From positions 3,658,001-3,722,000 of the forward strand of contig NZ_CP020946.1 in NCBI RefSeq assembly GCF_002208115.1: a stretch of 64,000 nucleotides of DNA, given 5' to 3'. Every line of letters begins with the position of its first letter. The first letter of the stretch is position 1. Positions 1 to 64,000 of this stretch are shown piece after piece. Made by a program: the position numbers and the translations under genes. The notes under the pieces were generated by a model, which was given only the letters and a program-made list of their open reading frames with translations, searched no databases and had not been told where the DNA came from. This DNA comes from Bdellovibrio bacteriovorus. Lineage in GTDB: Bacteria; Bdellovibrionota; Bdellovibrionia; Bdellovibrionales; Bdellovibrionaceae.

Positions 1-2
1 GC

Positions 3-1328
3 ACTTCCCAAAACAGATTCTCCCTGCGCAAGTGGGACATGGTTGGTTTCGATGTGGGTGTATTCCCGATCATGATCGAAAATGACTGTGTGGGTACGGT
101 TGTGGCTATGGGCTTCTTCCGTGACTCCAACTTCACTTCACGTCTGACAGAAATCCGCGAGCGCCTTGCAGCGTTTGGCATGTCCGGCGAAGTGATTGAA
201 AAATGTCTGGGCAAGCTGAAATTCCTGGATGATCAGGAGCGCGCTCACTTCAATGAGCTTTGCGAACTGGTGGCTCAGGAAATCGTGACTCTTCACCTGG
301 AAATCTCTTCCCGTGAAGACCGCATCAAAGAACTGAACAAGGAACTGGGCAACCGTTTCAAGTATGACAACATGATCGGTAAATCCAAACCAATGCAGTC
401 TCTGTACGCTTTGCTTGATAAGATCAAAGGTGCGGATTCCACAGTGTTGGTACAGGGTGAAAACGGTACAGGTAAGGAATTGATTGCAAAATCAATTCAC
501 TACAACTCTCACCGCAAAGACAAGCCGTTCGTTATTCAGAACTGCTCCGCGTTCAATGACAACCTTTTGGAATCCGAGTTGTTCGGTCACGTAAAAGGCT
601 CTTTCACCGGCGCTTTGAAAGACAAGAAAGGTCTTTTTGAAATGGCTGACAAAGGGACCTTCTTCCTGGATGAAATCGGGGATACCTCCCCGCAGATGCA
701 GGTAAAACTGCTGCGTGTCCTTCAAGAAGGCACGTTCATGCCAGTGGGTGCGACGGAATCCAGAAAAGTGGATGTGCGCATCGTAGCGGCAACAAACAGA
801 AACCTTAAAGAGATGGTAGAGCAAGGCACCTTCCGTGAAGACTTGTACTATCGTCTGAATGTGATCAACATCCGCGTTCCACCTCTGCGTGAAAGAAAAG
901 AAGACATCCCTTTCCTGGTGGATTTCTTCCTTAACAAAATTCACGATCAGCAAGGCGGACCAAAACGCCAGATCACCAAACGCGCCCTGGAAAAGTTGTA
1001 TGACTATCCATGGCCGGGTAACGTGCGTGAGCTGCAGAATGAAATCGAAAGACTTTGTGTTCTTTCCGGCGAAGAAACAAAACTGATGGCAGAGCTGCTT
1101 TCCCCGAAAGTTCTGGAAGCTGGCGAAAAGAACAAAGTTCAGGGTTCCCGTTTGCAGGGTAAGCTGAAGGATGCATTGGAAGATCTGGAACGCGAGATGA
1201 TCCGCGAGGGTCTGCGCCGCACAGGTTGGAACAAGTCCAAGCTTGCAAAAGAACTGGGTATCAGCCGCGCAGGTCTTATCATGAAGGTCGAAAAATACGG
1301 CCTGGATAAACGTAAACTGGCGCGCTAA
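3..1328 (+). CDS. Sigma-54-dependent transcriptional activator, 5'-truncated by window edge
   Basis: The frame is open from the first bases, so the true start lies outside the window. Visible order: a PocR-like or GAF-like sensory segment, a short coiled coil, then a complete sigma-54 AAA+ domain and a Fis-type helix-turn-helix. Counting from the first Met (position 39), Walker A GENGTGKE is at about 140, the sigma-54 contact loop reads GSFTGA (usual GAFTGA) at about 187, Walker B is FFLDEIGD, and the arginine-finger region is FREDLYYRL. The C-terminal HTH contains NKSKLAKELGISRAGL. The protein should open sigma-54 promoters in response to a ligand or signal that cannot be read from the sequence. 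A strong terminator follows. It may act on the sigma-54-like promoter just downstream (inference). Confidence 0.93.
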   Translation, partial: TSQNRFSLRKWDMVGFDVGVFPIMIENDCVGTVVAMGFFRDSNFTSRLTEIRERLAAFGMSGEVIEKCLGKLKFLDDQERAHFNELCELVAQEIVTLHLEISSREDRIKELNKELGNRFKYDNMIGKSKPMQSLYALLDKIKGADSTVLVQGENGTGKELIAKSIHYNSHRKDKPFVIQNCSAFNDNLLESELFGHVKGSFTGALKDKKGLFEMADKGTFFLDEIGDTSPQMQVKLLRVLQEGTFMPVGATESRKVDVRIVAATNRNLKEMVEQGTFREDLYYRLNVINIRVPPLRERKEDIPFLVDFFLNKIHDQQGGPKRQITKRALEKLYDYPWPGNVRELQNEIERLCVLSGEETKLMAELLSPKVLEAGEKNKVQGSRLQGKLKDALEDLEREMIREGLRRTGWNKSKLAKELGISRAGLIMKVEKYGLDKRKLAR

Positions 1329-1373
1329 AAAAGGGCACCGACCCTAAAAGAATTACCTAAATGATCGAAACTT

Positions 1374-1412
1374 AGTGGGCTTTAAGAGCAAATCTTAAAG
1401 CCCACTTTTTTT
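1374..1412 (+). terminator. Rho-independent terminator after the sigma-54 activator gene
   Basis: A perfect 14-bp stem (AGTGGGCTTTAAGA pairing with TCTTAAAGCCCACT) around a 5-nt loop is followed by a run of T. It separates the activator from the next gene. Confidence 0.92.
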
Positions 1413-1467
1413 GCCTAAAACCTCCTAAAATACTGATTCTACAAGGAAATTACAGCACCCCTTAGAC

Positions 1468-1484
1468 TTGGCATTGCTCTTGTA
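1468..1484 (+). promoter_or_regulatory. Candidate sigma-54 (-24/-12) promoter
   Basis: TTGGCATTGCTCTTGTA fits the YTGGCAC-N5-TTGCW pattern, with GG at -24 and GT in place of GC at -12. It lies 35 bp before the ATG at 1519 and directly downstream of a sigma-54 activator gene. The weak -12 element keeps this a candidate. Confidence 0.5.
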
Positions 1485-1518
1485 ATAGGGAGTCTTTGTG
1501 TAAGGGGTACGTGGTTTT

Positions 1519-2388
1519 ATGCAGACAACATTGGATAGCTCTTTTGTAGAAAGACTAAAGCAGATTCTGGCCAACCGCTATGGGAAGGGTTTACAGATCC
1601 GTCAATTGATGGACCTGTCTGAAGTTTCAGGCGCGGAAGAAATGTTCACGCGGGGGCGTGACCTTCATATTCCTATTCGAGTGAATGGGAACTTTCTGGG
1701 AACAGCTGTGGTGCCATCCGCAGATGATCTGAATAGTGAGAAGCGCACTGGAGTGGCTCAGTTGGTAAGAATGGTGCTGGAACCGGCCATGTACAAATGG
1801 TATCTGGATCAGAAGGAAGCCAACCTGGAAGAACTTAGTAAAGTTCAGCCTAATCTGGACAACGTCCGTCTGTTTGGTGAAGAACCAATGCCTTCCATCG
1901 ATGAGCTTCTGGCCGATAATTCCATCGTGCCCAACGAAGGTCCAGCTGCAGAGCTGATTTCTCACCTGATCCACCTTGAGGGGCGATCAGAAAACAACAA
2001 CAAGAAGGTCGCTTTGCAACTGCATGAGCTGACCGGGCGCTGGGCATTTGTTCCCTTCAACGACATCAAGGGCCAACTGCATTCCTCTATGGACATTGCC
2101 CGTATGGGTGGAATGACAATCTTTGTGGAAAACGTGGAAAACCTGAATGCCGCTGAACAAGAGCTGTTGATGGATTATATCAGCGAAGAGCATCTGGAAG
2201 ACGAGCCTCTGATCATTACAAGCTCCCTGAAAAGCCTGGAAGAGCTGGGTGAAAGCACGCTGGATTCAAAATTCGTGGATGAAATTTCGGTGAACTGCTT
2301 TGAAGTGGACCGCGCACCGATGACGCCACAGGGGCTGAAGGAAGTTCTGGAGCTGTTCTTCATGAAAGACGGCCCGATCGACGCCTAA
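1519..2388 (+). CDS. Degenerate sigma-54 activator-like protein, no ATPase motifs
   Basis: A 289-residue soluble protein of no certain family. The N-terminal half resembles a GAF-type input domain. The C-terminal half (about 150-280) keeps the spacing of a sigma-54 AAA+ core: the stretch GGMTIFVENVENLNAAEQ aligns by eye with the Walker B region GGTLFLDEIGELPLAQ. Walker A, the GAFTGA loop, the acidic Walker B residues and the HTH are all missing, so it cannot hydrolyse ATP or bind DNA in the usual way. It follows a sigma-54 activator gene and a sigma-54-like promoter, which suggests a regulatory partner or anti-activator (inference). It could also be unrelated. Confidence 0.8.
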   Translation: MQTTLDSSFVERLKQILANRYGKGLQIRQLMDLSEVSGAEEMFTRGRDLHIPIRVNGNFLGTAVVPSADDLNSEKRTGVAQLVRMVLEPAMYKWYLDQKEANLEELSKVQPNLDNVRLFGEEPMPSIDELLADNSIVPNEGPAAELISHLIHLEGRSENNNKKVALQLHELTGRWAFVPFNDIKGQLHSSMDIARMGGMTIFVENVENLNAAEQELLMDYISEEHLEDEPLIITSSLKSLEELGESTLDSKFVDEISVNCFEVDRAPMTPQGLKEVLELFFMKDGPIDA

Positions 2389-2423
2389 GTTTCCCGTCTG
2401 ATTTATCCTTGATAATGCCGTGA

Positions 2424-3464
2424 GTGTCTGTGAGAATTTTTCTTATGGTCACTCACGATGAATTCCTAGTTCCATTTTTGACAAAAGCTTTGAACTCCGA
2501 CAACTACAAGGTCTTTTCCTTGGCCGGAGACGCCTCCAACCGTCGCTATTATCGCGTGGTGCAGGACAACCAGTCCTGGGTGCTGATGCGCTGGGAGCCT
2601 TATGATCCCAACAACTATCCCTTCCTGAGCGTGCTGAATCACTTCGCCAAAAACGGCGTGCATGTTCCGACCGTTGTGGCGCAGTCCCCGCAAGAAGGTC
2701 TGATGCTGCTGGAGGACCTGGGTGATCTGACTCTGGAAAGAAAGTTCTGGGAAAGCCAAAGCCAGGAAGCGTCTTTGGAGTTCTACCAGATGGCCGTCGA
2801 TGAGATCGTGAAAATCCATCACCCGGCCACTTTGGATAAATCTGACTGCACCGCTTTCAAGATCGAATTCAACACCGAAAAGTTCCTGTGGGAAATGAAC
2901 TACGGCAAAGACAATCTTCTTTCCGGTGTCCTGAAATTCCCATTCGGCGAATCCCTGAACAAAGAAATCACGGATATCTTTGTGGATATCTCAAGCCGCC
3001 TGGACAGGGAGCCAAAACGCATCGCTCACCGCGACTATCATTCCCGCAATCTGATGATCAAGCTGGATCAGATGAGCGTGATTGATTTCCAGGACGCCCG
3101 CCTGGGGCCGATTCAGTATGATCTGGTCAGCTTGATGCGTGACTCTTACGTGGACATGAATGATTCCATGGCGCGCACCCTGATTGACTACTATCTGGAA
3201 AGATCCAAGGCTTACTTGCCGAAAGATTTCTCGCGCGAACAATTCGATCGTATTTACGAACTGCAATCCATCCAGCGCTGCTTTAAAGCCTGTGGAAGCT
3301 TTGCAAGCTTCTATCACCTGCGACAGGATCGTCGTTATCTGAAATACCTTTCCGGAACTCTTCGCCGTGTGATGAAAGCCATCAACGAATTCCCGGAATA
3401 CAAAGTATTTGCCGATGTCCTGATTGATTCCGGCGCACTGGAAAGAAAGTACGAAACTCTATGA
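2424..3464 (+). CDS. amgK: Aminoglycoside phosphotransferase-family sugar kinase, AmgK-like
   Basis: The APH/choline-kinase fold is shown by the catalytic loop HRDYHSRNL (about residue 202) and the metal-binding VIDFQDARLGPIQYDL. AmgK phosphorylates the anomeric carbon of MurNAc or GlcNAc in peptidoglycan recycling. The assignment rests on context: the next gene is a MurU-like nucleotidyltransferase overlapping by ATGA, and the third is a NamZ-type muramidase. The ORF opens with GTG at 2424, but an ATG at 2445 (MVTHDEF) is at least as likely; neither has a strong Shine-Dalgarno sequence. The protein has no signal peptide and should be cytoplasmic. Confidence 0.85.
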   Translation: MSVRIFLMVTHDEFLVPFLTKALNSDNYKVFSLAGDASNRRYYRVVQDNQSWVLMRWEPYDPNNYPFLSVLNHFAKNGVHVPTVVAQSPQEGLMLLEDLGDLTLERKFWESQSQEASLEFYQMAVDEIVKIHHPATLDKSDCTAFKIEFNTEKFLWEMNYGKDNLLSGVLKFPFGESLNKEITDIFVDISSRLDREPKRIAHRDYHSRNLMIKLDQMSVIDFQDARLGPIQYDLVSLMRDSYVDMNDSMARTLIDYYLERSKAYLPKDFSREQFDRIYELQSIQRCFKACGSFASFYHLRQDRRYLKYLSGTLRRVMKAINEFPEYKVFADVLIDSGALERKYETL

Positions 3465-4450
3465 ATGTGATGCTGCTGGCGGCAGGTGAAGGCACTAGAC
3501 TTCGCCCCTATACGCTGACACTTCCAAAACCGGCCATTCCGTTTGTGACGGTGCCTTTGGCCGGACACTCCCTGAGCTTTCTGGGAAACCTAGCCATCAA
3601 TAAACTGGTGGTGAACACCTATCACTTACCCGGTGAAATCCACCATCTTTTCCACAGTCTGCGCCACCATGCCAAGTCTTTGCATTTTTCAGATGAAGTT
3701 GGGCAGATTCTGGGAAGCGGTGGCGGTTTGGGGAAGGCGCGGGATCACTTTATGGGTGATGACTCTTTCGTCATGATGAATGCCGATGAAATCATTCTTC
3801 CCAAAGAAGCTGACATCATGAAAAAAGCCATTACTCATCACCGTCATCAGCGCAGCCTTGCGACTCTGATGGTGATGGATCACCCTGATGTGGGAACAAA
3901 GTTTGGCGGGGTCTGGACAGATGCGCACAACCGCGTGCTTGGCTTTGGAAAAACCCCGATCGCAGGAGCCGTGAAAGCTTGGCATTTTGTTGGAGTGCAG
4001 ATTCTATCCGACAAGGTCTTTGACTTTATCCCGGCTCAAGGGGAATCCAACATCCTGTATGATGCTTTGACCACGGCCATAAAAAAGGGTCTGAGTGTCG
4101 AAGCCTATCCTTTCGAATGCACATGGTTTGAAACCGGAAATCCCACAGACTTCCTGGAGGCCTCTGAAAAGTGCCTGCATTATCTGGCTGGCCCGGCGAC
4201 TTACCAAAAGGCCATTTTAGAGGGAACCCTGAAAAGATACTCTAAAGAGGAAACCGTTCTGGCCTCCACAGACGGCGGTTACAGTCTGGTTTCCAAATCC
4301 GCATTTTTGGGACATTCTCGAATTCACAAAACATTCTGCGCAGGACCTGGAGCCATTGTTGAAAATGGTTGCGAGCTGACGAATGTGATCGTGGGCGCCA
4401 ATGCCCGAGTGCCCGCCGGCACGAATGCCAAAGACACTCTCTTTCTGTAA
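3461..4450 (+). CDS. murU: Sugar-1-phosphate nucleotidyltransferase, MurU-like
   Basis: The N-terminal NTP-transferase signature LAAGEGTRLRPYT...PKP is at residues 6-22, followed by a Rossmann-like nucleotidyltransferase core with NADE near residue 108. MurU converts MurNAc-1-phosphate and UTP to UDP-MurNAc, bypassing de novo UDP-MurNAc synthesis. At 329 residues it is about 100 longer than the MurU of Pseudomonas (about 223). The extra C-terminal part (about 235-329) looks like a short left-handed-helix region, as in longer GDP-mannose or glucose-1-phosphate enzymes. The start overlaps the kinase stop (ATGA), so translation is coupled. Another sugar-1-phosphate substrate is possible; context favours MurNAc-1-P. 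Confidence 0.82.
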   Translation: MNVMLLAAGEGTRLRPYTLTLPKPAIPFVTVPLAGHSLSFLGNLAINKLVVNTYHLPGEIHHLFHSLRHHAKSLHFSDEVGQILGSGGGLGKARDHFMGDDSFVMMNADEIILPKEADIMKKAITHHRHQRSLATLMVMDHPDVGTKFGGVWTDAHNRVLGFGKTPIAGAVKAWHFVGVQILSDKVFDFIPAQGESNILYDALTTAIKKGLSVEAYPFECTWFETGNPTDFLEASEKCLHYLAGPATYQKAILEGTLKRYSKEETVLASTDGGYSLVSKSAFLGHSRIHKTFCAGPGAIVENGCELTNVIVGANARVPAGTNAKDTLFL

Positions 4451-4461
4451 TAAGGATATTT

Positions 4462-5655
4462 ATGAAACTTGGTCTTGAAGTACTTCTGTCTAATCCAAAG
4501 ATGCTAAAAAGTCTTAAAGGCAAACGCGTGGGCCTGGTCTGTCACCCTGCCAGTGTGGATGAAAATCTTCAGCACAGCATGGATTTGCTTTCAAAGAAAA
4601 TCAAACTTTCCTGTGCCTTCGGCCCCCAACACGGGGTTCGCGGCGACAAACAAGACAACATGATTGAAAGCCCGGACTTTGTCGATCCGGTTCACAAAAT
4701 TCCTGTGTTCAGCCTCTATGGCGAAGTTCGCCGCCCGACTGCTGAAATGATGTCCCACTTCGATGTTGTCCTGTTTGATCTTCAGGATCTGGGCTGCCGT
4801 ATTTACACGTTCATCACGACATTGCTTTACATCATGGAAGAATCGGCAAAGCTTGGAAAGACCGTCATCGTCTTGGACCGCCCGAATCCGGCAGGCCGCC
4901 CGGTGGAAGGCTTTAAAATGCTTCCAGGCTGGGAATCCTTCGTGGGTGCGGCACCGATCCCTATGCGCCATGGCCTGACTGTGGGTGAGCTGGCTTTGTA
5001 TTTTGCTGACTACTACAAAATGGATCTGGATCTGCAGATCGTGAAAATGAAGGGCTACAGTCCTGACAAAGGCCCGGGCTTTGGCTGGGACCTGAAACGT
5101 CCTTGGGTGAATCCTTCTCCGAATGCAGCCTCTTTGAATATGGCGCGCGCTTATTCTGGTACCGTGCTGATTGAGGGTACAACTCTTTCAGAAGCTCGCG
5201 GCACGACTCGTGCGCTGGAAATCATCGGCGCTTCGGATATTGATTATGCCGAAGTTTTAGTACGCATGAAAAAGAAAGCACCTCAGTGGTTTAAGGGTGT
5301 GACTTTGCGTGAGTGCTTCTTTGAGCCGACCTTCCACAAGCATGTGGGCAAGCTTTGCCATGGCTTCCAGTTCCACACGGACGGCATCAGCTACAAGCAC
5401 GATCAGTTCAAGCCTTTCCGTCTGACAGCACTGATGCTGAAGGTGATCCGCGAAATGCATCCGAAATACCCGATCTATCGAGATTTCGCGTATGAATACG
5501 TGAAAGACCGCCTGGCTTTTGATGTGATCAACGGCGGACCGGCGCTGAAGAACTGGATTGAAAATCCAAAGGCGACCCCGAAAGACCTGGATGCAGCTTT
5601 GGCGAAGGATGAAAAATCCTGGATCAAGGAAAGAAAGAAATACTTGCTTTATTAA
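4462..5655 (+). CDS. namZ: DUF1343 protein, NamZ-type exo-beta-N-acetylmuramidase
   Basis: A 397-residue member of the DUF1343/GH171 family. Conserved stretches visible are GLVCHPASVD, FGPQHGVRGDKQDNM, DLQDLGCRIYTF, DRPNPAGRPVEG, MRHGLTVGELA, WVNPSPNA and EGTTLSEARGTTRALE. Characterised NamZ enzymes remove terminal MurNAc from glycan ends, which feeds AmgK and MurU. I start at ATG 4462, preceded by AAGGAT, rather than at the longer in-frame opening. There is no signal peptide, so unlike secreted NamZ proteins it may act in the cytoplasm on imported muropeptides, or leave by another route. It ends the operon at a strong terminator. Confidence 0.9.
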   Translation: MKLGLEVLLSNPKMLKSLKGKRVGLVCHPASVDENLQHSMDLLSKKIKLSCAFGPQHGVRGDKQDNMIESPDFVDPVHKIPVFSLYGEVRRPTAEMMSHFDVVLFDLQDLGCRIYTFITTLLYIMEESAKLGKTVIVLDRPNPAGRPVEGFKMLPGWESFVGAAPIPMRHGLTVGELALYFADYYKMDLDLQIVKMKGYSPDKGPGFGWDLKRPWVNPSPNAASLNMARAYSGTVLIEGTTLSEARGTTRALEIIGASDIDYAEVLVRMKKKAPQWFKGVTLRECFFEPTFHKHVGKLCHGFQFHTDGISYKHDQFKPFRLTALMLKVIREMHPKYPIYRDFAYEYVKDRLAFDVINGGPALKNWIENPKATPKDLDAALAKDEKSWIKERKKYLLY

Positions 5656-5661
5656 AAACAA

Positions 5662-5694
5662 AAAGGGTGCTGGAGACAGCACCCTTTCTTTTTT
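5662..5694. terminator. Bidirectional-looking terminator between convergent genes
   Basis: An 11-bp stem (AAAGGGTGCTG pairing with CAGCACCCTTT) with a GAGA loop is followed by a T-rich run on the plus strand and preceded by an A-rich run. It can serve both the namZ operon and the minus-strand operon that converges here. Confidence 0.9.
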
Positions 5695-5709
5695 CTAATA
5701 TCTTGATTT

Positions 5710-6726
5710 TTATTTCTGCAAAGCCAGTTCAGCGTCTGTATAGAAAGACTCTTGGCTTTCTTTGACTTTGTATCTGCGGGTCATCATCAGGAAGATACTG
5801 TCAGCGGCTACGCCGATAGGTTCACCATTGTAGTTCTTCTGCATGCCTGCAAGGCTCGATGGATCGCGCTCAAGACTGACACTGCCAGAGCCAGAGCCGC
5901 CTGCTCCTGCATAACCGCCACCCGAACCATCATCAGTGGGGGAAGCTGGGCCCCAGCCACCACCACCGCCGCCACCGCCTTCACTGAAGCCGTTGGAAGC
6001 AGTCATCGCACCGATTTTCAGTTTTTCCACTTTATCTGCAGACTTTTTGGAAACCTGCGCATAAGCATCTTGCGCCGCCAAGATCGCGCCTTGCGGAATA
6101 CCGGCAGCAGCCATAGAAGCTGCAGAAGAGAAGTCTGAAGCTTTATAAGTTTTGCCATCCGGAGTTTTGATGACTCCAGTTTTTGGATCAAGCAAGCCCC
6201 CGGTAGTGAGTTTACCTGTGTTGCTTCCCAAGGCAGCAATATTTGGATCCTTCGCCAGCGGGTTGTTTGGATCCGTCAAATCGATATCTCCATAGTCATA
6301 AGGATTGTTACCCAAACCGTCTGACTGGAAGGAGGAAAGGTTGGAAGACTTGCCGGCACTGCCATGTTCTTTCCCTTGAGCCATGGATAAAACTCCAAAA
6401 CCAGTAAAGATTGCCGCCATGGCACAGGCACCATAGTTTTGCGAGGAGCATTCACCCCACTTCTCGGCCGCCATAGTAAACATCAAAGCCCCAGTCAAAA
6501 ACTGTGTTGCCTGAGCACCTTTGTTGGCGCTTCCGGACTTGTCCGCTGAGTCTTTCACCGATGGCTGGGCGGTTTTACCCGTGGTGGTCTCAACCCCTTT
6601 GTCGGCCGTGGTTTGATTATTAGTCGTCGTCGAAGTGCTGCTGCCATTGACGGTCACAGCACCCGCCATAACCGGAGACCAGACCAACGACAATATACAA
6701 ACGAACCTGATTGTTAAATTTGTCAT
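5710..6726 (-). CDS. Secreted Gly/Ser-rich protein of unknown function
   Basis: 338 residues. A signal peptide (about residues 1-23, ending MAGAVT) is followed by a Ser/Thr/Asn-rich low-complexity stretch, a hydrophobic segment with ACAMAAIF near residue 115, and a Gly-rich tract (GGGGGGGGWG, then GSGGGYAGAGGSGSGS) near the C-terminus. It has no recognised domain. It is the last of three minus-strand genes (TadG-like protein, then Gly-rich protein, then this one) with only 8 bp to the preceding gene, so co-transcription is likely. The shared Gly-rich design suggests a joint extracellular structure (inference). Confidence 0.85.
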   Translation of the reverse strand: MTNLTIRFVCILSLVWSPVMAGAVTVNGSSTSTTTNNQTTADKGVETTTGKTAQPSVKDSADKSGSANKGAQATQFLTGALMFTMAAEKWGECSSQNYGACAMAAIFTGFGVLSMAQGKEHGSAGKSSNLSSFQSDGLGNNPYDYGDIDLTDPNNPLAKDPNIAALGSNTGKLTTGGLLDPKTGVIKTPDGKTYKASDFSSAASMAAAGIPQGAILAAQDAYAQVSKKSADKVEKLKIGAMTASNGFSEGGGGGGGGWGPASPTDDGSGGGYAGAGGSGSGSVSLERDPSSLAGMQKNYNGEPIGVAADSIFLMMTRRYKVKESQESFYTDAELALQK

Positions 6727-6734
6727 AGCTTCCC

Positions 6735-8213
6735 CTAGTTATTCAAAAGAGTGTTCTTGTTGTCGCGGTAGCGTTCTTTAATTTTTTCCCAGTTGGATTT
6801 GCCACCCTGACCGGTCACTTCATTTTTCCAAGCCTGCTGACCCGCCATACCTTGGGAAGGATCCTTTGCGCCACCCGGAAGGTACTGACGCAGCTTCGGA
6901 TCAGAACTTTTAAAGCCGCCGAATCCACCACCGCCTCCGCCGCCACCGGAGCCGGACAGAATATCCGTGTTCAGACCTTTTTTCGCAGCCTCGCCTTGAG
7001 CACCGGCGCCACCGCCTCCGCCCCCACCAAAGCCACTCAGACCACTGCCACCACCGGTCGGAGCACCGATACCGGAGGAATCACTGCCACCGGCGTTGGT
7101 GGAAGCAAGGTCTCGCAAAGCCGCAAATGGATCGCTTTCAATGCCTGGAAGAGTGCTTGCATCCCCTTTGCCATTCGCGGTGCCCAACTCGGCGCCTTGG
7201 GATGTCAAACGAGACGTGGACCCATCGTTGGCTTTTTGATAAGAGTTCGAACAACCTGGAGTTCTTGGATTTGCTTTACAGATACACTCGGGATCATTCG
7301 CTGCCACGGTCGCATCGGCACACTTGTCAACGGCAGCGGTTGTCGTAGTGTCAGTGCCTGTACCGTTCGATTCCTCGTCACACTGCTGACCTTGTTTAAA
7401 GGAGGAGATCATAGACGCGATACCCGCACCAGCGGAGACTATCATATTGGCGTATTCATATGTACAAGCCTTGTCCTTCATGACGATTGACTTATTTTGG
7501 TCAGCCTTTGTGTCTCCGTCAGCCATATCCAGTTTAGAGATGGAGGCAATTTTTGATACCATGCCAGACACTGTTGCATTGTAGTCGCCACAAGAGCCAG
7601 GAACCTGAGGATTATCCGTACAGGTTGAGATCTCCCCCGCAGACTTAGTTACAATTTCATTAATCCGCTCCAGATTATTCTTTACTGTCGAACAAGATGC
7701 TTCACAAGCCGCACGAGCTGAAGAACAGGCCGCAGTATAAGCAGTTAAACCGGCCTGCGCCAAACGAGCTATCTTTGCAAGACCACTACAAGCATCCTGC
7801 ACCGCCACACCAGTAATCATACTAGCTACGGTATTAACGTTGTTCAGAGTTTTTTGCAGTTCGGGACTTGTCTTCTCTCTGCAAAGCCAAGAGGCTGTTG
7901 ACTGAGACTTCACGCATGTTCCGTGAAGATTACTATAATAGCTGGCTGCGCTATCCAGCGCTTCAATGGTTGCCGCACCCGTGATTTTTGAACCTGCTGC
8001 CAGTGCAGCTTTTGCTTTCTGTGCAATATTAGAGGTAAGCCCCTTTAGCTCTTTCGCTTCCTTCGTATAGCCTTCATCACTCACATTCTTTCGCGCGCCT
8101 GCCGCATCTTTCTGCGTATTGGCGGGAGTAGTCTCACCCTCGGCACGGGCAAGCGAAGCCGTGAACGACAATGCAATTAACATCGAAAGAAGACTTGTCT
8201 TCAAACTACGCAT
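6735..8213 (-). CDS. Secreted Cys- and Gly-rich protein of unknown function
   Basis: 492 residues. The signal peptide is MRSLKTSLLSMLIALSFTAS, cleaved near LARA. The middle is Ala-rich and helical with many cysteines (for example ACSSARAACEASC and a CADATVAANDPECICKANP segment). The second half contains two long polyglycine tracts and a charged C-terminus. No family is recognised. The even cysteines suggest periplasmic or outside disulphides. It sits between a TadG-like gene and another Gly-rich secreted protein gene in the same direction. A near-palindromic TGTCTTA-GAA-TGAGACA site lies 62 bp before its start. Confidence 0.85.
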   Translation of the reverse strand: MRSLKTSLLSMLIALSFTASLARAEGETTPANTQKDAAGARKNVSDEGYTKEAKELKGLTSNIAQKAKAALAAGSKITGAATIEALDSAASYYSNLHGTCVKSQSTASWLCREKTSPELQKTLNNVNTVASMITGVAVQDACSGLAKIARLAQAGLTAYTAACSSARAACEASCSTVKNNLERINEIVTKSAGEISTCTDNPQVPGSCGDYNATVSGMVSKIASISKLDMADGDTKADQNKSIVMKDKACTYEYANMIVSAGAGIASMISSFKQGQQCDEESNGTGTDTTTTAAVDKCADATVAANDPECICKANPRTPGCSNSYQKANDGSTSRLTSQGAELGTANGKGDASTLPGIESDPFAALRDLASTNAGGSDSSGIGAPTGGGSGLSGFGGGGGGGAGAQGEAAKKGLNTDILSGSGGGGGGGGFGGFKSSDPKLRQYLPGGAKDPSQGMAGQQAWKNEVTGQGGKSNWEKIKERYRDNKNTLLNN

Positions 8214-8274
8214 AAAATTTCCCCTACCATATCCTTTTCGGACAAAGGTCAGAGTTTCTTAAGTTTTTAGGTCT

Positions 8275-8291
8275 TGTCTTAGAATGAGACA
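8275..8291. promoter_or_regulatory. Palindromic site, operator-like
   Basis: TGTCTTA-GAA-TGAGACA is palindromic apart from one position. It lies between the TadG-like reading frame and the following secreted-protein gene. A related perfect palindrome is at 45751-45765. Its function is unknown. Confidence 0.35.
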
Positions 8292-8307
8292 CTCAGATGA
8301 AATCTGT

Positions 8308-9642
8308 TTAGAACTCGCTGTCTTCAGGAGGAGGATTCAACAATGCACCACGCACACCCACGCCGCCCAACTCAAGGTCTGTCCGACGAAGATAATCTGA
8401 AGAAACCATTTTTACAGAATAACCCGTGGTGCCTCCGGAAACGCAGTTTCCTGGATTCGGTACTTCAGGTTCACCAGTGTCCGCACCCCGAGGGGTGATC
8501 GTGCACTTGCCAAATTTCGCAGGATCAAGGCTGTAGTCCACAAGACTCACGGGCGCCCAAGAAGTCAACACATCCTGCCATTTGGTGGATATGTATGTCA
8601 GCTTACCGGCGATATCCACATACTTCTTCATGAATGAATTGCTCTCCACAGCTTTATACTGATCTTTGACGCTGAACTTATCCCAGTTAATTCCCTCTTT
8701 GGTGGAGCCCTTGTGCGTGCCAATGTCCCCCAATAACTCTTTGTTTTCGGCGTAGTATCCGGAGCCCACTCCTTTTAAGAAGCCGTTCTCAAGACGCTTG
8801 TAGTAGTTGTGATAGAAGTCAGGTTCAATTGAGTAATACGTAAGATCAAATGGATCCGGCAAAATCGCGGACAGCTCCAGATATCTCATTCGCGATGGTT
8901 GATCACCACTATGATCCCAAGCCAGCAAATCCTGATTTGCCCCACGGCGATAAAATGCGAACGGTAAATGTTTCCAGTGCTCAAAATTCGGCGCTGAATC
9001 ACCAAAATTCACCGGTTCATTCTGTGTATCTACGTTACCTTGCGCATTGACCGTCCAATTGGGATCAAGTCTGTAAATGGCCTGTCCGTATTGATACAGG
9101 ACCCGACGACTTTTCATGCCCACTTTGTCTCCGACATAACGGCTAAAATTAGCTGCTCGAGTGGGATCACCTGGCAAACCCATGTTGGCAGTATCTGCCA
9201 GTCTTGGAGGAAGATTCTGGTCCGTCTTGTCATTCGGGCCACCCTGCGAACCACCGTACGATGCAGAACCCGAAGGATACTTATTGTAATACCAAGGACC
9301 GATTCGACCACCAAATGGCTTATAGAAAGCTCGCGCTTTGATTTCTAAAGAACCAAATGGAGAGAACGGAATTTTCGGACGAGCAGATGCAGATACTCCG
9401 ACATAGGCCATGCACCACGGGTTCTTCTCAACCCCAACCGAATAATTGTAAATGTCGCTGATTGGCTCCCGGATACCGATATAGGTTTTCAGCTCTTCGA
9501 TTTCATTTCTGAAGCGTCCCTCTGCGATTGTGTAGTTCGGTAGATCCACGTGAGACAGCATCTTTCCAATAGGAGAAATCGCTCCGGTACTGCACTCGGT
9601 ATCAATATAATTAAAGGCGGGATAGGTTTTGATTTGCTTCAA
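8308..9642 (-). CDS. C-terminal part of TadG-like membrane-anchored protein (artificially split)
   Basis: 444 residues with no signal or start context of its own: it opens mid-protein with MKQIKTYPAFNYIDTE, and the apparent Met is a downstream in-frame codon. Deleting the 50-bp duplication and adapter insert at 9658-9738 joins it exactly in frame to the upstream fragment (..GAKG-EPARWL-KQIKTY..), giving one protein of about 737 residues. The sequence is rich in Tyr, Asn, Gly and Pro and looks extracytoplasmic. No catalytic motif was recognised. It should be treated as the C-terminal 60% of the single gene 8308-10571. Confidence 0.8.
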   Translation of the reverse strand: MKQIKTYPAFNYIDTECSTGAISPIGKMLSHVDLPNYTIAEGRFRNEIEELKTYIGIREPISDIYNYSVGVEKNPWCMAYVGVSASARPKIPFSPFGSLEIKARAFYKPFGGRIGPWYYNKYPSGSASYGGSQGGPNDKTDQNLPPRLADTANMGLPGDPTRAANFSRYVGDKVGMKSRRVLYQYGQAIYRLDPNWTVNAQGNVDTQNEPVNFGDSAPNFEHWKHLPFAFYRRGANQDLLAWDHSGDQPSRMRYLELSAILPDPFDLTYYSIEPDFYHNYYKRLENGFLKGVGSGYYAENKELLGDIGTHKGSTKEGINWDKFSVKDQYKAVESNSFMKKYVDIAGKLTYISTKWQDVLTSWAPVSLVDYSLDPAKFGKCTITPRGADTGEPEVPNPGNCVSGGTTGYSVKMVSSDYLRRTDLELGGVGVRGALLNPPPEDSEF

Positions 9643-10571
9643 CCAGCGTGCGGGTTCGCCCTTCGCCCCTTGAGACCCATTACATGCTTTAGAGTGTATA
9701 AGAGACAGCCCTTCGCCCCTTGAGACCCATTACATGCTGAATGCCCCAACGAGTTGTATATGCTCATTTTCAAATCTGAAGTGTTGTTTGCCGCAGTCAG
9801 ATTGTTTTTGAGAGTGTTTTCCATGCCAAGCTTCACACTTTTGCCATCGATATCGTAAAAGTCTGCATCAGGAGAACTTGGGCTCATGGCCTTGGATAAG
9901 TAAGACATCAGCAACATTCGGTTGCCCTGGTCGATATTGAAAGCAACAACGAAGCCACCCAACATCATATAGTTAAATGCACCAAAGTCTTTACAACGTT
10001 CAATCAAGCTGGCTCGAAGGTTCAACGCCAGACTTCGGGTTCTTCCGGAAACACTCGGTAAGTCGATCAACACTGGAGGAATCTTAAAGATTTGTACGCC
10101 ACTTTTGGAAACCAGGGATTTACAGGTATTTTCCCCCGGTGGCATTGGTTTAAACGGAATATAAGTAATGCAAAACGACGGGGCGTCGTAAAAATTCTGC
10201 GCTCCCGGATTGATGACATCATCATCATTTCCCCTCAAACGTCCCCCACCCACTTTATCAAATGGATGTTCCTCGAAATCCCCCGCACTCCCCAGCATGC
10301 GATAGCGCCATGCCAGAAGCTTCCAGCTTTGTCTGATTTGATAGTTCGTATGGGCAATGACGTTCATGCCCTCGGCTTGTTTCATCGCGCCGTAATAGGC
10401 GGCCAGATCGACAGAGTTTTGCAGATTGATTTTATGGTGAACCAAAAGACCAACGTTGATGACCATCGCGAAGAAAAGGAAAAGAATCTGAAAGATCAAC
10501 GCCACGAACAGGGCAATCTGCCCCCGCCTGTTGTTAAGATTCTGAATAAAAGTGCTTCGTGAGTTCAACAT
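9639..10571 (-). CDS. N-terminal part of TadG-like membrane-anchored protein (artificially split)
   Basis: The N-terminus has a basic leader and one long hydrophobic segment (RRGQIALFVALIFQILFLFF), followed by NVGLLVHHKINLQNSVDLAA. This is the arrangement of the TadG/TadE-like Tad proteins, where a transmembrane helix is followed by a 'lacks then binds' extracytoplasmic domain. The last residues after GSQGAKG are out-of-frame, produced by an adapter-containing insert. The real gene continues to 8308. It is first in a three-gene minus-strand operon with two Gly-rich secreted proteins, about 26 kb from the Flp cluster, which itself lacks a TadG. A role in Flp-type pilus anchoring is plausible but unproven. 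Confidence 0.8.
   Translation of the reverse strand: MLNSRSTFIQNLNNRRGQIALFVALIFQILFLFFAMVINVGLLVHHKINLQNSVDLAAYYGAMKQAEGMNVIAHTNYQIRQSWKLLAWRYRMLGSAGDFEEHPFDKVGGGRLRGNDDDVINPGAQNFYDAPSFCITYIPFKPMPPGENTCKSLVSKSGVQIFKIPPVLIDLPSVSGRTRSLALNLRASLIERCKDFGAFNYMMLGGFVVAFNIDQGNRMLLMSYLSKAMSPSSPDADFYDIDGKSVKLGMENTLKNNLTAANNTSDLKMSIYNSLGHSACNGSQGAKGCLLYTLKHVMGLKGRRANPHAG
9658..9738. other. Assembly or library artefact: 31-bp duplication around a Tn5 mosaic-end remnant
   Basis: Positions 9658-9688 and 9708-9738 are identical 31-bp direct copies offset by 50 bp. Between them sits TTAGAGTGTATAAGAGACA, which with the next G matches the 19-bp Tn5/Nextera mosaic end AGATGTGTATAAGAGACAG except for one missing base. 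Removing 50 bp restores one long minus-strand reading frame. A real Tn5 insertion would leave a 9-bp target duplication and a transposon body, so a chimeric, adapter-bearing read or contig join is the best explanation. Confidence 0.92.
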
Positions 10572-10693
10572 CTGTATCCCAGCATTGTCTCGTAGGTTGT
10601 CTCATGAAGCAACAACTCGACCTCTAAAACTTTGACTTGTTCTATAGTGAGATGACAGACTTTTATCCATAGTTCTGAAGGGAGAACTCGACG

Positions 10694-11572
10694 ATGGTCC
10701 AACGACTTTGCCTGACGATTTTGCTGACGCTGATGTTTGCGGGCCACGCACATGCTGATGTTCTATTTGAGGGCTACGCGAAAGTGCTTTCCGGCGAAGA
10801 GCACATCGGATATGTGATCAGCCGCTACGAATTTGAGCCAAAGAAAAAACAATTCGTCTCCACCTACTTTCTGAAAACCGGTAAAGGTCCCAGCGAAACC
10901 ACAGAAAGCCTGAAAGCTTACGCGGATGCCGAGCTGACACCGATTTCTTATGAATACACTTCTTTGGCTGGCAAAGAATCAAAGATCATCGACGCCAAAT
11001 TCAAGGCCGGGACCTTGAGTGCCGTGATCAAAAACGGCAACAAAGTTTCCCGCATCGAAAAAAAGATCCCCAAGGGCACTTTTCTTTCCACATTCCTGGT
11101 GTACCTGATGCTGAAATCCAAAGAGGGCCTGAAGTCTGAAACCAACTATGAGTATCAGGCCATCGCCGAAGAAGACGGCGCCATCTATAAGGGGCAGGCG
11201 TTAGTTGGAAAAGAAGAAATCTACAACGGCTTTAAGTCCTTTAAGATTCTTAACACCTTCAAAGACATTAAATTCTTAAGCTACGTCAACGAACGTGGCG
11301 AAGTCCTTGGCACAAATGCCATGGGCCAGGGCATCGTCACTGAGCTGGTGGCAAATCCCTCTGAAGCCATTGGAAATATTCCCTATAGCGCCTCTCTGCT
11401 AAAAACTTTATTCGGCAAGGTGCCGGCCGGTGACGCCAACGTCGTCTTCCGCAATGCCAAGCTGAAAGCAGCAGAAGCCAACGCCCCAGCTCCGAGCAAG
11501 CAATTCGGCGTACCGCAAGGACAGGGAATCATCATCAAAGCTCAACCGGAAACAGAGAAAAAAGGGAACTAG
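10694..11572 (+). CDS. Secreted protein of unknown function upstream of nagZ
   Basis: 292 residues with a clear signal peptide (cleavage after HAHA, about residue 22). The body is rich in beta strands and Lys/Glu (GYAKVLSGEEHIGYVISRYEF..), somewhat like DUF3108-type periplasmic proteins, but I cannot assign a family. The C-terminal 40 residues are Ala/Pro/Gln-rich and flexible. The start ATG is preceded by GGGAG at suitable spacing. The stop is only 3 bp before the nagZ start, so the two are co-transcribed, hinting at a cell-envelope role. It is divergent from the TadG-like operon. Confidence 0.85.
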   Translation: MVQRLCLTILLTLMFAGHAHADVLFEGYAKVLSGEEHIGYVISRYEFEPKKKQFVSTYFLKTGKGPSETTESLKAYADAELTPISYEYTSLAGKESKIIDAKFKAGTLSAVIKNGNKVSRIEKKIPKGTFLSTFLVYLMLKSKEGLKSETNYEYQAIAEEDGAIYKGQALVGKEEIYNGFKSFKILNTFKDIKFLSYVNERGEVLGTNAMGQGIVTELVANPSEAIGNIPYSASLLKTLFGKVPAGDANVVFRNAKLKAAEANAPAPSKQFGVPQGQGIIIKAQPETEKKGN

Positions 11573-11575
11573 TTC

Positions 11576-12688
11576 ATGAGTATCAGTCACATCATTGGTC
11601 AGCACATGTTCATCGGCGTATCAGGTCACGCCCTCACCGCTGACGAAAAGAAGTTCATTGTAGAAAATAATATCGGTGGTGTGTGCCTTTTTGGCCGAAA
11701 CGTTGCCGAACCCAAACAGGTTCGCGAGTTGTGCGCCGAAATCCAGTCTTTGCGCCACAAACAGGTCGACAAAGCTCCGCTGTTTATCGGTATTGATATG
11801 GAAGGCGGCCGCGTTCACCGTCTGAAGGCTCCATTCACAGTATGGCCACCACTAAGAAAGCTCGGCGATCTGGATGCGCCGACGGTATCCTTCCACTTTG
11901 CCAACCGCATGGGTCTTGAGATGAAAGCCGTCGGCATTAACCTTGATTTTGCCCCGTGTGTGGATATCTTCACAAATCCCGGCAACACCGTTATTGGAGA
12001 CCGTTCCATCAGCTCCGATCCAGAGATGGTGGCAAAACACGCCTCGGCTCTGGTTCGTGGATACATCAAAGCCGATATCATCACCTGCGCAAAACATTTC
12101 CCGGGCCATGGCAACACCATCGTCGACAGCCACGAAGACCTGCCGGTTGAAAACACCGATCTGGAACGTCTGGAATCCTGCGAACTGATTCCGTTTAAAA
12201 AGACCTTCAAATCCCGCGTCGACATGGTGATGACCTCGCACATCAAGTTCCCGAAAATTGACCCTGAATGGCCAGTAACTTTGTCTGAGACATTCGTAAG
12301 AAAAATGATTCGTGAAGAAATGCGCTATCGCGGTCTTATAATCACTGACGACCTTGGCATGAAAGCCATGACCAAGCACTATGGTATTGACGAGGTGCCT
12401 GTGCGCGCCCTGAAGGCGGGCGTGGATCTGCTTCTTTACTGCAACGACCCGGAAGTTCCACCTCAAGCCTACGATGCAATCCTGGGGGCAGTGGCCCAAG
12501 GATCTTTGAAGAAAGAGGACCTTGAAACCAGCTATCGCCGCATCATGGACTTTAAGAAGGTAAAAATCCAGAATCCTGATCCACTTCCATTGGAAGAGGC
12601 CATTAAGATTATCGGCAGCCCTGAACATCTGAAAATCGCCTCTGCGATCGCCAGTGGTCAGATTCCCGACGGACTTTTGCCGGAATAA
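11576..12688 (+). CDS. nagZ: Beta-N-acetylhexosaminidase NagZ (GH3)
   Basis: 370 residues with GH3 NagZ signatures: FGRNV (about 40), FIGIDMEGGRVHRLK (about 69), KHFPGHG near residue 173 with the flexible-loop His used as acid/base in NagZ, the following DSHEDLPV, and ITDDLGMKAM containing the nucleophile Asp (about 260). NagZ removes GlcNAc from GlcNAc-anhMurNAc muropeptides. There is no signal peptide, so it should be cytosolic, as in Gram-negative recycling. It complements the namZ-amgK-murU operon 6 kb upstream. It abuts motB end to end with no intergenic base. Confidence 0.95.
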   Translation: MSISHIIGQHMFIGVSGHALTADEKKFIVENNIGGVCLFGRNVAEPKQVRELCAEIQSLRHKQVDKAPLFIGIDMEGGRVHRLKAPFTVWPPLRKLGDLDAPTVSFHFANRMGLEMKAVGINLDFAPCVDIFTNPGNTVIGDRSISSDPEMVAKHASALVRGYIKADIITCAKHFPGHGNTIVDSHEDLPVENTDLERLESCELIPFKKTFKSRVDMVMTSHIKFPKIDPEWPVTLSETFVRKMIREEMRYRGLIITDDLGMKAMTKHYGIDEVPVRALKAGVDLLLYCNDPEVPPQAYDAILGAVAQGSLKKEDLETSYRRIMDFKKVKIQNPDPLPLEEAIKIIGSPEHLKIASAIASGQIPDGLLPE

Positions 12689-13438
12689 TCAGATTTCAAC
12701 TTTGGAACTGTCGGTGACGATGAAGATCTCGATCCGTCGGTTCATCGCCCGGTGCTCATCGGTATCGTTGGGCACCACGGGTTTCTGATCCCCATAAGAC
12801 AATGAAACAAAACGCTTCGGATCCATCTGGTGGACTTTCACCAGATAGCGTACCACCGCGGAAGCCCGGCCCCCGGCCAGCTCCCAGTTGCTTGGGAACA
12901 GGGTGCCTGACATCGGCAAATCATCCGTATGACCTTCGATAATGATTCTTTTTTTGTGAGTCTTGAGAACATCGGCCACCTTATCCAGGCTTTTTAAAGC
13001 TTCCGGTTTCAGCTTGGCTGAACCCTCCTGAAAAAAGGTGGAGGCGGCCAAAGCAATTCTCACCCCAACAGCATCATGATAAACATCCTGAATGGCCTGC
13101 TTTTTTTGGGCGCTGTCCATGGACTTATCCAGAGACCTTTCCACATAGTCTTCCACCTCGGCAGGTCCGCCTTTTTTCGGGAAGTTCCCCACGGGCATTT
13201 CAAGCTCACCGATGATACTGCCGATAGAATTAGGATCCGCATCAGACCCGCCCCGGCCCACCAGGTGCAGACTGAGCTTCACAGAGTCTTCGAACTCTTT
13301 TTGTTTTTCTTCATTAGAAGTCGACGTGGCGTACATGACAACAAAGAAGGCAAACAGCAGTGTGATGAAATCCGCATAAGAGACCAGCCATCTCTCATGG
13401 TTTTCATGTTCTTCATGTTTGCGGTGTTTTTTTGCCAT
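12689..13438 (-). CDS. motB: Flagellar stator protein MotB
   Basis: 249 residues. A His/Lys/Glu-rich N-terminus is followed by a single transmembrane helix with the proton-carrying Asp at residue 23 (SYADFITLLFAFFVV), a plug/linker region, and a C-terminal OmpA-like peptidoglycan-binding domain (IIIEGHTDDLP.., NWELAGGRASAVVRYL.., NRRIEIFI). Together with MotA it forms the proton-driven stator anchored to the wall. B. bacteriovorus is known to carry several motAB pairs; this is one. It follows motA with a 15-bp gap on the same strand. Confidence 0.95.
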   Translation of the reverse strand: MAKKHRKHEEHENHERWLVSYADFITLLFAFFVVMYATSTSNEEKQKEFEDSVKLSLHLVGRGGSDADPNSIGSIIGELEMPVGNFPKKGGPAEVEDYVERSLDKSMDSAQKKQAIQDVYHDAVGVRIALAASTFFQEGSAKLKPEALKSLDKVADVLKTHKKRIIIEGHTDDLPMSGTLFPSNWELAGGRASAVVRYLVKVHQMDPKRFVSLSYGDQKPVVPNDTDEHRAMNRRIEIFIVTDSSKVEI

Positions 13439-13453
13439 GAATTATTTCCGGAT

Positions 13454-14206
13454 CTATTTCTGATCGCTATCAAGATAGGCGTAAAGCTTCTGTTCAAGCA
13501 CGACAGGGTTCATCCCGCTGGCAATCAGCAGACCCCCCTCAAGGACCATCATCTTTTCACGGGTCATTGCCTGAACACGGCGTTTAAGTTTGTTTCCAAG
13601 AGGCAGGAACAACAAGTTGGCAGAGCTGACTCCATACACCGTCGCCACAAAAGCCACCGCAATACCCGCCCCGAGTTTGCTTGTGTCCGTCAGGTTTCCC
13701 ATGACGTGAATCAGACCTAAAACCGCACCGATGATACCGATGGTTGGAGCAAAGCCTCCAGCGTCTGTCCAGATCTTGGCTCCGCCCAGAAGCTCTTCTT
13801 CCTCAGTGTGGATTTGGGTTTCAAAAATATCCCGGATCGTGGACACATCCACCCCGTCCACCACGTTTCTAAGAACCCCTTTTAACAGGGGATCTTCAAT
13901 GCGGTTCAAACGTGGCTCCAAAGCCAGGATGTTTTCTTTTTTGGCCAGACGAGCACAGTCGACGATTTCGTTTAGGCGCACTTTGCTGCGGCTTTCTTCA
14001 TGACGAAAGGCCTTTTTTGCCAACTGCAAACCGGTCTTTAAGTCTTTCTCAGAACTGGAAACCATGACGGCTCCGATGGTTCCGGTTAAAACGATAATAA
14101 AGGCCGTCAATTGCATCAGCGAACTTGTGTGTCCACCTTCCAGCAGGTTGCCAAGCAGAATCCCACCGACCCCTACCAGAATCCCTATCCATGTTGCTTT
14201 GTCCAT
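13454..14206 (-). CDS. motA: Flagellar stator protein MotA
   Basis: 250 residues from ATG 14206 (MDKATWIGI). A longer GTG opening at 14242 exists but adds a poor N-terminus. Four hydrophobic segments are seen: two at the N-terminus (WIGILVGVGGILLGNLLEGG, MQLTAFIIVLTGTIGAVM) and two near 155-200. The MotA/ExbB signature follows, GGFAPTIGIIGAVLGLIHVM with the conserved Pro pair and VAFVATVYGV. The cytoplasmic loop contains the charged residues that contact FliG. The operon is motA-motB. Confidence 0.95.
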   Translation of the reverse strand: MDKATWIGILVGVGGILLGNLLEGGHTSSLMQLTAFIIVLTGTIGAVMVSSSEKDLKTGLQLAKKAFRHEESRSKVRLNEIVDCARLAKKENILALEPRLNRIEDPLLKGVLRNVVDGVDVSTIRDIFETQIHTEEEELLGGAKIWTDAGGFAPTIGIIGAVLGLIHVMGNLTDTSKLGAGIAVAFVATVYGVSSANLLFLPLGNKLKRRVQAMTREKMMVLEGGLLIASGMNPVVLEQKLYAYLDSDQK

Positions 14207-14301
14207 AAACAGAATGATGCCATAGGCCCCTTCCGGTGACACTTGGACCAGTGCAGAACCTAGACTTTCTGCGAGCGAAAAATTAGGGTAAAGTCACCGT
14301 G

Positions 14302-14886
14302 ATGCTCGATTTTATTTTGTCTCTCGATAAGAGTCTTTTTGTATTGGTGAATTCACATTGGACCGCGGCTTGGGCCGATCAATTCTTTCCGTTTATCACC
14401 GATCTGCACAAAACACCGTTTTTCAAGTATGTTCTGGTGCCGGTGATTCTGGCGCTTTTCATCTGGCGTCGGGGTCTTAAAAAAGGTCTGATCATCTTTG
14501 TTTTTGCTCTTCTGTCCGTATCGATCTCTGACGGCGTGGGGAACTGGGCCTTGAAAAAAACTGTTCAGCGCCCGAGGCCGGCCAACACTCAAGGGTTGGA
14601 TGTTCAGGTGCGCGCTCCCTTTGGCGGCTATAGCTTTGTTTCCAATCACTCTACCAACATGTTCAGTTTCGCCAGCTTTACCTCTGCCATTTTTCCGCCG
14701 GCGACTGTGCCACTGTATACTTTGGCGACCGTGGTGGCCTATAGCCGTGTCTATAACGGCGTGCACTTTCCTACAGACGTGATCTGCGGGGCCCTGCTGG
14801 GAATGATTTTTGGCATTTTGTTCGCACGCCTGTGCAAGTTGATTCTTGATCGCATCAAAGAAGAAGAAGGGACCGTCACAACATGA
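14302..14886 (+). CDS. PAP2-family phosphatase, integral membrane
   Basis: About 194 residues with five to six hydrophobic segments. The three PAP2 motifs are visible: KKTVQRPRP (motif 1), SFVSNHSTN (motif 2, with SNH in place of the usual SGH; the catalytic-cycle His is kept) and SRVYNGVHFPTD (motif 3 with His and Asp). Such enzymes dephosphorylate undecaprenyl pyrophosphate, phosphatidate or lipid A; the substrate cannot be told here. A GTG at 14299 immediately precedes the chosen ATG at 14302. The gene overlaps the following SDR gene by 4 bp, and that gene leads into mtgA, which favours an envelope-lipid role (inference). Confidence 0.9.
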   Translation: MLDFILSLDKSLFVLVNSHWTAAWADQFFPFITDLHKTPFFKYVLVPVILALFIWRRGLKKGLIIFVFALLSVSISDGVGNWALKKTVQRPRPANTQGLDVQVRAPFGGYSFVSNHSTNMFSFASFTSAIFPPATVPLYTLATVVAYSRVYNGVHFPTDVICGALLGMIFGILFARLCKLILDRIKEEEGTVTT

Positions 14887-15875
14887 AGAAGGTTTTAGTC
14901 ACCGGAGCAAACGGTTTTTTGGGTAGCTGGCTGACCAAAGCCCTTCTGGAAGATGGCCACGATGTTTATGCTCTGGTCCGCCCGAAAAGTGATCTTTCCG
15001 AGCTTGAAGGGGTGAAATGCAAATACGTTCACGGTGATGTCACCGACGTGCATTCACTTTTGGAAGCCACCAAAGGTATGGACACCGTCTTTCATCTGGC
15101 TGGCGTCATCGCCTATAAAAAATCCCAGCGCGCCCAGATGGACAAGGTCAATGTACAGGGAACCGCCAATGTGATCGCGGTTTGCCGTGAGCACAAAGTG
15201 CGACGCTTGGTTTATTTGTCTTCCGTGGTGGCCATCGGTGCCGGCTACACACCCGATCAGATTCTGAATGAAGAATCCCCTTACAACATCGCGGACCTGA
15301 ATCTAGGATACTTTGAAACCAAACACCAGGCCGAGATCCTGGTGAAGAATGCCTGCGAAAAAAATGAAATCGATGCGGTGATGCTAAACCCCTCCACGAT
15401 CTATGGTCGCGGTGATGCCAAAAAAGGCAGTCGCAAAATGCAGGTCAAAGTTGCTCAAGGAAAATTGAACTTCTACACCTCTGGTGGTGTGAACGTGGTG
15501 GCGGCAGAAGACGTTGTGGCTGGCATCCTGAGCGCCTGGAAGATCGGCCGCAAAGGTGAGCGTTATATTCTTTGTGGGGAAAACATTCTGATCAAAGACC
15601 TCTTTGCCATGATTGCGGCTGAAGCCGGCGTCAAACCACCAAAATATCAGCTTCCTGACGGTCTTTTGCATGCCGTGGGCGCAGTTGGTGACTTCATGGA
15701 AAAGATGGGCATGAAGGGGCCTTTAAGCCGGGAAAATGCCTACACGGCCACGATGTATCACTGGTTTGATTCATCCAAGGCACAGAAAGAGCTGGGCTTT
15801 AAACCAAGACCGGCCCGCGAAGCCATTCACAATTCCGTGCAGTGGATGAAAGATCACGGACTGGTAGCGAAGTAA
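14883..15875 (+). CDS. Extended SDR, NAD(P)-dependent epimerase/dehydratase-like
   Basis: 330 residues with an N-terminal Rossmann motif TGANGFLG (7-14), VFHLAGV, YLSSVVAIG and the catalytic YFETK (YxxxK). It resembles the dihydroflavonol-reductase/HpnA-like branch of extended SDRs. The substrate is unknown: a sugar nucleotide or a sterol/hopanoid-like compound are both possible. The start ATG overlaps the PAP2 stop region. mtgA follows after 7 bp, so the four genes through DUF523 form one operon. Confidence 0.9.
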   Translation: MKKVLVTGANGFLGSWLTKALLEDGHDVYALVRPKSDLSELEGVKCKYVHGDVTDVHSLLEATKGMDTVFHLAGVIAYKKSQRAQMDKVNVQGTANVIAVCREHKVRRLVYLSSVVAIGAGYTPDQILNEESPYNIADLNLGYFETKHQAEILVKNACEKNEIDAVMLNPSTIYGRGDAKKGSRKMQVKVAQGKLNFYTSGGVNVVAAEDVVAGILSAWKIGRKGERYILCGENILIKDLFAMIAAEAGVKPPKYQLPDGLLHAVGAVGDFMEKMGMKGPLSRENAYTATMYHWFDSSKAQKELGFKPRPAREAIHNSVQWMKDHGLVAK

Positions 15876-15882
15876 TCCCCGC

Positions 15883-16716
15883 ATGATCAAAAAGCTTATC
15901 TTTTTCTTACTGGGTGTTGTGACTTTGATGGGTGTTGCTGTGGCGTCGCTCTGGGCCTGGCTTCCTTCGGATAAGGACATTCGCGGCTGCATGGTCACAA
16001 AAATGTACCAAGTGGAACTGTGCCCCGGTTCCAAAAACTATGTCCCGTTAAAGCAGATTGCCCCCATCCTGCAAAAGACCATCATCCTGACCGAAGATTC
16101 AAATTTCTATAATCATAAGGGCTTTGACTGGGATGCGATTGAAAAGAACGCCAAAGAAGGCTGGGAAACCGGCGTCTTTAAGCGCGGCGGTTCCACCATC
16201 ACGCAGCAGCTCGCCAAAAACATGTTCCTGAACAAGGACCGCACCTTCATCCGCAAGGGTCTTGAAGCCATCATCACCGACCGGATCGAGCACACCCTGA
16301 CCAAAAAAGAGATCCTGGAAAGATATCTGAACGTCGTGGAGTTCGGTAAAGACATCTATGGCGTCAAAGCAGCCGCGAAGTACTATTTCAAAAAATCACC
16401 AGCAGAACTGACAGTGGTTGAATCGGCATTCCTGGCGATGGTCCTTCCAAACCCCGTGAAATATTCCCAGTCCTATTACCGAAAAGAACTGACACCCTTT
16501 GCGCGCAAGCGCCTGGGAAGAATTGTTGATGACCTTTTCCAGTACCATAGAATCTCTCAGGAAGAATACGACATTGCCAGTGCCCAGGTGGCCTATTTCT
16601 TCCAGCCTGAACCACCACCGGAAGAGCTGACTTCAGGTGAAGAGGTGCCGACTTTGGAAGAACTTGAAAATCTGGAATCCCAAGAGCAGCTTGAAAACAG
16701 CGAGGAGACCGAATGA
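15883..16716 (+). CDS. mtgA: Monofunctional peptidoglycan glycosyltransferase MtgA
   Basis: 277 residues. An N-terminal membrane anchor (about 4-26) is followed by a GT51 domain with the catalytic TEDSNFYNHKGFD (Glu about 71), KRGGSTITQQLAKNMFL, RKGLEAIITDRIEHTLTKKEILERYLNVVEFGKDIYG and KSPAELTVVESAFLA. It polymerises lipid II into glycan strands in the inner-membrane/periplasm space and has no transpeptidase domain. The C-terminus is an unusual 35-residue tail very rich in Glu. It overlaps the next start by ATGA. Confidence 0.95.
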   Translation: MIKKLIFFLLGVVTLMGVAVASLWAWLPSDKDIRGCMVTKMYQVELCPGSKNYVPLKQIAPILQKTIILTEDSNFYNHKGFDWDAIEKNAKEGWETGVFKRGGSTITQQLAKNMFLNKDRTFIRKGLEAIITDRIEHTLTKKEILERYLNVVEFGKDIYGVKAAAKYYFKKSPAELTVVESAFLAMVLPNPVKYSQSYYRKELTPFARKRLGRIVDDLFQYHRISQEEYDIASAQVAYFFQPEPPPEELTSGEEVPTLEELENLESQEQLENSEETE

Positions 16717-17120
16717 AAATTGTATCCGCCTGTCTTTCCGGTGTTCACTGCCGCTATGATTGCAAAGCCCAGACAAGATCCCCGATCGAAGAGATGGTGC
16801 AAAATGGTGAAGCCATTCCCGTCTGCCCCGAACAATTGGGCGGCCTTTCGACTCCCCGTCCGCCCGCAGAGCGTATTGGCGACAAAGTTCTAACCAATCA
16901 GGGTGTGGATGTGACCGAGCAATACACCCGTGGAGCGGAAGAGGCACTAAGAATTGCCAAGCTTGTCGGCGCCACCGAGGCGCTGTTGAAATCCAAGTCC
17001 CCGATGTGCGGATGTGGAAAAATCTATGACGGCACCTTCACCGGCGCCCAAAAAGACGGTGACGGGGTTTTTGCCGAGCTTTTAAAAAAACACGGCATTA
17101 AAGTCACAGCGATCGACTGA
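16713..17120 (+). CDS. DUF523 protein (TudS-like desulfurase family)
   Basis: 135 residues with the DUF523 cysteine pattern: SACLSGVHCRYD, VCPEQLGGLSTPRPPAE and SKSPMCGCGKIYDG. Some family members (TudS) bind a [4Fe-4S] cluster through three of these cysteines and desulfurate thiouracil; whether this one does is unknown. It is last in the PAP2-SDR-mtgA operon and overlaps mtgA by 4 bp. Its stop abuts the convergent ABC permease gene with no gap. Confidence 0.88.
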   Translation: MKIVSACLSGVHCRYDCKAQTRSPIEEMVQNGEAIPVCPEQLGGLSTPRPPAERIGDKVLTNQGVDVTEQYTRGAEEALRIAKLVGATEALLKSKSPMCGCGKIYDGTFTGAQKDGDGVFAELLKKHGIKVTAID

Positions 17121-17909
17121 TTATTTAAGCAGCTTCTTGCGAATGCGGAAAAAGGCGATGTTCATGCAAATCCACGTCGCCACCAGCAGAATCAAAACGT
17201 GAATCAAAACCCACAAGGTCGGCCCCTGATGCAGCACTTCGCGCACGGCTGCCACCGCGTGTGTCAGCGGGAACAAGTACGCCACATAACGAAGCGCCGC
17301 CGGCAACTGATCCAGCGGGAAGTAAGTTCCACTCAGCAGACTCATAGGCACAATCAAACCTGAAGTGGAATAGATAAAGGAGTCATAGTTGCGCGCATAA
17401 GAAGTCAAAATCATTCCGATGCAGGAAAACAGTGCGCTCATCAGGAACAGAATCGGCAACGCCAGCAAAATACGATAAGAGTCAATCAAACCAAAGAACA
17501 AAGCCACAATCGTGACCCCGGTCACACCAAAGAAACCCTTGCTGGTCGCCCACAACAGTTCGCCCGCCACAATTTCTTCAGGTCCCACACGCGTCAGCAT
17601 GATTGTCGCGTAGGTTTTCTGATGAGTCAGCTTCGTGTAGTTCCCGTAAGTGCCTTCAAAGAACGCCACCATCATCGCTGTCGTGGACAACAACGCCGGG
17701 AAGAAGAATTCAATATAAGACATGCCACCCATGTTGTTCACAAAGGCGCCAAGACCAAATCCAATGGCTCCCAGATAGATCACTGGCTCCAGCACAATCC
17801 AGAACAGGGACACAAGCCAGGTCTTTTTAAAGTACATAAAATTGCGGGACCATACTTTCATGGCGCCGCTGTTCACTGTGGGAATGGTAAAGCAGTCTTT
17901 CAGCTTCAT
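17121..17909 (-). CDS. ABC-2 type transporter permease, NodJ-like
   Basis: 262 residues with six hydrophobic segments and the ABC-2 permease end signature (MSLLSGTYFPLDQLPAALRYVAYLFPLTHAVAAVREV). NodJ/DrrB-type permeases export oligosaccharides, lipids or drugs; the cargo is not evident. It overlaps the ATPase gene by one base (TAATG-type junction) and forms an exporter with it. It converges tail to tail with the DUF523 gene. Confidence 0.93.
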   Translation of the reverse strand: MKLKDCFTIPTVNSGAMKVWSRNFMYFKKTWLVSLFWIVLEPVIYLGAIGFGLGAFVNNMGGMSYIEFFFPALLSTTAMMVAFFEGTYGNYTKLTHQKTYATIMLTRVGPEEIVAGELLWATSKGFFGVTGVTIVALFFGLIDSYRILLALPILFLMSALFSCIGMILTSYARNYDSFIYSTSGLIVPMSLLSGTYFPLDQLPAALRYVAYLFPLTHAVAAVREVLHQGPTLWVLIHVLILLVATWICMNIAFFRIRKKLLK

Positions 17910-18835
17910 TATTCGTCCCTCAGTTGATGACCCGCAAGCTTCAAAAAGACGTCGTTCAACGTGGGCTTGCGGATAAAGATCTTGTCACTGGCAATCAGGT
18001 CCACCACGCGGCGGCCCTCCTGATTTTCCTTCACCAGAACAGACACGGTGTCTTTGATCACCTGATACGAGAACCCCTCAGCGCGCAAACGGCCCAGGTA
18101 ATAATTCAGATCCACCGGATTCGTGTCGAACTCCACCACTTCCTTGCCGATCAGCTCGCGAATCAGATCGCGGGGCTTACCGACGGTCAGAATGCGGCCG
18201 CCATCGATGATCGCCACACGATCACACATTTGCTCGGCTTCTTCCATATAGTGGGTGGTCAGCACCAAAGTGCTTTTCTCAGATTTTAGATGCTTGAAGA
18301 AGTCCCAGATCCAAACTCGCGCCTGCGGATCAAGACCTGTGGTCGGTTCATCCAGAAAAACCACTTCCGGAGAATTAATCAGGCCACGAGCAATCGCCAG
18401 ACGGCGCTTCATGCCCCCGCTCAGCGTTTCCACCGAGCGGTCCTGGTATTCTTCCAGCTTCATCAGACGCAGCAAGGCCTGGGCACGAAGATCGGCCTCA
18501 GCAACAGGGATATTATGAAAGCTTGCATAGACGAGAAGATTTTCAAGGACTGTGAAGTCAGGATCAAGGCCGTCCTCTTGCGGGACGACCCCTATGCGAG
18601 ATTTGATCTCGCGGAAATTCTTTTTTACGTTCAGGCCGAGAACATAAAGTTCCCCGCTTGAAACCAGGGCTGAGCAATACATCATTTTCATGGTTGTAGA
18701 TTTGCCAGCCCCGTTTGGACCAAGAAGCCCGAAACATTCGCCTTTGTAAATTTCAAGATTGATTCCGTCTACGGCGATCTTGTCGTCGTACTTCTTTGTC
18801 AGATCTTTTATTTCAATGGCGACGTTCGTACTCAT
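17909..18835 (-). CDS. ABC transporter ATP-binding protein, NodI/DrrA-like
   Basis: 308 residues. The order is Walker A GPNGAGKST (about 39-47), Q-loop VVPQEDGLDPD, signature LSGGMKRRLAIARGL, Walker B VVFLDEPTTGLDP and switch His TTHYMEEAEQ, then a C-terminal DrrA-type extension. It powers the neighbouring ABC-2 permease. It starts at the last base of typA (overlapping stop/start), so it is probably expressed from the typA promoter. Confidence 0.95.
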   Translation of the reverse strand: MSTNVAIEIKDLTKKYDDKIAVDGINLEIYKGECFGLLGPNGAGKSTTMKMMYCSALVSSGELYVLGLNVKKNFREIKSRIGVVPQEDGLDPDFTVLENLLVYASFHNIPVAEADLRAQALLRLMKLEEYQDRSVETLSGGMKRRLAIARGLINSPEVVFLDEPTTGLDPQARVWIWDFFKHLKSEKSTLVLTTHYMEEAEQMCDRVAIIDGGRILTVGKPRDLIRELIGKEVVEFDTNPVDLNYYLGRLRAEGFSYQVIKDTVSVLVKENQEGRRVVDLIASDKIFIRKPTLNDVFLKLAGHQLRDE

Positions 18836-20649
18836 TATTCCTTCGCTGCTTTTGCACGTTTGTGCGGATCAAGTTCACGCAAACGAAGACGGATGTGCTT
18901 CGGCGTCACTTCGATCAGCTCAGATTCTTTGATCCATTCCATCGCTCTTTCCAAAGTGAATTTTTTCACCGGAACCAGACGGATAGCTTCATCAGAACCC
19001 GAAGCACGTACGTTTGACAATTTCTTTTCACGAGTGATGTTCACTTCTAGATCATTTTCCTTGGCGTGTTCACCAACGATCATGCCTTCGTACACTTCAT
19101 CACCGTGCTCAACCATCATGACACCACGCTCTTGAAGATTCCAGATCGCGTAGGATGTCGCAGTACCTTTACGGTCAGAAATCATCGCACCATTCAAACG
19201 GTGTTCGATTTCACCACGATAGTCATCCCAACCGTCAAATTGGGTGTTCAGCAAACCGGTACCACGAGTGTCCGTCAGGAACTCAGAACGGTAACCGATC
19301 AAACCACGGGAAGGAATACGGAACTCCAGACGAGTACGGCCGGAACCCTTTTGAACCATGTTAGTCATCACACCTTTGCGTTTACCCAACTTTTCAGTCA
19401 CGGCACCAACGTAAGCATCTTCGATATCGATAACCGCGATCTCCATTGGTTCCATTTTCTTGCCGTTTTCCTCTTTGAAGACAACAGTCGGTTTGGAAAC
19501 CAGAAGCTCGAAGTTTTCACGGCGCATTTGTTCGATCAAAACGCCCAACTGAAGCTCACCACGACCCACAACTTTGAACGCATCTGTAGAGTCCGTTTTT
19601 TCCACGCGGATAGCCACGTTGTACAACAACTCTCTGTCCAGACGGTCGATGATTTTACGGGAAGTCACGTTCTTACCATCAAGGCCGGCGAAAGGACCGT
19701 TGTTGACAGAGAAGACCATGCCCACTGTCGGCTCTTCAACGCGGATACGCGGAAGTGGACGAGGATCCAAAACAGAAGTGATGGTGTCACCGATAGTGAA
19801 ATCTTCCATACCCGCGATAACAACCATGTCACCCGCGCCAACTTCCTGAGCAGGAACCTGGGAGTTCACTTTGTACTGGAACAATGCGGATACTTTAACT
19901 TTCTTCTGAGCGTTCGCCTGAACGCAAAGAACTTCGTCACCCACTTTGATGGTACCGGCTCTCATACGACCGATCGCCAGACGACCTACGTAGTCATTGT
20001 AAGAGATGTTGGAAACCATAACCTGAAGTGGAGCGTTTTCTTCGATAGTTGGAGGCGGAACCAGGTTTACGATTGCATCGTAAAGAACTTCCAGGGAACC
20101 AGTGTTAACCGCTGGATCCAAAGTCGCCATACCTTCACGCGCGATAGCGTAAACAGTGTGGAAATCACATTGTTCTTCAGTTGCATCAAGGTCGATGAAC
20201 AAGTCGAACAATTCGTTATGAACTTCCTGAATACGAGCATCAGAACGGTCAATTTTGTTGATACAAACGATAACTTTTTTGCCGCCCTCAAGAGCTTTTT
20301 TCAAAACGAAACGAGTCTGTGGCAATGGACCTTCGGAAGCATCGCAAAGAAGGATACAACCATCAACCATGTTCAGGATACGCTCAACCTCGCCGCCGAA
20401 GTCACTGTGCCCCGGTGTATCGACGATATTAACTTTGATATCTTTGTACATGAAGGAGGCGTTCTTTGCCGCGATCGTGATCCCACGCTCTCTCTCAAGA
20501 TCCATGGAGTCCATCAGGCGCTCTTCAACGTGCTCATTGTCACGGAAAGTACCTGCTTGTTTAATCAAGTGGTCAACCAGTGTCGTCTTACCGTGGTCGA
20601 CGTGCGCGATGATCGCGATATTTCTAATTTTCTTCGGATCTTGAATCAT
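18835..20649 (-). CDS. typA: Translational GTPase TypA/BipA
   Basis: 604 residues, the family's usual length. G motifs are AHVDHGKTT (about 15), RGITI, DTPGHSDFGGEV, NKIDRSDAR and SEGPLPQTRFV. Domain II, the EF-G-like domains III and V, and the unique BipA C-terminal domain follow (GTATSYAIWNLQERG, PIRLRLRELDPHKRAKA-like end). It is a ribosome-associated GTPase for 50S assembly and stress adaptation. GAAGGG lies 5 nt before the ATG. A perfect TTGACA at 20742-20747 upstream may be a -35, with a weak -10. The ABC exporter genes follow in the same operon. Confidence 0.97.
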   Translation of the reverse strand: MIQDPKKIRNIAIIAHVDHGKTTLVDHLIKQAGTFRDNEHVEERLMDSMDLERERGITIAAKNASFMYKDIKVNIVDTPGHSDFGGEVERILNMVDGCILLCDASEGPLPQTRFVLKKALEGGKKVIVCINKIDRSDARIQEVHNELFDLFIDLDATEEQCDFHTVYAIAREGMATLDPAVNTGSLEVLYDAIVNLVPPPTIEENAPLQVMVSNISYNDYVGRLAIGRMRAGTIKVGDEVLCVQANAQKKVKVSALFQYKVNSQVPAQEVGAGDMVVIAGMEDFTIGDTITSVLDPRPLPRIRVEEPTVGMVFSVNNGPFAGLDGKNVTSRKIIDRLDRELLYNVAIRVEKTDSTDAFKVVGRGELQLGVLIEQMRRENFELLVSKPTVVFKEENGKKMEPMEIAVIDIEDAYVGAVTEKLGKRKGVMTNMVQKGSGRTRLEFRIPSRGLIGYRSEFLTDTRGTGLLNTQFDGWDDYRGEIEHRLNGAMISDRKGTATSYAIWNLQERGVMMVEHGDEVYEGMIVGEHAKENDLEVNITREKKLSNVRASGSDEAIRLVPVKKFTLERAMEWIKESELIEVTPKHIRLRLRELDPHKRAKAAKE

Positions 20650-20771
20650 ATTTACCCTTCGTTATGAAACTCTCTAAAAACAAAACACTTAAAACCACTT
20701 AAAACTTAAACTAAAATCAAAACAAATGCTCGTCAGGCTCTTGTCAAAACGCCATCAGAGGCCCCTGCAGT

Positions 20772-20791
20772 TCACGGTTTATTAACCGTGA
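20772..20791. other. Hairpin over the dusB stop codon
   Basis: An 8-bp perfect stem (TCACGGTT/AACCGTGA) with a 4-nt TATT loop contains the dusB stop codon. No T-run follows on the minus strand, so it is not a standard terminator. It may be mRNA structure between dusB and typA. Confidence 0.5.
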
Positions 20792-21795
20792 CCGCCCATT
20801 AAGAAATCTTCCTGACTGGTGTCTTCTTGTTCTACATTTCCAATACTTGCGAAAAACTCATTCGCTAAGGCCATGATCTCGTCATTGCTTTTGGACTGGA
20901 ATAGATTCTTACGGAATTGAGCCGCTCCAGAATACCCTGTTGAGAACCAAGCTGCAAACTTTCTGAGCTGGATCCCGGTGATGTGCTCATCACAATGCGC
21001 CACGATCTCTTTTTGCAGACCCTGGAACAGACTCACATAATCCCTCTTCACGTCCTTAATCGGCTCGCCTCGCCACAAGGACAGGGCATCCATGAAGATA
21101 AACGGGTTTTTAAGGCACCCACGGCCGATCATCACCCCGTCACAACCGGACTGCTGCAGTCTTAAATTGGCCTGACGAGGAGTGAGGATGTCTCCGTTTC
21201 CAAGAATGGGAATCTTGGTATTGGCTTTAACATCCGCGATGAAGTCCCAGTCCGCAAGTCCGGTATAGGCCTGCGCACGGGTGCGCCCGTGGATCGCAAC
21301 CCAGGAAACCCCTTCGTTGTAGGCAATATTACAAATTTCAGTGGCGTTGCGGGAATTCGCATCCCAGCCCGTGCGGATCTTGATTGTCAGAGGAATTTTA
21401 ATCGCCGCTTTGACAGTGGAAACCATCTTTTGCACGGCCGCCGGGTCTTTCAGGATCGCGGAACCCGCCCCCTTTTTCACGACCTTCGGAACAGGACAAC
21501 CAAAGTTCAGATCGACAAAGTCACAACCATCCGCCTCGGCCACCTGGGCGGCGCGGGCCACGATCTCGGGCTCTTCACCAAAAAGCTGGATGCCGATGGG
21601 GCGCTGAGATTCATCAAAGCTCATCAGCTTCAAAGTGCGATCGGACTTGTATTCAATACCACTGGCACTGACAAGTTCGGTGACGACAACACTGGCATCT
21701 AATTTTTTGATAAAGGTGCGAAAAGCGTGATCCGTGATCCCGGCCATAGGGGCAAGGACAAAGGGATTTGTCTTTAAGGCTTCAACTGGATTCAT
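20782..21795 (-). CDS. dusB: tRNA-dihydrouridine synthase DusB
   Basis: 337 residues with the Dus family signatures LAPMAGITDHAFR (about 15), VDLNFGCPVPKVVKKGAGSAIL with the catalytic Cys, IKIRTGWD, VSWVAIHGRTRAQAYTG and ILGNGDILTPRQA. It uses FMN to reduce uridine to dihydrouridine in the tRNA D-loop. The length and the FGCPV/K.GAGSA arrangement fit DusB. It lies upstream of typA on the same strand with about 130 bp between, which contains a hairpin over the dusB stop. Confidence 0.95.
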   Translation of the reverse strand: MNPVEALKTNPFVLAPMAGITDHAFRTFIKKLDASVVVTELVSASGIEYKSDRTLKLMSFDESQRPIGIQLFGEEPEIVARAAQVAEADGCDFVDLNFGCPVPKVVKKGAGSAILKDPAAVQKMVSTVKAAIKIPLTIKIRTGWDANSRNATEICNIAYNEGVSWVAIHGRTRAQAYTGLADWDFIADVKANTKIPILGNGDILTPRQANLRLQQSGCDGVMIGRGCLKNPFIFMDALSLWRGEPIKDVKRDYVSLFQGLQKEIVAHCDEHITGIQLRKFAAWFSTGYSGAAQFRKNLFQSKSNDEIMALANEFFASIGNVEQEDTSQEDFLMGGHG

Positions 21796-21961
21796 AGGGG
21801 AAGCGATATATCAAAATCCCCATTCTATGGATAGGGAAAACCACCGAATAAACAAAAGAAATCGAGAGCTTATAGGTTTTTCAGGCCCGATGACCACGGG
21901 CTTTACGGGGAAAGCGCCTTCTGAAAGACCGTCTATTCGATTGAGGTGGTTTTAAGCCAAA

Positions 21962-21990
21962 GAAAAAGGGCCCCAATGGACCCCTTTGTT
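21962..21990 (-). terminator. Likely terminator after the nitroreductase gene
   Basis: On the minus strand an AAAGGGG...CCCTTTTT imperfect hairpin is followed by a T-rich run, about 40 bp past the stop of the nitroreductase gene. The remaining 21796-21960 holds no gene that I can support. Confidence 0.6.
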
Positions 21991-22027
21991 CATGCAAAAC
22001 CAAATAATTTTATGCACTTAACTTACT

Positions 22028-22627
22028 TTATTCAAACCAAGTTACGCGGCCCTCAGTTTGGCGGGGGGCTTTGGGGGGATTGTGATCCGGGTATCCCATC
22101 ACCATCGCACACAAAAGTTCCAGCTCCCCTCGCTGGTATTCCGGAAGTTTATCCACACCCAGGAACTGATCGACCTCTTCCTTGATCTCTAGTGGAGCGC
22201 CCATCGTGCAACTGCCAAGGCCTTCCACCAGACACGCCAGATTCATGTTTTCCACCGCCATGTACACCGAACCAATGCTGGTGTGATAGCGCTCTTCAGA
22301 GTCATTATGGGAATACGCAAACACAATCACCGGCGCATCGCCGAGTGTGTAGAAGAATCTTTCTGTGAAATCATAAAGCGACGGCTTCAGTCTTTGCGAC
22401 AAAATGTCTTTGATGCCCAGCCAGGATTTTTGCGAATACTTCAAATACTCGTCGCGCTTTTTTCCCATCACAACAAAGAAGCGCCAGTTCTGACGATTCT
22501 TTCCCGACGGCGCCTGCATTCCCGCCGCCAATACTCGCTCGATCACGTCTTTTGGAACCGGCTCGGCCTTGTACTTGCGAATGGACTTTCTGGATTCCAG
22601 CAACTTGTAAAATTCATTCTTTTCCAT
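22028..22627 (-). CDS. Nitroreductase-family FMN oxidoreductase
   Basis: 199 residues with the nitroreductase fold signatures: SRKSIRKYKAEPVPKDVIERVLAAGMQAPSGKNRQNWRF at residues 12-50, and the FMN-contacting C-terminal half with GSVYMAVENMNLACLVEGLGSC. It reduces nitro compounds or quinones with NAD(P)H; the physiological substrate is not deducible. It is a single gene with its own apparent terminator, downstream of the aspartokinase gene on the same strand (about 50 bp gap). Confidence 0.92.
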   Translation of the reverse strand: MEKNEFYKLLESRKSIRKYKAEPVPKDVIERVLAAGMQAPSGKNRQNWRFFVVMGKKRDEYLKYSQKSWLGIKDILSQRLKPSLYDFTERFFYTLGDAPVIVFAYSHNDSEERYHTSIGSVYMAVENMNLACLVEGLGSCTMGAPLEIKEEVDQFLGVDKLPEYQRGELELLCAMVMGYPDHNPPKAPRQTEGRVTWFE

Positions 22628-22675
22628 TCGTAAATCTCCTTACGCGACGCTTCGGAAAAAGTAAGCAGGTACCTT

Positions 22676-24058
22676 TTAGGCCATTTCTTCGATGCCGGCT
22701 TCGATGAAACAAGCATGCAGGCGTTTAATGGCTTCGGGGCCCTGTTCGTCAGCCACCAGGAAGCAGAAGTTGTGTTTGCTGGCGCCCAGACAGATCATGC
22801 GCACATTGATGTCCGGAATGGCTTCGAAAATTCTTTTTCCCAAGCCCGGCGTGTGGTTGATGTTGTTTCCGATCAAAGAAATCAGCGCCAGGTTTTCTTC
22901 GACCTGAACATCCGCAATCTGGGACAGATCCTTGATCAGATTTTTGTTCAGCAAAGTCGAGTCATCCAAAGTCACGCTGACTGAAATCTCAGAAGTCGTA
23001 ATTGCATCAATACTGACTTTGTGATCATTGAAGATTTTGAAAATCTGGAACAGGAAGCCATGCGCGTACAGCATTTCCGGAGTGGAAAGGGTTACGAGCA
23101 CCTGCTTTTTTCGAAGCGCCATCGCACGAATCAGCGGGTGATCTTCCACATCCATGCGCACCCAGGTGCCACGGGCTTCAGCATCAAAGCTCGAGCCCAC
23201 AAAGACCGGAATATTTTTACGAATTGCCGGCAGCAATGTCGCCGGATGCAAAACTTTCGCGCCAAAAGTGGCAAGTTCGGAAGCTTCTTTGAATGAAATC
23301 TCGCTGATAGGCTGCGCCTTCGGACACAGGCGCGGATCGGTCGTTGCAATCCCCGCCACATCTGTCCAGATTTCCAAAACATCAGCAGACACACCTTCCG
23401 CCAAAATCGCTGCCGAATAATCACTGCCACCGCGACCCAACGTTGTGGTGATACCCTCTTCGGTCATGCCGATGTAACCTTGCGTGCACACGACTTTCTT
23501 TCCATCGCGCAGGAAAGAAAGATTCTTTTGGCAAAGGCTGGCCACCTCGTTTGTAAGTGGCTTGGCTTTACCGAACTGATCATCCGTGCGCAGAACTGTC
23601 CGCACATCCAGAAGTTCCGCGGATTTTGTGGAGTTATGTTTTTTTAGAACCTGAGACATCGCTTCGGTGAAAAGCACGGAAGACATTCTTTCACCCAGAC
23701 TCATCAGGGTGTCCATGGCTTTGACAGAGCAGTCTTTCAAAAGGTGCACACCTTTTGCCAAAGAGCTCATTTCTTCAAACAAAGAATCCAATTTCACTTT
23801 GGCATCGGCAGGCAGCTTCAGATCCTGGGCGATCTTGTTGTGTTTATCCTGAATCTTGGAAAGGATTTTTTCTGATTCCGGCCAAGCCTGGGATTCAGCC
23901 GTTTTGCCAAGAGCAATCAGATCGTTGGTGGTGCCGGAGGTGGCAGACACTACCACCAGGCCTGAACCCTGACGGAAGCTGACTTCCGCACTGCGAAGCA
24001 TACAGTCTGCATCTCCCATGGAGGTGCCGCCAAATTTAGAAACTACCAGTTTTGCCAC
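22676..24058 (-). CDS. lysC: Aspartate kinase (monofunctional)
   Basis: 460 residues. The kinase N-terminus is KFGGTSMGDAD, with SATSGTTNDLIALG, TLGRGGSDYSAAI and WTDVAGIATTDPR. The C-terminus has tandem ACT domains (about 315-460) for feedback control. It makes aspartyl-phosphate for lysine, diaminopimelate, threonine and methionine. I choose GTG at 24058 (MAKLVVSKFGGTS) because AAGGAG lies 5 nt upstream. The GTG at 24064 would overlap that ribosome site. It has no homoserine dehydrogenase domain. It is divergent from the next gene. Confidence 0.95.
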   Translation of the reverse strand: MAKLVVSKFGGTSMGDADCMLRSAEVSFRQGSGLVVVSATSGTTNDLIALGKTAESQAWPESEKILSKIQDKHNKIAQDLKLPADAKVKLDSLFEEMSSLAKGVHLLKDCSVKAMDTLMSLGERMSSVLFTEAMSQVLKKHNSTKSAELLDVRTVLRTDDQFGKAKPLTNEVASLCQKNLSFLRDGKKVVCTQGYIGMTEEGITTTLGRGGSDYSAAILAEGVSADVLEIWTDVAGIATTDPRLCPKAQPISEISFKEASELATFGAKVLHPATLLPAIRKNIPVFVGSSFDAEARGTWVRMDVEDHPLIRAMALRKKQVLVTLSTPEMLYAHGFLFQIFKIFNDHKVSIDAITTSEISVSVTLDDSTLLNKNLIKDLSQIADVQVEENLALISLIGNNINHTPGLGKRIFEAIPDINVRMICLGASKHNFCFLVADEQGPEAIKRLHACFIEAGIEEMA

Positions 24059-24142
24059 ATGCACTCCTTGGCCCTTGGGCCAGGGAATATCCTAATGCGG
24101 TTATGCTTTTTCATTCAACGACTTTTATGGCAGACTTTCCCT

Positions 24143-24637
24143 ATGAACGCGACCACCTCTGATACCACATTCAAGAACAAAGAAATCATCCTTATGGGAG
24201 CCCTTGCCTTGATTGCCATGGCTTTGACCGTGGTGGCCGTGGTCCCTTCCCTGCGCGGAAAAGTCAAAGATGCTTTTTTAAGTTCAGAGCGCAAGATCGT
24301 CGCCAAAGTGGACGGCACCCTGGGCCCGGACGGCCCCAAAGTGGTGGTTCTTAAAATCCAAAGCCGCAACAGCTTAAACTTGGAAGTCTATGATGCCGCC
24401 GCCGAAGGATTGACCTTGATGGCAAGACTGCCGCTGTATGAAACCCGTGACGGGTTTGTGCTGGTTCAGGGAAATGCCACGAATCTGGCACTGACAGATG
24501 TGGACAAGGACGGGACTTTTGAGATTGTGGCACCAACTTATGATGAGCAAATGGTGCCTAGATTAAATATCTTCCGTTACAACCCGCATACGAAATCTTT
24601 CGACCGGGCGACAGCTCCCGAGGGCTTTGAGCCCTAG
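24143..24637 (+). CDS. Membrane-anchored protein with a VCBS/FG-GAP-like motif, unknown function
   Basis: 164 residues from ATG 24143. The N-terminus is hydrophilic, then one transmembrane helix (IILMGALALIAMALTVVAVV, about 19-38). The outer part has the repeat-like stretch LALTDVDKDGTFEIVAPTYDEQMVPRLNIFRYN, which resembles the calcium-binding DxDxDG of FG-GAP/VCBS repeats. Only one repeat is clear. It is not otherwise recognised. It overlaps the convergent mltG end by 4 bp and is divergent from lysC. Confidence 0.8.
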   Translation: MNATTSDTTFKNKEIILMGALALIAMALTVVAVVPSLRGKVKDAFLSSERKIVAKVDGTLGPDGPKVVVLKIQSRNSLNLEVYDAAAEGLTLMARLPLYETRDGFVLVQGNATNLALTDVDKDGTFEIVAPTYDEQMVPRLNIFRYNPHTKSFDRATAPEGFEP

Positions 24638-25716
24638 TTTTTATCCGGAGTGGTCGGGCGTTTTTGCAGGTCTCTCCAGGATTTTCCTTCACGCGCTTTA
24701 CGATCCAACTGGAATTTTTGAACCGCACGCTGATGACCTTTGTAGTCTTCAGAAAACACATGGGTCCCGTCATTCTGACTGACAAAGAACAAATACTGGC
24801 TTTCCTGAGGCTTGACCGCCGCCAAAATCGCTTCACGCCCCGGGTTCGCAATCGGCCCCGGAGGCAATCCATAGATCACATAGGTGTTATAACGAGTGGG
24901 CGTTTGCAGATCGGCGCGCGTGATGTTGATCACGATTTTACCCAATGCCTCGGCTTTTCCGTAAATGACTGTCGGGTCTGTTTGCAAGCGCATTTTCTTC
25001 GCCAGACGGTTGTGGAAAACAGAAGAAATTAAAGGCCTTTCTTCCGGCGCACCCGTTTCTTTTTCGATGATGCTTGCCAACGTCACTACTTGATTGCGGG
25101 TCATGGATTTGATTTCAGCCTGAGCCATCACCTCGTTATAAACGTACAAGAAACGCTTCACCATGTTTGAAATCAGCGTTTTGGTGTCCGTGTATTTGGT
25201 CAGCATGTAGGTTTCCGGGAACAGATAACCTTCCAGACTGTCAGCCTTTTCACCCAGCAAACTTTGAATCAAAGCCGGGTCACGCACCAAAGCCATGAAG
25301 CTTTCGGCCGTGCCGAAGCCCTGCTTTTCGTAAAGTTCGGCAATCTCGTAAGTGCTCAGGCCCTCACTGACCGTGAAGCTTCGGGCGATGCTTTTCCCGG
25401 ATGTGATGGCCTCAAGGACTTCAGCCGGAATCATGTTCGTGCGAAGAAGGTATTCACCGACTTTGATTTTGGAACGATCCCCTTTAAAGCGGGCAAAAAG
25501 ATTAAAGAACGTGGCGTTTTTCACCAGGCCCTTTTCTTCAAGCTCTTTGGCAATCGTGGCAAAGCCTTTTCCCGGAGTGACTTCGTAAACCACATCCTGA
25601 GCCACATCGCTGGGACGGGAGTTGGTAAACTGATAGGCCAAATAGGCCACGCCGCCACCGACAGAGGCCAAAAGGATCACCACCGCAAGAATCAAAACCA
25701 AAATCGTTTTCTTCAT
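24634..25716 (-). CDS. mltG: Endolytic peptidoglycan transglycosylase MltG (YceG-like)
   Basis: 360 residues. An N-terminal membrane anchor (about 5-27) is followed by a LysM-like region (YEVTPGKGFATIAKELEEKG) and the catalytic domain with ASIIEKET, placing the catalytic Glu at about 218, then LQTDPTVIYG and YNTYVIYGLPPGPIANPG. It cuts nascent glycan strands at the inner membrane and sets strand length. It overlaps the astD stop by one base, so it is the last gene of the amino-acid catabolic operon, an unexpected partner. Confidence 0.96.
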   Translation of the reverse strand: MKKTILVLILAVVILLASVGGGVAYLAYQFTNSRPSDVAQDVVYEVTPGKGFATIAKELEEKGLVKNATFFNLFARFKGDRSKIKVGEYLLRTNMIPAEVLEAITSGKSIARSFTVSEGLSTYEIAELYEKQGFGTAESFMALVRDPALIQSLLGEKADSLEGYLFPETYMLTKYTDTKTLISNMVKRFLYVYNEVMAQAEIKSMTRNQVVTLASIIEKETGAPEERPLISSVFHNRLAKKMRLQTDPTVIYGKAEALGKIVINITRADLQTPTRYNTYVIYGLPPGPIANPGREAILAAVKPQESQYLFFVSQNDGTHVFSEDYKGHQRAVQKFQLDRKAREGKSWRDLQKRPTTPDKN

Positions 25717-27233
25717 TACTTCATGTCCAAGTTCATGCCCGGCAAAATTTTCGTCGGGTCAAAAGGAGTCGTATCTTCAAGGCTCGCCACCGGAACCGTG
25801 CAGTACTGAATTGCAAAGTGCGCAGAAGGACGATCATTCCCGGACTTACCCATGCCACCAAATGGCAGACGGGAACTGGATCCGTTGGTCGTGCGATTCC
25901 AGTTCAAAAGACCCACACGCGCCTTCAACAAAGCCTGCTCGTAAAGTTCCTTGTTCTTAGAGAACAGCGCCATCACCAGGCCATAACCTGAAGAGTTCAC
26001 GATATTCATCGCCTCGTCAAAGTTGTCAGATTGATAGATCGCCACATTCGGGCCAAAGATCTCGCTTTTCTGATAAACGCTGTTTGGATCAAACTTGTTC
26101 ACCAGATGGATCGACGGCGTCACGTAGTAACCTTTGTGTTTCAAATCCAACGCTTTACCGCGCATCAGGCTTTCACAGTTTTCGCGGTTGGCGATTTCCT
26201 GGAAGCGGATGTATTTTTCCACCGCCGCTTCATTGATCAACGGACCCATGAAGTTGTTTTCTGTCCAGTGACCGATCGTCAGTTTTTTGGCCGCCTGATA
26301 GAATCTTTCTGTGAACTCGTCAGCGATTTTCGGGTGCAGGATAATACGGCTGGTGCAGGAGCAGCGCTGACCTGCGGTCATATACGAACCCACAAGGCTT
26401 TCATAGATGGCCTTGTCCATATCCGCATCATCCCAGACAACCGTGGCGTTCTTACCACCCATTTCAAGAGCCAGGATTTTCCAGTAGTGATTCAAAGTCT
26501 CTTGCTTGATTTTCAAACCGACTTCGTAAGAACCCGTGAACAAGATCCCGTCGACATGCTCGTTGGCAACCAAACGTCCCCCGGCCGCGCCGGCACCCTG
26601 AACCAGATTGAAGACACCTGGAGGGAACTGGGCTTTTTCATAGATTTCCGCCATGAACTGACCCACGGCCGGTGTCTGTTCGGAAGGCTTGAATACCACG
26701 GTATTACCCGCGATCAACGCCGGAATGATGTGGCCGTTGGGCAAATGCGCCGGGAAATTGAACGGACCCACTACCGCCATGACCCCGCGAGAGCGATAAC
26801 GAATTACACCCTCCACTTGCGGAAGAGCGTTGGGAATTCTTTCTTCCGCTACCAGATTCAAAGACTGATTCAATGTGATGTCGATTTTTGCGCCCAAAGC
26901 TTTGGCTTCAGTCAACGCTTCCCAGGTCGGCTTCCCCGTATCACGGGAAATCACCTGCGCCATTTGTTCCGCGTGAGAATCAAACAGCTCCTTCAAACGC
27001 ATCAGATAACCGCGACGCTCGTCCACCGACAGCATCGCCCAGCCCATGTAGGCCTTTTTCGCCGCCACGCAGGCTTCGTCAATGTGGTCATTTTTAAATG
27101 GCACCGTCATGACAAGATCAGACAAGTCGGCCGGGCTGATGTCCTTGAACTCGCCGTCCCCTTTGCTGACCGGAACAAAACGTCCGTTGATAAAGTCACC
27201 TTTGTATTTGGTTGGGAAGATGGTGGTGCTCAT
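25716..27233 (-). CDS. astD: N-succinylglutamate 5-semialdehyde dehydrogenase AstD-like
   Basis: 505 residues of the aldehyde dehydrogenase superfamily. The AstD-like start is YKGDFINGRFV. Further motifs are NFPAHLPNGHIIPALIAGNTVVFKPSEQTP, FTGSYEVG, LEMGGKNA with the general-base Glu, and GQRCSCTSRI with the catalytic Cys. It oxidises succinylglutamate semialdehyde to succinylglutamate using NAD in the arginine succinyltransferase route. Next to astA and an aminotransferase gene, this supports the pathway assignment. The gene lies 3 bp after astA. Confidence 0.9.
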   Translation of the reverse strand: MSTTIFPTKYKGDFINGRFVPVSKGDGEFKDISPADLSDLVMTVPFKNDHIDEACVAAKKAYMGWAMLSVDERRGYLMRLKELFDSHAEQMAQVISRDTGKPTWEALTEAKALGAKIDITLNQSLNLVAEERIPNALPQVEGVIRYRSRGVMAVVGPFNFPAHLPNGHIIPALIAGNTVVFKPSEQTPAVGQFMAEIYEKAQFPPGVFNLVQGAGAAGGRLVANEHVDGILFTGSYEVGLKIKQETLNHYWKILALEMGGKNATVVWDDADMDKAIYESLVGSYMTAGQRCSCTSRIILHPKIADEFTERFYQAAKKLTIGHWTENNFMGPLINEAAVEKYIRFQEIANRENCESLMRGKALDLKHKGYYVTPSIHLVNKFDPNSVYQKSEIFGPNVAIYQSDNFDEAMNIVNSSGYGLVMALFSKNKELYEQALLKARVGLLNWNRTTNGSSSRLPFGGMGKSGNDRPSAHFAIQYCTVPVASLEDTTPFDPTKILPGMNLDMK

Positions 27234-27236
27234 TTC

Positions 27237-28265
27237 TTATTTTCCTCTATTGTAATTAAATGGAGACATATAAATTTCTTCGCCGACTTCAATGCCCAGA
27301 AGCTGACGCACTTTTGGCGCCAGCGCCACATCATTGCCGCGCACATCTGCTGAAGCCAGGGAGGCTTTAAACTCCTCACCCGTTGTCGCAACAAGGCCCT
27401 GCTCTTTATAAGCAGCATCCTTGAATTCGGTCACCCGCAGACGACGACCTTGCGTGATGGGCAGAATCTGGGACACGTTTGCGCCATAGTGAGGACCGCC
27501 ATCGAAAGGATCGACCTCATCCAGATAACTAAAGCCGATGCTTTCCAAAAGATGCTGGGCAGGCTTCGTGGCTTCACCCACACGGCCCAAAACCAGACGT
27601 GCTTTGGCGTCCAGCAGGCAAAGATAAATATCATCCTGCGGGAACAGACTTTCGATAAACTCTTTGTGGGATTGAGAAAGAAGATCCGCTTCCTGATAAG
27701 GAAGACCGGTGAATCGGCGGCCCAGGGCCTCCCAGAATTCACTGCGGCCTTCATCTGTCAGTGGCGGCGTCAGTTCACACAGCACACGGTCTTCAAAGCG
27801 TTCCGGGTAAAGACCCATGTACAGGAAACGGGAAAGACTGATTTGCTTTCCCAGTTTTTCCGGACGACGTCTGTAAGACTTATCAACAAGAAGTCCTCCG
27901 ATTTCTGTTGGACCGTCAAAATCCAGCTGAAAGCGCAAAACTTGATGAATAAAGCCCACTCCCAAGTCCTGGGAAAAATGGTCGCGTTTGAAAATTTTGA
28001 AATAACTGTGGGGAACTTCATCGTTGCCGTGTTTGGCCAGTACCAGGGAACTTCCCACGACGTACTTTTCTTCGACGTCTTCCAGAACGAAAAGATATTC
28101 GGACTGGGTTTTGGAAAGCTTGCCTGCAAACGACTGTTCACTGCGATCGATCTTTTCACCGATCACTTTCTTATCACCCGGCAGGTTCAAAAGATTGAAC
28201 TGCTTGGCGAGGTCCACCAGTTGATTCAAATCATCGTGATGTACCGGACGTATTATGAAACTCAT
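27237..28265 (-). CDS. astA: Arginine/ornithine N-succinyltransferase AstA-like
   Basis: 342 residues. It shows AstA family features: IIRPVHHDDLNQLVDLAK at the N-terminus, EIGGLLVDKSYRRRPEKLGKQISLSRFLYMG in the middle, FTGLPYQEADLLSQSHKEFIESLFP, and the C-terminal GIGF-type FSYLDEVDPFDGGPHYGA. It transfers succinyl from succinyl-CoA to arginine or ornithine. The start ATG at 28265 overlaps the stop of the M20 hydrolase gene (ATGA), with AAAGG 8 nt upstream. A TTG at 28271 is less likely. Confidence 0.92.
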   Translation of the reverse strand: MSFIIRPVHHDDLNQLVDLAKQFNLLNLPGDKKVIGEKIDRSEQSFAGKLSKTQSEYLFVLEDVEEKYVVGSSLVLAKHGNDEVPHSYFKIFKRDHFSQDLGVGFIHQVLRFQLDFDGPTEIGGLLVDKSYRRRPEKLGKQISLSRFLYMGLYPERFEDRVLCELTPPLTDEGRSEFWEALGRRFTGLPYQEADLLSQSHKEFIESLFPQDDIYLCLLDAKARLVLGRVGEATKPAQHLLESIGFSYLDEVDPFDGGPHYGANVSQILPITQGRRLRVTEFKDAAYKEQGLVATTGEEFKASLASADVRGNDVALAPKVRQLLGIEVGEEIYMSPFNYNRGK

Positions 28266-29608
28266 AAACAAAACCTTTCGATGATCCTTTTATAAAACTC
28301 AATAGCTTTGTGCAGATCCTCAATAGAGACATGCTCCTGAGGAGTGTGCACATTTCCTTCCCTCTTTCCGGGACCGAAACAAACACATTCAATGCCCACA
28401 CGGGTGAAGATGCTGGCTTCATTGGTGGAAGCCTGGGTGATCGGCTTGTCATCAAGTCCCATCGCCCGCAATTCATCCAGACACCCCTTTGCCAGAATCG
28501 AAGTCACTTCGGTTCGGAAGGGTTTTTTATAATCATTCACACGGAACGTGGCACCATTGGCTTCGCACACCTGGCGCAGACGGTCCATCCAGCCTTCATA
28601 GATTTCATGCGTGATCACCGGAGGGATCCGGCATGAACCGGAAATCTGAATGTCGCCTTCATTGGTGCGGATAAGCCCAATATTCAATGTCGGCGTGGTC
28701 GGATAAAAATCATCGTCCTTGTGATCCAAAAACTCCAGCTCCAGAGCCTTCACCGCGCGATAGATATTCGCAATCTTGCGCGAAATCGGTTCTGCGATCT
28801 GAGTCACCATATCGATTTCCAGAAACGCGTGGCTGGGAACAGTGTTAAAGTTGATCCCGCCGTCCATCTCCATGACGTTCACCGAATCCGGCAGCATCAT
28901 GAGATATTCAAACATCTTGGCAATCGCACTTTCCCCCAAATGCGGGGTTGAAGAGTGCGCCGCTTTGCCACGGAAAATCTTGGACTGAGTCGACGTACTT
29001 TCGCGCAGGTTGTGCTCTTCACGATAGCGCATCTCTTCATCCGAGAACGGCACGTGAATCTCAACACTGGCAAAACCTTTTGCCGCATTAATCACACGCA
29101 AATCGCTGGGCTCCCCGATCATCGCCATCTTCGCAGAAATCTTGTTTTTGCGAATCAGCTTCAGCGCCCCTTGCATGCCGGATTCTTCACCGAAAGTTCC
29201 AACCAGCACCGGCGGCAAGCGCCACGCACGATGGGTTCCGAAAGACGCCAGCGCCTCCAGCTTGCACAGGAAATCCAGCTTCACATCCGCAGCCCCCAGG
29301 CCGTGGATTTTTCCGTCGATGATGTGCGCATCAAACGGATTGCTGCCCGTATCCGTCCAAAGTGAAAACGGTCCCGGATCCACCGTGTCCAGGTGCGTTT
29401 GCAGCAGGAACTCGGCTTCCGGGCGCTCTGCCACCGGGCGGGCAATCACATTGGCCTGCTCAAGGTCCCCGACAACCTCCTCTTGCTCTTCAACGTGCAG
29501 TCCACGCTGACGGCAGAAGGCCGCCACCCACTTGGACAATTCTTTATTGCCGTGAGTGGGTGAGCTGTCGATAGCAATCAGTTGTCGGCAGGCCTCGATG
29601 AAGTCCAA
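28262..29608 (-). CDS. M20-family metallohydrolase (candidate desuccinylase/deacetylase)
   Basis: 448 residues of the ArgE/DapE/carboxypeptidase class. Zinc ligands are visible in LLQTHLDTVDP, GLGAADVKLDFLCKL and the catalytic pair FGEESGMQGA. A dimerisation domain sits at about 180-310. It starts at TTG 29608 directly after the previous stop codon, with AAGGAG 5 nt upstream inside the preceding gene. Context (AstA, AstD, aminotransferase) and absence of an astE-type M14 gene here suggest it removes succinate from succinylglutamate (inference). ArgE-like deacetylation is the alternative. Confidence 0.88.
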   Translation of the reverse strand: MDFIEACRQLIAIDSSPTHGNKELSKWVAAFCRQRGLHVEEQEEVVGDLEQANVIARPVAERPEAEFLLQTHLDTVDPGPFSLWTDTGSNPFDAHIIDGKIHGLGAADVKLDFLCKLEALASFGTHRAWRLPPVLVGTFGEESGMQGALKLIRKNKISAKMAMIGEPSDLRVINAAKGFASVEIHVPFSDEEMRYREEHNLRESTSTQSKIFRGKAAHSSTPHLGESAIAKMFEYLMMLPDSVNVMEMDGGINFNTVPSHAFLEIDMVTQIAEPISRKIANIYRAVKALELEFLDHKDDDFYPTTPTLNIGLIRTNEGDIQISGSCRIPPVITHEIYEGWMDRLRQVCEANGATFRVNDYKKPFRTEVTSILAKGCLDELRAMGLDDKPITQASTNEASIFTRVGIECVCFGPGKREGNVHTPQEHVSIEDLHKAIEFYKRIIERFCL

Positions 29609-30985
29609 CTAGACTCCTTCAAGCAAAGTTTTTTCAATCGCTTTCAAAGCGATGTCGATGTCAGCGTCTTCAATGATCGCCGGCACCAGGAAACGGGCAC
29701 GAACCGGATCTTTCCCGCAAGGGAAAGCAATCACGCCGTTTTGGAACAGTTTGTTCAGGAAGGCATTCACGCTTTCTTTTTTTCCGTCATGCGGAGTGAA
29801 CGCAATCATCAGACCCATGCCGCCCGCATCCTGCGCGATACCTTTGCAGGAAGTTTCATTCAAACGGTTGATGCCGTCGATGAAGCGTCTGTGAATTTGA
29901 TTGATACGACCCTGAGGACCCAGGAAGCCTTCACCCAGCATGTCCAGCATTTCCATGCCCGCAGTCAAAGACGGCGTGGAGCCCGAGAACGTGCCGGCGA
30001 TCAGACCTGGTTTTGGATTGTATTCTTCCGTGTAAAGAGTCGCACCCACTTGGGCTGTTTTTGCGATCGTGCAGATGTCGATGTACTGACCAATATCCAA
30101 AGTTTCATAAGCAAAGTATTCACCCGTGCGTGTGAAGGTCTGAACCTCGTCCGCCCAGATCGCGATGTTCTTGGATTTACAGAAATCCAGAAGTGGGATG
30201 AAGAATTCACGCGGAGCCGCCTGGTAACCGCCTTCACCCAGCATCGGTTCAAAACCAAAGACAGAAATGTTGCCTTCATGTTTTGCCACGTGCTCTTTCA
30301 TCACGTTCAAAGCTTTTTCGCCGGATTTTGGATCGCGCTTGTCAAAGAATGGAACGCGCAGAACTTCGTGATATTCAGGCAAACCCTGTTTGTAAGCCGG
30401 ATTGTCCGTCACTTCCGCCATCATTGTGGAACGACCTGCAAAGGCATCCTTGAAGCCCATCACAAAACGAGCCGGAGAATTTTTCTGACGGGAAAGTTTC
30501 AGCGCATTTTCATTGGCCATGGTACCGCAAGTGGCGATCCATGCATATTTCATGCGGCTTTTTTTACTGGCAAGTTTCACCATTTTTTCAGTGAACAGAC
30601 GATATTCGTTGTTTGGCTGAAGGTTGCCTTGAGTCAGAATGTCCGCCAAAGAACCACGAACCGCAGCAGCGATCACGCGTGGGTGAGAGTGGCCCATCAG
30701 GTGAATACCGATACCGTTGATCAAATCCAATTTCACGCTGCCGTCTTCAAGCTCCACGTAAGGACCGCGACCCGCGCCCGTACCCATGTACGGATAGTGC
30801 AAAGGACGACCACGGAACTGACCGGCAAGATCAATCTTTTGTTTTCCAGAATCTTTAAATTCATCCATCGGAGCGCGAATGCCAGTGATCTGTGCGTTTA
30901 GTTTTCCAACTTCGCCAACAAGATCCTGAACCATGGATTTGATTTTATCGGATTGCTGTATCTGATGACCTACAAGAGAACTCAT
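29609..30985 (-). CDS. Class III PLP aminotransferase, AstC/ArgD-like
   Basis: 458 residues. The PLP features are ATCGTMANENALKLSR, the cofactor Asp in IWADEVQTFTRTGEYFAYE, and the Schiff-base Lys in ICTIAKTAQVGATLY. A roughly 50-residue N-terminal coiled-coil-like extension precedes the catalytic part, longer than typical AstC (about 406 residues). It probably transaminates N2-succinylornithine to the semialdehyde used by AstD. It is first in the operon (aminotransferase, M20, astA, astD, mltG). AAAGG lies 5 nt before its ATG. Confidence 0.88.
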   Translation of the reverse strand: MSSLVGHQIQQSDKIKSMVQDLVGEVGKLNAQITGIRAPMDEFKDSGKQKIDLAGQFRGRPLHYPYMGTGAGRGPYVELEDGSVKLDLINGIGIHLMGHSHPRVIAAAVRGSLADILTQGNLQPNNEYRLFTEKMVKLASKKSRMKYAWIATCGTMANENALKLSRQKNSPARFVMGFKDAFAGRSTMMAEVTDNPAYKQGLPEYHEVLRVPFFDKRDPKSGEKALNVMKEHVAKHEGNISVFGFEPMLGEGGYQAAPREFFIPLLDFCKSKNIAIWADEVQTFTRTGEYFAYETLDIGQYIDICTIAKTAQVGATLYTEEYNPKPGLIAGTFSGSTPSLTAGMEMLDMLGEGFLGPQGRINQIHRRFIDGINRLNETSCKGIAQDAGGMGLMIAFTPHDGKKESVNAFLNKLFQNGVIAFPCGKDPVRARFLVPAIIEDADIDIALKAIEKTLLEGV

Positions 30986-31120
30986 AATACCTTTCGCGGG
31001 GCCTAATCTAAGCAGGACCCATTGTTTTTTGAAATGCCCGTCTAGTTTACTCCTGGGTCAGGACTAAGACAAGCCACGCCCTAGACATCAAGAGACTTTT
31101 ATCTGTAAACTTTGAGAGCT

Positions 31121-31906
31121 ATGTCGAACTTGAAATTGCTCTCTGTGTTCTTTCTTTTTCTGATTTTGCCCTCTCTAGGCGCGGCGCAAGCAGAGACCTC
31201 TGCAGATCTTTTTAAGCAGGGAACTCAGTTTTATGTCGCCAAAGACTATGCAAAAGCGAAGGAAAGCTTCTCTAAAGCCCTGCAGAACGATCCGCACAAC
31301 GCGACGGTTCTTACCAATCTTGCGTTGAGTGAGTTTCAGCTTGGAAACAAGCCCCTGGCAGTTGGCCTTCTGCGCAAAGCTTTGGATTCAGAACCGGAAC
31401 TTTCCACAGCAGTGGCTGGACTAAAGTTTGTGCTGTCACAGATGCAGGTGAAGGAAGTTCCGCACCAGATTGAAACTTACGAAACCCTTCGAAAGAATCT
31501 GCTGCAACCCGTTCCCTTGACGGCGTATCTCATTCTTTCCACTCTGCTTTTCTTTGTCGCGGGATGGCTGCTTTTAGGCTATGCGGGCGCTAGACGCCGC
31601 GCCCTGACTGAAGAAACCGCGCTGCCAAGATTCCCGACCGTAGCCGTCATTTTGACCCTGGGCTTTGTTATATTTACAGGGCTTCTGGGGTTGAAAATCT
31701 ATGACCTGTCGGTGACTCGCGGAACCATCATCGAAGAGAAAGTCGCGTTGCAAACCGCCCCAGGTGAAAACCAGGTCTCCATCCTCGATTTATTCGGCGG
31801 AATGGAGGTTGTCGCCCACACCACTCAAGGCGATTGGGTGCAGGTGACATACCCAGGCTCTCTTACCGGCTGGATTAAAAAATCCTCACTGCTTTTGACG
31901 CGTTGA
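31121..31906 (+). CDS. TPR and SH3 membrane protein, BatE-like
   Basis: 261 residues from ATG 31121 (a TTG 9 bp upstream is less likely). Order: signal peptide (to about residue 26), two TPR-like helix pairs (LFKQGTQFYVAKDYAKAKESFSKAL..), two transmembrane segments (about 135-155 and 170-195), then an SH3-like domain (EEKVALQTAPGENQVSILDLFGGMEVVA.. WVQVTYPGSLTGWIKKSSLL). This is the BatE design from Bacteroides aerotolerance operons, but the other bat genes are not here. bamD follows after 34 bp. Confidence 0.85.
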   Translation: MSNLKLLSVFFLFLILPSLGAAQAETSADLFKQGTQFYVAKDYAKAKESFSKALQNDPHNATVLTNLALSEFQLGNKPLAVGLLRKALDSEPELSTAVAGLKFVLSQMQVKEVPHQIETYETLRKNLLQPVPLTAYLILSTLLFFVAGWLLLGYAGARRRALTEETALPRFPTVAVILTLGFVIFTGLLGLKIYDLSVTRGTIIEEKVALQTAPGENQVSILDLFGGMEVVAHTTQGDWVQVTYPGSLTGWIKKSSLLLTR

Positions 31907-31940
31907 CAGCTGGACCTTGGTCAAAATATGATTTACCTCT

Positions 31941-32678
31941 ATGTTGAAAACGCTCCGAGTCATAGTCATTCTCGCGGCCCTGGGAACTCTGGTTTCCTGT
32001 GCCTCCACTGAAAAGAACTCCAATACGCCGGAAGGGGCTTTCGCCATTGCGGAAGAGTACGACAAATCTGAGCGCTATGAAGAAGCCATTCGTCGCTACA
32101 CCGAAGTAAAAAACAAATTCCCGTACAGCAACTTCGCCACCAAAGCCGAACTTGCAATCGCGGATGTTTACTACAAACAGGAATCCTACGCCGAAGCCCA
32201 AGTCTCTTACCAGATGTTCAAAGAGCTTCACCCGACCGTGCCGAACTCGGACTATGTTCAGTTCCGCATCGGCATGAGCTATTACAACCAGCTTCCTTCC
32301 ACCATTGACCGCGATCTAACTCTGGCCAATGACACGATCTTGAATCTTTCTGATTTGATTAAGAAATATCCGAACTCTGAGTTCGTGACCGAAGCCAAAG
32401 AAAAGCGCACCGCTGCGATTCGCATGCTGGCGGAAAAAGAGGAATACATCGCGGATTTCTACTTCAAACGTAAAATCTTCGACAGTGCTCTGGGCCGCTA
32501 TGAAGGTCTTTACAATAATTATCGCGGCCTTGGCTTTGATGCCAAAGCCCTTTCCCGTGCCACCATCTCGGCACAGAAAATCGGCGACACCGCGAAAGCA
32601 AAAAAGTACGAAGCCGTTTTGGCCCGTGACTTCCCTGGCAGCCGCGAACTGAAAGACGCTGAAAAGGAGCTTGAGTAA
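31941..32678 (+). CDS. bamD: Outer-membrane assembly lipoprotein BamD
   Basis: 245 residues. The lipobox LVSC places the acylated Cys at residue 20. TPR units follow, beginning AFAIAEEYDKSERYEEAIRRYTEVKNKFPYSNFATKAELAIADVYYKQESYAEAQVSYQMF, the classic BamD N-terminal pattern. It is a partner of BamA in outer-membrane protein insertion. It overlaps the next TPR gene by one base (TAATG). Tail residues are charged and helical. Confidence 0.93.
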   Translation: MLKTLRVIVILAALGTLVSCASTEKNSNTPEGAFAIAEEYDKSERYEEAIRRYTEVKNKFPYSNFATKAELAIADVYYKQESYAEAQVSYQMFKELHPTVPNSDYVQFRIGMSYYNQLPSTIDRDLTLANDTILNLSDLIKKYPNSEFVTEAKEKRTAAIRMLAEKEEYIADFYFKRKIFDSALGRYEGLYNNYRGLGFDAKALSRATISAQKIGDTAKAKKYEAVLARDFPGSRELKDAEKELE

Positions 32679-33400
32679 TGAACGCTCTTCATGACGATAT
32701 GCTCTCTGAAGCCCGTGGATACTTCATCAACGGGAACTACAAGATGGCCGAACCGATTCTGAACCAGATGCTTCTGCAAAACACCCGCAACCCGGAAGTT
32801 TATCAGATGCTGGCGACGATCTTTTACGACAAAGGCCAGTTCAGCAAGGCGATCAAAACCTTCCGTCGTGCTCTGGAAATTGATCCGACCTACACCGACG
32901 CCAGCGTGGGTTTATCCATCATTTTGAATGATCTGGGTAAATACGATGAAGGCAAACAGGTGTTCCTGGATGCTCAATCCCAGCTAGAGAAAAAATCCGG
33001 CAAGCAGGACCCGTTTGTAGACGAAAAAATCGCCTCCAAACACGAGGAACTGGCGGACCTGTATTATCAGTACAAGCGCTACAATGAAGCTTTGGAACAA
33101 CTGCTGAAGGCACAAAAACTTTCCAGCAGAAAAGCGGAAATCACCATGCGCATTGCCGAAGTTCATGTGCAACTGGGCCAGACTGAGCGTGCGATCAAGG
33201 ATCTGAAGTCCCTGATTCGCGAATACCCACACCTTATTCCAGCTCGACTGAAGCTTGGGGCGATTTACTACAACTCAAACAATATTGCTGAAGCCACTGA
33301 ACAATGGGAGAATATCCTTATTCGGGATCCGCAACATCCCGAGGCTTTGCGCTATCTGAAAATGGCGCAGGCTGCTGGCATCACTTCCATCGACTTGTAA
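32678..33400 (+). CDS. TPR-repeat protein, cytoplasmic or periplasmic adaptor
   Basis: 240 residues with about five tetratricopeptide repeats (for example PEVYQMLATIFYDKGQFSKAIKTFRRALEIDPTYTDASVGLSIILNDLGKYDEGKQVF). There is no signal peptide or membrane segment. Such proteins act as scaffolds, and the partner is not visible. It is translationally coupled to bamD (stop and start overlap) and followed by hpt after 12 bp. Confidence 0.9.
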   Translation: MNALHDDMLSEARGYFINGNYKMAEPILNQMLLQNTRNPEVYQMLATIFYDKGQFSKAIKTFRRALEIDPTYTDASVGLSIILNDLGKYDEGKQVFLDAQSQLEKKSGKQDPFVDEKIASKHEELADLYYQYKRYNEALEQLLKAQKLSSRKAEITMRIAEVHVQLGQTERAIKDLKSLIREYPHLIPARLKLGAIYYNSNNIAEATEQWENILIRDPQHPEALRYLKMAQAAGITSIDL

Positions 33401-33412
33401 GAGGCACACAAC

Positions 33413-33931
33413 ATGGCACAACTCAAAGATCAAATGGTTCCCTTCCTGACAAGCGACGAGATCAAAGAACTTGTCGAGACTCTGGCTTCCCAAATTGAAG
33501 CTGATTACGAAGGAAAGGAAGTGGTGTTCATCTGTCCTTTGCGCGGCTCCATCCACTTCACTGCGGATTTGATGCGTAAAGTGGACCTGCCTCAGCAGGT
33601 GGATTTCGTTCACGTGCAGGCGGTTGAGCGCGGTGGCGCAATCAAGATTGTAAAAGACATCTCCGTGAACATCGCAGGCAAACACGTGATCGTGGTTGAA
33701 GAAATCATCGACACCGGCAGAACTTTGAGCTTCCTAAGAAGCCGTCTGTTTGCGTCTGCTCCGGCATCTTTGAAAATCGTGACCCTGCTGGATAAACCGG
33801 CACGCCGTGAACTGCCAATCAAAGCTGATTACATCGGAAAGACTATTGAAGACCGTTATGTTGTTGGATACGGAATGGATTCCGAAGAGCTCGGAAGAAA
33901 TTATCCGGATATTTACGCGCTGAAAAACTAA
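33413..33931 (+). CDS. hpt: Hypoxanthine phosphoribosyltransferase
   Basis: 172 residues. The PRPP-binding signature VIVVEEIIDTGRTL is at about 84-97, with FICPLRGSIHFTADL near the N-terminus and the flexible loop between. It salvages hypoxanthine or guanine to the nucleotide, apt for a predator that feeds on prey nucleotides. It is last in the run BatE-like, bamD, TPR, hpt. Spacing upstream is 12 bp. Confidence 0.94.
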   Translation: MAQLKDQMVPFLTSDEIKELVETLASQIEADYEGKEVVFICPLRGSIHFTADLMRKVDLPQQVDFVHVQAVERGGAIKIVKDISVNIAGKHVIVVEEIIDTGRTLSFLRSRLFASAPASLKIVTLLDKPARRELPIKADYIGKTIEDRYVVGYGMDSEELGRNYPDIYALKN

Positions 33932-33945
33932 TCACGCGGACGTCG

Positions 33946-34020
33946 TTAGGAAACGACGACGTTCACGACGAATAGAATGACCACACAAAAAGCATAGAGA
34001 AAAACAAGGTGCTTAGGCAT
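33946..34020 (-). CDS. Candidate 24-residue membrane microprotein
   Basis: A short reading frame encodes MPKHLVFLYAFCVVILFVVN and then VVVS before TAA. It is almost entirely one hydrophobic helix with two positive residues at the start, as in known small membrane proteins. AGGAG sits 10 nt upstream of the ATG, slightly long. It occupies an otherwise empty 300-bp gap between hpt and the chemoreceptor gene, where I see nothing else. A 7-bp inverted repeat (33941-33958) covers its stop. No homology evidence is available. Confidence 0.35.
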   Translation of the reverse strand: MPKHLVFLYAFCVVILFVVNVVVS

Positions 34021-34228
34021 GCTGAGAAGTCTCCTAAGCCCCAATCTAGAGAGTCTTAGGACCTTCGTCAACACAGGACCCCAACCTAGGTCCAATTTTC
34101 TAAACAAAACTCACTTATATCAGAATTAATACCACCTCGTATTCAGGTTGTAGATCGCCCAAAAAGGTCCAGCCAGACTCGGATTGGCATTTAAGGACTC
34201 CGAAGAATCTGGCCGGAGGATTCCTTTT

Positions 34229-35716
34229 ATGAACCAACTTTCACTCAAAGGCCGCTTTCTGATGGTGACCGGACTGTTGATGGCGATCGCCCTGATCACC
34301 AATCTGCTTTCCTTGGACCGCCTTCGCTTTCAGAACAAGGTCACCGGGGAAATCGGCGAAGTCTGGCTTCCGGCGGTCAGTAAAGCCGCGGATCTGAACA
34401 TCAATCTGGCCAACTATCGCAAGCTGGAATTCAACCTGCTGGCGACCCAGAGCACTGACGAACGCAAACAGATTCTGGATGAAATGGACAGCCTGCTTGG
34501 AAATATCACGATTTACTCGAAGGTTCTGGATCCTTTGCTGACCACCGATGATCTTCGCAAAACCTATGAAGAGTTCCTGGCGGGCTGGGAGGCCTATCAG
34601 GAAGAAAGCGAAAAGTTCAAAGGCGCCGTTGATCAGGAAAACGAAAAACTCGCTGAAGAGATCCTGCAAGGGACTTCCAACACCCAGTACACCAAAGCCT
34701 ATGATTCCCTGAAGAAACTTACCGATGACAGCTACATGGCCGGCGTAAGCAATGCTGAAAACGTCGCCAAGAACTTCAAACTGACCATCTACGTTCTTTC
34801 CTCCGTTGTGGGTGTCAGCCTTTTACTGGGGCTTTTTGTCAGCTTCTGGAACATCCGCAAAGTTCAAAGGTCCTTAAACATGGTTGCTGGCGGCCTGGAT
34901 GAAAGCTCCTCCACCATCCGCAACCGGGCGACGGAACTGGTGTCTTCCAGCGATCAGATCTCTTCAAGCTCCACGTCCACGGCAGCCTCATTGGAGGAAA
35001 TCGTTGCATCCATGGAAGAGCTGACCGCCACAGTTCGCCAGAACTCGCTGAACTCCAATCAGGCGGCGAATATCTCCGTTGAAGGCCAGCGTACAGTGGA
35101 TGAAGGACAGAAAAAACTGGAACGTCTGGTACAGGTGATCAGCGAGATTTCCAACAATTCGAAAAAGATTGAAGAGATCCTGACGATGATTGACGACATC
35201 GCCTTTCAGACGAACCTGCTGGCGCTGAATGCGGCGGTGGAGGCTGCGCGTGCCGGGGAACAAGGAAAAGGGTTTGCCGTTGTGGCCGACGCGGTTCGGG
35301 CACTGGCGCAAAAGAGCGCCGGGGCTGCCAAAGAAATCAGTGTTCTGATTCACGAGGCTTCCGAAAAATCCAAGCAGGGCGTCAGCCTGGCTGCAGACAG
35401 CGACACGGCTTTAAAAGCCATTGTGCAAAACACCCGCACGGTGTCCGAGCTGATTCAAACAGTGGCCCAAGGGTCCCATGAACAGTCCCAGGGCATTGAG
35501 CAGGTGAACAAAGCCCTGACCCAGATCGATCAAAGCCTGCAAGGCGTGGCTTCATCCATGGGTGCCGTCACGGGCTCCACGGAAGACATGCAGACCCAGT
35601 CTGAAGAATTACACAAAATGATGTGTGAACTTCACATTCTGGTCGGACATAAAGAAAATAAAAACAAAGAAAATGAAACCAAACACGGGCACGAAGAAAT
35701 CGAGTCCGCCATTTAA
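34229..35716 (+). CDS. Methyl-accepting chemotaxis protein
   Basis: 495 residues from ATG 34229, with GGAGGA 8 nt upstream. TM1 (about 8-28), a helical periplasmic sensor of the 4-helix-bundle MCP type (about 29-190), TM2 ([21 protein letters not shown]) and a cytoplasmic coiled coil follow, with the highly conserved hairpin tip [43 protein letters not shown]. There is no clear HAMP domain between TM2 and the signalling part. The C-terminus is Lys/Glu-rich. It sends signals to CheA/CheW elsewhere; the ligand is unknown. Confidence 0.95.
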
Positions 35717-35726
35717 GGAGTTATCC

Positions 35727-36035
35727 ATGAAGAAATCCACATTGATCGCCGCTTTGATTGTTTTTGGATCTGTTGCAGCCCACGCCGGTGATTGCACGAT
35801 CACAACCAGCCGTAAGGCCTGTGCCGGAAAGGAAACTGAGGCGTTGAAACCTTACAACGGTAAAAATCCGACTGATGAATCCAAAAAACTGGACAGCGAG
35901 GAAGCCTGCCTGAAATGGGGCGAGAAATCCTCCAAAATCATCCGTAAGGGCACGCTGACGGAAAAATCCGTGACTGTCAAATTTGATGGCAAGGATCTTG
36001 GCAAGACTTTCGCCGACAAAGCAGAGTGCAAATAG
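35727..36035 (+). CDS. Small secreted cysteine-containing protein, unknown function
   Basis: 102 residues from ATG 35727, preceded by AAGGAG 6 nt upstream. The signal peptide MKKSTLIAALIVFGSVAAHA is followed by a Lys-rich mature part with four Cys (GDCTIT, ACAGKE, EACLKWG, AECK), probably two disulphides in the periplasm or outside. No family is recognised. It begins 10 bp after the chemoreceptor stop, so it is probably co-transcribed with it, and ends at a strong terminator. Confidence 0.85.
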   Translation: MKKSTLIAALIVFGSVAAHAGDCTITTSRKACAGKETEALKPYNGKNPTDESKKLDSEEACLKWGEKSSKIIRKGTLTEKSVTVKFDGKDLGKTFADKAECK

Positions 36036-36062
36036 AGCGAAATCGTCTAAGTTCTTTACGCC

Positions 36063-36088
36063 AGGGAGGTCCAGGGACCTCCCTTTTT
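36063..36088 (+). terminator. Rho-independent terminator before the Flp cluster
   Basis: An 8-bp GC-rich stem (GGGAGGTC/GACCTCCC, loop CAGG) is followed by TTTTT. It insulates the chemoreceptor transcript from the pilus operon. Confidence 0.9.
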
Positions 36089-36139
36089 ATTTTCCCAAAA
36101 TGAGACGTGCGCGTTGTTCAGTTTCTGTAATCCGTCCTC

Positions 36140-36168
36140 TAAAGAGAATCCCAAAATTATCCGATATT
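36140..36168 (+). promoter_or_regulatory. Candidate sigma-28 (FliA-type) promoter of flp
   Basis: TAAAG and TCCGATAT are separated so that TAAA-N16-TCCGATAT resembles the sigma-28 consensus TAAA-N15-GCCGATAA (one base longer). It lies about 20 bp before the flp ATG, giving a very short leader. FliA is reported to drive attack-phase genes in Bdellovibrio (established knowledge); the match here is by eye. Confidence 0.45.
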
Positions 36169-36188
36169 GTCTCTAAGGAGGAACATCC

Positions 36189-36377
36189 ATGAAGAAGTTT
36201 AAGAACTTTTCCAAGAAGCTATTGAAGAATGAACGCGGCCAAGGTGCGACAGAATACATCCTGTTGCTGGTGGTTGTAGTCGCTTTGGTGGTTATCTTCA
36301 AAGACAAAATCAAAAGCGCAATGGAAGAAAAAGTCGGTTCATTGGCTAGTGATATCACAGGCTTCAGCGGTAACTAG
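36189..36377 (+). CDS. flp: Flp-family type IVb pilin
   Basis: 62 residues. A basic leader ends NERG, with predicted cleavage before QGATEYILLLV. This gives Glu+5 and Tyr+6, the Flp hallmark, followed by a hydrophobic helix and a short amphipathic tail. It is the major pilin of the Tad pilus. Strong AAGGAGG stands before the ATG. It is first gene of the cluster behind a candidate sigma-28 promoter. The prepilin peptidase gene is not in the window. Confidence 0.96.
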   Translation: MKKFKNFSKKLLKNERGQGATEYILLLVVVVALVVIFKDKIKSAMEEKVGSLASDITGFSGN

Positions 36378-36426
36378 TTTCTCCTGACGATTTCCGCTAT
36401 CAAGCTGGGAATAAAAGGGGGACCCA

Positions 36427-36621
36427 ATGACCGTAGAGTATGTGCTTTTACTATTTGCGACCTTCTTCTTTATCCTGAAGGCGTTCATGACTGCTCCGGC
36501 CGAGGCCTTTAAAACATCAGGCCCGCGGCTGGGTGCACGCATTGAACAGCAACTCACGACAGGAGCAGGTTTCAAACCCATTGATGGAAATCACATTGGC
36601 TGGGACGGAGAAACAAGATGA
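36427..36621 (+). CDS. Leaderless Flp-like hydrophobic small protein
   Basis: 64 residues beginning MTVEYVLLLFATFFFILKAF. The TVEY followed by a hydrophobic helix mimics the mature N-terminus of Flp (ATEYILLL), but there is no basic leader or Gly cleavage site. A stop codon 15 bp upstream in frame rules out a longer N-terminus. AAAGGGGG precedes the ATG. It ends overlapping the next gene by ATGA. It could be a pilin-like membrane subunit inserted without processing, or a minor assembly factor. Function is inferred only from place and resemblance. Confidence 0.8.
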   Translation: MTVEYVLLLFATFFFILKAFMTAPAEAFKTSGPRLGARIEQQLTTGAGFKPIDGNHIGWDGETR

Positions 36622-36866
36622 AAAGGCATGTTAACAACAACAAAGGCCAATTCCTTGTCGAGTCCGTCCTGCTGATGACTTTCATGGTGGGAGCTCTGAT
36701 CTGGGCAACCGGTCAGCTGCGCGAGAACAAGTATCTTGCGAAACTGATCTCAAGCCCCTGGCAGAAAGTTTCCGGAATGATTGAGTCCGGCGTCTGGGAC
36801 ACCCCGGAAAGCGCCAGGGCCAAGCATCCCAACCAGGTTCGCCGGTCTCTGACCGCAGAACCTTAA
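36618..36866 (+). CDS. Small prepilin-like (TadE-class) protein
   Basis: 82 residues. A basic leader ends NNNKG before QFLVESVLLMTFMVGALIW, a prepilin peptidase-type site with Glu+5. The soluble part is short and carries a Trp-Pro-rich segment. It is likely a minor pseudopilin of the Tad machine. It overlaps the preceding gene by 4 bp, and the next starts 9 bp later. Confidence 0.82.
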   Translation: MKRHVNNNKGQFLVESVLLMTFMVGALIWATGQLRENKYLAKLISSPWQKVSGMIESGVWDTPESARAKHPNQVRRSLTAEP

Positions 36867-36875
36867 AAGGAGAGA

Positions 36876-37517
36876 ATGAGCAGAACGAAGAGCTTCTCCA
36901 GTACAATACAAAATGAACGCGGAATGATTTCCGCAGAGTTCATTTTTGCCATCGTCATTGCGGCGGGGCTTTGTATTGTCTTCTTCGCTCTGAACTTCAC
37001 TCTGTCCATGGCCGAAGTGGCCCAGTACATCGCGTTTTCTGCTTCCCGTGCCCACGCAGCCGGGCACATCGATCAGGACAAGCAGGAACAGATGGCCAAA
37101 GACAAATACCTTTCCCTGATCAACAACCGTGAACTTAAGCCTTTATTCAACAAGCCTGACGGCGGATGGTTCGTCCTGTCCCCGCAGATTGATGTTCGTG
37201 GTGGTGGTGAATCCGGTCGCACCTTTGACAGCGACTATCGCTACACCGAAGAGCGCGTCCCGCAAGTGGGCGTGCGCTTTGATTTTACAGCCAAACTGCT
37301 CAGCCTGAAAGTCGCCTTCCTGGGGCCGACCAACGAGGACGATGCAGGATTCAGTGCCAAGGTGACCGCCTTCCTGATTCGTGAGCCGACTCAGAAAGAA
37401 TGTTACGAACTTCAGATCAAGCGCCGCTATGAAGCGGTTTTGAATCTGGATCAACGCTTTAAGGAAATGGCCCGCGACACCGCAGGCTATGTTCCGTCGG
37501 AGGATAACGGATGCTGA
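36876..37517 (+). CDS. TadE-like minor pseudopilin
   Basis: 213 residues. The leader ends NERG before MISAEFIFAIVIAAGLCIVFF (Glu+5, Phe+6), then an extracytoplasmic domain with a GGGESGRTFDSDYRYTEE segment and a C-terminal Cys. This is the TadE/TadF architecture; such proteins are processed by the prepilin peptidase and are needed for pilus assembly. The ATG is preceded by AAGGAGAG. It overlaps the next gene by 7 bp. Confidence 0.88.
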   Translation: MSRTKSFSSTIQNERGMISAEFIFAIVIAAGLCIVFFALNFTLSMAEVAQYIAFSASRAHAAGHIDQDKQEQMAKDKYLSLINNRELKPLFNKPDGGWFVLSPQIDVRGGGESGRTFDSDYRYTEERVPQVGVRFDFTAKLLSLKVAFLGPTNEDDAGFSAKVTAFLIREPTQKECYELQIKRRYEAVLNLDQRFKEMARDTAGYVPSEDNGC

Positions 37518-38017
37518 AAAAGCAAAAACGCAAATCCTCCATTAATAATGAAAAAGGGATGGCTGTGTTAGAGCTCGTCCCTATTATTATTGTGATCGTG
37601 CTGCTGGTGAACTTCTCTTTGGGGTTCTTCGGCGCCATTCACACCGGGATTCTCAATTCAATTGCGTCCCGGAACTATGCTTTTGAAACTTTCCGCAACC
37701 GCGCCAATCTGACTTACTTCCGTTCCACTCCGAATGCGGACGTGGCCCTGACGTACGATAAGGTCGGCATGCGTGTGCATGGAACCCTGTCTGAAAACAC
37801 CAAAGAAGGTGCCAATGACTGGGTGGCAAGTTCCCGCCGCATTGACTTCATGGCTTTGCAGCGTGAAGCCGCTGAAATTGCGGGAACAAAACCGGAACAC
37901 GAAAGAACCCGTTCTCTTCCCGGCGGAAGAAACGAAACTCTTTCGGTGAATCCGATCTGGATTAAAACGACGTATGGAATTTGCCTTAACTCCGAGTGCG
38001 CAGGCACCGGAAGCTAA
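37511..38017 (+). CDS. TadE/TadF-like minor pseudopilin
   Basis: 168 residues. The leader ends NNEKG before MAVLELVPIIIVIVLLVNFSLGFF (Glu+5, Leu+6), followed by a periplasmic domain with two Cys near the C-terminus. It is the fourth consecutive small protein with a pilin-like helix. It follows the upstream TadE-like gene with overlap and precedes the cpaB homologue by 14 bp. Confidence 0.86.
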   Translation: MLKKQKRKSSINNEKGMAVLELVPIIIVIVLLVNFSLGFFGAIHTGILNSIASRNYAFETFRNRANLTYFRSTPNADVALTYDKVGMRVHGTLSENTKEGANDWVASSRRIDFMALQREAAEIAGTKPEHERTRSLPGGRNETLSVNPIWIKTTYGICLNSECAGTGS

Positions 38018-38031
38018 GAGAGTGGGACATT

Positions 38032-38943
38032 ATGGGATCAAACGAAACTAGAAATTTATGGCTTTCGATTGCAGCAGGTGTCTTTGCGACCTTCCTGCTG
38101 TACAGCTATTCCCAGGAAAAAAAGGCCGAGTACGACAAACGCTTCGGTTCCACTAAGCGTGTGGTCGTAGCCAAGGAAGACATCGCCGAAATGCAGACCA
38201 TCTACGACACGATGGTTGAAACCAAAGAGCTTCCGGCGGATTTCATCCAGCCTGATGCCATCACGATTCCAGACGAAATCATCGGTAACGTGGCGGCCGT
38301 GCCAATCAGAAAAGGCCAGATGGTCGTGAAGAACAACCTTTTGACTCCGGGCCCGGACACAGGGATTTCCCTGCAGGTTGCGCCCAGCAAACGTGCTGTC
38401 ACCATTCCCGTGGATGAAGTGCGCGGGGTTGCGAAACTGATCCGCCCTGGGGACCGTATTGATATTTACGCCGCGGTGGATTCCGGCAAAGGTGTGAACC
38501 AGCGCCGTGAAGTCTTCACCATGATGAACGACGTGGTCGTTCTGGCAACGGGTGTGAGTGTTGTGAATAACATTCCACGCATGTTTGAACTGGATTCAAC
38601 CGGAAAGAACCTGACCCAGATCGCCCTGACTGGTGACACCAAGTACACCACAATCACGGTCGAAGCGACGCCGAAAGAGGCGCAGGATCTGTTCTATATT
38701 CTTTCCACGGCTCCGGGGAACTTGTTTATGGCTTTGAGAAATCCAAGCGACAGAACAATTCCGCCGCGCATGCCAAGTTCGACTTCTGACAGTGTATTGG
38801 GAAAACCGATGGTTTCTATGGACGCTCCGGCAGCACCGGCAATCGCGATGCCGCCACGACCTTACGTACCACCGGTTCAACAACAGAGGGCAGCACCTCC
38901 GCCAGCACAAAGACCACGCGCCAACGGGTTTCAAACTTTGTAA
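38032..38943 (+). CDS. cpaB: Flp pilus assembly protein CpaB/RcpC
   Basis: 303 residues from ATG 38032. An N-terminal membrane anchor (LWLSIAAGVFATFLLYSY) is followed by an SAF-type domain (VVVAKEDIAEMQTIYDTMVETKELPADFIQPDAI.. IRKGQMVVKNNLL) and the RcpC beta domain (KRAVTIPVDEVRGVAKLIRPGDRIDIYA). The C-terminal 45 residues are Pro/Ala/Gln-rich and disordered. It stabilises the secretin in the periplasm. The upstream in-frame opening at 37996 overlaps the previous gene and is less likely. Confidence 0.92.
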   Translation: MGSNETRNLWLSIAAGVFATFLLYSYSQEKKAEYDKRFGSTKRVVVAKEDIAEMQTIYDTMVETKELPADFIQPDAITIPDEIIGNVAAVPIRKGQMVVKNNLLTPGPDTGISLQVAPSKRAVTIPVDEVRGVAKLIRPGDRIDIYAAVDSGKGVNQRREVFTMMNDVVVLATGVSVVNNIPRMFELDSTGKNLTQIALTGDTKYTTITVEATPKEAQDLFYILSTAPGNLFMALRNPSDRTIPPRMPSSTSDSVLGKPMVSMDAPAAPAIAMPPRPYVPPVQQQRAAPPPAQRPRANGFQTL

Positions 38944-38977
38944 TTGGGTCTGATTTAGGGGAATTGAAGGGGGATAT

Positions 38978-40507
38978 ATGAGACGTAAATTTCTGATCAC
39001 CGGACTGCTCAGTCTGTTTATGATCAGTGGAAATGTGGCCTGGGCCCAGGAAGAACTGGAAGCCTCGCCGACATCATCCACAGAAGGTGAAGAGGGCGTA
39101 TATCGTTCTCGCAAATTCATCAATCTCACCCTCGGCATTGAGCAGGACGAGAAGCTTCCCCCGCTTCCGGACAGCATTGAATTCAAAGGTGACTTCCGCC
39201 GAATCGTGACTGCGGCGTATGCCAAAGATCTGAATGTGATTCGTTTCACGCCGAAAGGTGAAGGTTTTGCGACCCTGACCATTCACGACAAACGAAACGG
39301 AAAGATCGTTGCGGAATTCCGCATTGACGTCAAGAAAAGCAAACTGGACAAGGTTGTACGCGAGATGCGCGCCCTTCTGGGTGACATCGAGGGTATTAAC
39401 ATCAAGATCGTGAACAACCGCGTGGTTGTCGACGGTCAGATCCTTTTGCCAAAAGATCTGGCGCGTATCTATAACGTTGTTCAGCAGTTCGGTGAACAGG
39501 CGTCTTCGCTTGTTACCTTGAGCCCGCTGGCACAAAAGAAAATCGCAGAGTTCATTGCCCGCGACATCAACAATCCGGAAATCGAAGTGCGTGCCGTGAA
39601 TGAAAAGATCATTCTGCAGGGCTGGGCCAATTCTGATGAGGAAGCCAAACGTGCCGAGATCATCGCCAAAACCTATCTGCCCGATATCGTGATCGAGGCC
39701 GCCGAGGAAAAAGGTGTGATCAAAAAACGCCGCCCGGCGAATGATGGTGTGATCAACCTGATCCAGATCAAGGAAGCTCCGGCGAAACCACCAAGCAAAA
39801 TGATCCAGTTGGTGGTGCACTATGTGGAACTGAACAAGGACTATTCCAAGGCCTTCAAGTTCCAGTTCACTCCGGAACTGGGTGACAACTCGCAGATGAC
39901 CTTCCAGACCGGTGGCGATTCTCCGGGTGGTGTGATCAGCTCGATCACCGGAACTGTTTCCAATCTTTTGCCTAAACTGAACTGGGCAAAACAACACGGC
40001 CATGCCCGCGTACTTGAAAGCACCAGCCTGATCGTGGAAGACGGTAAAAAAGGTGAAATCAAACAGGTGACCAATCAGCCTTATCCGGTCATCGGTAAAG
40101 ACGGCACCCAAGGAACTGCCTTTGCCGAGGTCGGTATCGTGACGGCGATCACCCCTGTTTTGCTGGGTGAAAAATCCGGCAGTGTGCACATGGAAATGGC
40201 CTTTAAGGTGTCCAGCCTTCTGGGGAACACTCCAAGCGGTGCGCCAATCACCAGTGCGAATGAAATGACCTCCACCGTGACGGTGCGCGACCGTCAAAGT
40301 GCGGCTGTGGGTGGTTTGATTCGTAACTCGACCTCGACCGGGTACAATCGTCCGGCAGGTCAGAAGAACCCGATCATCAGCCTGTATGCATCCAAAGACT
40401 TCATCAAGCAACAAAGCCAGTTCGTGGTCTTTGTTACACCGATAGTTAAGACTTCCGCCAGCTCCGGGGCTGAGCAAATTAAGAAGAAGTTCCGTTTACG
40501 CGACTAG
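38978..40507 (+). CDS. cpaC: Flp pilus secretin CpaC/RcpA
   Basis: 509 residues. The signal peptide ends NVAWAQ. A pilus/flagellar N-terminal domain binds (VIRFTPKGEGFATLTIHDKRNGKIVAEFRIDVKKSKLDK), BON-like repeats follow (about 120-240), then the secretin domain (SNLLPKLNWAKQHGHARVLESTSLIVEDGKKGEIKQVTNQPYPV.., TVRDRQSAAVGGLIRNST, QFVVFVTPIV). It forms the outer-membrane ring for the pilus. AAGGGGG precedes the ATG. A hairpin spans its stop codon before the next gene. Confidence 0.93.
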   Translation: MRRKFLITGLLSLFMISGNVAWAQEELEASPTSSTEGEEGVYRSRKFINLTLGIEQDEKLPPLPDSIEFKGDFRRIVTAAYAKDLNVIRFTPKGEGFATLTIHDKRNGKIVAEFRIDVKKSKLDKVVREMRALLGDIEGINIKIVNNRVVVDGQILLPKDLARIYNVVQQFGEQASSLVTLSPLAQKKIAEFIARDINNPEIEVRAVNEKIILQGWANSDEEAKRAEIIAKTYLPDIVIEAAEEKGVIKKRRPANDGVINLIQIKEAPAKPPSKMIQLVVHYVELNKDYSKAFKFQFTPELGDNSQMTFQTGGDSPGGVISSITGTVSNLLPKLNWAKQHGHARVLESTSLIVEDGKKGEIKQVTNQPYPVIGKDGTQGTAFAEVGIVTAITPVLLGEKSGSVHMEMAFKVSSLLGNTPSGAPITSANEMTSTVTVRDRQSAAVGGLIRNSTSTGYNRPAGQKNPIISLYASKDFIKQQSQFVVFVTPIVKTSASSGAEQIKKKFRLRD

Positions 40508-40522
40508 GGTCTCGTAAACGGA
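40491..40522 (+). other. Hairpin spanning the secretin stop codon
   Basis: Arms TCCGTTTACGCGAC and GTCTCGTAAACGGA pair over 14 bp with one mismatch around a TAGG loop that holds the stop codon. No T-run follows, so it is probably not a terminator. It may tune expression of the downstream ATPase gene or protect the mRNA. Confidence 0.6.
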
Positions 40523-40559
40523 CCTCCTGTTTCAGCCGATAGGAAAGCTGGAGGTCTGT

Positions 40560-42776
<2,217 letters not shown>

Positions 42777-42779
42777 GTC

Positions 42780-43655
42780 ATGAGTTTCCTGTTTAACGAA
42801 TGGGTTATGATCCCTCTGTTTGGCATCTGCGTTTTCGTCATCGTCATCCTTTGGGCTGACAAGGCGATTGCGTGGCTGCACAAGCGCAGCCTTGGCCAGC
42901 GCGACGAGGTGATCAAGATTCTTCGGGTGATGGGAATGGACGTCGACGAAAAGAAAGTCACCCTGATCATCCTGCTGATGAGCTTCGGTTTGGGTGCCCT
43001 GGTCTTCCTGATCTTCTGGCCAAGTGTTTTGATGGGTGCATTCTTTGGTGCTTCCATCACCGTGGCCGGCTGGCAGTTGCCACTGCTTTTGGTGCGCATG
43101 ATCTATGAACAGCGCTGTACCAAGTTTGTGGATCAGATGGTCGATGGTCTGACGATCATGGCCAACGGTATCAAGGCCGGATCCAATCCGCAGGAATCGA
43201 TGAAACGTGTGGTGGAGATCATGGGAAATCCTATGAGCCAGGAATTTGCGCAAGTTTTGTATCAGATGCAAGTCGGTGACAGCTTTGAAAGCGCACTGAA
43301 TGACCTTGGCAACCGCATCCCGCGCCCGGATGTGCAGATGTTTGTGACCTCCATCAACATCTTAAAAGAGACCGGTGGTAATCTGGCAGAAACTTTCCAG
43401 ACCATCGTACTGGTCGTGCGCGAACGACAAAAAGTAGAGAAAAAAATTCAGGCTTTGACCGCTCAGGGGATGATGCAAGGGATAATCGTCACTCTGATTC
43501 CGTTTATCTTGATGGCCGTGTTCCTGGTGATCGATCCGGCGTTCATCAAACCTATGTTTAACACAACCCTAGGTCTAGTGTTACTGGCAGCGATGCTGGG
43601 TCTGCAAATAATCGGTGGCGTGCTTATTAAAAAGCTTGTTACCATTAAAGTGTAG
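42780..43655 (+). CDS. tadB: Flp pilus inner-membrane platform protein TadB
   Basis: 291 residues. Two N-terminal hydrophobic segments, a third pair, then a type II secretion F domain (FVDQMVDGLTIMANGIKAGSNPQESMKRVVE.., PRPDVQMFVTSINILKETGGNLAETF) and two C-terminal helices. TadB normally pairs with TadC. No second F-domain gene is present here, so TadC is encoded elsewhere or TadB acts as a homodimer (inference). It starts 3 bp after the fused ATPase stop. Confidence 0.92.
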   Translation: MSFLFNEWVMIPLFGICVFVIVILWADKAIAWLHKRSLGQRDEVIKILRVMGMDVDEKKVTLIILLMSFGLGALVFLIFWPSVLMGAFFGASITVAGWQLPLLLVRMIYEQRCTKFVDQMVDGLTIMANGIKAGSNPQESMKRVVEIMGNPMSQEFAQVLYQMQVGDSFESALNDLGNRIPRPDVQMFVTSINILKETGGNLAETFQTIVLVVRERQKVEKKIQALTAQGMMQGIIVTLIPFILMAVFLVIDPAFIKPMFNTTLGLVLLAAMLGLQIIGGVLIKKLVTIKV

Positions 43656-43685
43656 TTTGTCAGTTTCAAGGAAGAGGTATCGATA

Positions 43686-45338
43686 ATGAAGAAAGCACTC
43701 TTGGCGTTCGCCTTTCTTTTTTCTGCCCAGGCGTTCGCGCTTGTGGATATGAAAAATGCCAACTACTCCAACACCTGGATTGATATGGATGTTCCAGGCA
43801 GCGGGTATGATCTGAAAATCGTGCGCACCTATAACAGCCGTTCTCTTTTCAACGGTATGTTTGGCTTCGGCTGGTGTTCTGATTTTGAAACCGCGATGGA
43901 AGTCACTGCCGAAGGCAACATCAAGGTGAAAGAATGCGGTGGTGGTCTTGAAGTGACCTTCTCTCCTCGTGAAATCACCCGCAAGGATGTCGACAGCTCT
44001 ATCGCCCAGATCGTGAACAAGATGAAAGCGGAAAAGAAAGTCGGCCTGACAGAGGCGGCGATCAACACGCTGAAGACACAGTTACTTGAAGACGACAGCC
44101 TGCGTGCGGAATATGCCCGTCAGTACGGAATCACGGTTCCGGTAAAAGAAGGCACCAAATTCTACGCCAACGGCCGTGAAGTTGAGCACTTCATTTTCAA
44201 CAAAACCTATTACACCAGAAATCTTCCTGATGGCAGTTCCCAGCGCTTCAGCCCGCAGGGAAAACTGACTCATATCTATGACAAGAACAACAACTTCCTG
44301 AAATTCGACTATGACAAGGACGTGATCTCCACGCTCCAGGACAACAATGGTCGTCGTCTGACTTTCAAATACTTCCAGAACAAAAAAGTAAAAACCATCA
44401 CCGGTCCCAACGGTCTGATGGCGGAATACAAGTTCGCCAATCTGGATGACCTGGCTTCCGTAAAGAATGCCTGGTTGAAAACATACACTTACGAATACGA
44501 TGAACTTCACAATCTGACCAAGGCGACCTGGCCGGATAAAACGTTTGTCGCCTTGAAATACGACAAACAAAAAGACTGGGTTCTGGCGTTTGCAGACCGC
44601 GATAAGTGTATCGAGACCTACAAGTACGAAGACTCTCCGACAGATCCAAAAAATCACTACTGGTCCACAGTGAAAAAGACCTGCGGCAAAGAAGTGATGG
44701 CGGATAATAAATATGAATTCTGGCACCAACAGCGCGCGGACGGTCAATATTACCTGCAGCGTGTGATGACGACCGTAAACGGCAACGTCACAGACATCAC
44801 TTACCATGAGGTCTTTGGCAAACCCGTTTCCATCCGTCGCAATGCCGACCGTATCTCTTACGAATACTATCCAGATGGCCTGGTGAAGGTGAAAGCCGCA
44901 CCAAACATGAAGATGGCATTTGAGTACGATCCGAAGGTTAAAAAGGTCAGCTCTGTGAACAGCACTTACTTCAATGAAAAAGGTGCCAAGGTGGCCGTTA
45001 AAGCCGCTCAGTTCAAATACGATGGCAAAGGAAACCTTGCCTATGCCCAGAACAGCGATGGCCAGAAGATCAATATGACATATGATAACCGCGGCCGTAT
45101 TGCGACCATTACAGATCAGGCCAAGAAAGTGGTTAAAATCGAGTACGAGGAACGCTATGGGAAGCCATCTGTAGTTACCCGTCCCGGTTTGGGCACAATT
45201 GTGGTAAGCTATAAACCAAATGGTGAAATCAGCAAAGTGGACAGCAAAGAGGGGCCATCTGTAGCTATGCAGGTAGCCAGCACATTTAATAACCTCTTGG
45301 ATATCATTGCTCCCGCAACTGCGGAACTTTACCTCTAA
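43686..45338 (+). CDS. Secreted RHS/YD-repeat protein (Bd0109-like, hit locus)
   Basis: 550 residues. The signal peptide MKKALLAFAFLFSAQAFA precedes a DUF6531-like N-terminal region (WIDMDVPGSGYDLKIVRTYNSRS) and several YD-type repeats (for example FDYDKDVISTLQDNNGRRLTFKY, YTYEYDELHNLTKATWPDKT, MTYDNRGRIATITDQ). RHS repeats build beta-rich shells or surface fibres. In B. bacteriovorus this gene (Bd0109) neighbours Bd0108 and has been linked to pilus status and prey-independent growth (from memory of published work). GGAAGAGG precedes the ATG. It lies between the Tad cluster and the hit gene. Confidence 0.88.
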   Translation: MKKALLAFAFLFSAQAFALVDMKNANYSNTWIDMDVPGSGYDLKIVRTYNSRSLFNGMFGFGWCSDFETAMEVTAEGNIKVKECGGGLEVTFSPREITRKDVDSSIAQIVNKMKAEKKVGLTEAAINTLKTQLLEDDSLRAEYARQYGITVPVKEGTKFYANGREVEHFIFNKTYYTRNLPDGSSQRFSPQGKLTHIYDKNNNFLKFDYDKDVISTLQDNNGRRLTFKYFQNKKVKTITGPNGLMAEYKFANLDDLASVKNAWLKTYTYEYDELHNLTKATWPDKTFVALKYDKQKDWVLAFADRDKCIETYKYEDSPTDPKNHYWSTVKKTCGKEVMADNKYEFWHQQRADGQYYLQRVMTTVNGNVTDITYHEVFGKPVSIRRNADRISYEYYPDGLVKVKAAPNMKMAFEYDPKVKKVSSVNSTYFNEKGAKVAVKAAQFKYDGKGNLAYAQNSDGQKINMTYDNRGRIATITDQAKKVVKIEYEERYGKPSVVTRPGLGTIVVSYKPNGEISKVDSKEGPSVAMQVASTFNNLLDIIAPATAELYL

Positions 45339-45353
45339 GGAGAAGGTGATTAT

Positions 45354-45659
45354 ATGAAAAGACTCTTGGTTCTTTCCATCTTGCTGACCCTGGGCTTCTC
45401 CTTTGCGGGAACGGCCTCTGCTGACGAAAATGCCAACCGCCCGGTAAACCCTGGCGAAGACCCGAATGAAGCCTTCAGATCGTCTCCTTTTGAGGCGACG
45501 ACATCGGCTTTGGGTGACTGCCGTGAGTGTATCGCCTACCGTACCGGCGCCACCACGGGCAAAGGCTCCCGTCGCCATGACGACACTGTTTCCAGAGAAA
45601 TCAAAGGCTCCAGCGCGACGCCCGGTGGATCTGAGAAATCCGGCACCGGAAGACAGTAA
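45354..45659 (+). CDS. hit: Host-interaction protein (hit, Bd0108-like), wild-type allele
   Basis: 101 residues. A signal peptide (about 1-23, cleaved after TASA) is followed by a short hydrophilic, Gly/Ser/Thr/Arg-rich mature part with a Cys pair (DCRECIAYRTGA). Two copies of CAAAGGCTCC at 45560-45569 and 45602-45611 are exactly 42 bp apart. Recombination between them would remove 14 codons in frame; this deletion is the lesion repeatedly described in host-independent B. bacteriovorus. Both copies are present here. A strong terminator follows. AAGGAG lies 10 nt upstream of the ATG. It is 15 bp after the RHS gene, so the two are co-expressed. Confidence 0.9.
   Translation: MKRLLVLSILLTLGFSFAGTASADENANRPVNPGEDPNEAFRSSPFEATTSALGDCRECIAYRTGATTGKGSRRHDDTVSREIKGSSATPGGSEKSGTGRQ
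45560..45611 (+). repeat. 10-bp direct repeats, 42 bp apart, inside the hit gene
   Basis: Copies of CAAAGGCTCC occupy 45560-45569 and 45602-45611. Their 42-bp offset equals the size of the recurrent hit deletion in host-independent isolates, marking a slippage or recombination hot spot. Confidence 0.95.
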
Positions 45660-45696
45660 TCCCATCTGTCTAGAAACCTGACACTCGCCTTACACA

Positions 45697-45730
45697 AAAG
45701 GGCTTTGGACATCCAAAGCCCTTTCTTTTT
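45697..45730 (+). terminator. Strong terminator after the hit gene
   Basis: A 12-bp stem (AAAGGGCTTTGG/CCAAAGCCCTTT, loop ACAT) is followed by a T-rich stretch. It ends the Tad-hit transcript. Confidence 0.92.
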
Positions 45731-45750
45731 GCCCTGAAACCCTCCGAATT

Positions 45751-45765
45751 GTCTCACCCTGAGAC
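45751..45765. promoter_or_regulatory. Perfect 6-bp-arm palindrome, operator-like
   Basis: GTCTCA-CCC-TGAGAC lies about 84 bp before a small secreted protein gene. It matches a near-palindrome at 8275-8291. A regulator is not known. Confidence 0.4.
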
Positions 45766-45848
45766 GAAAACTCTGGCACACGCGATGCAATAGACCTCAT
45801 TGAGTTCTTAATGATGTTTTTAAGTGTGTAAGAAAGAAGGAGAGTTTT

Positions 45849-46049
45849 ATGAAGAAAATCGTACAAGCCACTATTGCTATGTCTTTGATCGCCTCTGTGG
45901 CAATGGCAAACACGGGTGTTTCTTGCAAAAACAACAGCGGAAGCGGTCGTCATTCCTCGACAGCGTTCAAGCAGGAGTTCAAAGCGAAGGTTGCTAAAGA
46001 CACTTCGACGAAGACTTCCAAAGAGAAAACAAGCAAAGGCTGGAACTAA
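45849..46049 (+). CDS. Small secreted Lys/Ser/Thr-rich protein
   Basis: 66 residues: a signal peptide (MKKIVQATIAMSLIASVAMA) and a 46-residue mature part with one Cys, rich in Lys, Ser and Thr. AAGGAG stands 6 nt before the ATG. It is monocistronic: a palindrome upstream and a strong hairpin with T-run downstream frame it. No family is recognised. Its position right after the hit locus makes it a candidate for surface or predation roles (inference only). Confidence 0.78.
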   Translation: MKKIVQATIAMSLIASVAMANTGVSCKNNSGSGRHSSTAFKQEFKAKVAKDTSTKTSKEKTSKGWN

Positions 46050-46085
46050 TCCACGCGCTTTGGCTTGAATTGAATATGCCCCCTA

Positions 46086-46142
46086 GGGAGAGTGACTATC
46101 CCCCCTTACAGTCGCTCTCCCTTCCCCTTTTTTAAAAAAGGG
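46086..46142. terminator. Terminators between convergent genes
   Basis: A 12-bp stem (GGGAGAGTGACT/AGTCGCTCTCCC, one G-T pair) ends the plus-strand gene. A second perfect palindrome CCCTTTTTTAAAAAAGGG at 46125-46142 serves the minus-strand transcript that converges. Confidence 0.8.
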
Positions 46143-46151
46143 CAGGGTGAA

Positions 46152-46412
46152 CTAGCGAATCGCTTTTTCGTGAGCGCCTTCCTGGAATCCGTCCACCGTG
46201 CTGGCCACGCCATCACCCAAGGAACGACCCAGATTTCTGATCGCCATGGCACCACCAGCGGCCGCACTTTGAATATACTGAGACACCGTGGATTTCTGCA
46301 ACCAGCGGAAAGAATGAGATTCAATCGAATCGCCGCCCACTTTCACCTGCATCAAAACAATCAGCAAGGCTGTCGCAGCAAAGCACTTCAATACAAATTT
46401 AAGTTCTTCCAT
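46152..46412 (-). CDS. Small membrane-anchored protein after a response regulator
   Basis: 86 residues with an N-terminal hydrophobic helix (FVLKCFAATALLIVLMQV) and a Gly/Ala/Ser-containing amphipathic rest (SAAAGGAMAIRNLGRSLGDGV). No family is recognised. Its start lies 14 bp inside the end of the CheY-like gene, so the two are translationally linked. Possibly a membrane output or interaction partner of the regulator (inference). Confidence 0.72.
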   Translation of the reverse strand: MEELKFVLKCFAATALLIVLMQVKVGGDSIESHSFRWLQKSTVSQYIQSAAAGGAMAIRNLGRSLGDGVASTVDGFQEGAHEKAIR

Positions 46413-46791
46413 GAGTCGATTCTCCCAGATGCGGTAATACTTTTGTGATTTCTTTTAAAAGCTGTTCTTTGCTGAATGGTTTTGGCAGATAGGCATCAAA
46501 GCCCGCCTCGAAGGCTTTCTGCACCAGAGCTTCCTGATCGATTGTGGAGCAGCCGATGATTTTGATATCTGGATGAAGCTCTTTCAGAATCTTTGCTGTT
46601 TCGATGCCGTTACGAAGCGGCATGACCATATCCAAAAATACCAGATCGGGCAGTGTGGCTGAAACCAGCTCTACCGCCTCGTCCCCGTTGGCAGCTTCGC
46701 CGACGCACAGGCCCCCTTCCGAGGTCACAATATTTTTGATAAGTTCACGCAAGAAGGCGGCATCATCAATTACAGCAAAACGAATCTTCAT
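46399..46791 (-). CDS. CheY-like single-domain response regulator
   Basis: 130 residues, a lone receiver domain: acidic pair VIDDAAF, phosphoacceptor LVFLDMVMP (Asp about 54), Ser/Thr switch IIGCSTID, Lys YLPKPFS. There is no output domain. Such proteins work in chemotaxis or phosphorelay by protein contact. It is coupled to a small membrane protein gene. Confidence 0.92.
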   Translation of the reverse strand: MKIRFAVIDDAAFLRELIKNIVTSEGGLCVGEAANGDEAVELVSATLPDLVFLDMVMPLRNGIETAKILKELHPDIKIIGCSTIDQEALVQKAFEAGFDAYLPKPFSKEQLLKEITKVLPHLGESTHGRT

Positions 46792-46833
46792 ACCGCCAGT
46801 ATAGAATTTAGCAGGCTTTTTTGTGAGTGGATT

Positions 46834-48015
46834 TTAGTGACCCCAACGATAGCCCAGTGAGAACATATAAAGCGAATTGGTCACGCTGACATTGTTCGGA
46901 GTCAAACCTGTACCAGGGTCTGGCAAACTGGCGGGACCGTCAAAGACGTTTCTTTCAGTCGAAGCACCCAGGCTCCAGATCATCTGGCTTTCGCGGGTGA
47001 ATTTCCATTCCCCACCTACATCAAGGCCAATGCGCACACTTTCTTCGCCTGCACCGGATTGGATATTGGCACCCGTCGCACCTTCAGAGTGTTGCAGACG
47101 CGGGAAGAAGCTTCCCCCCAGTGTCCAGGCATAGTTCGCCGACACAGGAATCCGCGCTTTCAACCCCACACCCAGCCCTTGTGTTTTCAGACGAGCACGG
47201 GAGGTGTTATCACTGGGAACCGTCATCTTGTTATCACTGAACAACAACGAAAATTCCAATGAATTGGATTTACGGGAAACGCCGAAGAATTTACGGAAGT
47301 TCAGACCCAGATCAACAAACTCATACTTTGCCGAAACGCGGGACTGATCTGCATCGATAGAGTCCACATCCGCCGCAAACGAGAACAAAATCTGTCCGCT
47401 CACACCAATCAACGGCGTAAACCAAACGTTCGTGCGAATCTTTAGAGCATTAAAGAAACTCTGATAATCCCGGAACGTATAATTGGACTGCGAATCGTTG
47501 TATGCCACCACGGGCATCACGTCCAGCTCCAGACGGTTGTTGCGGATGTCATCTTCGTGGATTTGCTCGCGATAGAAATCAAAAATTTTGGAGGCTTTAT
47601 CAGAGAAAAGGCTTTCTGCCTGCTCACTGATGGTGGGTTCCTCGACTTCAGGCGAGGTTTCTGCACCCGTCACTTTCGGAGCGGCTGCGGGCACGACTGG
47701 AGTCGCCGCTGCTGCCTGAGCTTCGGCCGCAGCTTTGACTTCAGCTTCTTTCTTCGCAGCCAGTTCCTTTTCCTTCTTTTCAGCTTCGGCTTTTTTCTCG
47801 GCCTCAAGCTCGCTGGTCTTCAGTGTTCTGACAGCGACACCCTCGGAATCTGTGATCACCGGAGTCGCTTCTGCTTCAGATGCCGGACTGCGCTTGTTGG
47901 CCTTGCGAACCTCATAGCGTCCTGAAGAAAAACCCTCCAGACCCACTTGGGCTGATGCCGGATAAGCTGAAGCAAAAAGAGCTGCAAAAATCAGAAAGGA
48001 AAATGAAGACTTCAT
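46834..48015 (-). CDS. Outer-membrane barrel-like protein with Lys/Glu/Ala-rich stalk
   Basis: 393 residues. The signal peptide ends ASAQ, then comes a helical Lys/Glu/Ala repeat region (about 65-115, EAEKKAEAEKKEKELAAKKEAEVKAAAE, a coiled-coil-type stalk) and a C-terminal half of amphipathic beta strands ending SLYMFSLGYRWGH. This suggests an outer-membrane beta barrel anchored near a coiled coil. No family is recognised. It is divergent from another barrel-like gene. The region 46792-46833 holds nothing else. Confidence 0.78.
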   Translation of the reverse strand: MKSSFSFLIFAALFASAYPASAQVGLEGFSSGRYEVRKANKRSPASEAEATPVITDSEGVAVRTLKTSELEAEKKAEAEKKEKELAAKKEAEVKAAAEAQAAAATPVVPAAAPKVTGAETSPEVEEPTISEQAESLFSDKASKIFDFYREQIHEDDIRNNRLELDVMPVVAYNDSQSNYTFRDYQSFFNALKIRTNVWFTPLIGVSGQILFSFAADVDSIDADQSRVSAKYEFVDLGLNFRKFFGVSRKSNSLEFSLLFSDNKMTVPSDNTSRARLKTQGLGVGLKARIPVSANYAWTLGGSFFPRLQHSEGATGANIQSGAGEESVRIGLDVGGEWKFTRESQMIWSLGASTERNVFDGPASLPDPGTGLTPNNVSVTNSLYMFSLGYRWGH

Positions 48016-48092
48016 AAGAAATCTTTCGGCTTTCGGTCCGTATTACTTGACGCCAAATTGACCTGTTTTAAGAGGCAGTGCAGAATAAATTT

Positions 48093-49679
48093 ATGAAATC
48101 ATTCTTCCTAGGTTCTCTCTTCGTCGCGTCCTGTTTCATTTCAATCAGTCCGACTGCGTGGGCCCAGACCAATGCCCAGAACGTCTATGTCAGTGCTGCC
48201 GACCAAGATCTTGCGATTAAATCCATCGTGCTGGTTCCAACCACCGACAACGTGGGTGGTATCTACGCAAAACCTGCCGAAGAAGAACTTAGAAATCTTT
48301 TGAACGAAGACAAGCAATGGTCTTTGTCCAACTTCCCAAAAGATCTGAAAATCAAATCTGAAACTTTGGATGAAAATCCATCCGAAGTTCAAACCGTTCT
48401 GCAATCCACGCAAAGCGAAGCGGCCCTGACCTCGAAAATCATTCGTGGTCCGCGTGGGATTTCCATCACCCTGACTCTGTTTGTGGGCCGTGAAGGCCTG
48501 CCGCTGCTGCAGGAATCCCTGAATGACTACAAGGGTTTTGAAACCGCCGAGATCAAAAATGAAGTTCGTCGCCTGTTTGAAAACCTGAAGTACCGCATGC
48601 CTTTCCGCGCCACTATTCTAAGCCGCCGGGGCCAGCAAGTGACCCTGAATCTGGGCAGCAACTATGGTCTTAAACCTGACAGCCGTGTATCGGTGGTTCA
48701 GATCATCAAGATCAACCGTCATCCAAAACTAAAGTTCATGGTCAGCACCGAAAAAGAGGTTCTGGGCCGCGTGAAACTTTTCAAAGTGGAACCGTTCATG
48801 AGCTTTGGTTACGTCGAAATGGAAAAAGATCCGGGCGTGATCACCGTCGGCTCCAAAGTGATGCCGGATGAGTTTGTAAAATACTCAACCCCGGTCACCA
48901 CACCTTCCGGAAAAGTCCTGCAAGATATCAGCACCCGCCCGGACAAGGACGTGGCGTTTGGCGAAGAGCCCACCGAATGGCTGCCGACAATGCCTCCGCA
49001 GTTCGGTAAGGTGGAATTGATGGCGGGCTTTGGCAACTACACCCAAAACACCAGCCTGACGACACCAGAGTCGGTGAGTGGCAGCAACAACTTCGCTCCG
49101 AACATTTTGGTGCGTGGTGAGCTGTGGCTGAATCCGGAATGGTACATGGGCGTTCACCTGCGCCAGTCTGTGTTTTCGATTGATAACAACCAGGCCGGAA
49201 GCTCCCCTTCGTCTTTGAACATGTCTGTGGGGCAATACGGCGTGAATGCGGGCTACAACTTCCTGCTGACCAATGACTTCTTTGGACCGAAGCTTCAAAT
49301 CGGTGCGGGTTACATGACCACAAAGTTCACTGTGGATGGCAGCACGCCCACCACCTTCACCAGCATGGACTATAGCGGCTTCTTAATCAGCCTGGCCGGT
49401 CAGTTCCCCCTGTCTGAGGAAATCCCGGTGGATATCGGCGGACGCTTTGATTTCTATATGAATCCCGGCATGAGCGAATCCCAGGACAGCGGTTCAGGAT
49501 CTGACAGCAAGATCAATTCCTTCAGCTTCTTTATGGATTATAAAATGAAAACGCGCTTTAAGATCCGCGGCGAGCTGATGATTGAAAACTACAGCACGGA
49601 TTTCTCAGGAGCCACCCGCGCCACCAGCACCAGTCACAAGATGACGACGTTGTTCGGTGGGGTTCAGTACCTGTTCTAA
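48093..49679 (+). CDS. Outer-membrane protein with C-terminal beta barrel
   Basis: 528 residues from ATG 48093 (a GTG at 48078 is also possible). The signal peptide ends AWAQ. An N-terminal globular domain (about 40-270, with a LSRRGQQVTLNLGSNYGLKPDSRVSVVQI stretch resembling flagellar/FlgT-type tail domains) leads to a C-terminal barrel of alternating strands ending in the OMP-like aromatic residue (GGVQYLF). Its role is unknown. It is divergent from the stalk-barrel gene and ends at a bidirectional terminator. Confidence 0.8.
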   Translation: MKSFFLGSLFVASCFISISPTAWAQTNAQNVYVSAADQDLAIKSIVLVPTTDNVGGIYAKPAEEELRNLLNEDKQWSLSNFPKDLKIKSETLDENPSEVQTVLQSTQSEAALTSKIIRGPRGISITLTLFVGREGLPLLQESLNDYKGFETAEIKNEVRRLFENLKYRMPFRATILSRRGQQVTLNLGSNYGLKPDSRVSVVQIIKINRHPKLKFMVSTEKEVLGRVKLFKVEPFMSFGYVEMEKDPGVITVGSKVMPDEFVKYSTPVTTPSGKVLQDISTRPDKDVAFGEEPTEWLPTMPPQFGKVELMAGFGNYTQNTSLTTPESVSGSNNFAPNILVRGELWLNPEWYMGVHLRQSVFSIDNNQAGSSPSSLNMSVGQYGVNAGYNFLLTNDFFGPKLQIGAGYMTTKFTVDGSTPTTFTSMDYSGFLISLAGQFPLSEEIPVDIGGRFDFYMNPGMSESQDSGSGSDSKINSFSFFMDYKMKTRFKIRGELMIENYSTDFSGATRATSTSHKMTTLFGGVQYLF

Positions 49680-49680
49680 A

Positions 49681-49715
49681 AAAAAGCCTGGGTTTAGAGC
49701 CCAGGCTTTTTTGTT
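49681..49715. terminator. Bidirectional terminator between OMP gene and groEL
   Basis: AGCCTGGG-TTTAGA-CCCAGGCT is flanked by A-run and T-run, usable on both strands. Two more hairpins at 49727-49778 (CCCGCC..GGCGGG and ATTAGCC-GTA-GGCTAAT) lie after groEL without T-runs. Confidence 0.88.
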
Positions 49716-49782
49716 TTTAGCAGTAACCCGCCTTCGCTGATAGCTTCGGCGGGTGCAATCGATTAGCCGTAGGCTAATCTGA

Positions 49783-51435
<1,653 letters not shown>

Positions 51436-51455
51436 TTACTTATTGATAAAAAGAA

Positions 51456-51767
51456 TTAGTTGAATACGCCCAGGATGTCTTCTTCGCGCATCATCAGGTA
51501 TTCTGCGCCATCCAGTTTCAATTCAGTTCCTGCGTATTTTCCGAAAAGAACTTTATCGCCAACTTTAACTTCCAATGGAAGGATCTTGCCATCTTCAGTT
51601 ACGCGGCCTTTACCGCCTTTACCAGTCGCGATGATTTCGCCTTTTTGTGGTTTTTCTTTTGCAGTGTCAGGAATGAAAAGACCGCCAGCGGTTTTTTCTT
51701 CTTCCGCCATTCTGCGAACTAGAATTCTGTCATGAAGTGGGCGAACGCCAATTTCGTTCTTAGCCAT
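51456..51767 (-). CDS. groS: Co-chaperonin GroES
   Basis: 103 residues with the family features [38 protein letters not shown], the mobile loop and [34 protein letters not shown]. It caps GroEL. GGAGG precedes the ATG. The promoter is seen upstream with a palindrome near the transcription start; no CIRCE element is present. Confidence 0.98.
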
Positions 51768-51794
51768 TGTGAGCCTCCGTTTAAAACTCGTTTT

Positions 51795-51809
51795 TATAGA
51801 ATTTCTATA
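51795..51809. promoter_or_regulatory. Palindrome at the groES transcription start
   Basis: TATAGA-ATT-TCTATA has 6-bp perfect arms and sits just downstream of the predicted -10, where a repressor could block transcription. It is not CIRCE. Function unproven. Confidence 0.45.
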
Positions 51810-51816
51810 CGGAAGC

Positions 51817-51845
51817 TAATATGAATCGGCTGTGGAAAGAGTCAA
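51817..51845 (-). promoter_or_regulatory. Sigma-70-type promoter of groES-groEL
   Basis: On the minus strand TTGACT (51845-51840), a 17-bp spacer and ATATTA (51822-51817) give a good housekeeping promoter. No sigma-32-type element was seen. Confidence 0.65.
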
Positions 51846-51925
51846 GGTCGGGCGCCCAATTTTCCTGAATGAAACGCTTTGGCGCGCCGAATAAAGATTA
51901 AGACTTATTTAGAATTTTCGAGGGC

Positions 51926-52432
51926 TTATTTAACGCCGTCTTTTCCGAAGTTATTCGCACTGGCCGGAAGGTCCGAAGAATGCGCCCCGAACACAGAGTT
52001 CGCATAGGCCGTCATCAGCTCCGCCACCTCTTCCGGGGACAGTTTGCCGGCCACTTCGTTGAAGGCGGTCTTTTTATCCTGAACCTTCGTAAGATAACCC
52101 ACGAAATAGTCCGTCACGGAAAGGTCTTTAGCGACCTCAAGGTCATAGATTTCCTCACGAAGTTCGCGTTCCAGCTTTTCCACAGAGATATCCTGAGAAG
52201 CCACCGCCTCCAAACCCGCGCGGTGAGCCATGTTGGGGTCCGTTCCGCCCGCAGCCAGGCGGATGCCTTTGCGGGCATCGATCTGGGACTTCAAAGTTGT
52301 GACTTTGACCTGAGCCTGTTGAACTCTTTCGGTTTTCCACTCCCGATAGCTCTTTACTTCGGCGCCCGCTTTCATAGTGAAAGTCGTCAGGCTCCAAAAG
52401 GCGATAAGGGGCAGATATTTAATAAGGCGCAT
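51926..52432 (-). CDS. Secreted protein of unknown function, helical
   Basis: 168 residues from ATG 52432, with GGAGG 4 nt upstream; the longer in-frame opening is not supported. The signal peptide runs to about residue 23 (MKAGA). The body is Lys/Glu-rich and predicted helical or coiled (REWKTERVQQAQVKVTTLKSQIDARKG, SVEKLERELREEIYDLEVAKDLS). No family is recognised. It is 170 bp from the next gene upstream, with a TTTGTCTC motif on the minus strand near 52553. Confidence 0.78.
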   Translation of the reverse strand: MRLIKYLPLIAFWSLTTFTMKAGAEVKSYREWKTERVQQAQVKVTTLKSQIDARKGIRLAAGGTDPNMAHRAGLEAVASQDISVEKLERELREEIYDLEVAKDLSVTDYFVGYLTKVQDKKTAFNEVAGKLSPEEVAELMTAYANSVFGAHSSDLPASANNFGKDGVK

Positions 52433-52626
52433 GAGTCCTCCAGCAGACGTCCGATAATTCCAAGTCCCCATAATACAAAGGCTATGCCCGGCGAAAGATG
52501 GCTCATTTGCAATATAAACGATTTGGACCCCGAAATGAGGCCCTTTTGGGTCACTTTGAGACAAAATAGGCTTTACAGGAAATTGATACAAAGACGGGGC
52601 CGGAAAGGGCCCCGGAGGCTGGCGAC

Positions 52627-53739
52627 CTATAACGGCTTGCTGAGTTTGATCAGGTCCTTGTGCAAAGTCTGCGCTTTCTTGTCGATGGACTTGGAAAAGT
52701 TCGGCGTCGTCAGTTTGAAAACCAACACCGCCATCATGAAGGCGGATTTGTCTTTATAGTTTTGCGCCAGCTCGCGTTTTGCCTTCAGCAATTCTTCGTC
52801 TTTTTGCAAAGTCTGAATCAGCTCCGTTGCTTTTGCATCTTTCAAAAGATCCTTCACCGATTTCACACCCTGATCGCGCAGCTTTAGCTCTTCATAGAAG
52901 GACTTGAGGTATTTGGCCTCTTGGTCGTCGACGGCCTTTCCCATAGTGGCCGCCGGATTTTTTGCACCCTTAATCTGATCAATCACTGCCGCGACCGGCT
53001 TTGCCCCTTCGCTCCAGTCAAAAGATCCATAACCTTCCGGATACAAAAGTTTGATCAGACCTGGAAAACCCACCAAGGCTGTTTCTTCGGAACTTTCTTC
53101 TTCAAGCTCTTCTTTGTTGAATTCAAACTTCCCGGATTTCAGCTCTGGCAGCAGCAACGCGGGGGTGAGCACCATCTCAAAGCGGAACTCTTTTTCCAGA
53201 TGCGCTGAAGGACTCCAGTCCTTGATGTTGCGTTTTAATTCGGACAGCTTCGCGCGATCATCGTCACTCATGTTTTCTTTGGAAAGTTTCGCCATTTCTG
53301 TCAGAGAATCTTTCAACAGCGCCATGCCGATCTGCCCGGTGATCAATGGCATTTCACAGTTGCCGAAGTGCCACCACAAGTTTGCAAGTTTCAGACTTTG
53401 CTCCCAGGATTTTGCAGTGATCGCTTCGTCATTCAGTTTTTTGGAAATCTCCAAAAGCCCGGTCATCGGCAGCAACCCCGAAGCTGTTGTCGCCTGAAAA
53501 GCGGAGCACGTGGTGAAATCACCTTCTTCAGACAGTGCACGCAGGGACTGTTCTGGATTTTCCGAGGTCAGCGCTTTTTCCATGCGAAGATACAGGTCTT
53601 TGTCATTGGCGGCCGGAATTTCAAATTTCGCAGATTTTTTTAAGTGAGGATTGATGCCAGAAATGGATTCGTTAAAAACCGGAGCCGAAGCAAGAACCTG
53701 AATCGGAAGAATCAACACGCTGAAAATCCAAACCTTCAT
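52627..53739 (-). CDS. Secreted protein of unknown function
   Basis: 370 residues. The signal peptide MKVWIFSVLILPIQVLA precedes a largely helical body with acid-rich stretches (FNKEELEEESSEET) and Lys/Leu-rich C-terminal half (LLKDAKATELIQTLQKDEELLKAKRELAQNYKDK). Cysteines are few (CSAF, GNCEM). No motif identified. The start ATG has AAGGAG 8 nt upstream. It is preceded by the tRNA-Asn terminator and stands alone. Confidence 0.82.
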   Translation of the reverse strand: MKVWIFSVLILPIQVLASAPVFNESISGINPHLKKSAKFEIPAANDKDLYLRMEKALTSENPEQSLRALSEEGDFTTCSAFQATTASGLLPMTGLLEISKKLNDEAITAKSWEQSLKLANLWWHFGNCEMPLITGQIGMALLKDSLTEMAKLSKENMSDDDRAKLSELKRNIKDWSPSAHLEKEFRFEMVLTPALLLPELKSGKFEFNKEELEEESSEETALVGFPGLIKLLYPEGYGSFDWSEGAKPVAAVIDQIKGAKNPAATMGKAVDDQEAKYLKSFYEELKLRDQGVKSVKDLLKDAKATELIQTLQKDEELLKAKRELAQNYKDKSAFMMAVLVFKLTTPNFSKSIDKKAQTLHKDLIKLSKPL

Positions 53740-53796
53740 GGCAAACTCCTTTTAGGAGATTCCATGCTATCGAATTTTACAGGGGGTAAAAATAAA

Positions 53797-53823
53797 AAAA
53801 CCAAGTCTTATGGACTTGGTTTT
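53797..53823 (-). terminator. Terminator after tRNA-Asn
   Basis: An 11-bp stem (AAAACCAAGTC/GACTTGGTTTT) with a 5-nt loop is followed on the minus strand by a run of T. It lies 23 bp past the tRNA end. Confidence 0.85.
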
Positions 53824-53845
53824 CTTAATCACAATCTAAAAAGAT

Positions 53846-53921
53846 TGGCTCAGAAGGAGGGACTCGAACCCCCGACCCAGCGGTTAACAGCCGCTTGCTC
53901 TACCGACTGAGCTACTTCTGA
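53846..53921 (-). tRNA. tRNA-Asn (GTT)
   Basis: A 76-nt cloverleaf on the minus strand: acceptor TCAGAAG/CTTCTGA, D-loop AGCTCAGTCGGTAGAGC, anticodon stem AGCGG/CCGCT with loop CTGTTAA (anticodon GTT), T-loop GGTTCGAGTCC, discriminator G, and an encoded CCA end. Confidence 0.97.
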
Positions 53922-53978
53922 ACTCGGTGAAGGGCTAAATTAGCGGCTTTGGGCGGTTCTTGTCAAACAGAAATAATC

Positions 53979-54434
53979 TTAAGGGACTGCAAGCCGATCC
54001 AAAGCCTTGGAAAGCATCGGAGAGCTAAAAGGCATCCCTTTGACGCGGAAAACCGGCTTTCCCGGAACCTGCTCAAGGATCACAATCTCTCCAGAAGACG
54101 CCCCATGGGCCGCCAGGATCTTTTTAAATGAGCTTTCCTCGATCCCCTCCATAGAAAAGGCCCCCATCATGATTTCACAGACGGAACTGATGTCTTCAGG
54201 CTTTTCCAGGGTTTTAACAACGGCGCCGGCTTGATCAAAGATTTCCACTTTCGGGGCTTTTTCCGGGCACCAGTTCAGGGGGCGATAGTCACTGCCAATT
54301 AAAAGACCCAGCGCGCTTTGCGGGTCGGAAGCCTTGTCCTCTAAAGCGCCGCCATCCAGGGCCTTCATGCCATAGAAAACACCCACCAGAGCCAGAACCA
54401 TCATGCCGATTTTAAGATAAAACGTGCTTTTCAT
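53979..54434 (-). CDS. Membrane-anchored protein of unknown function
   Basis: 151 residues. A single N-terminal hydrophobic segment (IGMMVLALVGVFYGMKAL) is followed by a periplasmic-looking domain with two Cys (NWCPEKAPKVEIFDQAG.., VCEIMMGAF) resembling no family known to me. It lies between two tRNA genes on the same strand but with its own apparent start. Function not assigned. Confidence 0.75.
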   Translation of the reverse strand: MKSTFYLKIGMMVLALVGVFYGMKALDGGALEDKASDPQSALGLLIGSDYRPLNWCPEKAPKVEIFDQAGAVVKTLEKPEDISSVCEIMMGAFSMEGIEESSFKKILAAHGASSGEIVILEQVPGKPVFRVKGMPFSSPMLSKALDRLAVP

Positions 54435-54502
54435 CGCTCAAACGTAACTCGGCGAGTTGAAACTGGCTAGCTATAACATGGGAAGTAAAAAGAGAGAAAA
54501 AA

Positions 54503-54579
54503 TGGTGCACTCGAGAGGATTCGAACCTCTGACCACATGATTCGTAGTCATGTACTCTATCCAGCTGAGCTACGAGTGC
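54503..54579 (-). tRNA. tRNA-Arg (ACG)
   Basis: A 77-nt cloverleaf on the minus strand: acceptor GCACTCG/CGAGTGC, D-arm AGCTCAGCTGGATAGAGT, anticodon stem CATGA/TCATG with loop CTACGAA (anticodon ACG, read as ICG), T-arm AGAGGTTCGAATCCTCT, discriminator A, CCA encoded. The rest of 54435-54721 holds no other feature that I can support. Confidence 0.97.
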
Positions 54580-54721
54580 ACTGTGAAAGAGAAGTATAGA
54601 TAGACTGCGGCCAGGGAAAAATCAAGCATTCTTGATAATTTTACAAAAAGAGTCGAGGCAAGACCTTGATTAACGGGCTGGGCTATGGCAATTTGGATCC
54701 TCAGTCGAGAAAACCGACCGC

Positions 54722-54812
54722 GGAGAGGTGGGTGAGTGGCTGAAACCAAGCGTTTGCTAAATGCTCGTACACCAAAAGTGTACCGAGGGTTCGAATCCCT
54801 CCTTCTCCGCCA
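54722..54812 (+). tRNA. tRNA-Ser (GCT)
   Basis: A 91-nt class II tRNA with long variable arm (CGTACACC..GGTGTACCG type): acceptor GGAGAGG/CTTCTCC, anticodon stem AGCGT/ATGCT with loop TTGCTAA (anticodon GCT), T-arm GAGGGTTCGAATCCCTC, discriminator G, CCA encoded. Confidence 0.97.
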
Positions 54813-54815
54813 CTT

Positions 54816-54840
54816 AAACCTGCCTTCGAGCAGGTTTTTG
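54816..54840 (+). terminator. Terminator after tRNA-Ser
   Basis: AAACCTGC-CTTCGA-GCAGGTTTTT, an 8-bp stem followed by T residues directly after the tRNA. Confidence 0.85.
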
Positions 54841-54860
54841 TGTTTCTGGGCGTTACTTAT

Positions 54861-55280
54861 CTAGTGTTTCGTAATTGCTACTTTGGCTTCAAAAACTTCA
54901 TCAAAAGAAGAATCCGAAATTCTTAAGTTACCAGAAACTGTCTCACCCGACCCTGGCAAATAACCGCCTTTGACTTTCAGATAAACCATGAACCACTGCT
55001 TGTTATCGCAGAAAACGGTGCCCCAAAGATTTTCGGCCATGCCAGGGCCCTCTGCCAAAGCATAAACATAGTTGGTGTTCGTCAGCTTTTTACTGGTACT
55101 GCAATGACCCAGTTCCTTGCTGGTAAAGCTCATTTGAAAGCCTTCGGACAGTTCCAATTGAAACACTTGAGCGCCACTAAACAAAGAGCGGGATTTGTTA
55201 AGAGTGTAAGTTCCCATCTCGGAAGCCTGGGAAGCGGTCGCAAAAAACATCATCAACGAAACAAGGGCAAATTTCTTCAT
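54861..55280 (-). CDS. Small secreted protein of unknown function
   Basis: 139 residues from ATG 55280 (GGAG 6 nt upstream). The signal peptide ends ATASQA, then a beta-rich domain with two Cys (GHCSTSKKL, VFCDNKQWF). It is similar in build to many short Bdellovibrio periplasmic proteins, but no family is recognised. It sits between tRNA-Ser and queF, convergent with the tRNA. Confidence 0.78.
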   Translation of the reverse strand: MKKFALVSLMMFFATASQASEMGTYTLNKSRSLFSGAQVFQLELSEGFQMSFTSKELGHCSTSKKLTNTNYVYALAEGPGMAENLWGTVFCDNKQWFMVYLKVKGGYLPGSGETVSGNLRISDSSFDEVFEAKVAITKH

Positions 55281-55361
55281 CTTGGACTCCACAAAATAGT
55301 TATTATCGACGCCATACTACTGCAGCCCACTAATTCTTGCCTTAGCAACTCACGTGTCCGA

Positions 55362-55401
55362 AAAAAAGAAAGGCCCTGTCAAAAATCCTGACAGAGCCTT
55401 T
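55362..55401 (-). terminator. Terminator after queF
   Basis: A 13-bp stem (AAAGGCTCTGTCA/TGACAGGGCCTTT, one G-T pair) is followed on the minus strand by CTTTTTTT. It follows queF directly. Confidence 0.88.
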
Positions 55402-55425
55402 TGAATTCAAAATTGATGTATGTGC

Positions 55426-55938
55426 TTAGTAGAGCTTTGAAAGCTCCATAGAGTACTTACCCGGAGCGTATTCGCTCATGCGCTTTTTATAAAGTTCCTG
55501 GAAGAACTTATCTTTCGCCGCATAGTTCGCGTAAGGGTAAATCGCAATCCCCCCGCGCGGTGTGAACTCGCCGATAACTTCGATGTATTTAGGCTTCATC
55601 AACTTCACCAGATCATCACAGATGGTCTGCACGCAGTCTTCGTGGAAGTCCCCGTGGTTACGGAAGCTGAACAGATACAGTTTCAGGGATTTGGATTCGA
55701 CCATTTTTTTGTCAGCAATGTAGTTGATGAAGATCTTTGCGAAATCCGGCTGACGGGTCTTAGGGCACAGGGACGTGAATTCAGTACATACAAAAGTGGT
55801 CCAGGCGATCTTGCCCGGGTTTTTGTTGTCAAAGGCCTCCAGAACTTCTGGAGCATATGTTTCTGGATAGTTGGTCTGACTTTCACCCAAGGCGAAATCA
55901 GCAAGCTCTTTGGAATCACGGCCGTTTTTCTTTTTCAT
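55426..55938 (-). CDS. queF: NADPH-dependent preQ0 reductase QueF
   Basis: 170 residues, the short type I QueF. FTSLCPKTRQPDF carries the catalytic Cys (58) and nearby Asp, and the signature ESKSLKLYLFSFRNHGDFHED follows. It reduces 7-cyano-7-deazaguanine to preQ1 in queuosine synthesis. I choose ATG 55938 with AAGG and 5 nt spacing. A hairpin (55937-55943 with 55959-55965) puts the start codon in its stem and the ribosome site in its loop. It lies 55 bp after the large lipoprotein gene. Confidence 0.93.
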   Translation of the reverse strand: MKKKNGRDSKELADFALGESQTNYPETYAPEVLEAFDNKNPGKIAWTTFVCTEFTSLCPKTRQPDFAKIFINYIADKKMVESKSLKLYLFSFRNHGDFHEDCVQTICDDLVKLMKPKYIEVIGEFTPRGGIAIYPYANYAAKDKFFQELYKKRMSEYAPGKYSMELSKLY

Positions 55939-55965
55939 GGGGACCTTTTTAAGAGATATCCCCAT
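55937..55965 (-). promoter_or_regulatory. Hairpin covering the queF start codon
   Basis: Arms ATGGGGA and TCCCCAT (7 bp) enclose a 15-nt loop holding the Shine-Dalgarno AAGG; the initiator ATG sits in the stem. It could limit translation. It does not match known preQ1 aptamers. Confidence 0.4.
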
Positions 55966-55993
55966 GATTAGCAACGGTATCTTTTACAGGCGC

Positions 55994-58030
55994 CTAGTTG
56001 ATATTGGCAGCACCAATGTAACGAGCCAGCCAATATCCATACAGATAATCCACCCCTGAGTTTTCCACACCTTTTCGGTGAGAATCCTGATACAGGAAGG
56101 CCCCGTCTTTCCAGACAAAGTTGCTGGTGAAGGCCTGCAGCTCAAATACCGGATAGTTATACAAACCCTGATAGAAATAGCTGACGGGAGGTTCCGGTTT
56201 TTTCAGGGACTTCCAGAACAGCCTTGGAATCGGAGACATGCACCAATCCGGGCGCAAAGAATGATCAATCGTCACATCCAGATTTGGGCGCGGATACGGG
56301 ATTTCGCGAAGGCCCCAAGCAGCCTGATTCAAAGATGCATTAAACTGCGCCTCGCTGCTTTCCGAGCGGAAGTTTCCACCGCGGGTTCCGTGTTTATACG
56401 CAAAACCGTAAGCCGCCAGAGTCTGCAAATGTCTTTGCGCCGGGGAATAGGTCACCCAGGCATCCATCAGACGCTCGCGCAACTGATCGCGGATTTTACT
56501 TTGCCCTAGCAGATCCGCCAAAGTGATGTCCGTGATATCACCCACCAACCCCAGATTGATCCCGCTCCAATCGGCAGAGCCATGCCAGTAGAAAGTGGTG
56601 TCAAAGCTGTATCCGGTCACTTTGGTTTTAATCTTGTCGTAGTATTTGATGTACTGCTCTTTGAAAGAGGCATCATTTGTCAGCCAGGCCGCCAGTCCCA
56701 AGGCCGCCGGGCGGTTCTGGGATTTATCATTCACAACCTGTAGATCAATCAGCTTGCGGGAATTTGCGCGAAGCTCTTTCCAAAGTTCGGTTTCACTTTG
56801 TGGAAGCACCATTCCGGCCCACAGGAAGCCATGAGTGATTCCTTTGATCATGTCGTTGTTGCCGCCCTCAAGCCAGATCAGGTGCTGGAACTTGCCTTCA
56901 CCGCGATGCCACTTTGCCGGAACCGGCTGGGCTGGATTATACAGAGCCAGTGTTCTTGCAAACTGCTGAGGATCGTTGGTGATCTCCATCAACGTCATCA
57001 AACCGCGCAGGGATTTCTTCACGTTATCCAAAGCTTCGCTGTCTTTGGTCTTCAGATAGCGCATCGCCTGAGAACCCACATACATTCCCGTCCACAGAGC
57101 GGCGTCACCGTCGAAGGAATAATTCAGCAGACGTCCACTTTCATCCAGGACAGCGTGCGCGACCATACCGGCTTCATTGATATGGAAATCCCGGGTGTTC
57201 TTGTCATAGCTCTTGGCTTTTTCTTCCAGCGATGGAGCATACGCGTTTCGTTTTACCGCTGCCTCCGTGATGCTGATGTCATCGACGATTTTGTTGGTGA
57301 CACGAATCACGTCCTTGTTGTTGCGATAGAACTGAAAGTCCGTGGGATCAAAAACGATATAGGGATTTTCGTTTTTGTATTCAGGACGGTTCTTATAGGA
57401 TTTCACCAACGGATCTTTTTCATAACCGATGTCGCGCTTGAAAAGATTGATCACACCACGAACTACCAAAGGAACCTTTGGCCCCTGGGCGCTGATGTTC
57501 TGACGCTGATTGACCCACAGGGGTTGCGCCTCTAGATCGCGACGGGTGGTGATCCATTCGTTGTAGTTAGAAACTTTTTTATCGGCATAGTGAGTTGCAA
57601 GACCGTTCGGGGTCACCACATAGCGCGAAAGCACCGTGATCGGCGCACCGAAGTCGGAGGGGTCCCTCTTTTGATTTCCCAGCTTCGTGATGAAATCACC
57701 CTGGCGAATGTCATAGGAGATAGTCAGGGAATCATGCGTGGCCACGGCTTTCCCGGTCCACACTTCCTGCACTTTCAAGCCATCAAAGAAGTAGTTGATG
57801 TAGGTGACCATGCGAACCACATCAAAAGTTCCATCGGAAGCTTTGCGCAGTTCAAGCTCGCCGTTATACGGTCCACGCGTGGAAGAAGTCCCCTGCAAAA
57901 ACCAAATACCCTCCATGCCGCCATTGGCTTGAAGAGAAGCGATATCGCGGGGGATTTGTTTTTCCTTGTGCTGGCAGGACAAAGAGACAACAACGCTCAA
58001 AAAAAGAAAAAGGAATGAAAGTGCTTTCAT
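55994..58030 (-). CDS. Large lipoprotein, alpha/alpha-toroid-like, unknown function
   Basis: 678 residues from ATG 58030. The lipobox SLSC sets the acylated Cys at 19. The N-terminal third is beta-rich (about 30-220, opening with WFLQGTSSTRGPYNGELELRKASDGTF). The rest is helical, with Trp/Tyr/Gly-rich motifs (SFDGDAALWTGMYVGSQAMRYL, LIWLEGGNNDMIKGITHGFLWAG, FYWHGSADWSGINLGLV), which looks like a six-hairpin glycosidase-type fold. No catalytic family is recognised. It may be a predator surface or periplasmic carbohydrate-active protein (inference). Confidence 0.8.
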   Translation of the reverse strand: MKALSFLFLFLSVVVSLSCQHKEKQIPRDIASLQANGGMEGIWFLQGTSSTRGPYNGELELRKASDGTFDVVRMVTYINYFFDGLKVQEVWTGKAVATHDSLTISYDIRQGDFITKLGNQKRDPSDFGAPITVLSRYVVTPNGLATHYADKKVSNYNEWITTRRDLEAQPLWVNQRQNISAQGPKVPLVVRGVINLFKRDIGYEKDPLVKSYKNRPEYKNENPYIVFDPTDFQFYRNNKDVIRVTNKIVDDISITEAAVKRNAYAPSLEEKAKSYDKNTRDFHINEAGMVAHAVLDESGRLLNYSFDGDAALWTGMYVGSQAMRYLKTKDSEALDNVKKSLRGLMTLMEITNDPQQFARTLALYNPAQPVPAKWHRGEGKFQHLIWLEGGNNDMIKGITHGFLWAGMVLPQSETELWKELRANSRKLIDLQVVNDKSQNRPAALGLAAWLTNDASFKEQYIKYYDKIKTKVTGYSFDTTFYWHGSADWSGINLGLVGDITDITLADLLGQSKIRDQLRERLMDAWVTYSPAQRHLQTLAAYGFAYKHGTRGGNFRSESSEAQFNASLNQAAWGLREIPYPRPNLDVTIDHSLRPDWCMSPIPRLFWKSLKKPEPPVSYFYQGLYNYPVFELQAFTSNFVWKDGAFLYQDSHRKGVENSGVDYLYGYWLARYIGAANIN

Positions 58031-58088
58031 TCCTTTATTCTCTCTGACTTGTGAATGGGACTGCAGTCCCAAAACTATTTACTGGGCT

Positions 58089-58556
58089 TTAGTACGGAAC
58101 CTTGTCGGTCTTACTGTCCCACTCTTTGAAAACTTCCAATGCTTCTGTGTGAGCGCATTGAACCATGGGTACTTTGCGGTCTTTGAGGTCTTTTGGAATT
58201 TCCTGATAAAGGAAGTCGTCGTCGAAGTTGATTTCAGCGGCATCTTTGCGGGTGTTGCCGTAATAGATCTTTTCGATGCGTGCCCAGTAGATTGCGGACA
58301 GGCACATTGGGCAAGGTTCACAGCTCGTGTAAATTTCCGCACCAGCCAGCTCAAAATTACTGATCTTGGAGCAAGCGTCGCGGATAGCAGAAACTTCAGC
58401 ATGCGCGGTCGGGTCGTTGGAGGAAGTCACTTTGTTCCAACCTTCACCGATGATTTTGCCGTCTTTAACAATGACTGCCCCAAAAGGACCGCCTGCGCCG
58501 GCACGCATGTTGTTTCTGGAAAGCTCGATGGCTCTTAACATAAATTCTTTGTTCAT
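58089..58556 (-). CDS. guaD: Guanine deaminase (cytidine-deaminase fold)
   Basis: 155 residues. Zinc site HAE (52-54) and CEPCPMC (Cys 82 and 85) define the deaminase fold. The overall sequence (GGPFGAVIVKDGKIIGEG.., TSSNDPTAHAEVSAIRDAC, AIYWARIEKIYYGNTRKDAAEINFDDDFLYQEI) closely matches the Bacillus guanine deaminase type, including the C-terminal segment that completes the neighbouring active site. It converts guanine to xanthine, useful for prey purine salvage alongside hpt. Confidence 0.92.
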   Translation of the reverse strand: MNKEFMLRAIELSRNNMRAGAGGPFGAVIVKDGKIIGEGWNKVTSSNDPTAHAEVSAIRDACSKISNFELAGAEIYTSCEPCPMCLSAIYWARIEKIYYGNTRKDAAEINFDDDFLYQEIPKDLKDRKVPMVQCAHTEALEVFKEWDSKTDKVPY

Positions 58557-58619
58557 AGGCCGACGAATTTATGGGGACTCATGGAGTTAGTCAAGTTGAG
58601 CTTCCCTTGTATTTTAAGT

Positions 58620-59741
58620 TTAGCTGCGAGGCTGCAACCAGTTTAAAGCATAGGTCTCATAGAAGGTGCGATCCAGAAGCTCTTTTGCATCCACCCAGCC
58701 GTCATCATTTGATTTCTGCCAGCCTTCACCCCAAGAGTTTTGCACCTGAAGTTCCTGACGGCAGACACCTTTGGAATTACAGATTTCGCGATAGCCTTTG
58801 ATCACCACCGCGTGACCCGCACCGGACACGTTCCCCGAAGCGTCCTTGATTTCTCCACAAGCTTTGTTGGATTTCACCGACAGAGGATCTTGAGCGCAGA
58901 AACTAAGGGCCAAGGGTCTTTTTTGTGTCAGGACTTCTTTGACTTTGTTGATCGACGACTTGTAGTCGCCTTTTTCACCTTCCATAGGGAAGGACTTTAC
59001 CGCCCACTTACCCTCAAGACTGATCATGTCCGACATCTTACGGCATTCTTTAGGAATCAAAAGCTTATCCAGGAACAAAGAATAGGACTCTTGTGAAAAC
59101 GCATCTAGAATCTCTTTGTTCGAAGCTTTCAGATTATAATTCTGTTTAATATCGTTGGCTTTGGCAGTGGCATACTCAAGACCACACTCAGTACATTCGG
59201 CATTTTTCTTTCTGAAGCTCTCATAAGAATCTTTCAGCGACTTCCACATGGCGATTTCCAGATCCTGGGCCGCCTGTTCGCTGCCAGCCCTGGCGACGAT
59301 CTGATCCGTTGGAGCGCACTGCTCACTGACGGCATCTTTGGCTTTGTTGATATTCAAAAGAGTGAAGACGGGCATACCTCCCTCGTTTAGTCCCTTGTAG
59401 TCACGCCACATTTCCCCATCCGCGCCTTCTTCGGGGGCACGGCTGTACCGAGTGACATCCAAAGCCGAGACCCTTTGTGAATCCGGGGCAGTGGCACAAC
59501 TGGCATTTCCACTTTGCACACAGTTTGCCTCATCCACCAATACTGCCGCCACGGCAGCATAACAGATCCCAAAGCTATCCTGAGATCTCACCTTTGGCAT
59601 ATTAGTCACTTGTACAGTGGATTCACCCTTTAAGGCGTAGCCCTCTCCATACTTTATTTGGGAATGCGGGATCATTCCATATTCGGCCAGCGTTGTACTG
59701 GCTCCGAACAGAATTGAAAATGCCACCAACAGTCTCTTCAT
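58620..59741 (-). CDS. Secreted papain-like (C1-type) cysteine peptidase
   Basis: 373 residues. The signal peptide (to about residue 19) is followed at once by the oxyanion-hole Gln and catalytic Cys in RSQDSFGICYAAVAA (Gln 54, Cys 60). The catalytic His is in GAGHAVVIKGY (about 310) and the Asn in VQNSWGEGWQ (about 335). A 250-residue insert between Cys and His, longer than in papain, is Lys/Cys-rich. There is no propeptide. It is probably secreted for prey protein digestion or surface cutting. It starts 9 bp after the DUF333-like gene. Confidence 0.9.
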   Translation of the reverse strand: MKRLLVAFSILFGASTTLAEYGMIPHSQIKYGEGYALKGESTVQVTNMPKVRSQDSFGICYAAVAAVLVDEANCVQSGNASCATAPDSQRVSALDVTRYSRAPEEGADGEMWRDYKGLNEGGMPVFTLLNINKAKDAVSEQCAPTDQIVARAGSEQAAQDLEIAMWKSLKDSYESFRKKNAECTECGLEYATAKANDIKQNYNLKASNKEILDAFSQESYSLFLDKLLIPKECRKMSDMISLEGKWAVKSFPMEGEKGDYKSSINKVKEVLTQKRPLALSFCAQDPLSVKSNKACGEIKDASGNVSGAGHAVVIKGYREICNSKGVCRQELQVQNSWGEGWQKSNDDGWVDAKELLDRTFYETYALNWLQPRS

Positions 59742-59750
59742 TGCCTCAAC

Positions 59751-60155
59751 CTACTGCTTCTTGGAAAAGTGTTTGTTATAAAGAGTCCACGAATCAATCA
59801 CCGAGCCGTCCGGAAAAACGCAGTAATCGTACTCTGCTTTTTTGGCATCAAGAAGAATACGATTCAAAGCCTTATGTGAAAGGCAATAACGAGCGGCTGG
59901 ATTGCCGATCACACCCACATTCGGAGTCTTCGCCACATCCAACTTGGTCTGTGCCGCTTTCCAGGCGTCGCAGTTCATTTTGCCATTCTTTAAACAGCTT
60001 TCAGAAAGCGTCAGTCCCTGATAATCCAAAACAGAAACAACAACGTATTTTTTGGTCTCGGGAGTAAACATCTTCAGCTTGCGCGCAGGCGCCGCTCCAG
60101 CATTTACGGTCATTAGAACCAAAAACAGCACCAGCAAAGTAAAAATTTGTCTCAT
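59751..60155 (-). CDS. Secreted DUF333-like protein
   Basis: 134 residues. The signal peptide ends NAGAA. The C-terminal part has the DUF333 pattern NPAARYCLSHKA...DYCVFPDGSVIDSWTLYNKH (in family: NPA..YC, C.FPDGS..C..W), with the second Cys of the last motif missing (Ile instead). Family members are small periplasmic or putative hemolysin-like proteins without known chemistry. It lies upstream of the papain-like gene on the same strand (9 bp) and is divergent from the HExxH gene, so it may be co-regulated with it. Confidence 0.84.
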   Translation of the reverse strand: MRQIFTLLVLFLVLMTVNAGAAPARKLKMFTPETKKYVVVSVLDYQGLTLSESCLKNGKMNCDAWKAAQTKLDVAKTPNVGVIGNPAARYCLSHKALNRILLDAKKAEYDYCVFPDGSVIDSWTLYNKHFSKKQ

Positions 60156-60273
60156 ATTGATATGATGAAAGAGCGGAAGGTCTTAAGGAATGGTGCCAAC
60201 TCAAAACTGGGCCATGGACCAGCCAGATCTAAGTACCGTAAACCAATCGGGCATTTATGCCGATTTATAGACT

Positions 60274-62331
60274 GTGAAGATCCTTCTAACCGCCATCTTT
60301 TTCCTTCAATCTGCGTGGGCTCAAAGCCCTGGGAAGACCTATTTGAAGGCGGACGAGATCGTTTACAACCCCGGCAAATTCAAACCTGGCCGCTATGTCA
60401 TTTCCTACAAAGATTTCGAAGACATCCGCTTGGATAGCAATCTCGATGGAAAGATTGACTTCTGGTATCTGAAAAAAGGCTCCACTGAAATTTACACTCA
60501 CTTCACAGATGGAAATCCTATCCGCTGGGAAGTTCGCACCAATAAAAGAAATGTCATCACCGAAGCTTCTTATACGATGGCGGGTGGTCGATGGACGCTC
60601 GAAGCTTCCGGAGTTCGCGCGCCGACCCTGATGAACCTGCAGGACGAAGGATGCGAAGTCACTGCGATCAAAAAGAAAATCACCTCTTTAGGCGAGGATC
60701 TTAACCGTCGCGCACTCGCAATGGGAATTGAAGAGCACCTTATCGACAGTGGTTGCCAGGACAAATTATCCGAAGACTTCCTGCAAAGCCTCACTGATTC
60801 ACTCAGTAAAAATCTGACTTCCTCCAACAAGCTGACTGACTGCCTGAACGGCGAAGAGTTCAAAAAAGCCTTCTCCAAAGATAAAATTCCGGTTCAACCC
60901 GAACTGCTGGCGGCCAAGTATCAGTTGCAAGTGGCCCAGTTGGGAAAACAACCTAAAAACTATGGGCCGCTGGTCAAGTGCGAAAAGGCGAAGGATCAAA
61001 AGGCCGCCCTCAGCACGGATGAGACAACTGGATTCATTCATCTGGATCCGGAAGCTTTGAGTGATGCGACCCCAGAAACCAATAAAAAATCCAATGCGGT
61101 GATTTCACCCTCCAGTATGGCCCACGAACTTCTGCATCGTGCGGGATTGAAGAGCGAAAAAGATGTTGCTGCAGTTGAACACTTCTGCAAAGGACACCCC
61201 GACAATTACCCGAAGATCTCCGCAATAGACATGACTACCTTCAGTATGACCCGAACCTTGAAAAAGAACGCTCAAGATGGCGCGGAACAGGCTGCCGCCC
61301 AGTCAACTGCCAATCTTATGGACCAGGAGATAAAAGCCAAAGCCAGCACTAATAAATCCGATAAAGGTATGGGCTCGGCGGCGACCTCGGCCGCTGTCAA
61401 AGGAGGCTCGCAGCAAGCATCTGCTGCCGCGACCGCCAATGTGCCGGTAGAGCTGACCGTAGCGCAAGTTCAGGTTCCGCCAGCTCCCACGTTGTCTGAA
61501 TCCATCGTAAGTCCACCTCCGTCTACCGAGGCCGGTTCCCAGCAGGCCCTGGTCCGTTCAGCCTCCGAAAGCAGTGGTATGTTACGCATGGCCAACAACC
61601 TGGTTGGTGCGATAAACACCCAAGCTCTGGCCGCCACTGACACTGGCAGCTCGGAAGCTGGCAGCGGATCTTCTGAAGTCTCTCGCTCTGTCGCCTCGAC
61701 AAAATCAAATGCTGCCATCAAGGGCTCCTCTTCCAATCCTGGTGCAGCCCTATTGAAGGCCTCTACCAGATCCATGGCCTCTGATGAAAGGGTGGTTGAA
61801 CAAATCACGCTGGATGGCTCCAACATAGCTCCATCGGCCCCAGCGGCTGCCTCTTCTTCTAGAAATGTCGCAAGCACTTCTGCACCTTCTGCCTCCCGCG
61901 CTCCTGCAAACGAAAGTTCTGTTGGCGGCAGCGGCGGAGGGGAAGTGGCTGGTGGCAGCGCTTCCTTTGGAGGGAGTGGAGGTTCCTTTAGCGGTTCCGG
62001 AGCGGGCGCAGGCCTGGGATCGGCTCCATCACCATCTCCCGTTCGTGGACCGGCTGCCACTCGTCCTAGCGGCGGCGGTACGGAACCTGTGAAAAATGCC
62101 AAGTCCGACAACGGATCTTCGGCGCCAAGCGCCGCGCGGGATGAAGTGATCACATTTATTTCAAATAGCAACTATGCTCAGGCAAAAAAGAAGCTTTCGG
62201 ATCCTGCCTTCGGCAAGCAGCTTGAGTCCCAGAAAATCACCGTTCTGGATCTGTATGGAAACTCATTTGGGGCCACCAAAGGTGAGGTGATCTTCCTGGA
62301 TCAAGGAGATCGCTTTGTTCGCCAAAAATAA
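60274..62331 (+). CDS. Secreted HExxH metallopeptidase-like protein with low-complexity tail
   Basis: 685 residues from GTG 60274. A short signal peptide (to about residue 16) is followed by an N-terminal domain with a calcium-like DSNLDGKIDFWYL, then SMAHELLHRAGLKSEKDVAAVEHFC, a gluzincin-like HExxH zinc site (about 288) with a possible Glu ligand downstream. From about 360 the sequence is Ser/Ala/Gly/Thr-rich low complexity with several GSGSG and SSxA stretches, ending in a folded C-terminal 60 residues. The 3' end overlaps the following cyclase gene by 17 bp. Confidence 0.84.
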   Translation: MKILLTAIFFLQSAWAQSPGKTYLKADEIVYNPGKFKPGRYVISYKDFEDIRLDSNLDGKIDFWYLKKGSTEIYTHFTDGNPIRWEVRTNKRNVITEASYTMAGGRWTLEASGVRAPTLMNLQDEGCEVTAIKKKITSLGEDLNRRALAMGIEEHLIDSGCQDKLSEDFLQSLTDSLSKNLTSSNKLTDCLNGEEFKKAFSKDKIPVQPELLAAKYQLQVAQLGKQPKNYGPLVKCEKAKDQKAALSTDETTGFIHLDPEALSDATPETNKKSNAVISPSSMAHELLHRAGLKSEKDVAAVEHFCKGHPDNYPKISAIDMTTFSMTRTLKKNAQDGAEQAAAQSTANLMDQEIKAKASTNKSDKGMGSAATSAAVKGGSQQASAAATANVPVELTVAQVQVPPAPTLSESIVSPPPSTEAGSQQALVRSASESSGMLRMANNLVGAINTQALAATDTGSSEAGSGSSEVSRSVASTKSNAAIKGSSSNPGAALLKASTRSMASDERVVEQITLDGSNIAPSAPAAASSSRNVASTSAPSASRAPANESSVGGSGGGEVAGGSASFGGSGGSFSGSGAGAGLGSAPSPSPVRGPAATRPSGGGTEPVKNAKSDNGSSAPSAARDEVITFISNSNYAQAKKKLSDPAFGKQLESQKITVLDLYGNSFGATKGEVIFLDQGDRFVRQK

Positions 62332-64000
62332 AAAGAACAAGTCTGTCGTTGTCCTGATCGTCAGTGTGTTTTGGATCGGGTACGTGATCGCCTCTGCGGT
62401 ACAGTTCTATCTAAACGTGAAAGAGCTGACCGACCGCGAAGTCGAACGCCGCTTGATACAGATGCGCTTCGTGCAAGAAAGCTTCACTCCGCTGGTCATC
62501 ACTGAGAACTTCACCCAACTGAAAGACCGACTGGAAGGTGCCCGCAACCTGTTCCTGATTGACTTCTACATTCTTCAGAATGGACCGGAAGTGGTTCTTT
62601 GGTATAACAATTTTGACAACCTTGCCGGCATTAACGTCGACTATCAAAACTTCAATCAGACTCTTGAAACTGACAAGCTCGCCATTCGCACCATCAAACT
62701 GATGGACTATCGCTTCACCGTGGGCGTTTTCCAGGACAAAAACCAAATCATGCTGCAAACAGCTTTGTCGATGAAAGGGCTGATCCTCCAGGATCTTCTG
62801 ATCGTAACCCTGATTGTGGGCTTGGTCGTTTATCTGTTCCTGAAAGACATTTTGGACATCACACAGATTCTTTCCAATCGTGATCGCTCAAAGCTTGCCA
62901 GTATTAAGACCCTTTCCAAAGAGGGCCGTACACTTTTACAAGCCACCCAAACCTACGAAAGCACAAAAAAGTATCTCGAACACGAAAACAGATACTACTC
63001 AGACTCTCTGACCCCGGCCATCCTGCATGAAATGAAGTCTGGCCAGAAAGCTCCCTATGCTTTCCAAAGCACCATGATCCGCGTGGATCTGAACGGATAC
63101 ACGCAGATCTTCCTAGACAAGAAAGACGAATACGTCACCGAGATCATGAACACCTACTTCATCAAAGCCCGCGAGCTGATCGAACGCTATAACGGTTTGA
63201 TCTATCAGTACGTGGGGGATGAAATCGTTTTCCATATCAAAGAAGACAAACAGAATTCCCAAGCCCTGGCGCTGGCGTGCCTGCGCAGTGTCTTTGAAGC
63301 CGCTCAGCAGATTGAGACGAGCCTTCCCGAAGGGGCCGATCACTATTTCAAGTTAAAGGGCAGTTTTGTTCTGGGTAAGATTCGTTTTGTGAAACAGGAT
63401 TCAGGCTTTGCCCTGAGTGGCCTTCCCCTGATTGAATCTGCCCGTCTGCTAAGTCAGGTGGATGACAAGGCTTCAAGCTCGGTCACTTTCTATGCGGAAG
63501 CCGCAGATTCCGTAAGTGGTCTTTGCACGATTTCTGACACGAAAGAGACTCTGCTAAAAGGCTTTGCCAAGCCGTCAACTCTTTATCGGGCAAAGGATTT
63601 CACGACGGTGACCGAAGCCCTGCACAAGGACGTGAGCCTTCTGACATACTTCCGCAGTGACGACGACCTTTGCGCCATTTATGAATTTTTGAATGAAGAA
63701 ATCAGCAAGGGACAGGATCAGGCCTTCTTCACTGCCTTTGGCATTTTAAAGACCTTCAAAGTTCGGATGAGCGGGGAAGGGCAGGCCGATGCCTTTACCA
63801 AGTTCCTGCGCCATATCCTTACGGCAAATCAGTCCGGGAAAGCTAATGACAAAGTGCTTTCCGCTGCCATCTCATTAGCGTCGAACTTCGTCCCTTCCTA
63901 TCTGGTGAAAGAATCATTGCTGGATACTTTAAGTTCCTGTCTGGAACATGCTGACCCGCGAGTTCAGGCCAATACCATCATTGTATTGGGAGATCTGGCT
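62315..64000 (+). CDS. Membrane class III cyclase-like protein, 3'-truncated by window edge
   Basis: 562 residues are visible. The start is TTG at 62315 with AAGGAG 6 nt upstream, inside the preceding gene. One N-terminal transmembrane helix, a periplasmic sensor (about 35-145), a second helix (DLLIVTLIVGLVVYLFL, about 160), a coiled linker, then a nucleotide cyclase homology domain with MIRVDLNGYTQIF (metal Asp) and YNGLIYQYVGDEIVFHI (second metal Asp), about 253-400. After it come helical repeats like HEAT (HADPRVQANTIIVLGDLA at the edge). It may make cAMP or cGMP, or be an inactive relative. Confidence 0.82.
   Translation, partial: MFAKNKKNKSVVVLIVSVFWIGYVIASAVQFYLNVKELTDREVERRLIQMRFVQESFTPLVITENFTQLKDRLEGARNLFLIDFYILQNGPEVVLWYNNFDNLAGINVDYQNFNQTLETDKLAIRTIKLMDYRFTVGVFQDKNQIMLQTALSMKGLILQDLLIVTLIVGLVVYLFLKDILDITQILSNRDRSKLASIKTLSKEGRTLLQATQTYESTKKYLEHENRYYSDSLTPAILHEMKSGQKAPYAFQSTMIRVDLNGYTQIFLDKKDEYVTEIMNTYFIKARELIERYNGLIYQYVGDEIVFHIKEDKQNSQALALACLRSVFEAAQQIETSLPEGADHYFKLKGSFVLGKIRFVKQDSGFALSGLPLIESARLLSQVDDKASSSVTFYAEAADSVSGLCTISDTKETLLKGFAKPSTLYRAKDFTTVTEALHKDVSLLTYFRSDDDLCAIYEFLNEEISKGQDQAFFTAFGILKTFKVRMSGEGQADAFTKFLRHILTANQSGKANDKVLSAAISLASNFVPSYLVKESLLDTLSSCLEHADPRVQANTIIVLGDLA

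Follow-up and report, generated by a model that had tools for sequence, protein, structure and literature searches.

The gene at positions 45354–45659 (plus strand) of the 64-kb window, by which we mean the whole stretch of DNA analyzed here, is the wild-type bd0108 (hit) gene of Bdellovibrio bacteriovorus SSB218315, intact and of the predatory type. We put at roughly 93% the probability of the explanation as a whole, namely that a wild-type bd0108 would lose 42 bp in frame through its direct repeats, and a conserved block with them, leading to growth without prey and involving no phase switch. In this account, the repeats, the reading frame, the identity with HD100, the loss of the motif and the restricted distribution come from the present analysis; the mutant frequency, the pilus phenotype and the binding of Bd0109 are drawn from the literature.

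What identifies the gene? The orthologue of hit ORF4 starts with ATG, has 101 codons (101 aa), opens with MKRLLVLSILLTLGFSFAGTASADENANRPVNPGEDPNEA and has an N-terminal signal sequence and a C56-x-x-C59 motif. Its protein is 98% identical to HD100 Bd0108 over 101 residues. Specifically, 16 of 306 bases differ; two of these changes replace residues (S44T and S96A, window to HD100) and 14 are silent, and because 14 of the 16 are synonymous, the gene is under purifying selection. No Pfam family was found for Bd0108, which has been reported to be intrinsically disordered (PMC4267844). SSB218315 is a soil isolate (PMC5941755), and its bd0108 lies directly 3′ of bd0109 and of tad/flp pilus genes, the pilus identity being taken from ORF order and PMC5941755. 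The bd0109 orthologue (43686–45338, plus strand) encodes a 550-aa RHS/YD-repeat protein (DUF6531 and RHS_repeat), and its stop codon is 15 bp 5′ of bd0108. A terminator-like hairpin with a 12-pair stem and a T-rich tail stands 3′ of bd0108 (45697–45724, plus strand); it is weak alone, as chance would give about as many terminator-like hairpin matches across the region.

The first-pass annotation had described a 101-codon secreted-protein gene at these positions with direct repeats starting exactly 42 bp apart, and the sequence confirms this. Copy 1 of CAAAGGCTCC is at 45560–45569 (plus strand; codons 69–72, coding bases 207–216) and copy 2 is at 45602–45611 (plus strand; codons 83–86, coding bases 249–258). 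The segment lost in the published in-frame deletion, RRHDDTVSREIKGS, corresponds to 45570–45611 (plus strand; residues 73–86; PMC3818213 Fig S1 legend, PMC4267844), and a 42-bp loss starting anywhere from 45560 to 45570 gives the identical product. Loss of one CAAAGGCTCC copy and the spacer gives an in-frame protein of 87 aa that lacks residues 73–86 while its gene keeps one copy. Reconstruction of this product bears out the annotation's account of a deletion of 14 codons, in frame, that leaves one repeat. The annotation had also mentioned a recurrent 42-bp deletion in bd0108, and here the published segment matches letter for letter (PMC3818213, PMC4267844, PMC3013116). Indeed, the deletion published for HID22 is this same segment with 10-bp direct repeats on both sides (PMC3818213; residues 73–86 in PMC4267844; PMC3013116). 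When the gene is aligned to HD100, the repeats fall at equal coding positions, 42 bp apart, with no difference in the position or size of the recurrent deletion; HD100 bd0108 and its HID22 allele (PMC3818213) share the length of 101 aa, the repeat sequence, its coding positions and the 14 residues removed. The hit locus of 109J (PMC3013116), compared via its published description, likewise has a 10-bp direct repeat around a 42-bp deletion. The hot spot in the window is therefore correctly and precisely observed, yet already known.

Repeats of this kind are not rare. The repeat statistics were computed on the 64-kb window, which contains 10 repeat pairs of at least 10 bp at a spacing of 10–60, seven of them at multiples of 3. 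Given the same protein and local codon usage, the probability of an exact 10-bp match at the bd0108 site is ~1.2% (0.012), and that of any 10-bp repeat no more than 150 bp apart within bd0108 is ~2.3% (0.023). The CAAAGGCTCC pair is thus real but, as bare sequence, unexceptional, and its importance derives from the published mutants, not from the rarity of the sequence. The ten comparable pairs do lend something to the idea that a hit homologue happens to carry a repeat unconnected to the published hot spot. The pair's location, its length and spacing, and the residues lost are nevertheless exactly those of the published deletion, and the HD100 alignment refutes coincidence, to which we give next to no credence. 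The stretch between the repeats folds no better than shuffled DNA (z −0.05), which means that it offers no structural help to slippage; a slippage-promoting hairpin at this place was accordingly rejected, there being nothing beyond chance. Several small indels published for prey-independent mutants (211, 217 and 221, and a 2-bp insertion near 198 in 109J) bunch around repeat copy 1, and coding bases ~198–221 of bd0108 may form a further, different type of hot spot.

How widely is the repeat shared? The comparison set comprises 24 genomes of the genus, including HD100, Tiberius, kdesi, LBG001, NC01, KM01, SKB1291214, ZAP7 and W. Both copies of the pair are identical in SSB218315 and HD100, and the hot spot is found in 2 of the 24 genomes. 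The 10-bp repeat flanking the deleted block is absent from all other homologues in the genus, where a single unrelated 10-bp pair occurs (genome G020). Tiberius bdt0101 (PMC3539863) is equal in length and position, and its protein is 95% identical to that of the window, but the repeat is broken: the two sites read TAAAGGCTCC and CAAGGGCTCC, codons 69 and 84 differ silently, and the exact match shrinks to a run of 6 bp. Between Tiberius and HD100 Bd0108, the replacements seen here are V31A, I83V, A96T and G97S; PMC3539863 gives three (V31A, A86T and G97S). Six residues just 5′ of repeat copy 1 are restricted to kdesi and the HD100 group. When the protein alone was searched against named genome contigs, kdesi was the only strain returned; it is too divergent at the repeat site to decide the ancestral state.

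This distribution bears on the proposal of a contingency (phase-variation) element in which selection holds the two repeat copies identical so that part of a population can switch to prey-free growth. The copies are indeed identical in SSB218315 and HD100 despite 16 differing bases in the gene, and the in-frame deletion has arisen repeatedly in laboratory work. At ~5% divergence, however, zero changes in 20 bases are expected about one-third of the time by chance; two synonymous differences sufficed to lose the match in Tiberius, and the repeat is confined to two genomes of the genus. Moreover, a clean deletion is not precisely reversible. We consider a contingency element very unlikely, and a conserved phase switch is rejected on the distribution of the repeat across the genus. 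From the sequences compared, the hot spot is best read as a chance outcome of codon usage within a single group of strains rather than an evolved or conserved switch. The comparison predicts which strains can and which cannot take the 42-bp route, and SSB218315 would be expected to yield the same 42-bp mutants as HD100 and 109J.

What does the deletion remove? Among 14 aligned homologues of Bd0108, G34, D36, C56, C59, R73 and T78 are among the invariant residues, and D76 is conserved in at least 90%. The block R73-x-x-D76-x-T78 of the family, conserved across the genus (45570–45587, plus strand; 14 homologues), lies entirely within the deleted segment. The deletion keeps the signal sequence, the N-terminal part that reportedly binds Bd0109, and the CxxC motif. 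Bd0109 is the reported partner of Bd0108 (PMC3818213 and PMC4267844), and pili are over-extended in the 42-bp mutant and almost lacking when bd0108 is fully deleted (PMC3818213). Loss of the block with retention of the N-terminal part and CxxC fits this difference in pilus phenotype, and loss of the block would cause the altered Bd0108 function. That the deletion takes R73-x-x-D76-x-T78 is new here; it singles out one conserved block whose removal from Bd0108 may bring about the change of lifestyle. The sequence of events is probably as follows. First, recombination or replication slippage across the 10-bp direct repeats would remove 42 bp in frame. Second, the shortened secreted Bd0108 would mis-set the control of pilus extrusion by Bd0108 and Bd0109. 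Third, growth would begin in the absence of the prey signal. The deletion would be frequent on two counts, in that the repeats would raise its rate and prey-free medium would select against normal Bd0108 function.

Published prey-independent mutants show that the 42-bp deletion is one route among several. In 109J, it is present in 25 of 54 prey-independent isolates and missing from 29, of which only 6 are free of any hit mutation (PMC3013116). HID2 and HID26 grow without prey despite an unmutated bd0108 (PMC3818213), as do six Tiberius isolates with the gene unmutated (PMC3539863). The broken repeat is insufficient as the reason for the unmutated Tiberius isolates, because the 109J figures indicate that frameshift routes should remain. 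In the part of the report consulted on a 350-isolate screen of HD100 (PMC11323537), bd0108 frameshifts and an inversion are described, and a term search of its main text returned no 42-bp deletion; as far as this part of the source goes, the 42-bp hot spot is not dominant in every screen. The authors of the SSB218315 genome tried three methods and never obtained prey-independent variants (PMC5941755). The annotation had further taken the allele as a marker of both the species group and prey dependence. The gene is indeed intact and of the predatory type, but the allele marks only the group of HD100, 109J and SSB218315; and given HID2, HID26 and the six Tiberius isolates, an intact bd0108 is compatible with prey dependence without being proof of it.

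Strain W offers a different kind of lesion. Its Bd0108 has been reported to lack the CxxC region and the C-terminus (PMC4267844). In this genome (G002; L021/L067), one reading frame holds the N-terminal part, and the C-terminal part, which includes CPEC and the RLGDDT block, is read in another. The frameshift therefore explains the reported absence of CxxC and C-terminus, an account of the strain W copy that is new here. Either the frameshift arose naturally as a hit mutation or it reflects an error in sequencing.

Bd0108-like proteins following Bd0109 are the rule and not a specialty of a few strains. A small secreted-protein gene lies directly after bd0109 in all 24 genomes of the genus, as judged by the Bd0108 profile or, where the profile fails, by synteny; in G016 it is at the start of a contig, behind the end of bd0109. 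SKB1291214 has been reported to be without Bd0108 (PMC5941755), but a diverged gene is in place after its bd0109 (L070 3166–3447; profile E 1.4e-4). The presence of a gene at the Bd0108 position in 24/24 genomes, SKB1291214 included, is new here. KM01 and ZAP7 also have a diverged gene at this position. All 19 genomes sampled from other genera of the family have a small secreted-protein ORF after bd0109, and in 18 the gap is no more than 25 bp. Most of these first ORFs contain CxxC and are candidate homologues only, the Bd0108 profile having had few matches beyond the genus. In most of the family genomes sampled (L120–L139), two small secreted-protein ORFs stand after bd0109.

Beyond bd0108, a small non-coding RNA of 261 bp has been described from the hit locus (HD100 96455–96716); bd0108 mutants show strong induction of it, and a possible role in toggling replication has been suggested (PMC3818213). 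The corresponding stretch of the window (~45816–46077) spans a 66-codon ORF at 45849–46049 (plus strand; HD100 ORF 96683–96483) that encodes a small secreted protein of 66 aa. Between the window and HD100, this ORF has 13 differences, of which 12 affect the third base of a codon and 11 are silent. A profile of the protein has a match at the hit locus in 24/24 genomes of the genus, most of which have a second copy, elsewhere or adjoining. No Pfam family was found for the protein, and no known RNA family was found in 45300–46300. The hypothetical protein BD_RS00505 is already annotated at this position (PMC5941755), and its location, with Bd0103 on one side and Bd0108 on the other, suggests that it is the 66-codon ORF; the literature searched contains no paper tying BD_RS00505 to the 261-bp RNA. 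That the “small non-coding RNA” spans a conserved secreted-protein gene of 66 codons is new here. The RNA is likely the mRNA of the 66-aa protein, and no more than likely because the text of PMC3818213 does not give its strand; a dual-function RNA at the locus is possible. What has been proposed as a regulatory RNA in the lifestyle switch thus merits re-examination as a protein-coding message.

The two small proteins of the locus may be kin. Each carries a signal sequence and a cysteine, together with a short motif that closes with x-T and a tail that finishes with glycine and a few further residues. Alignment of the mature parts with hhalign scores 22.8, compared with 7.1 ± 1.6 in 200 column shuffles (maximum 13.1). 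With the 15 clear Bd0108 members only, the score is 17.6 against a shuffle maximum of 11.8, and without the cysteine it is 13.7 against 13.1, a reversed profile giving 5.5; HH probabilities in these comparisons range only from 2 to 50%. With full-length Bd0108 and 66-aa profiles, the alignment is confined to the signal peptide. At the level of sequence, these scores suggest that the C-terminal half of Bd0108 and the 66-aa protein may have a common origin. A wider proposal, which we offer tentatively and regard as rather doubtful, is that the RNA is really the mRNA of a genus-wide relative of the Bd0108 C-terminal half, that both proteins would act jointly on Bd0109, and that the 42-bp loss would remove from Bd0108 the motif they share. 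A third small secreted protein (MTFTKIITAAIITMSATASFGATKCADKANMGRHAHTASQSKF...), dispersed and resembling the 66-aa protein, is encoded at L086 1501–1680 (G000 C1 3362755–3362928).
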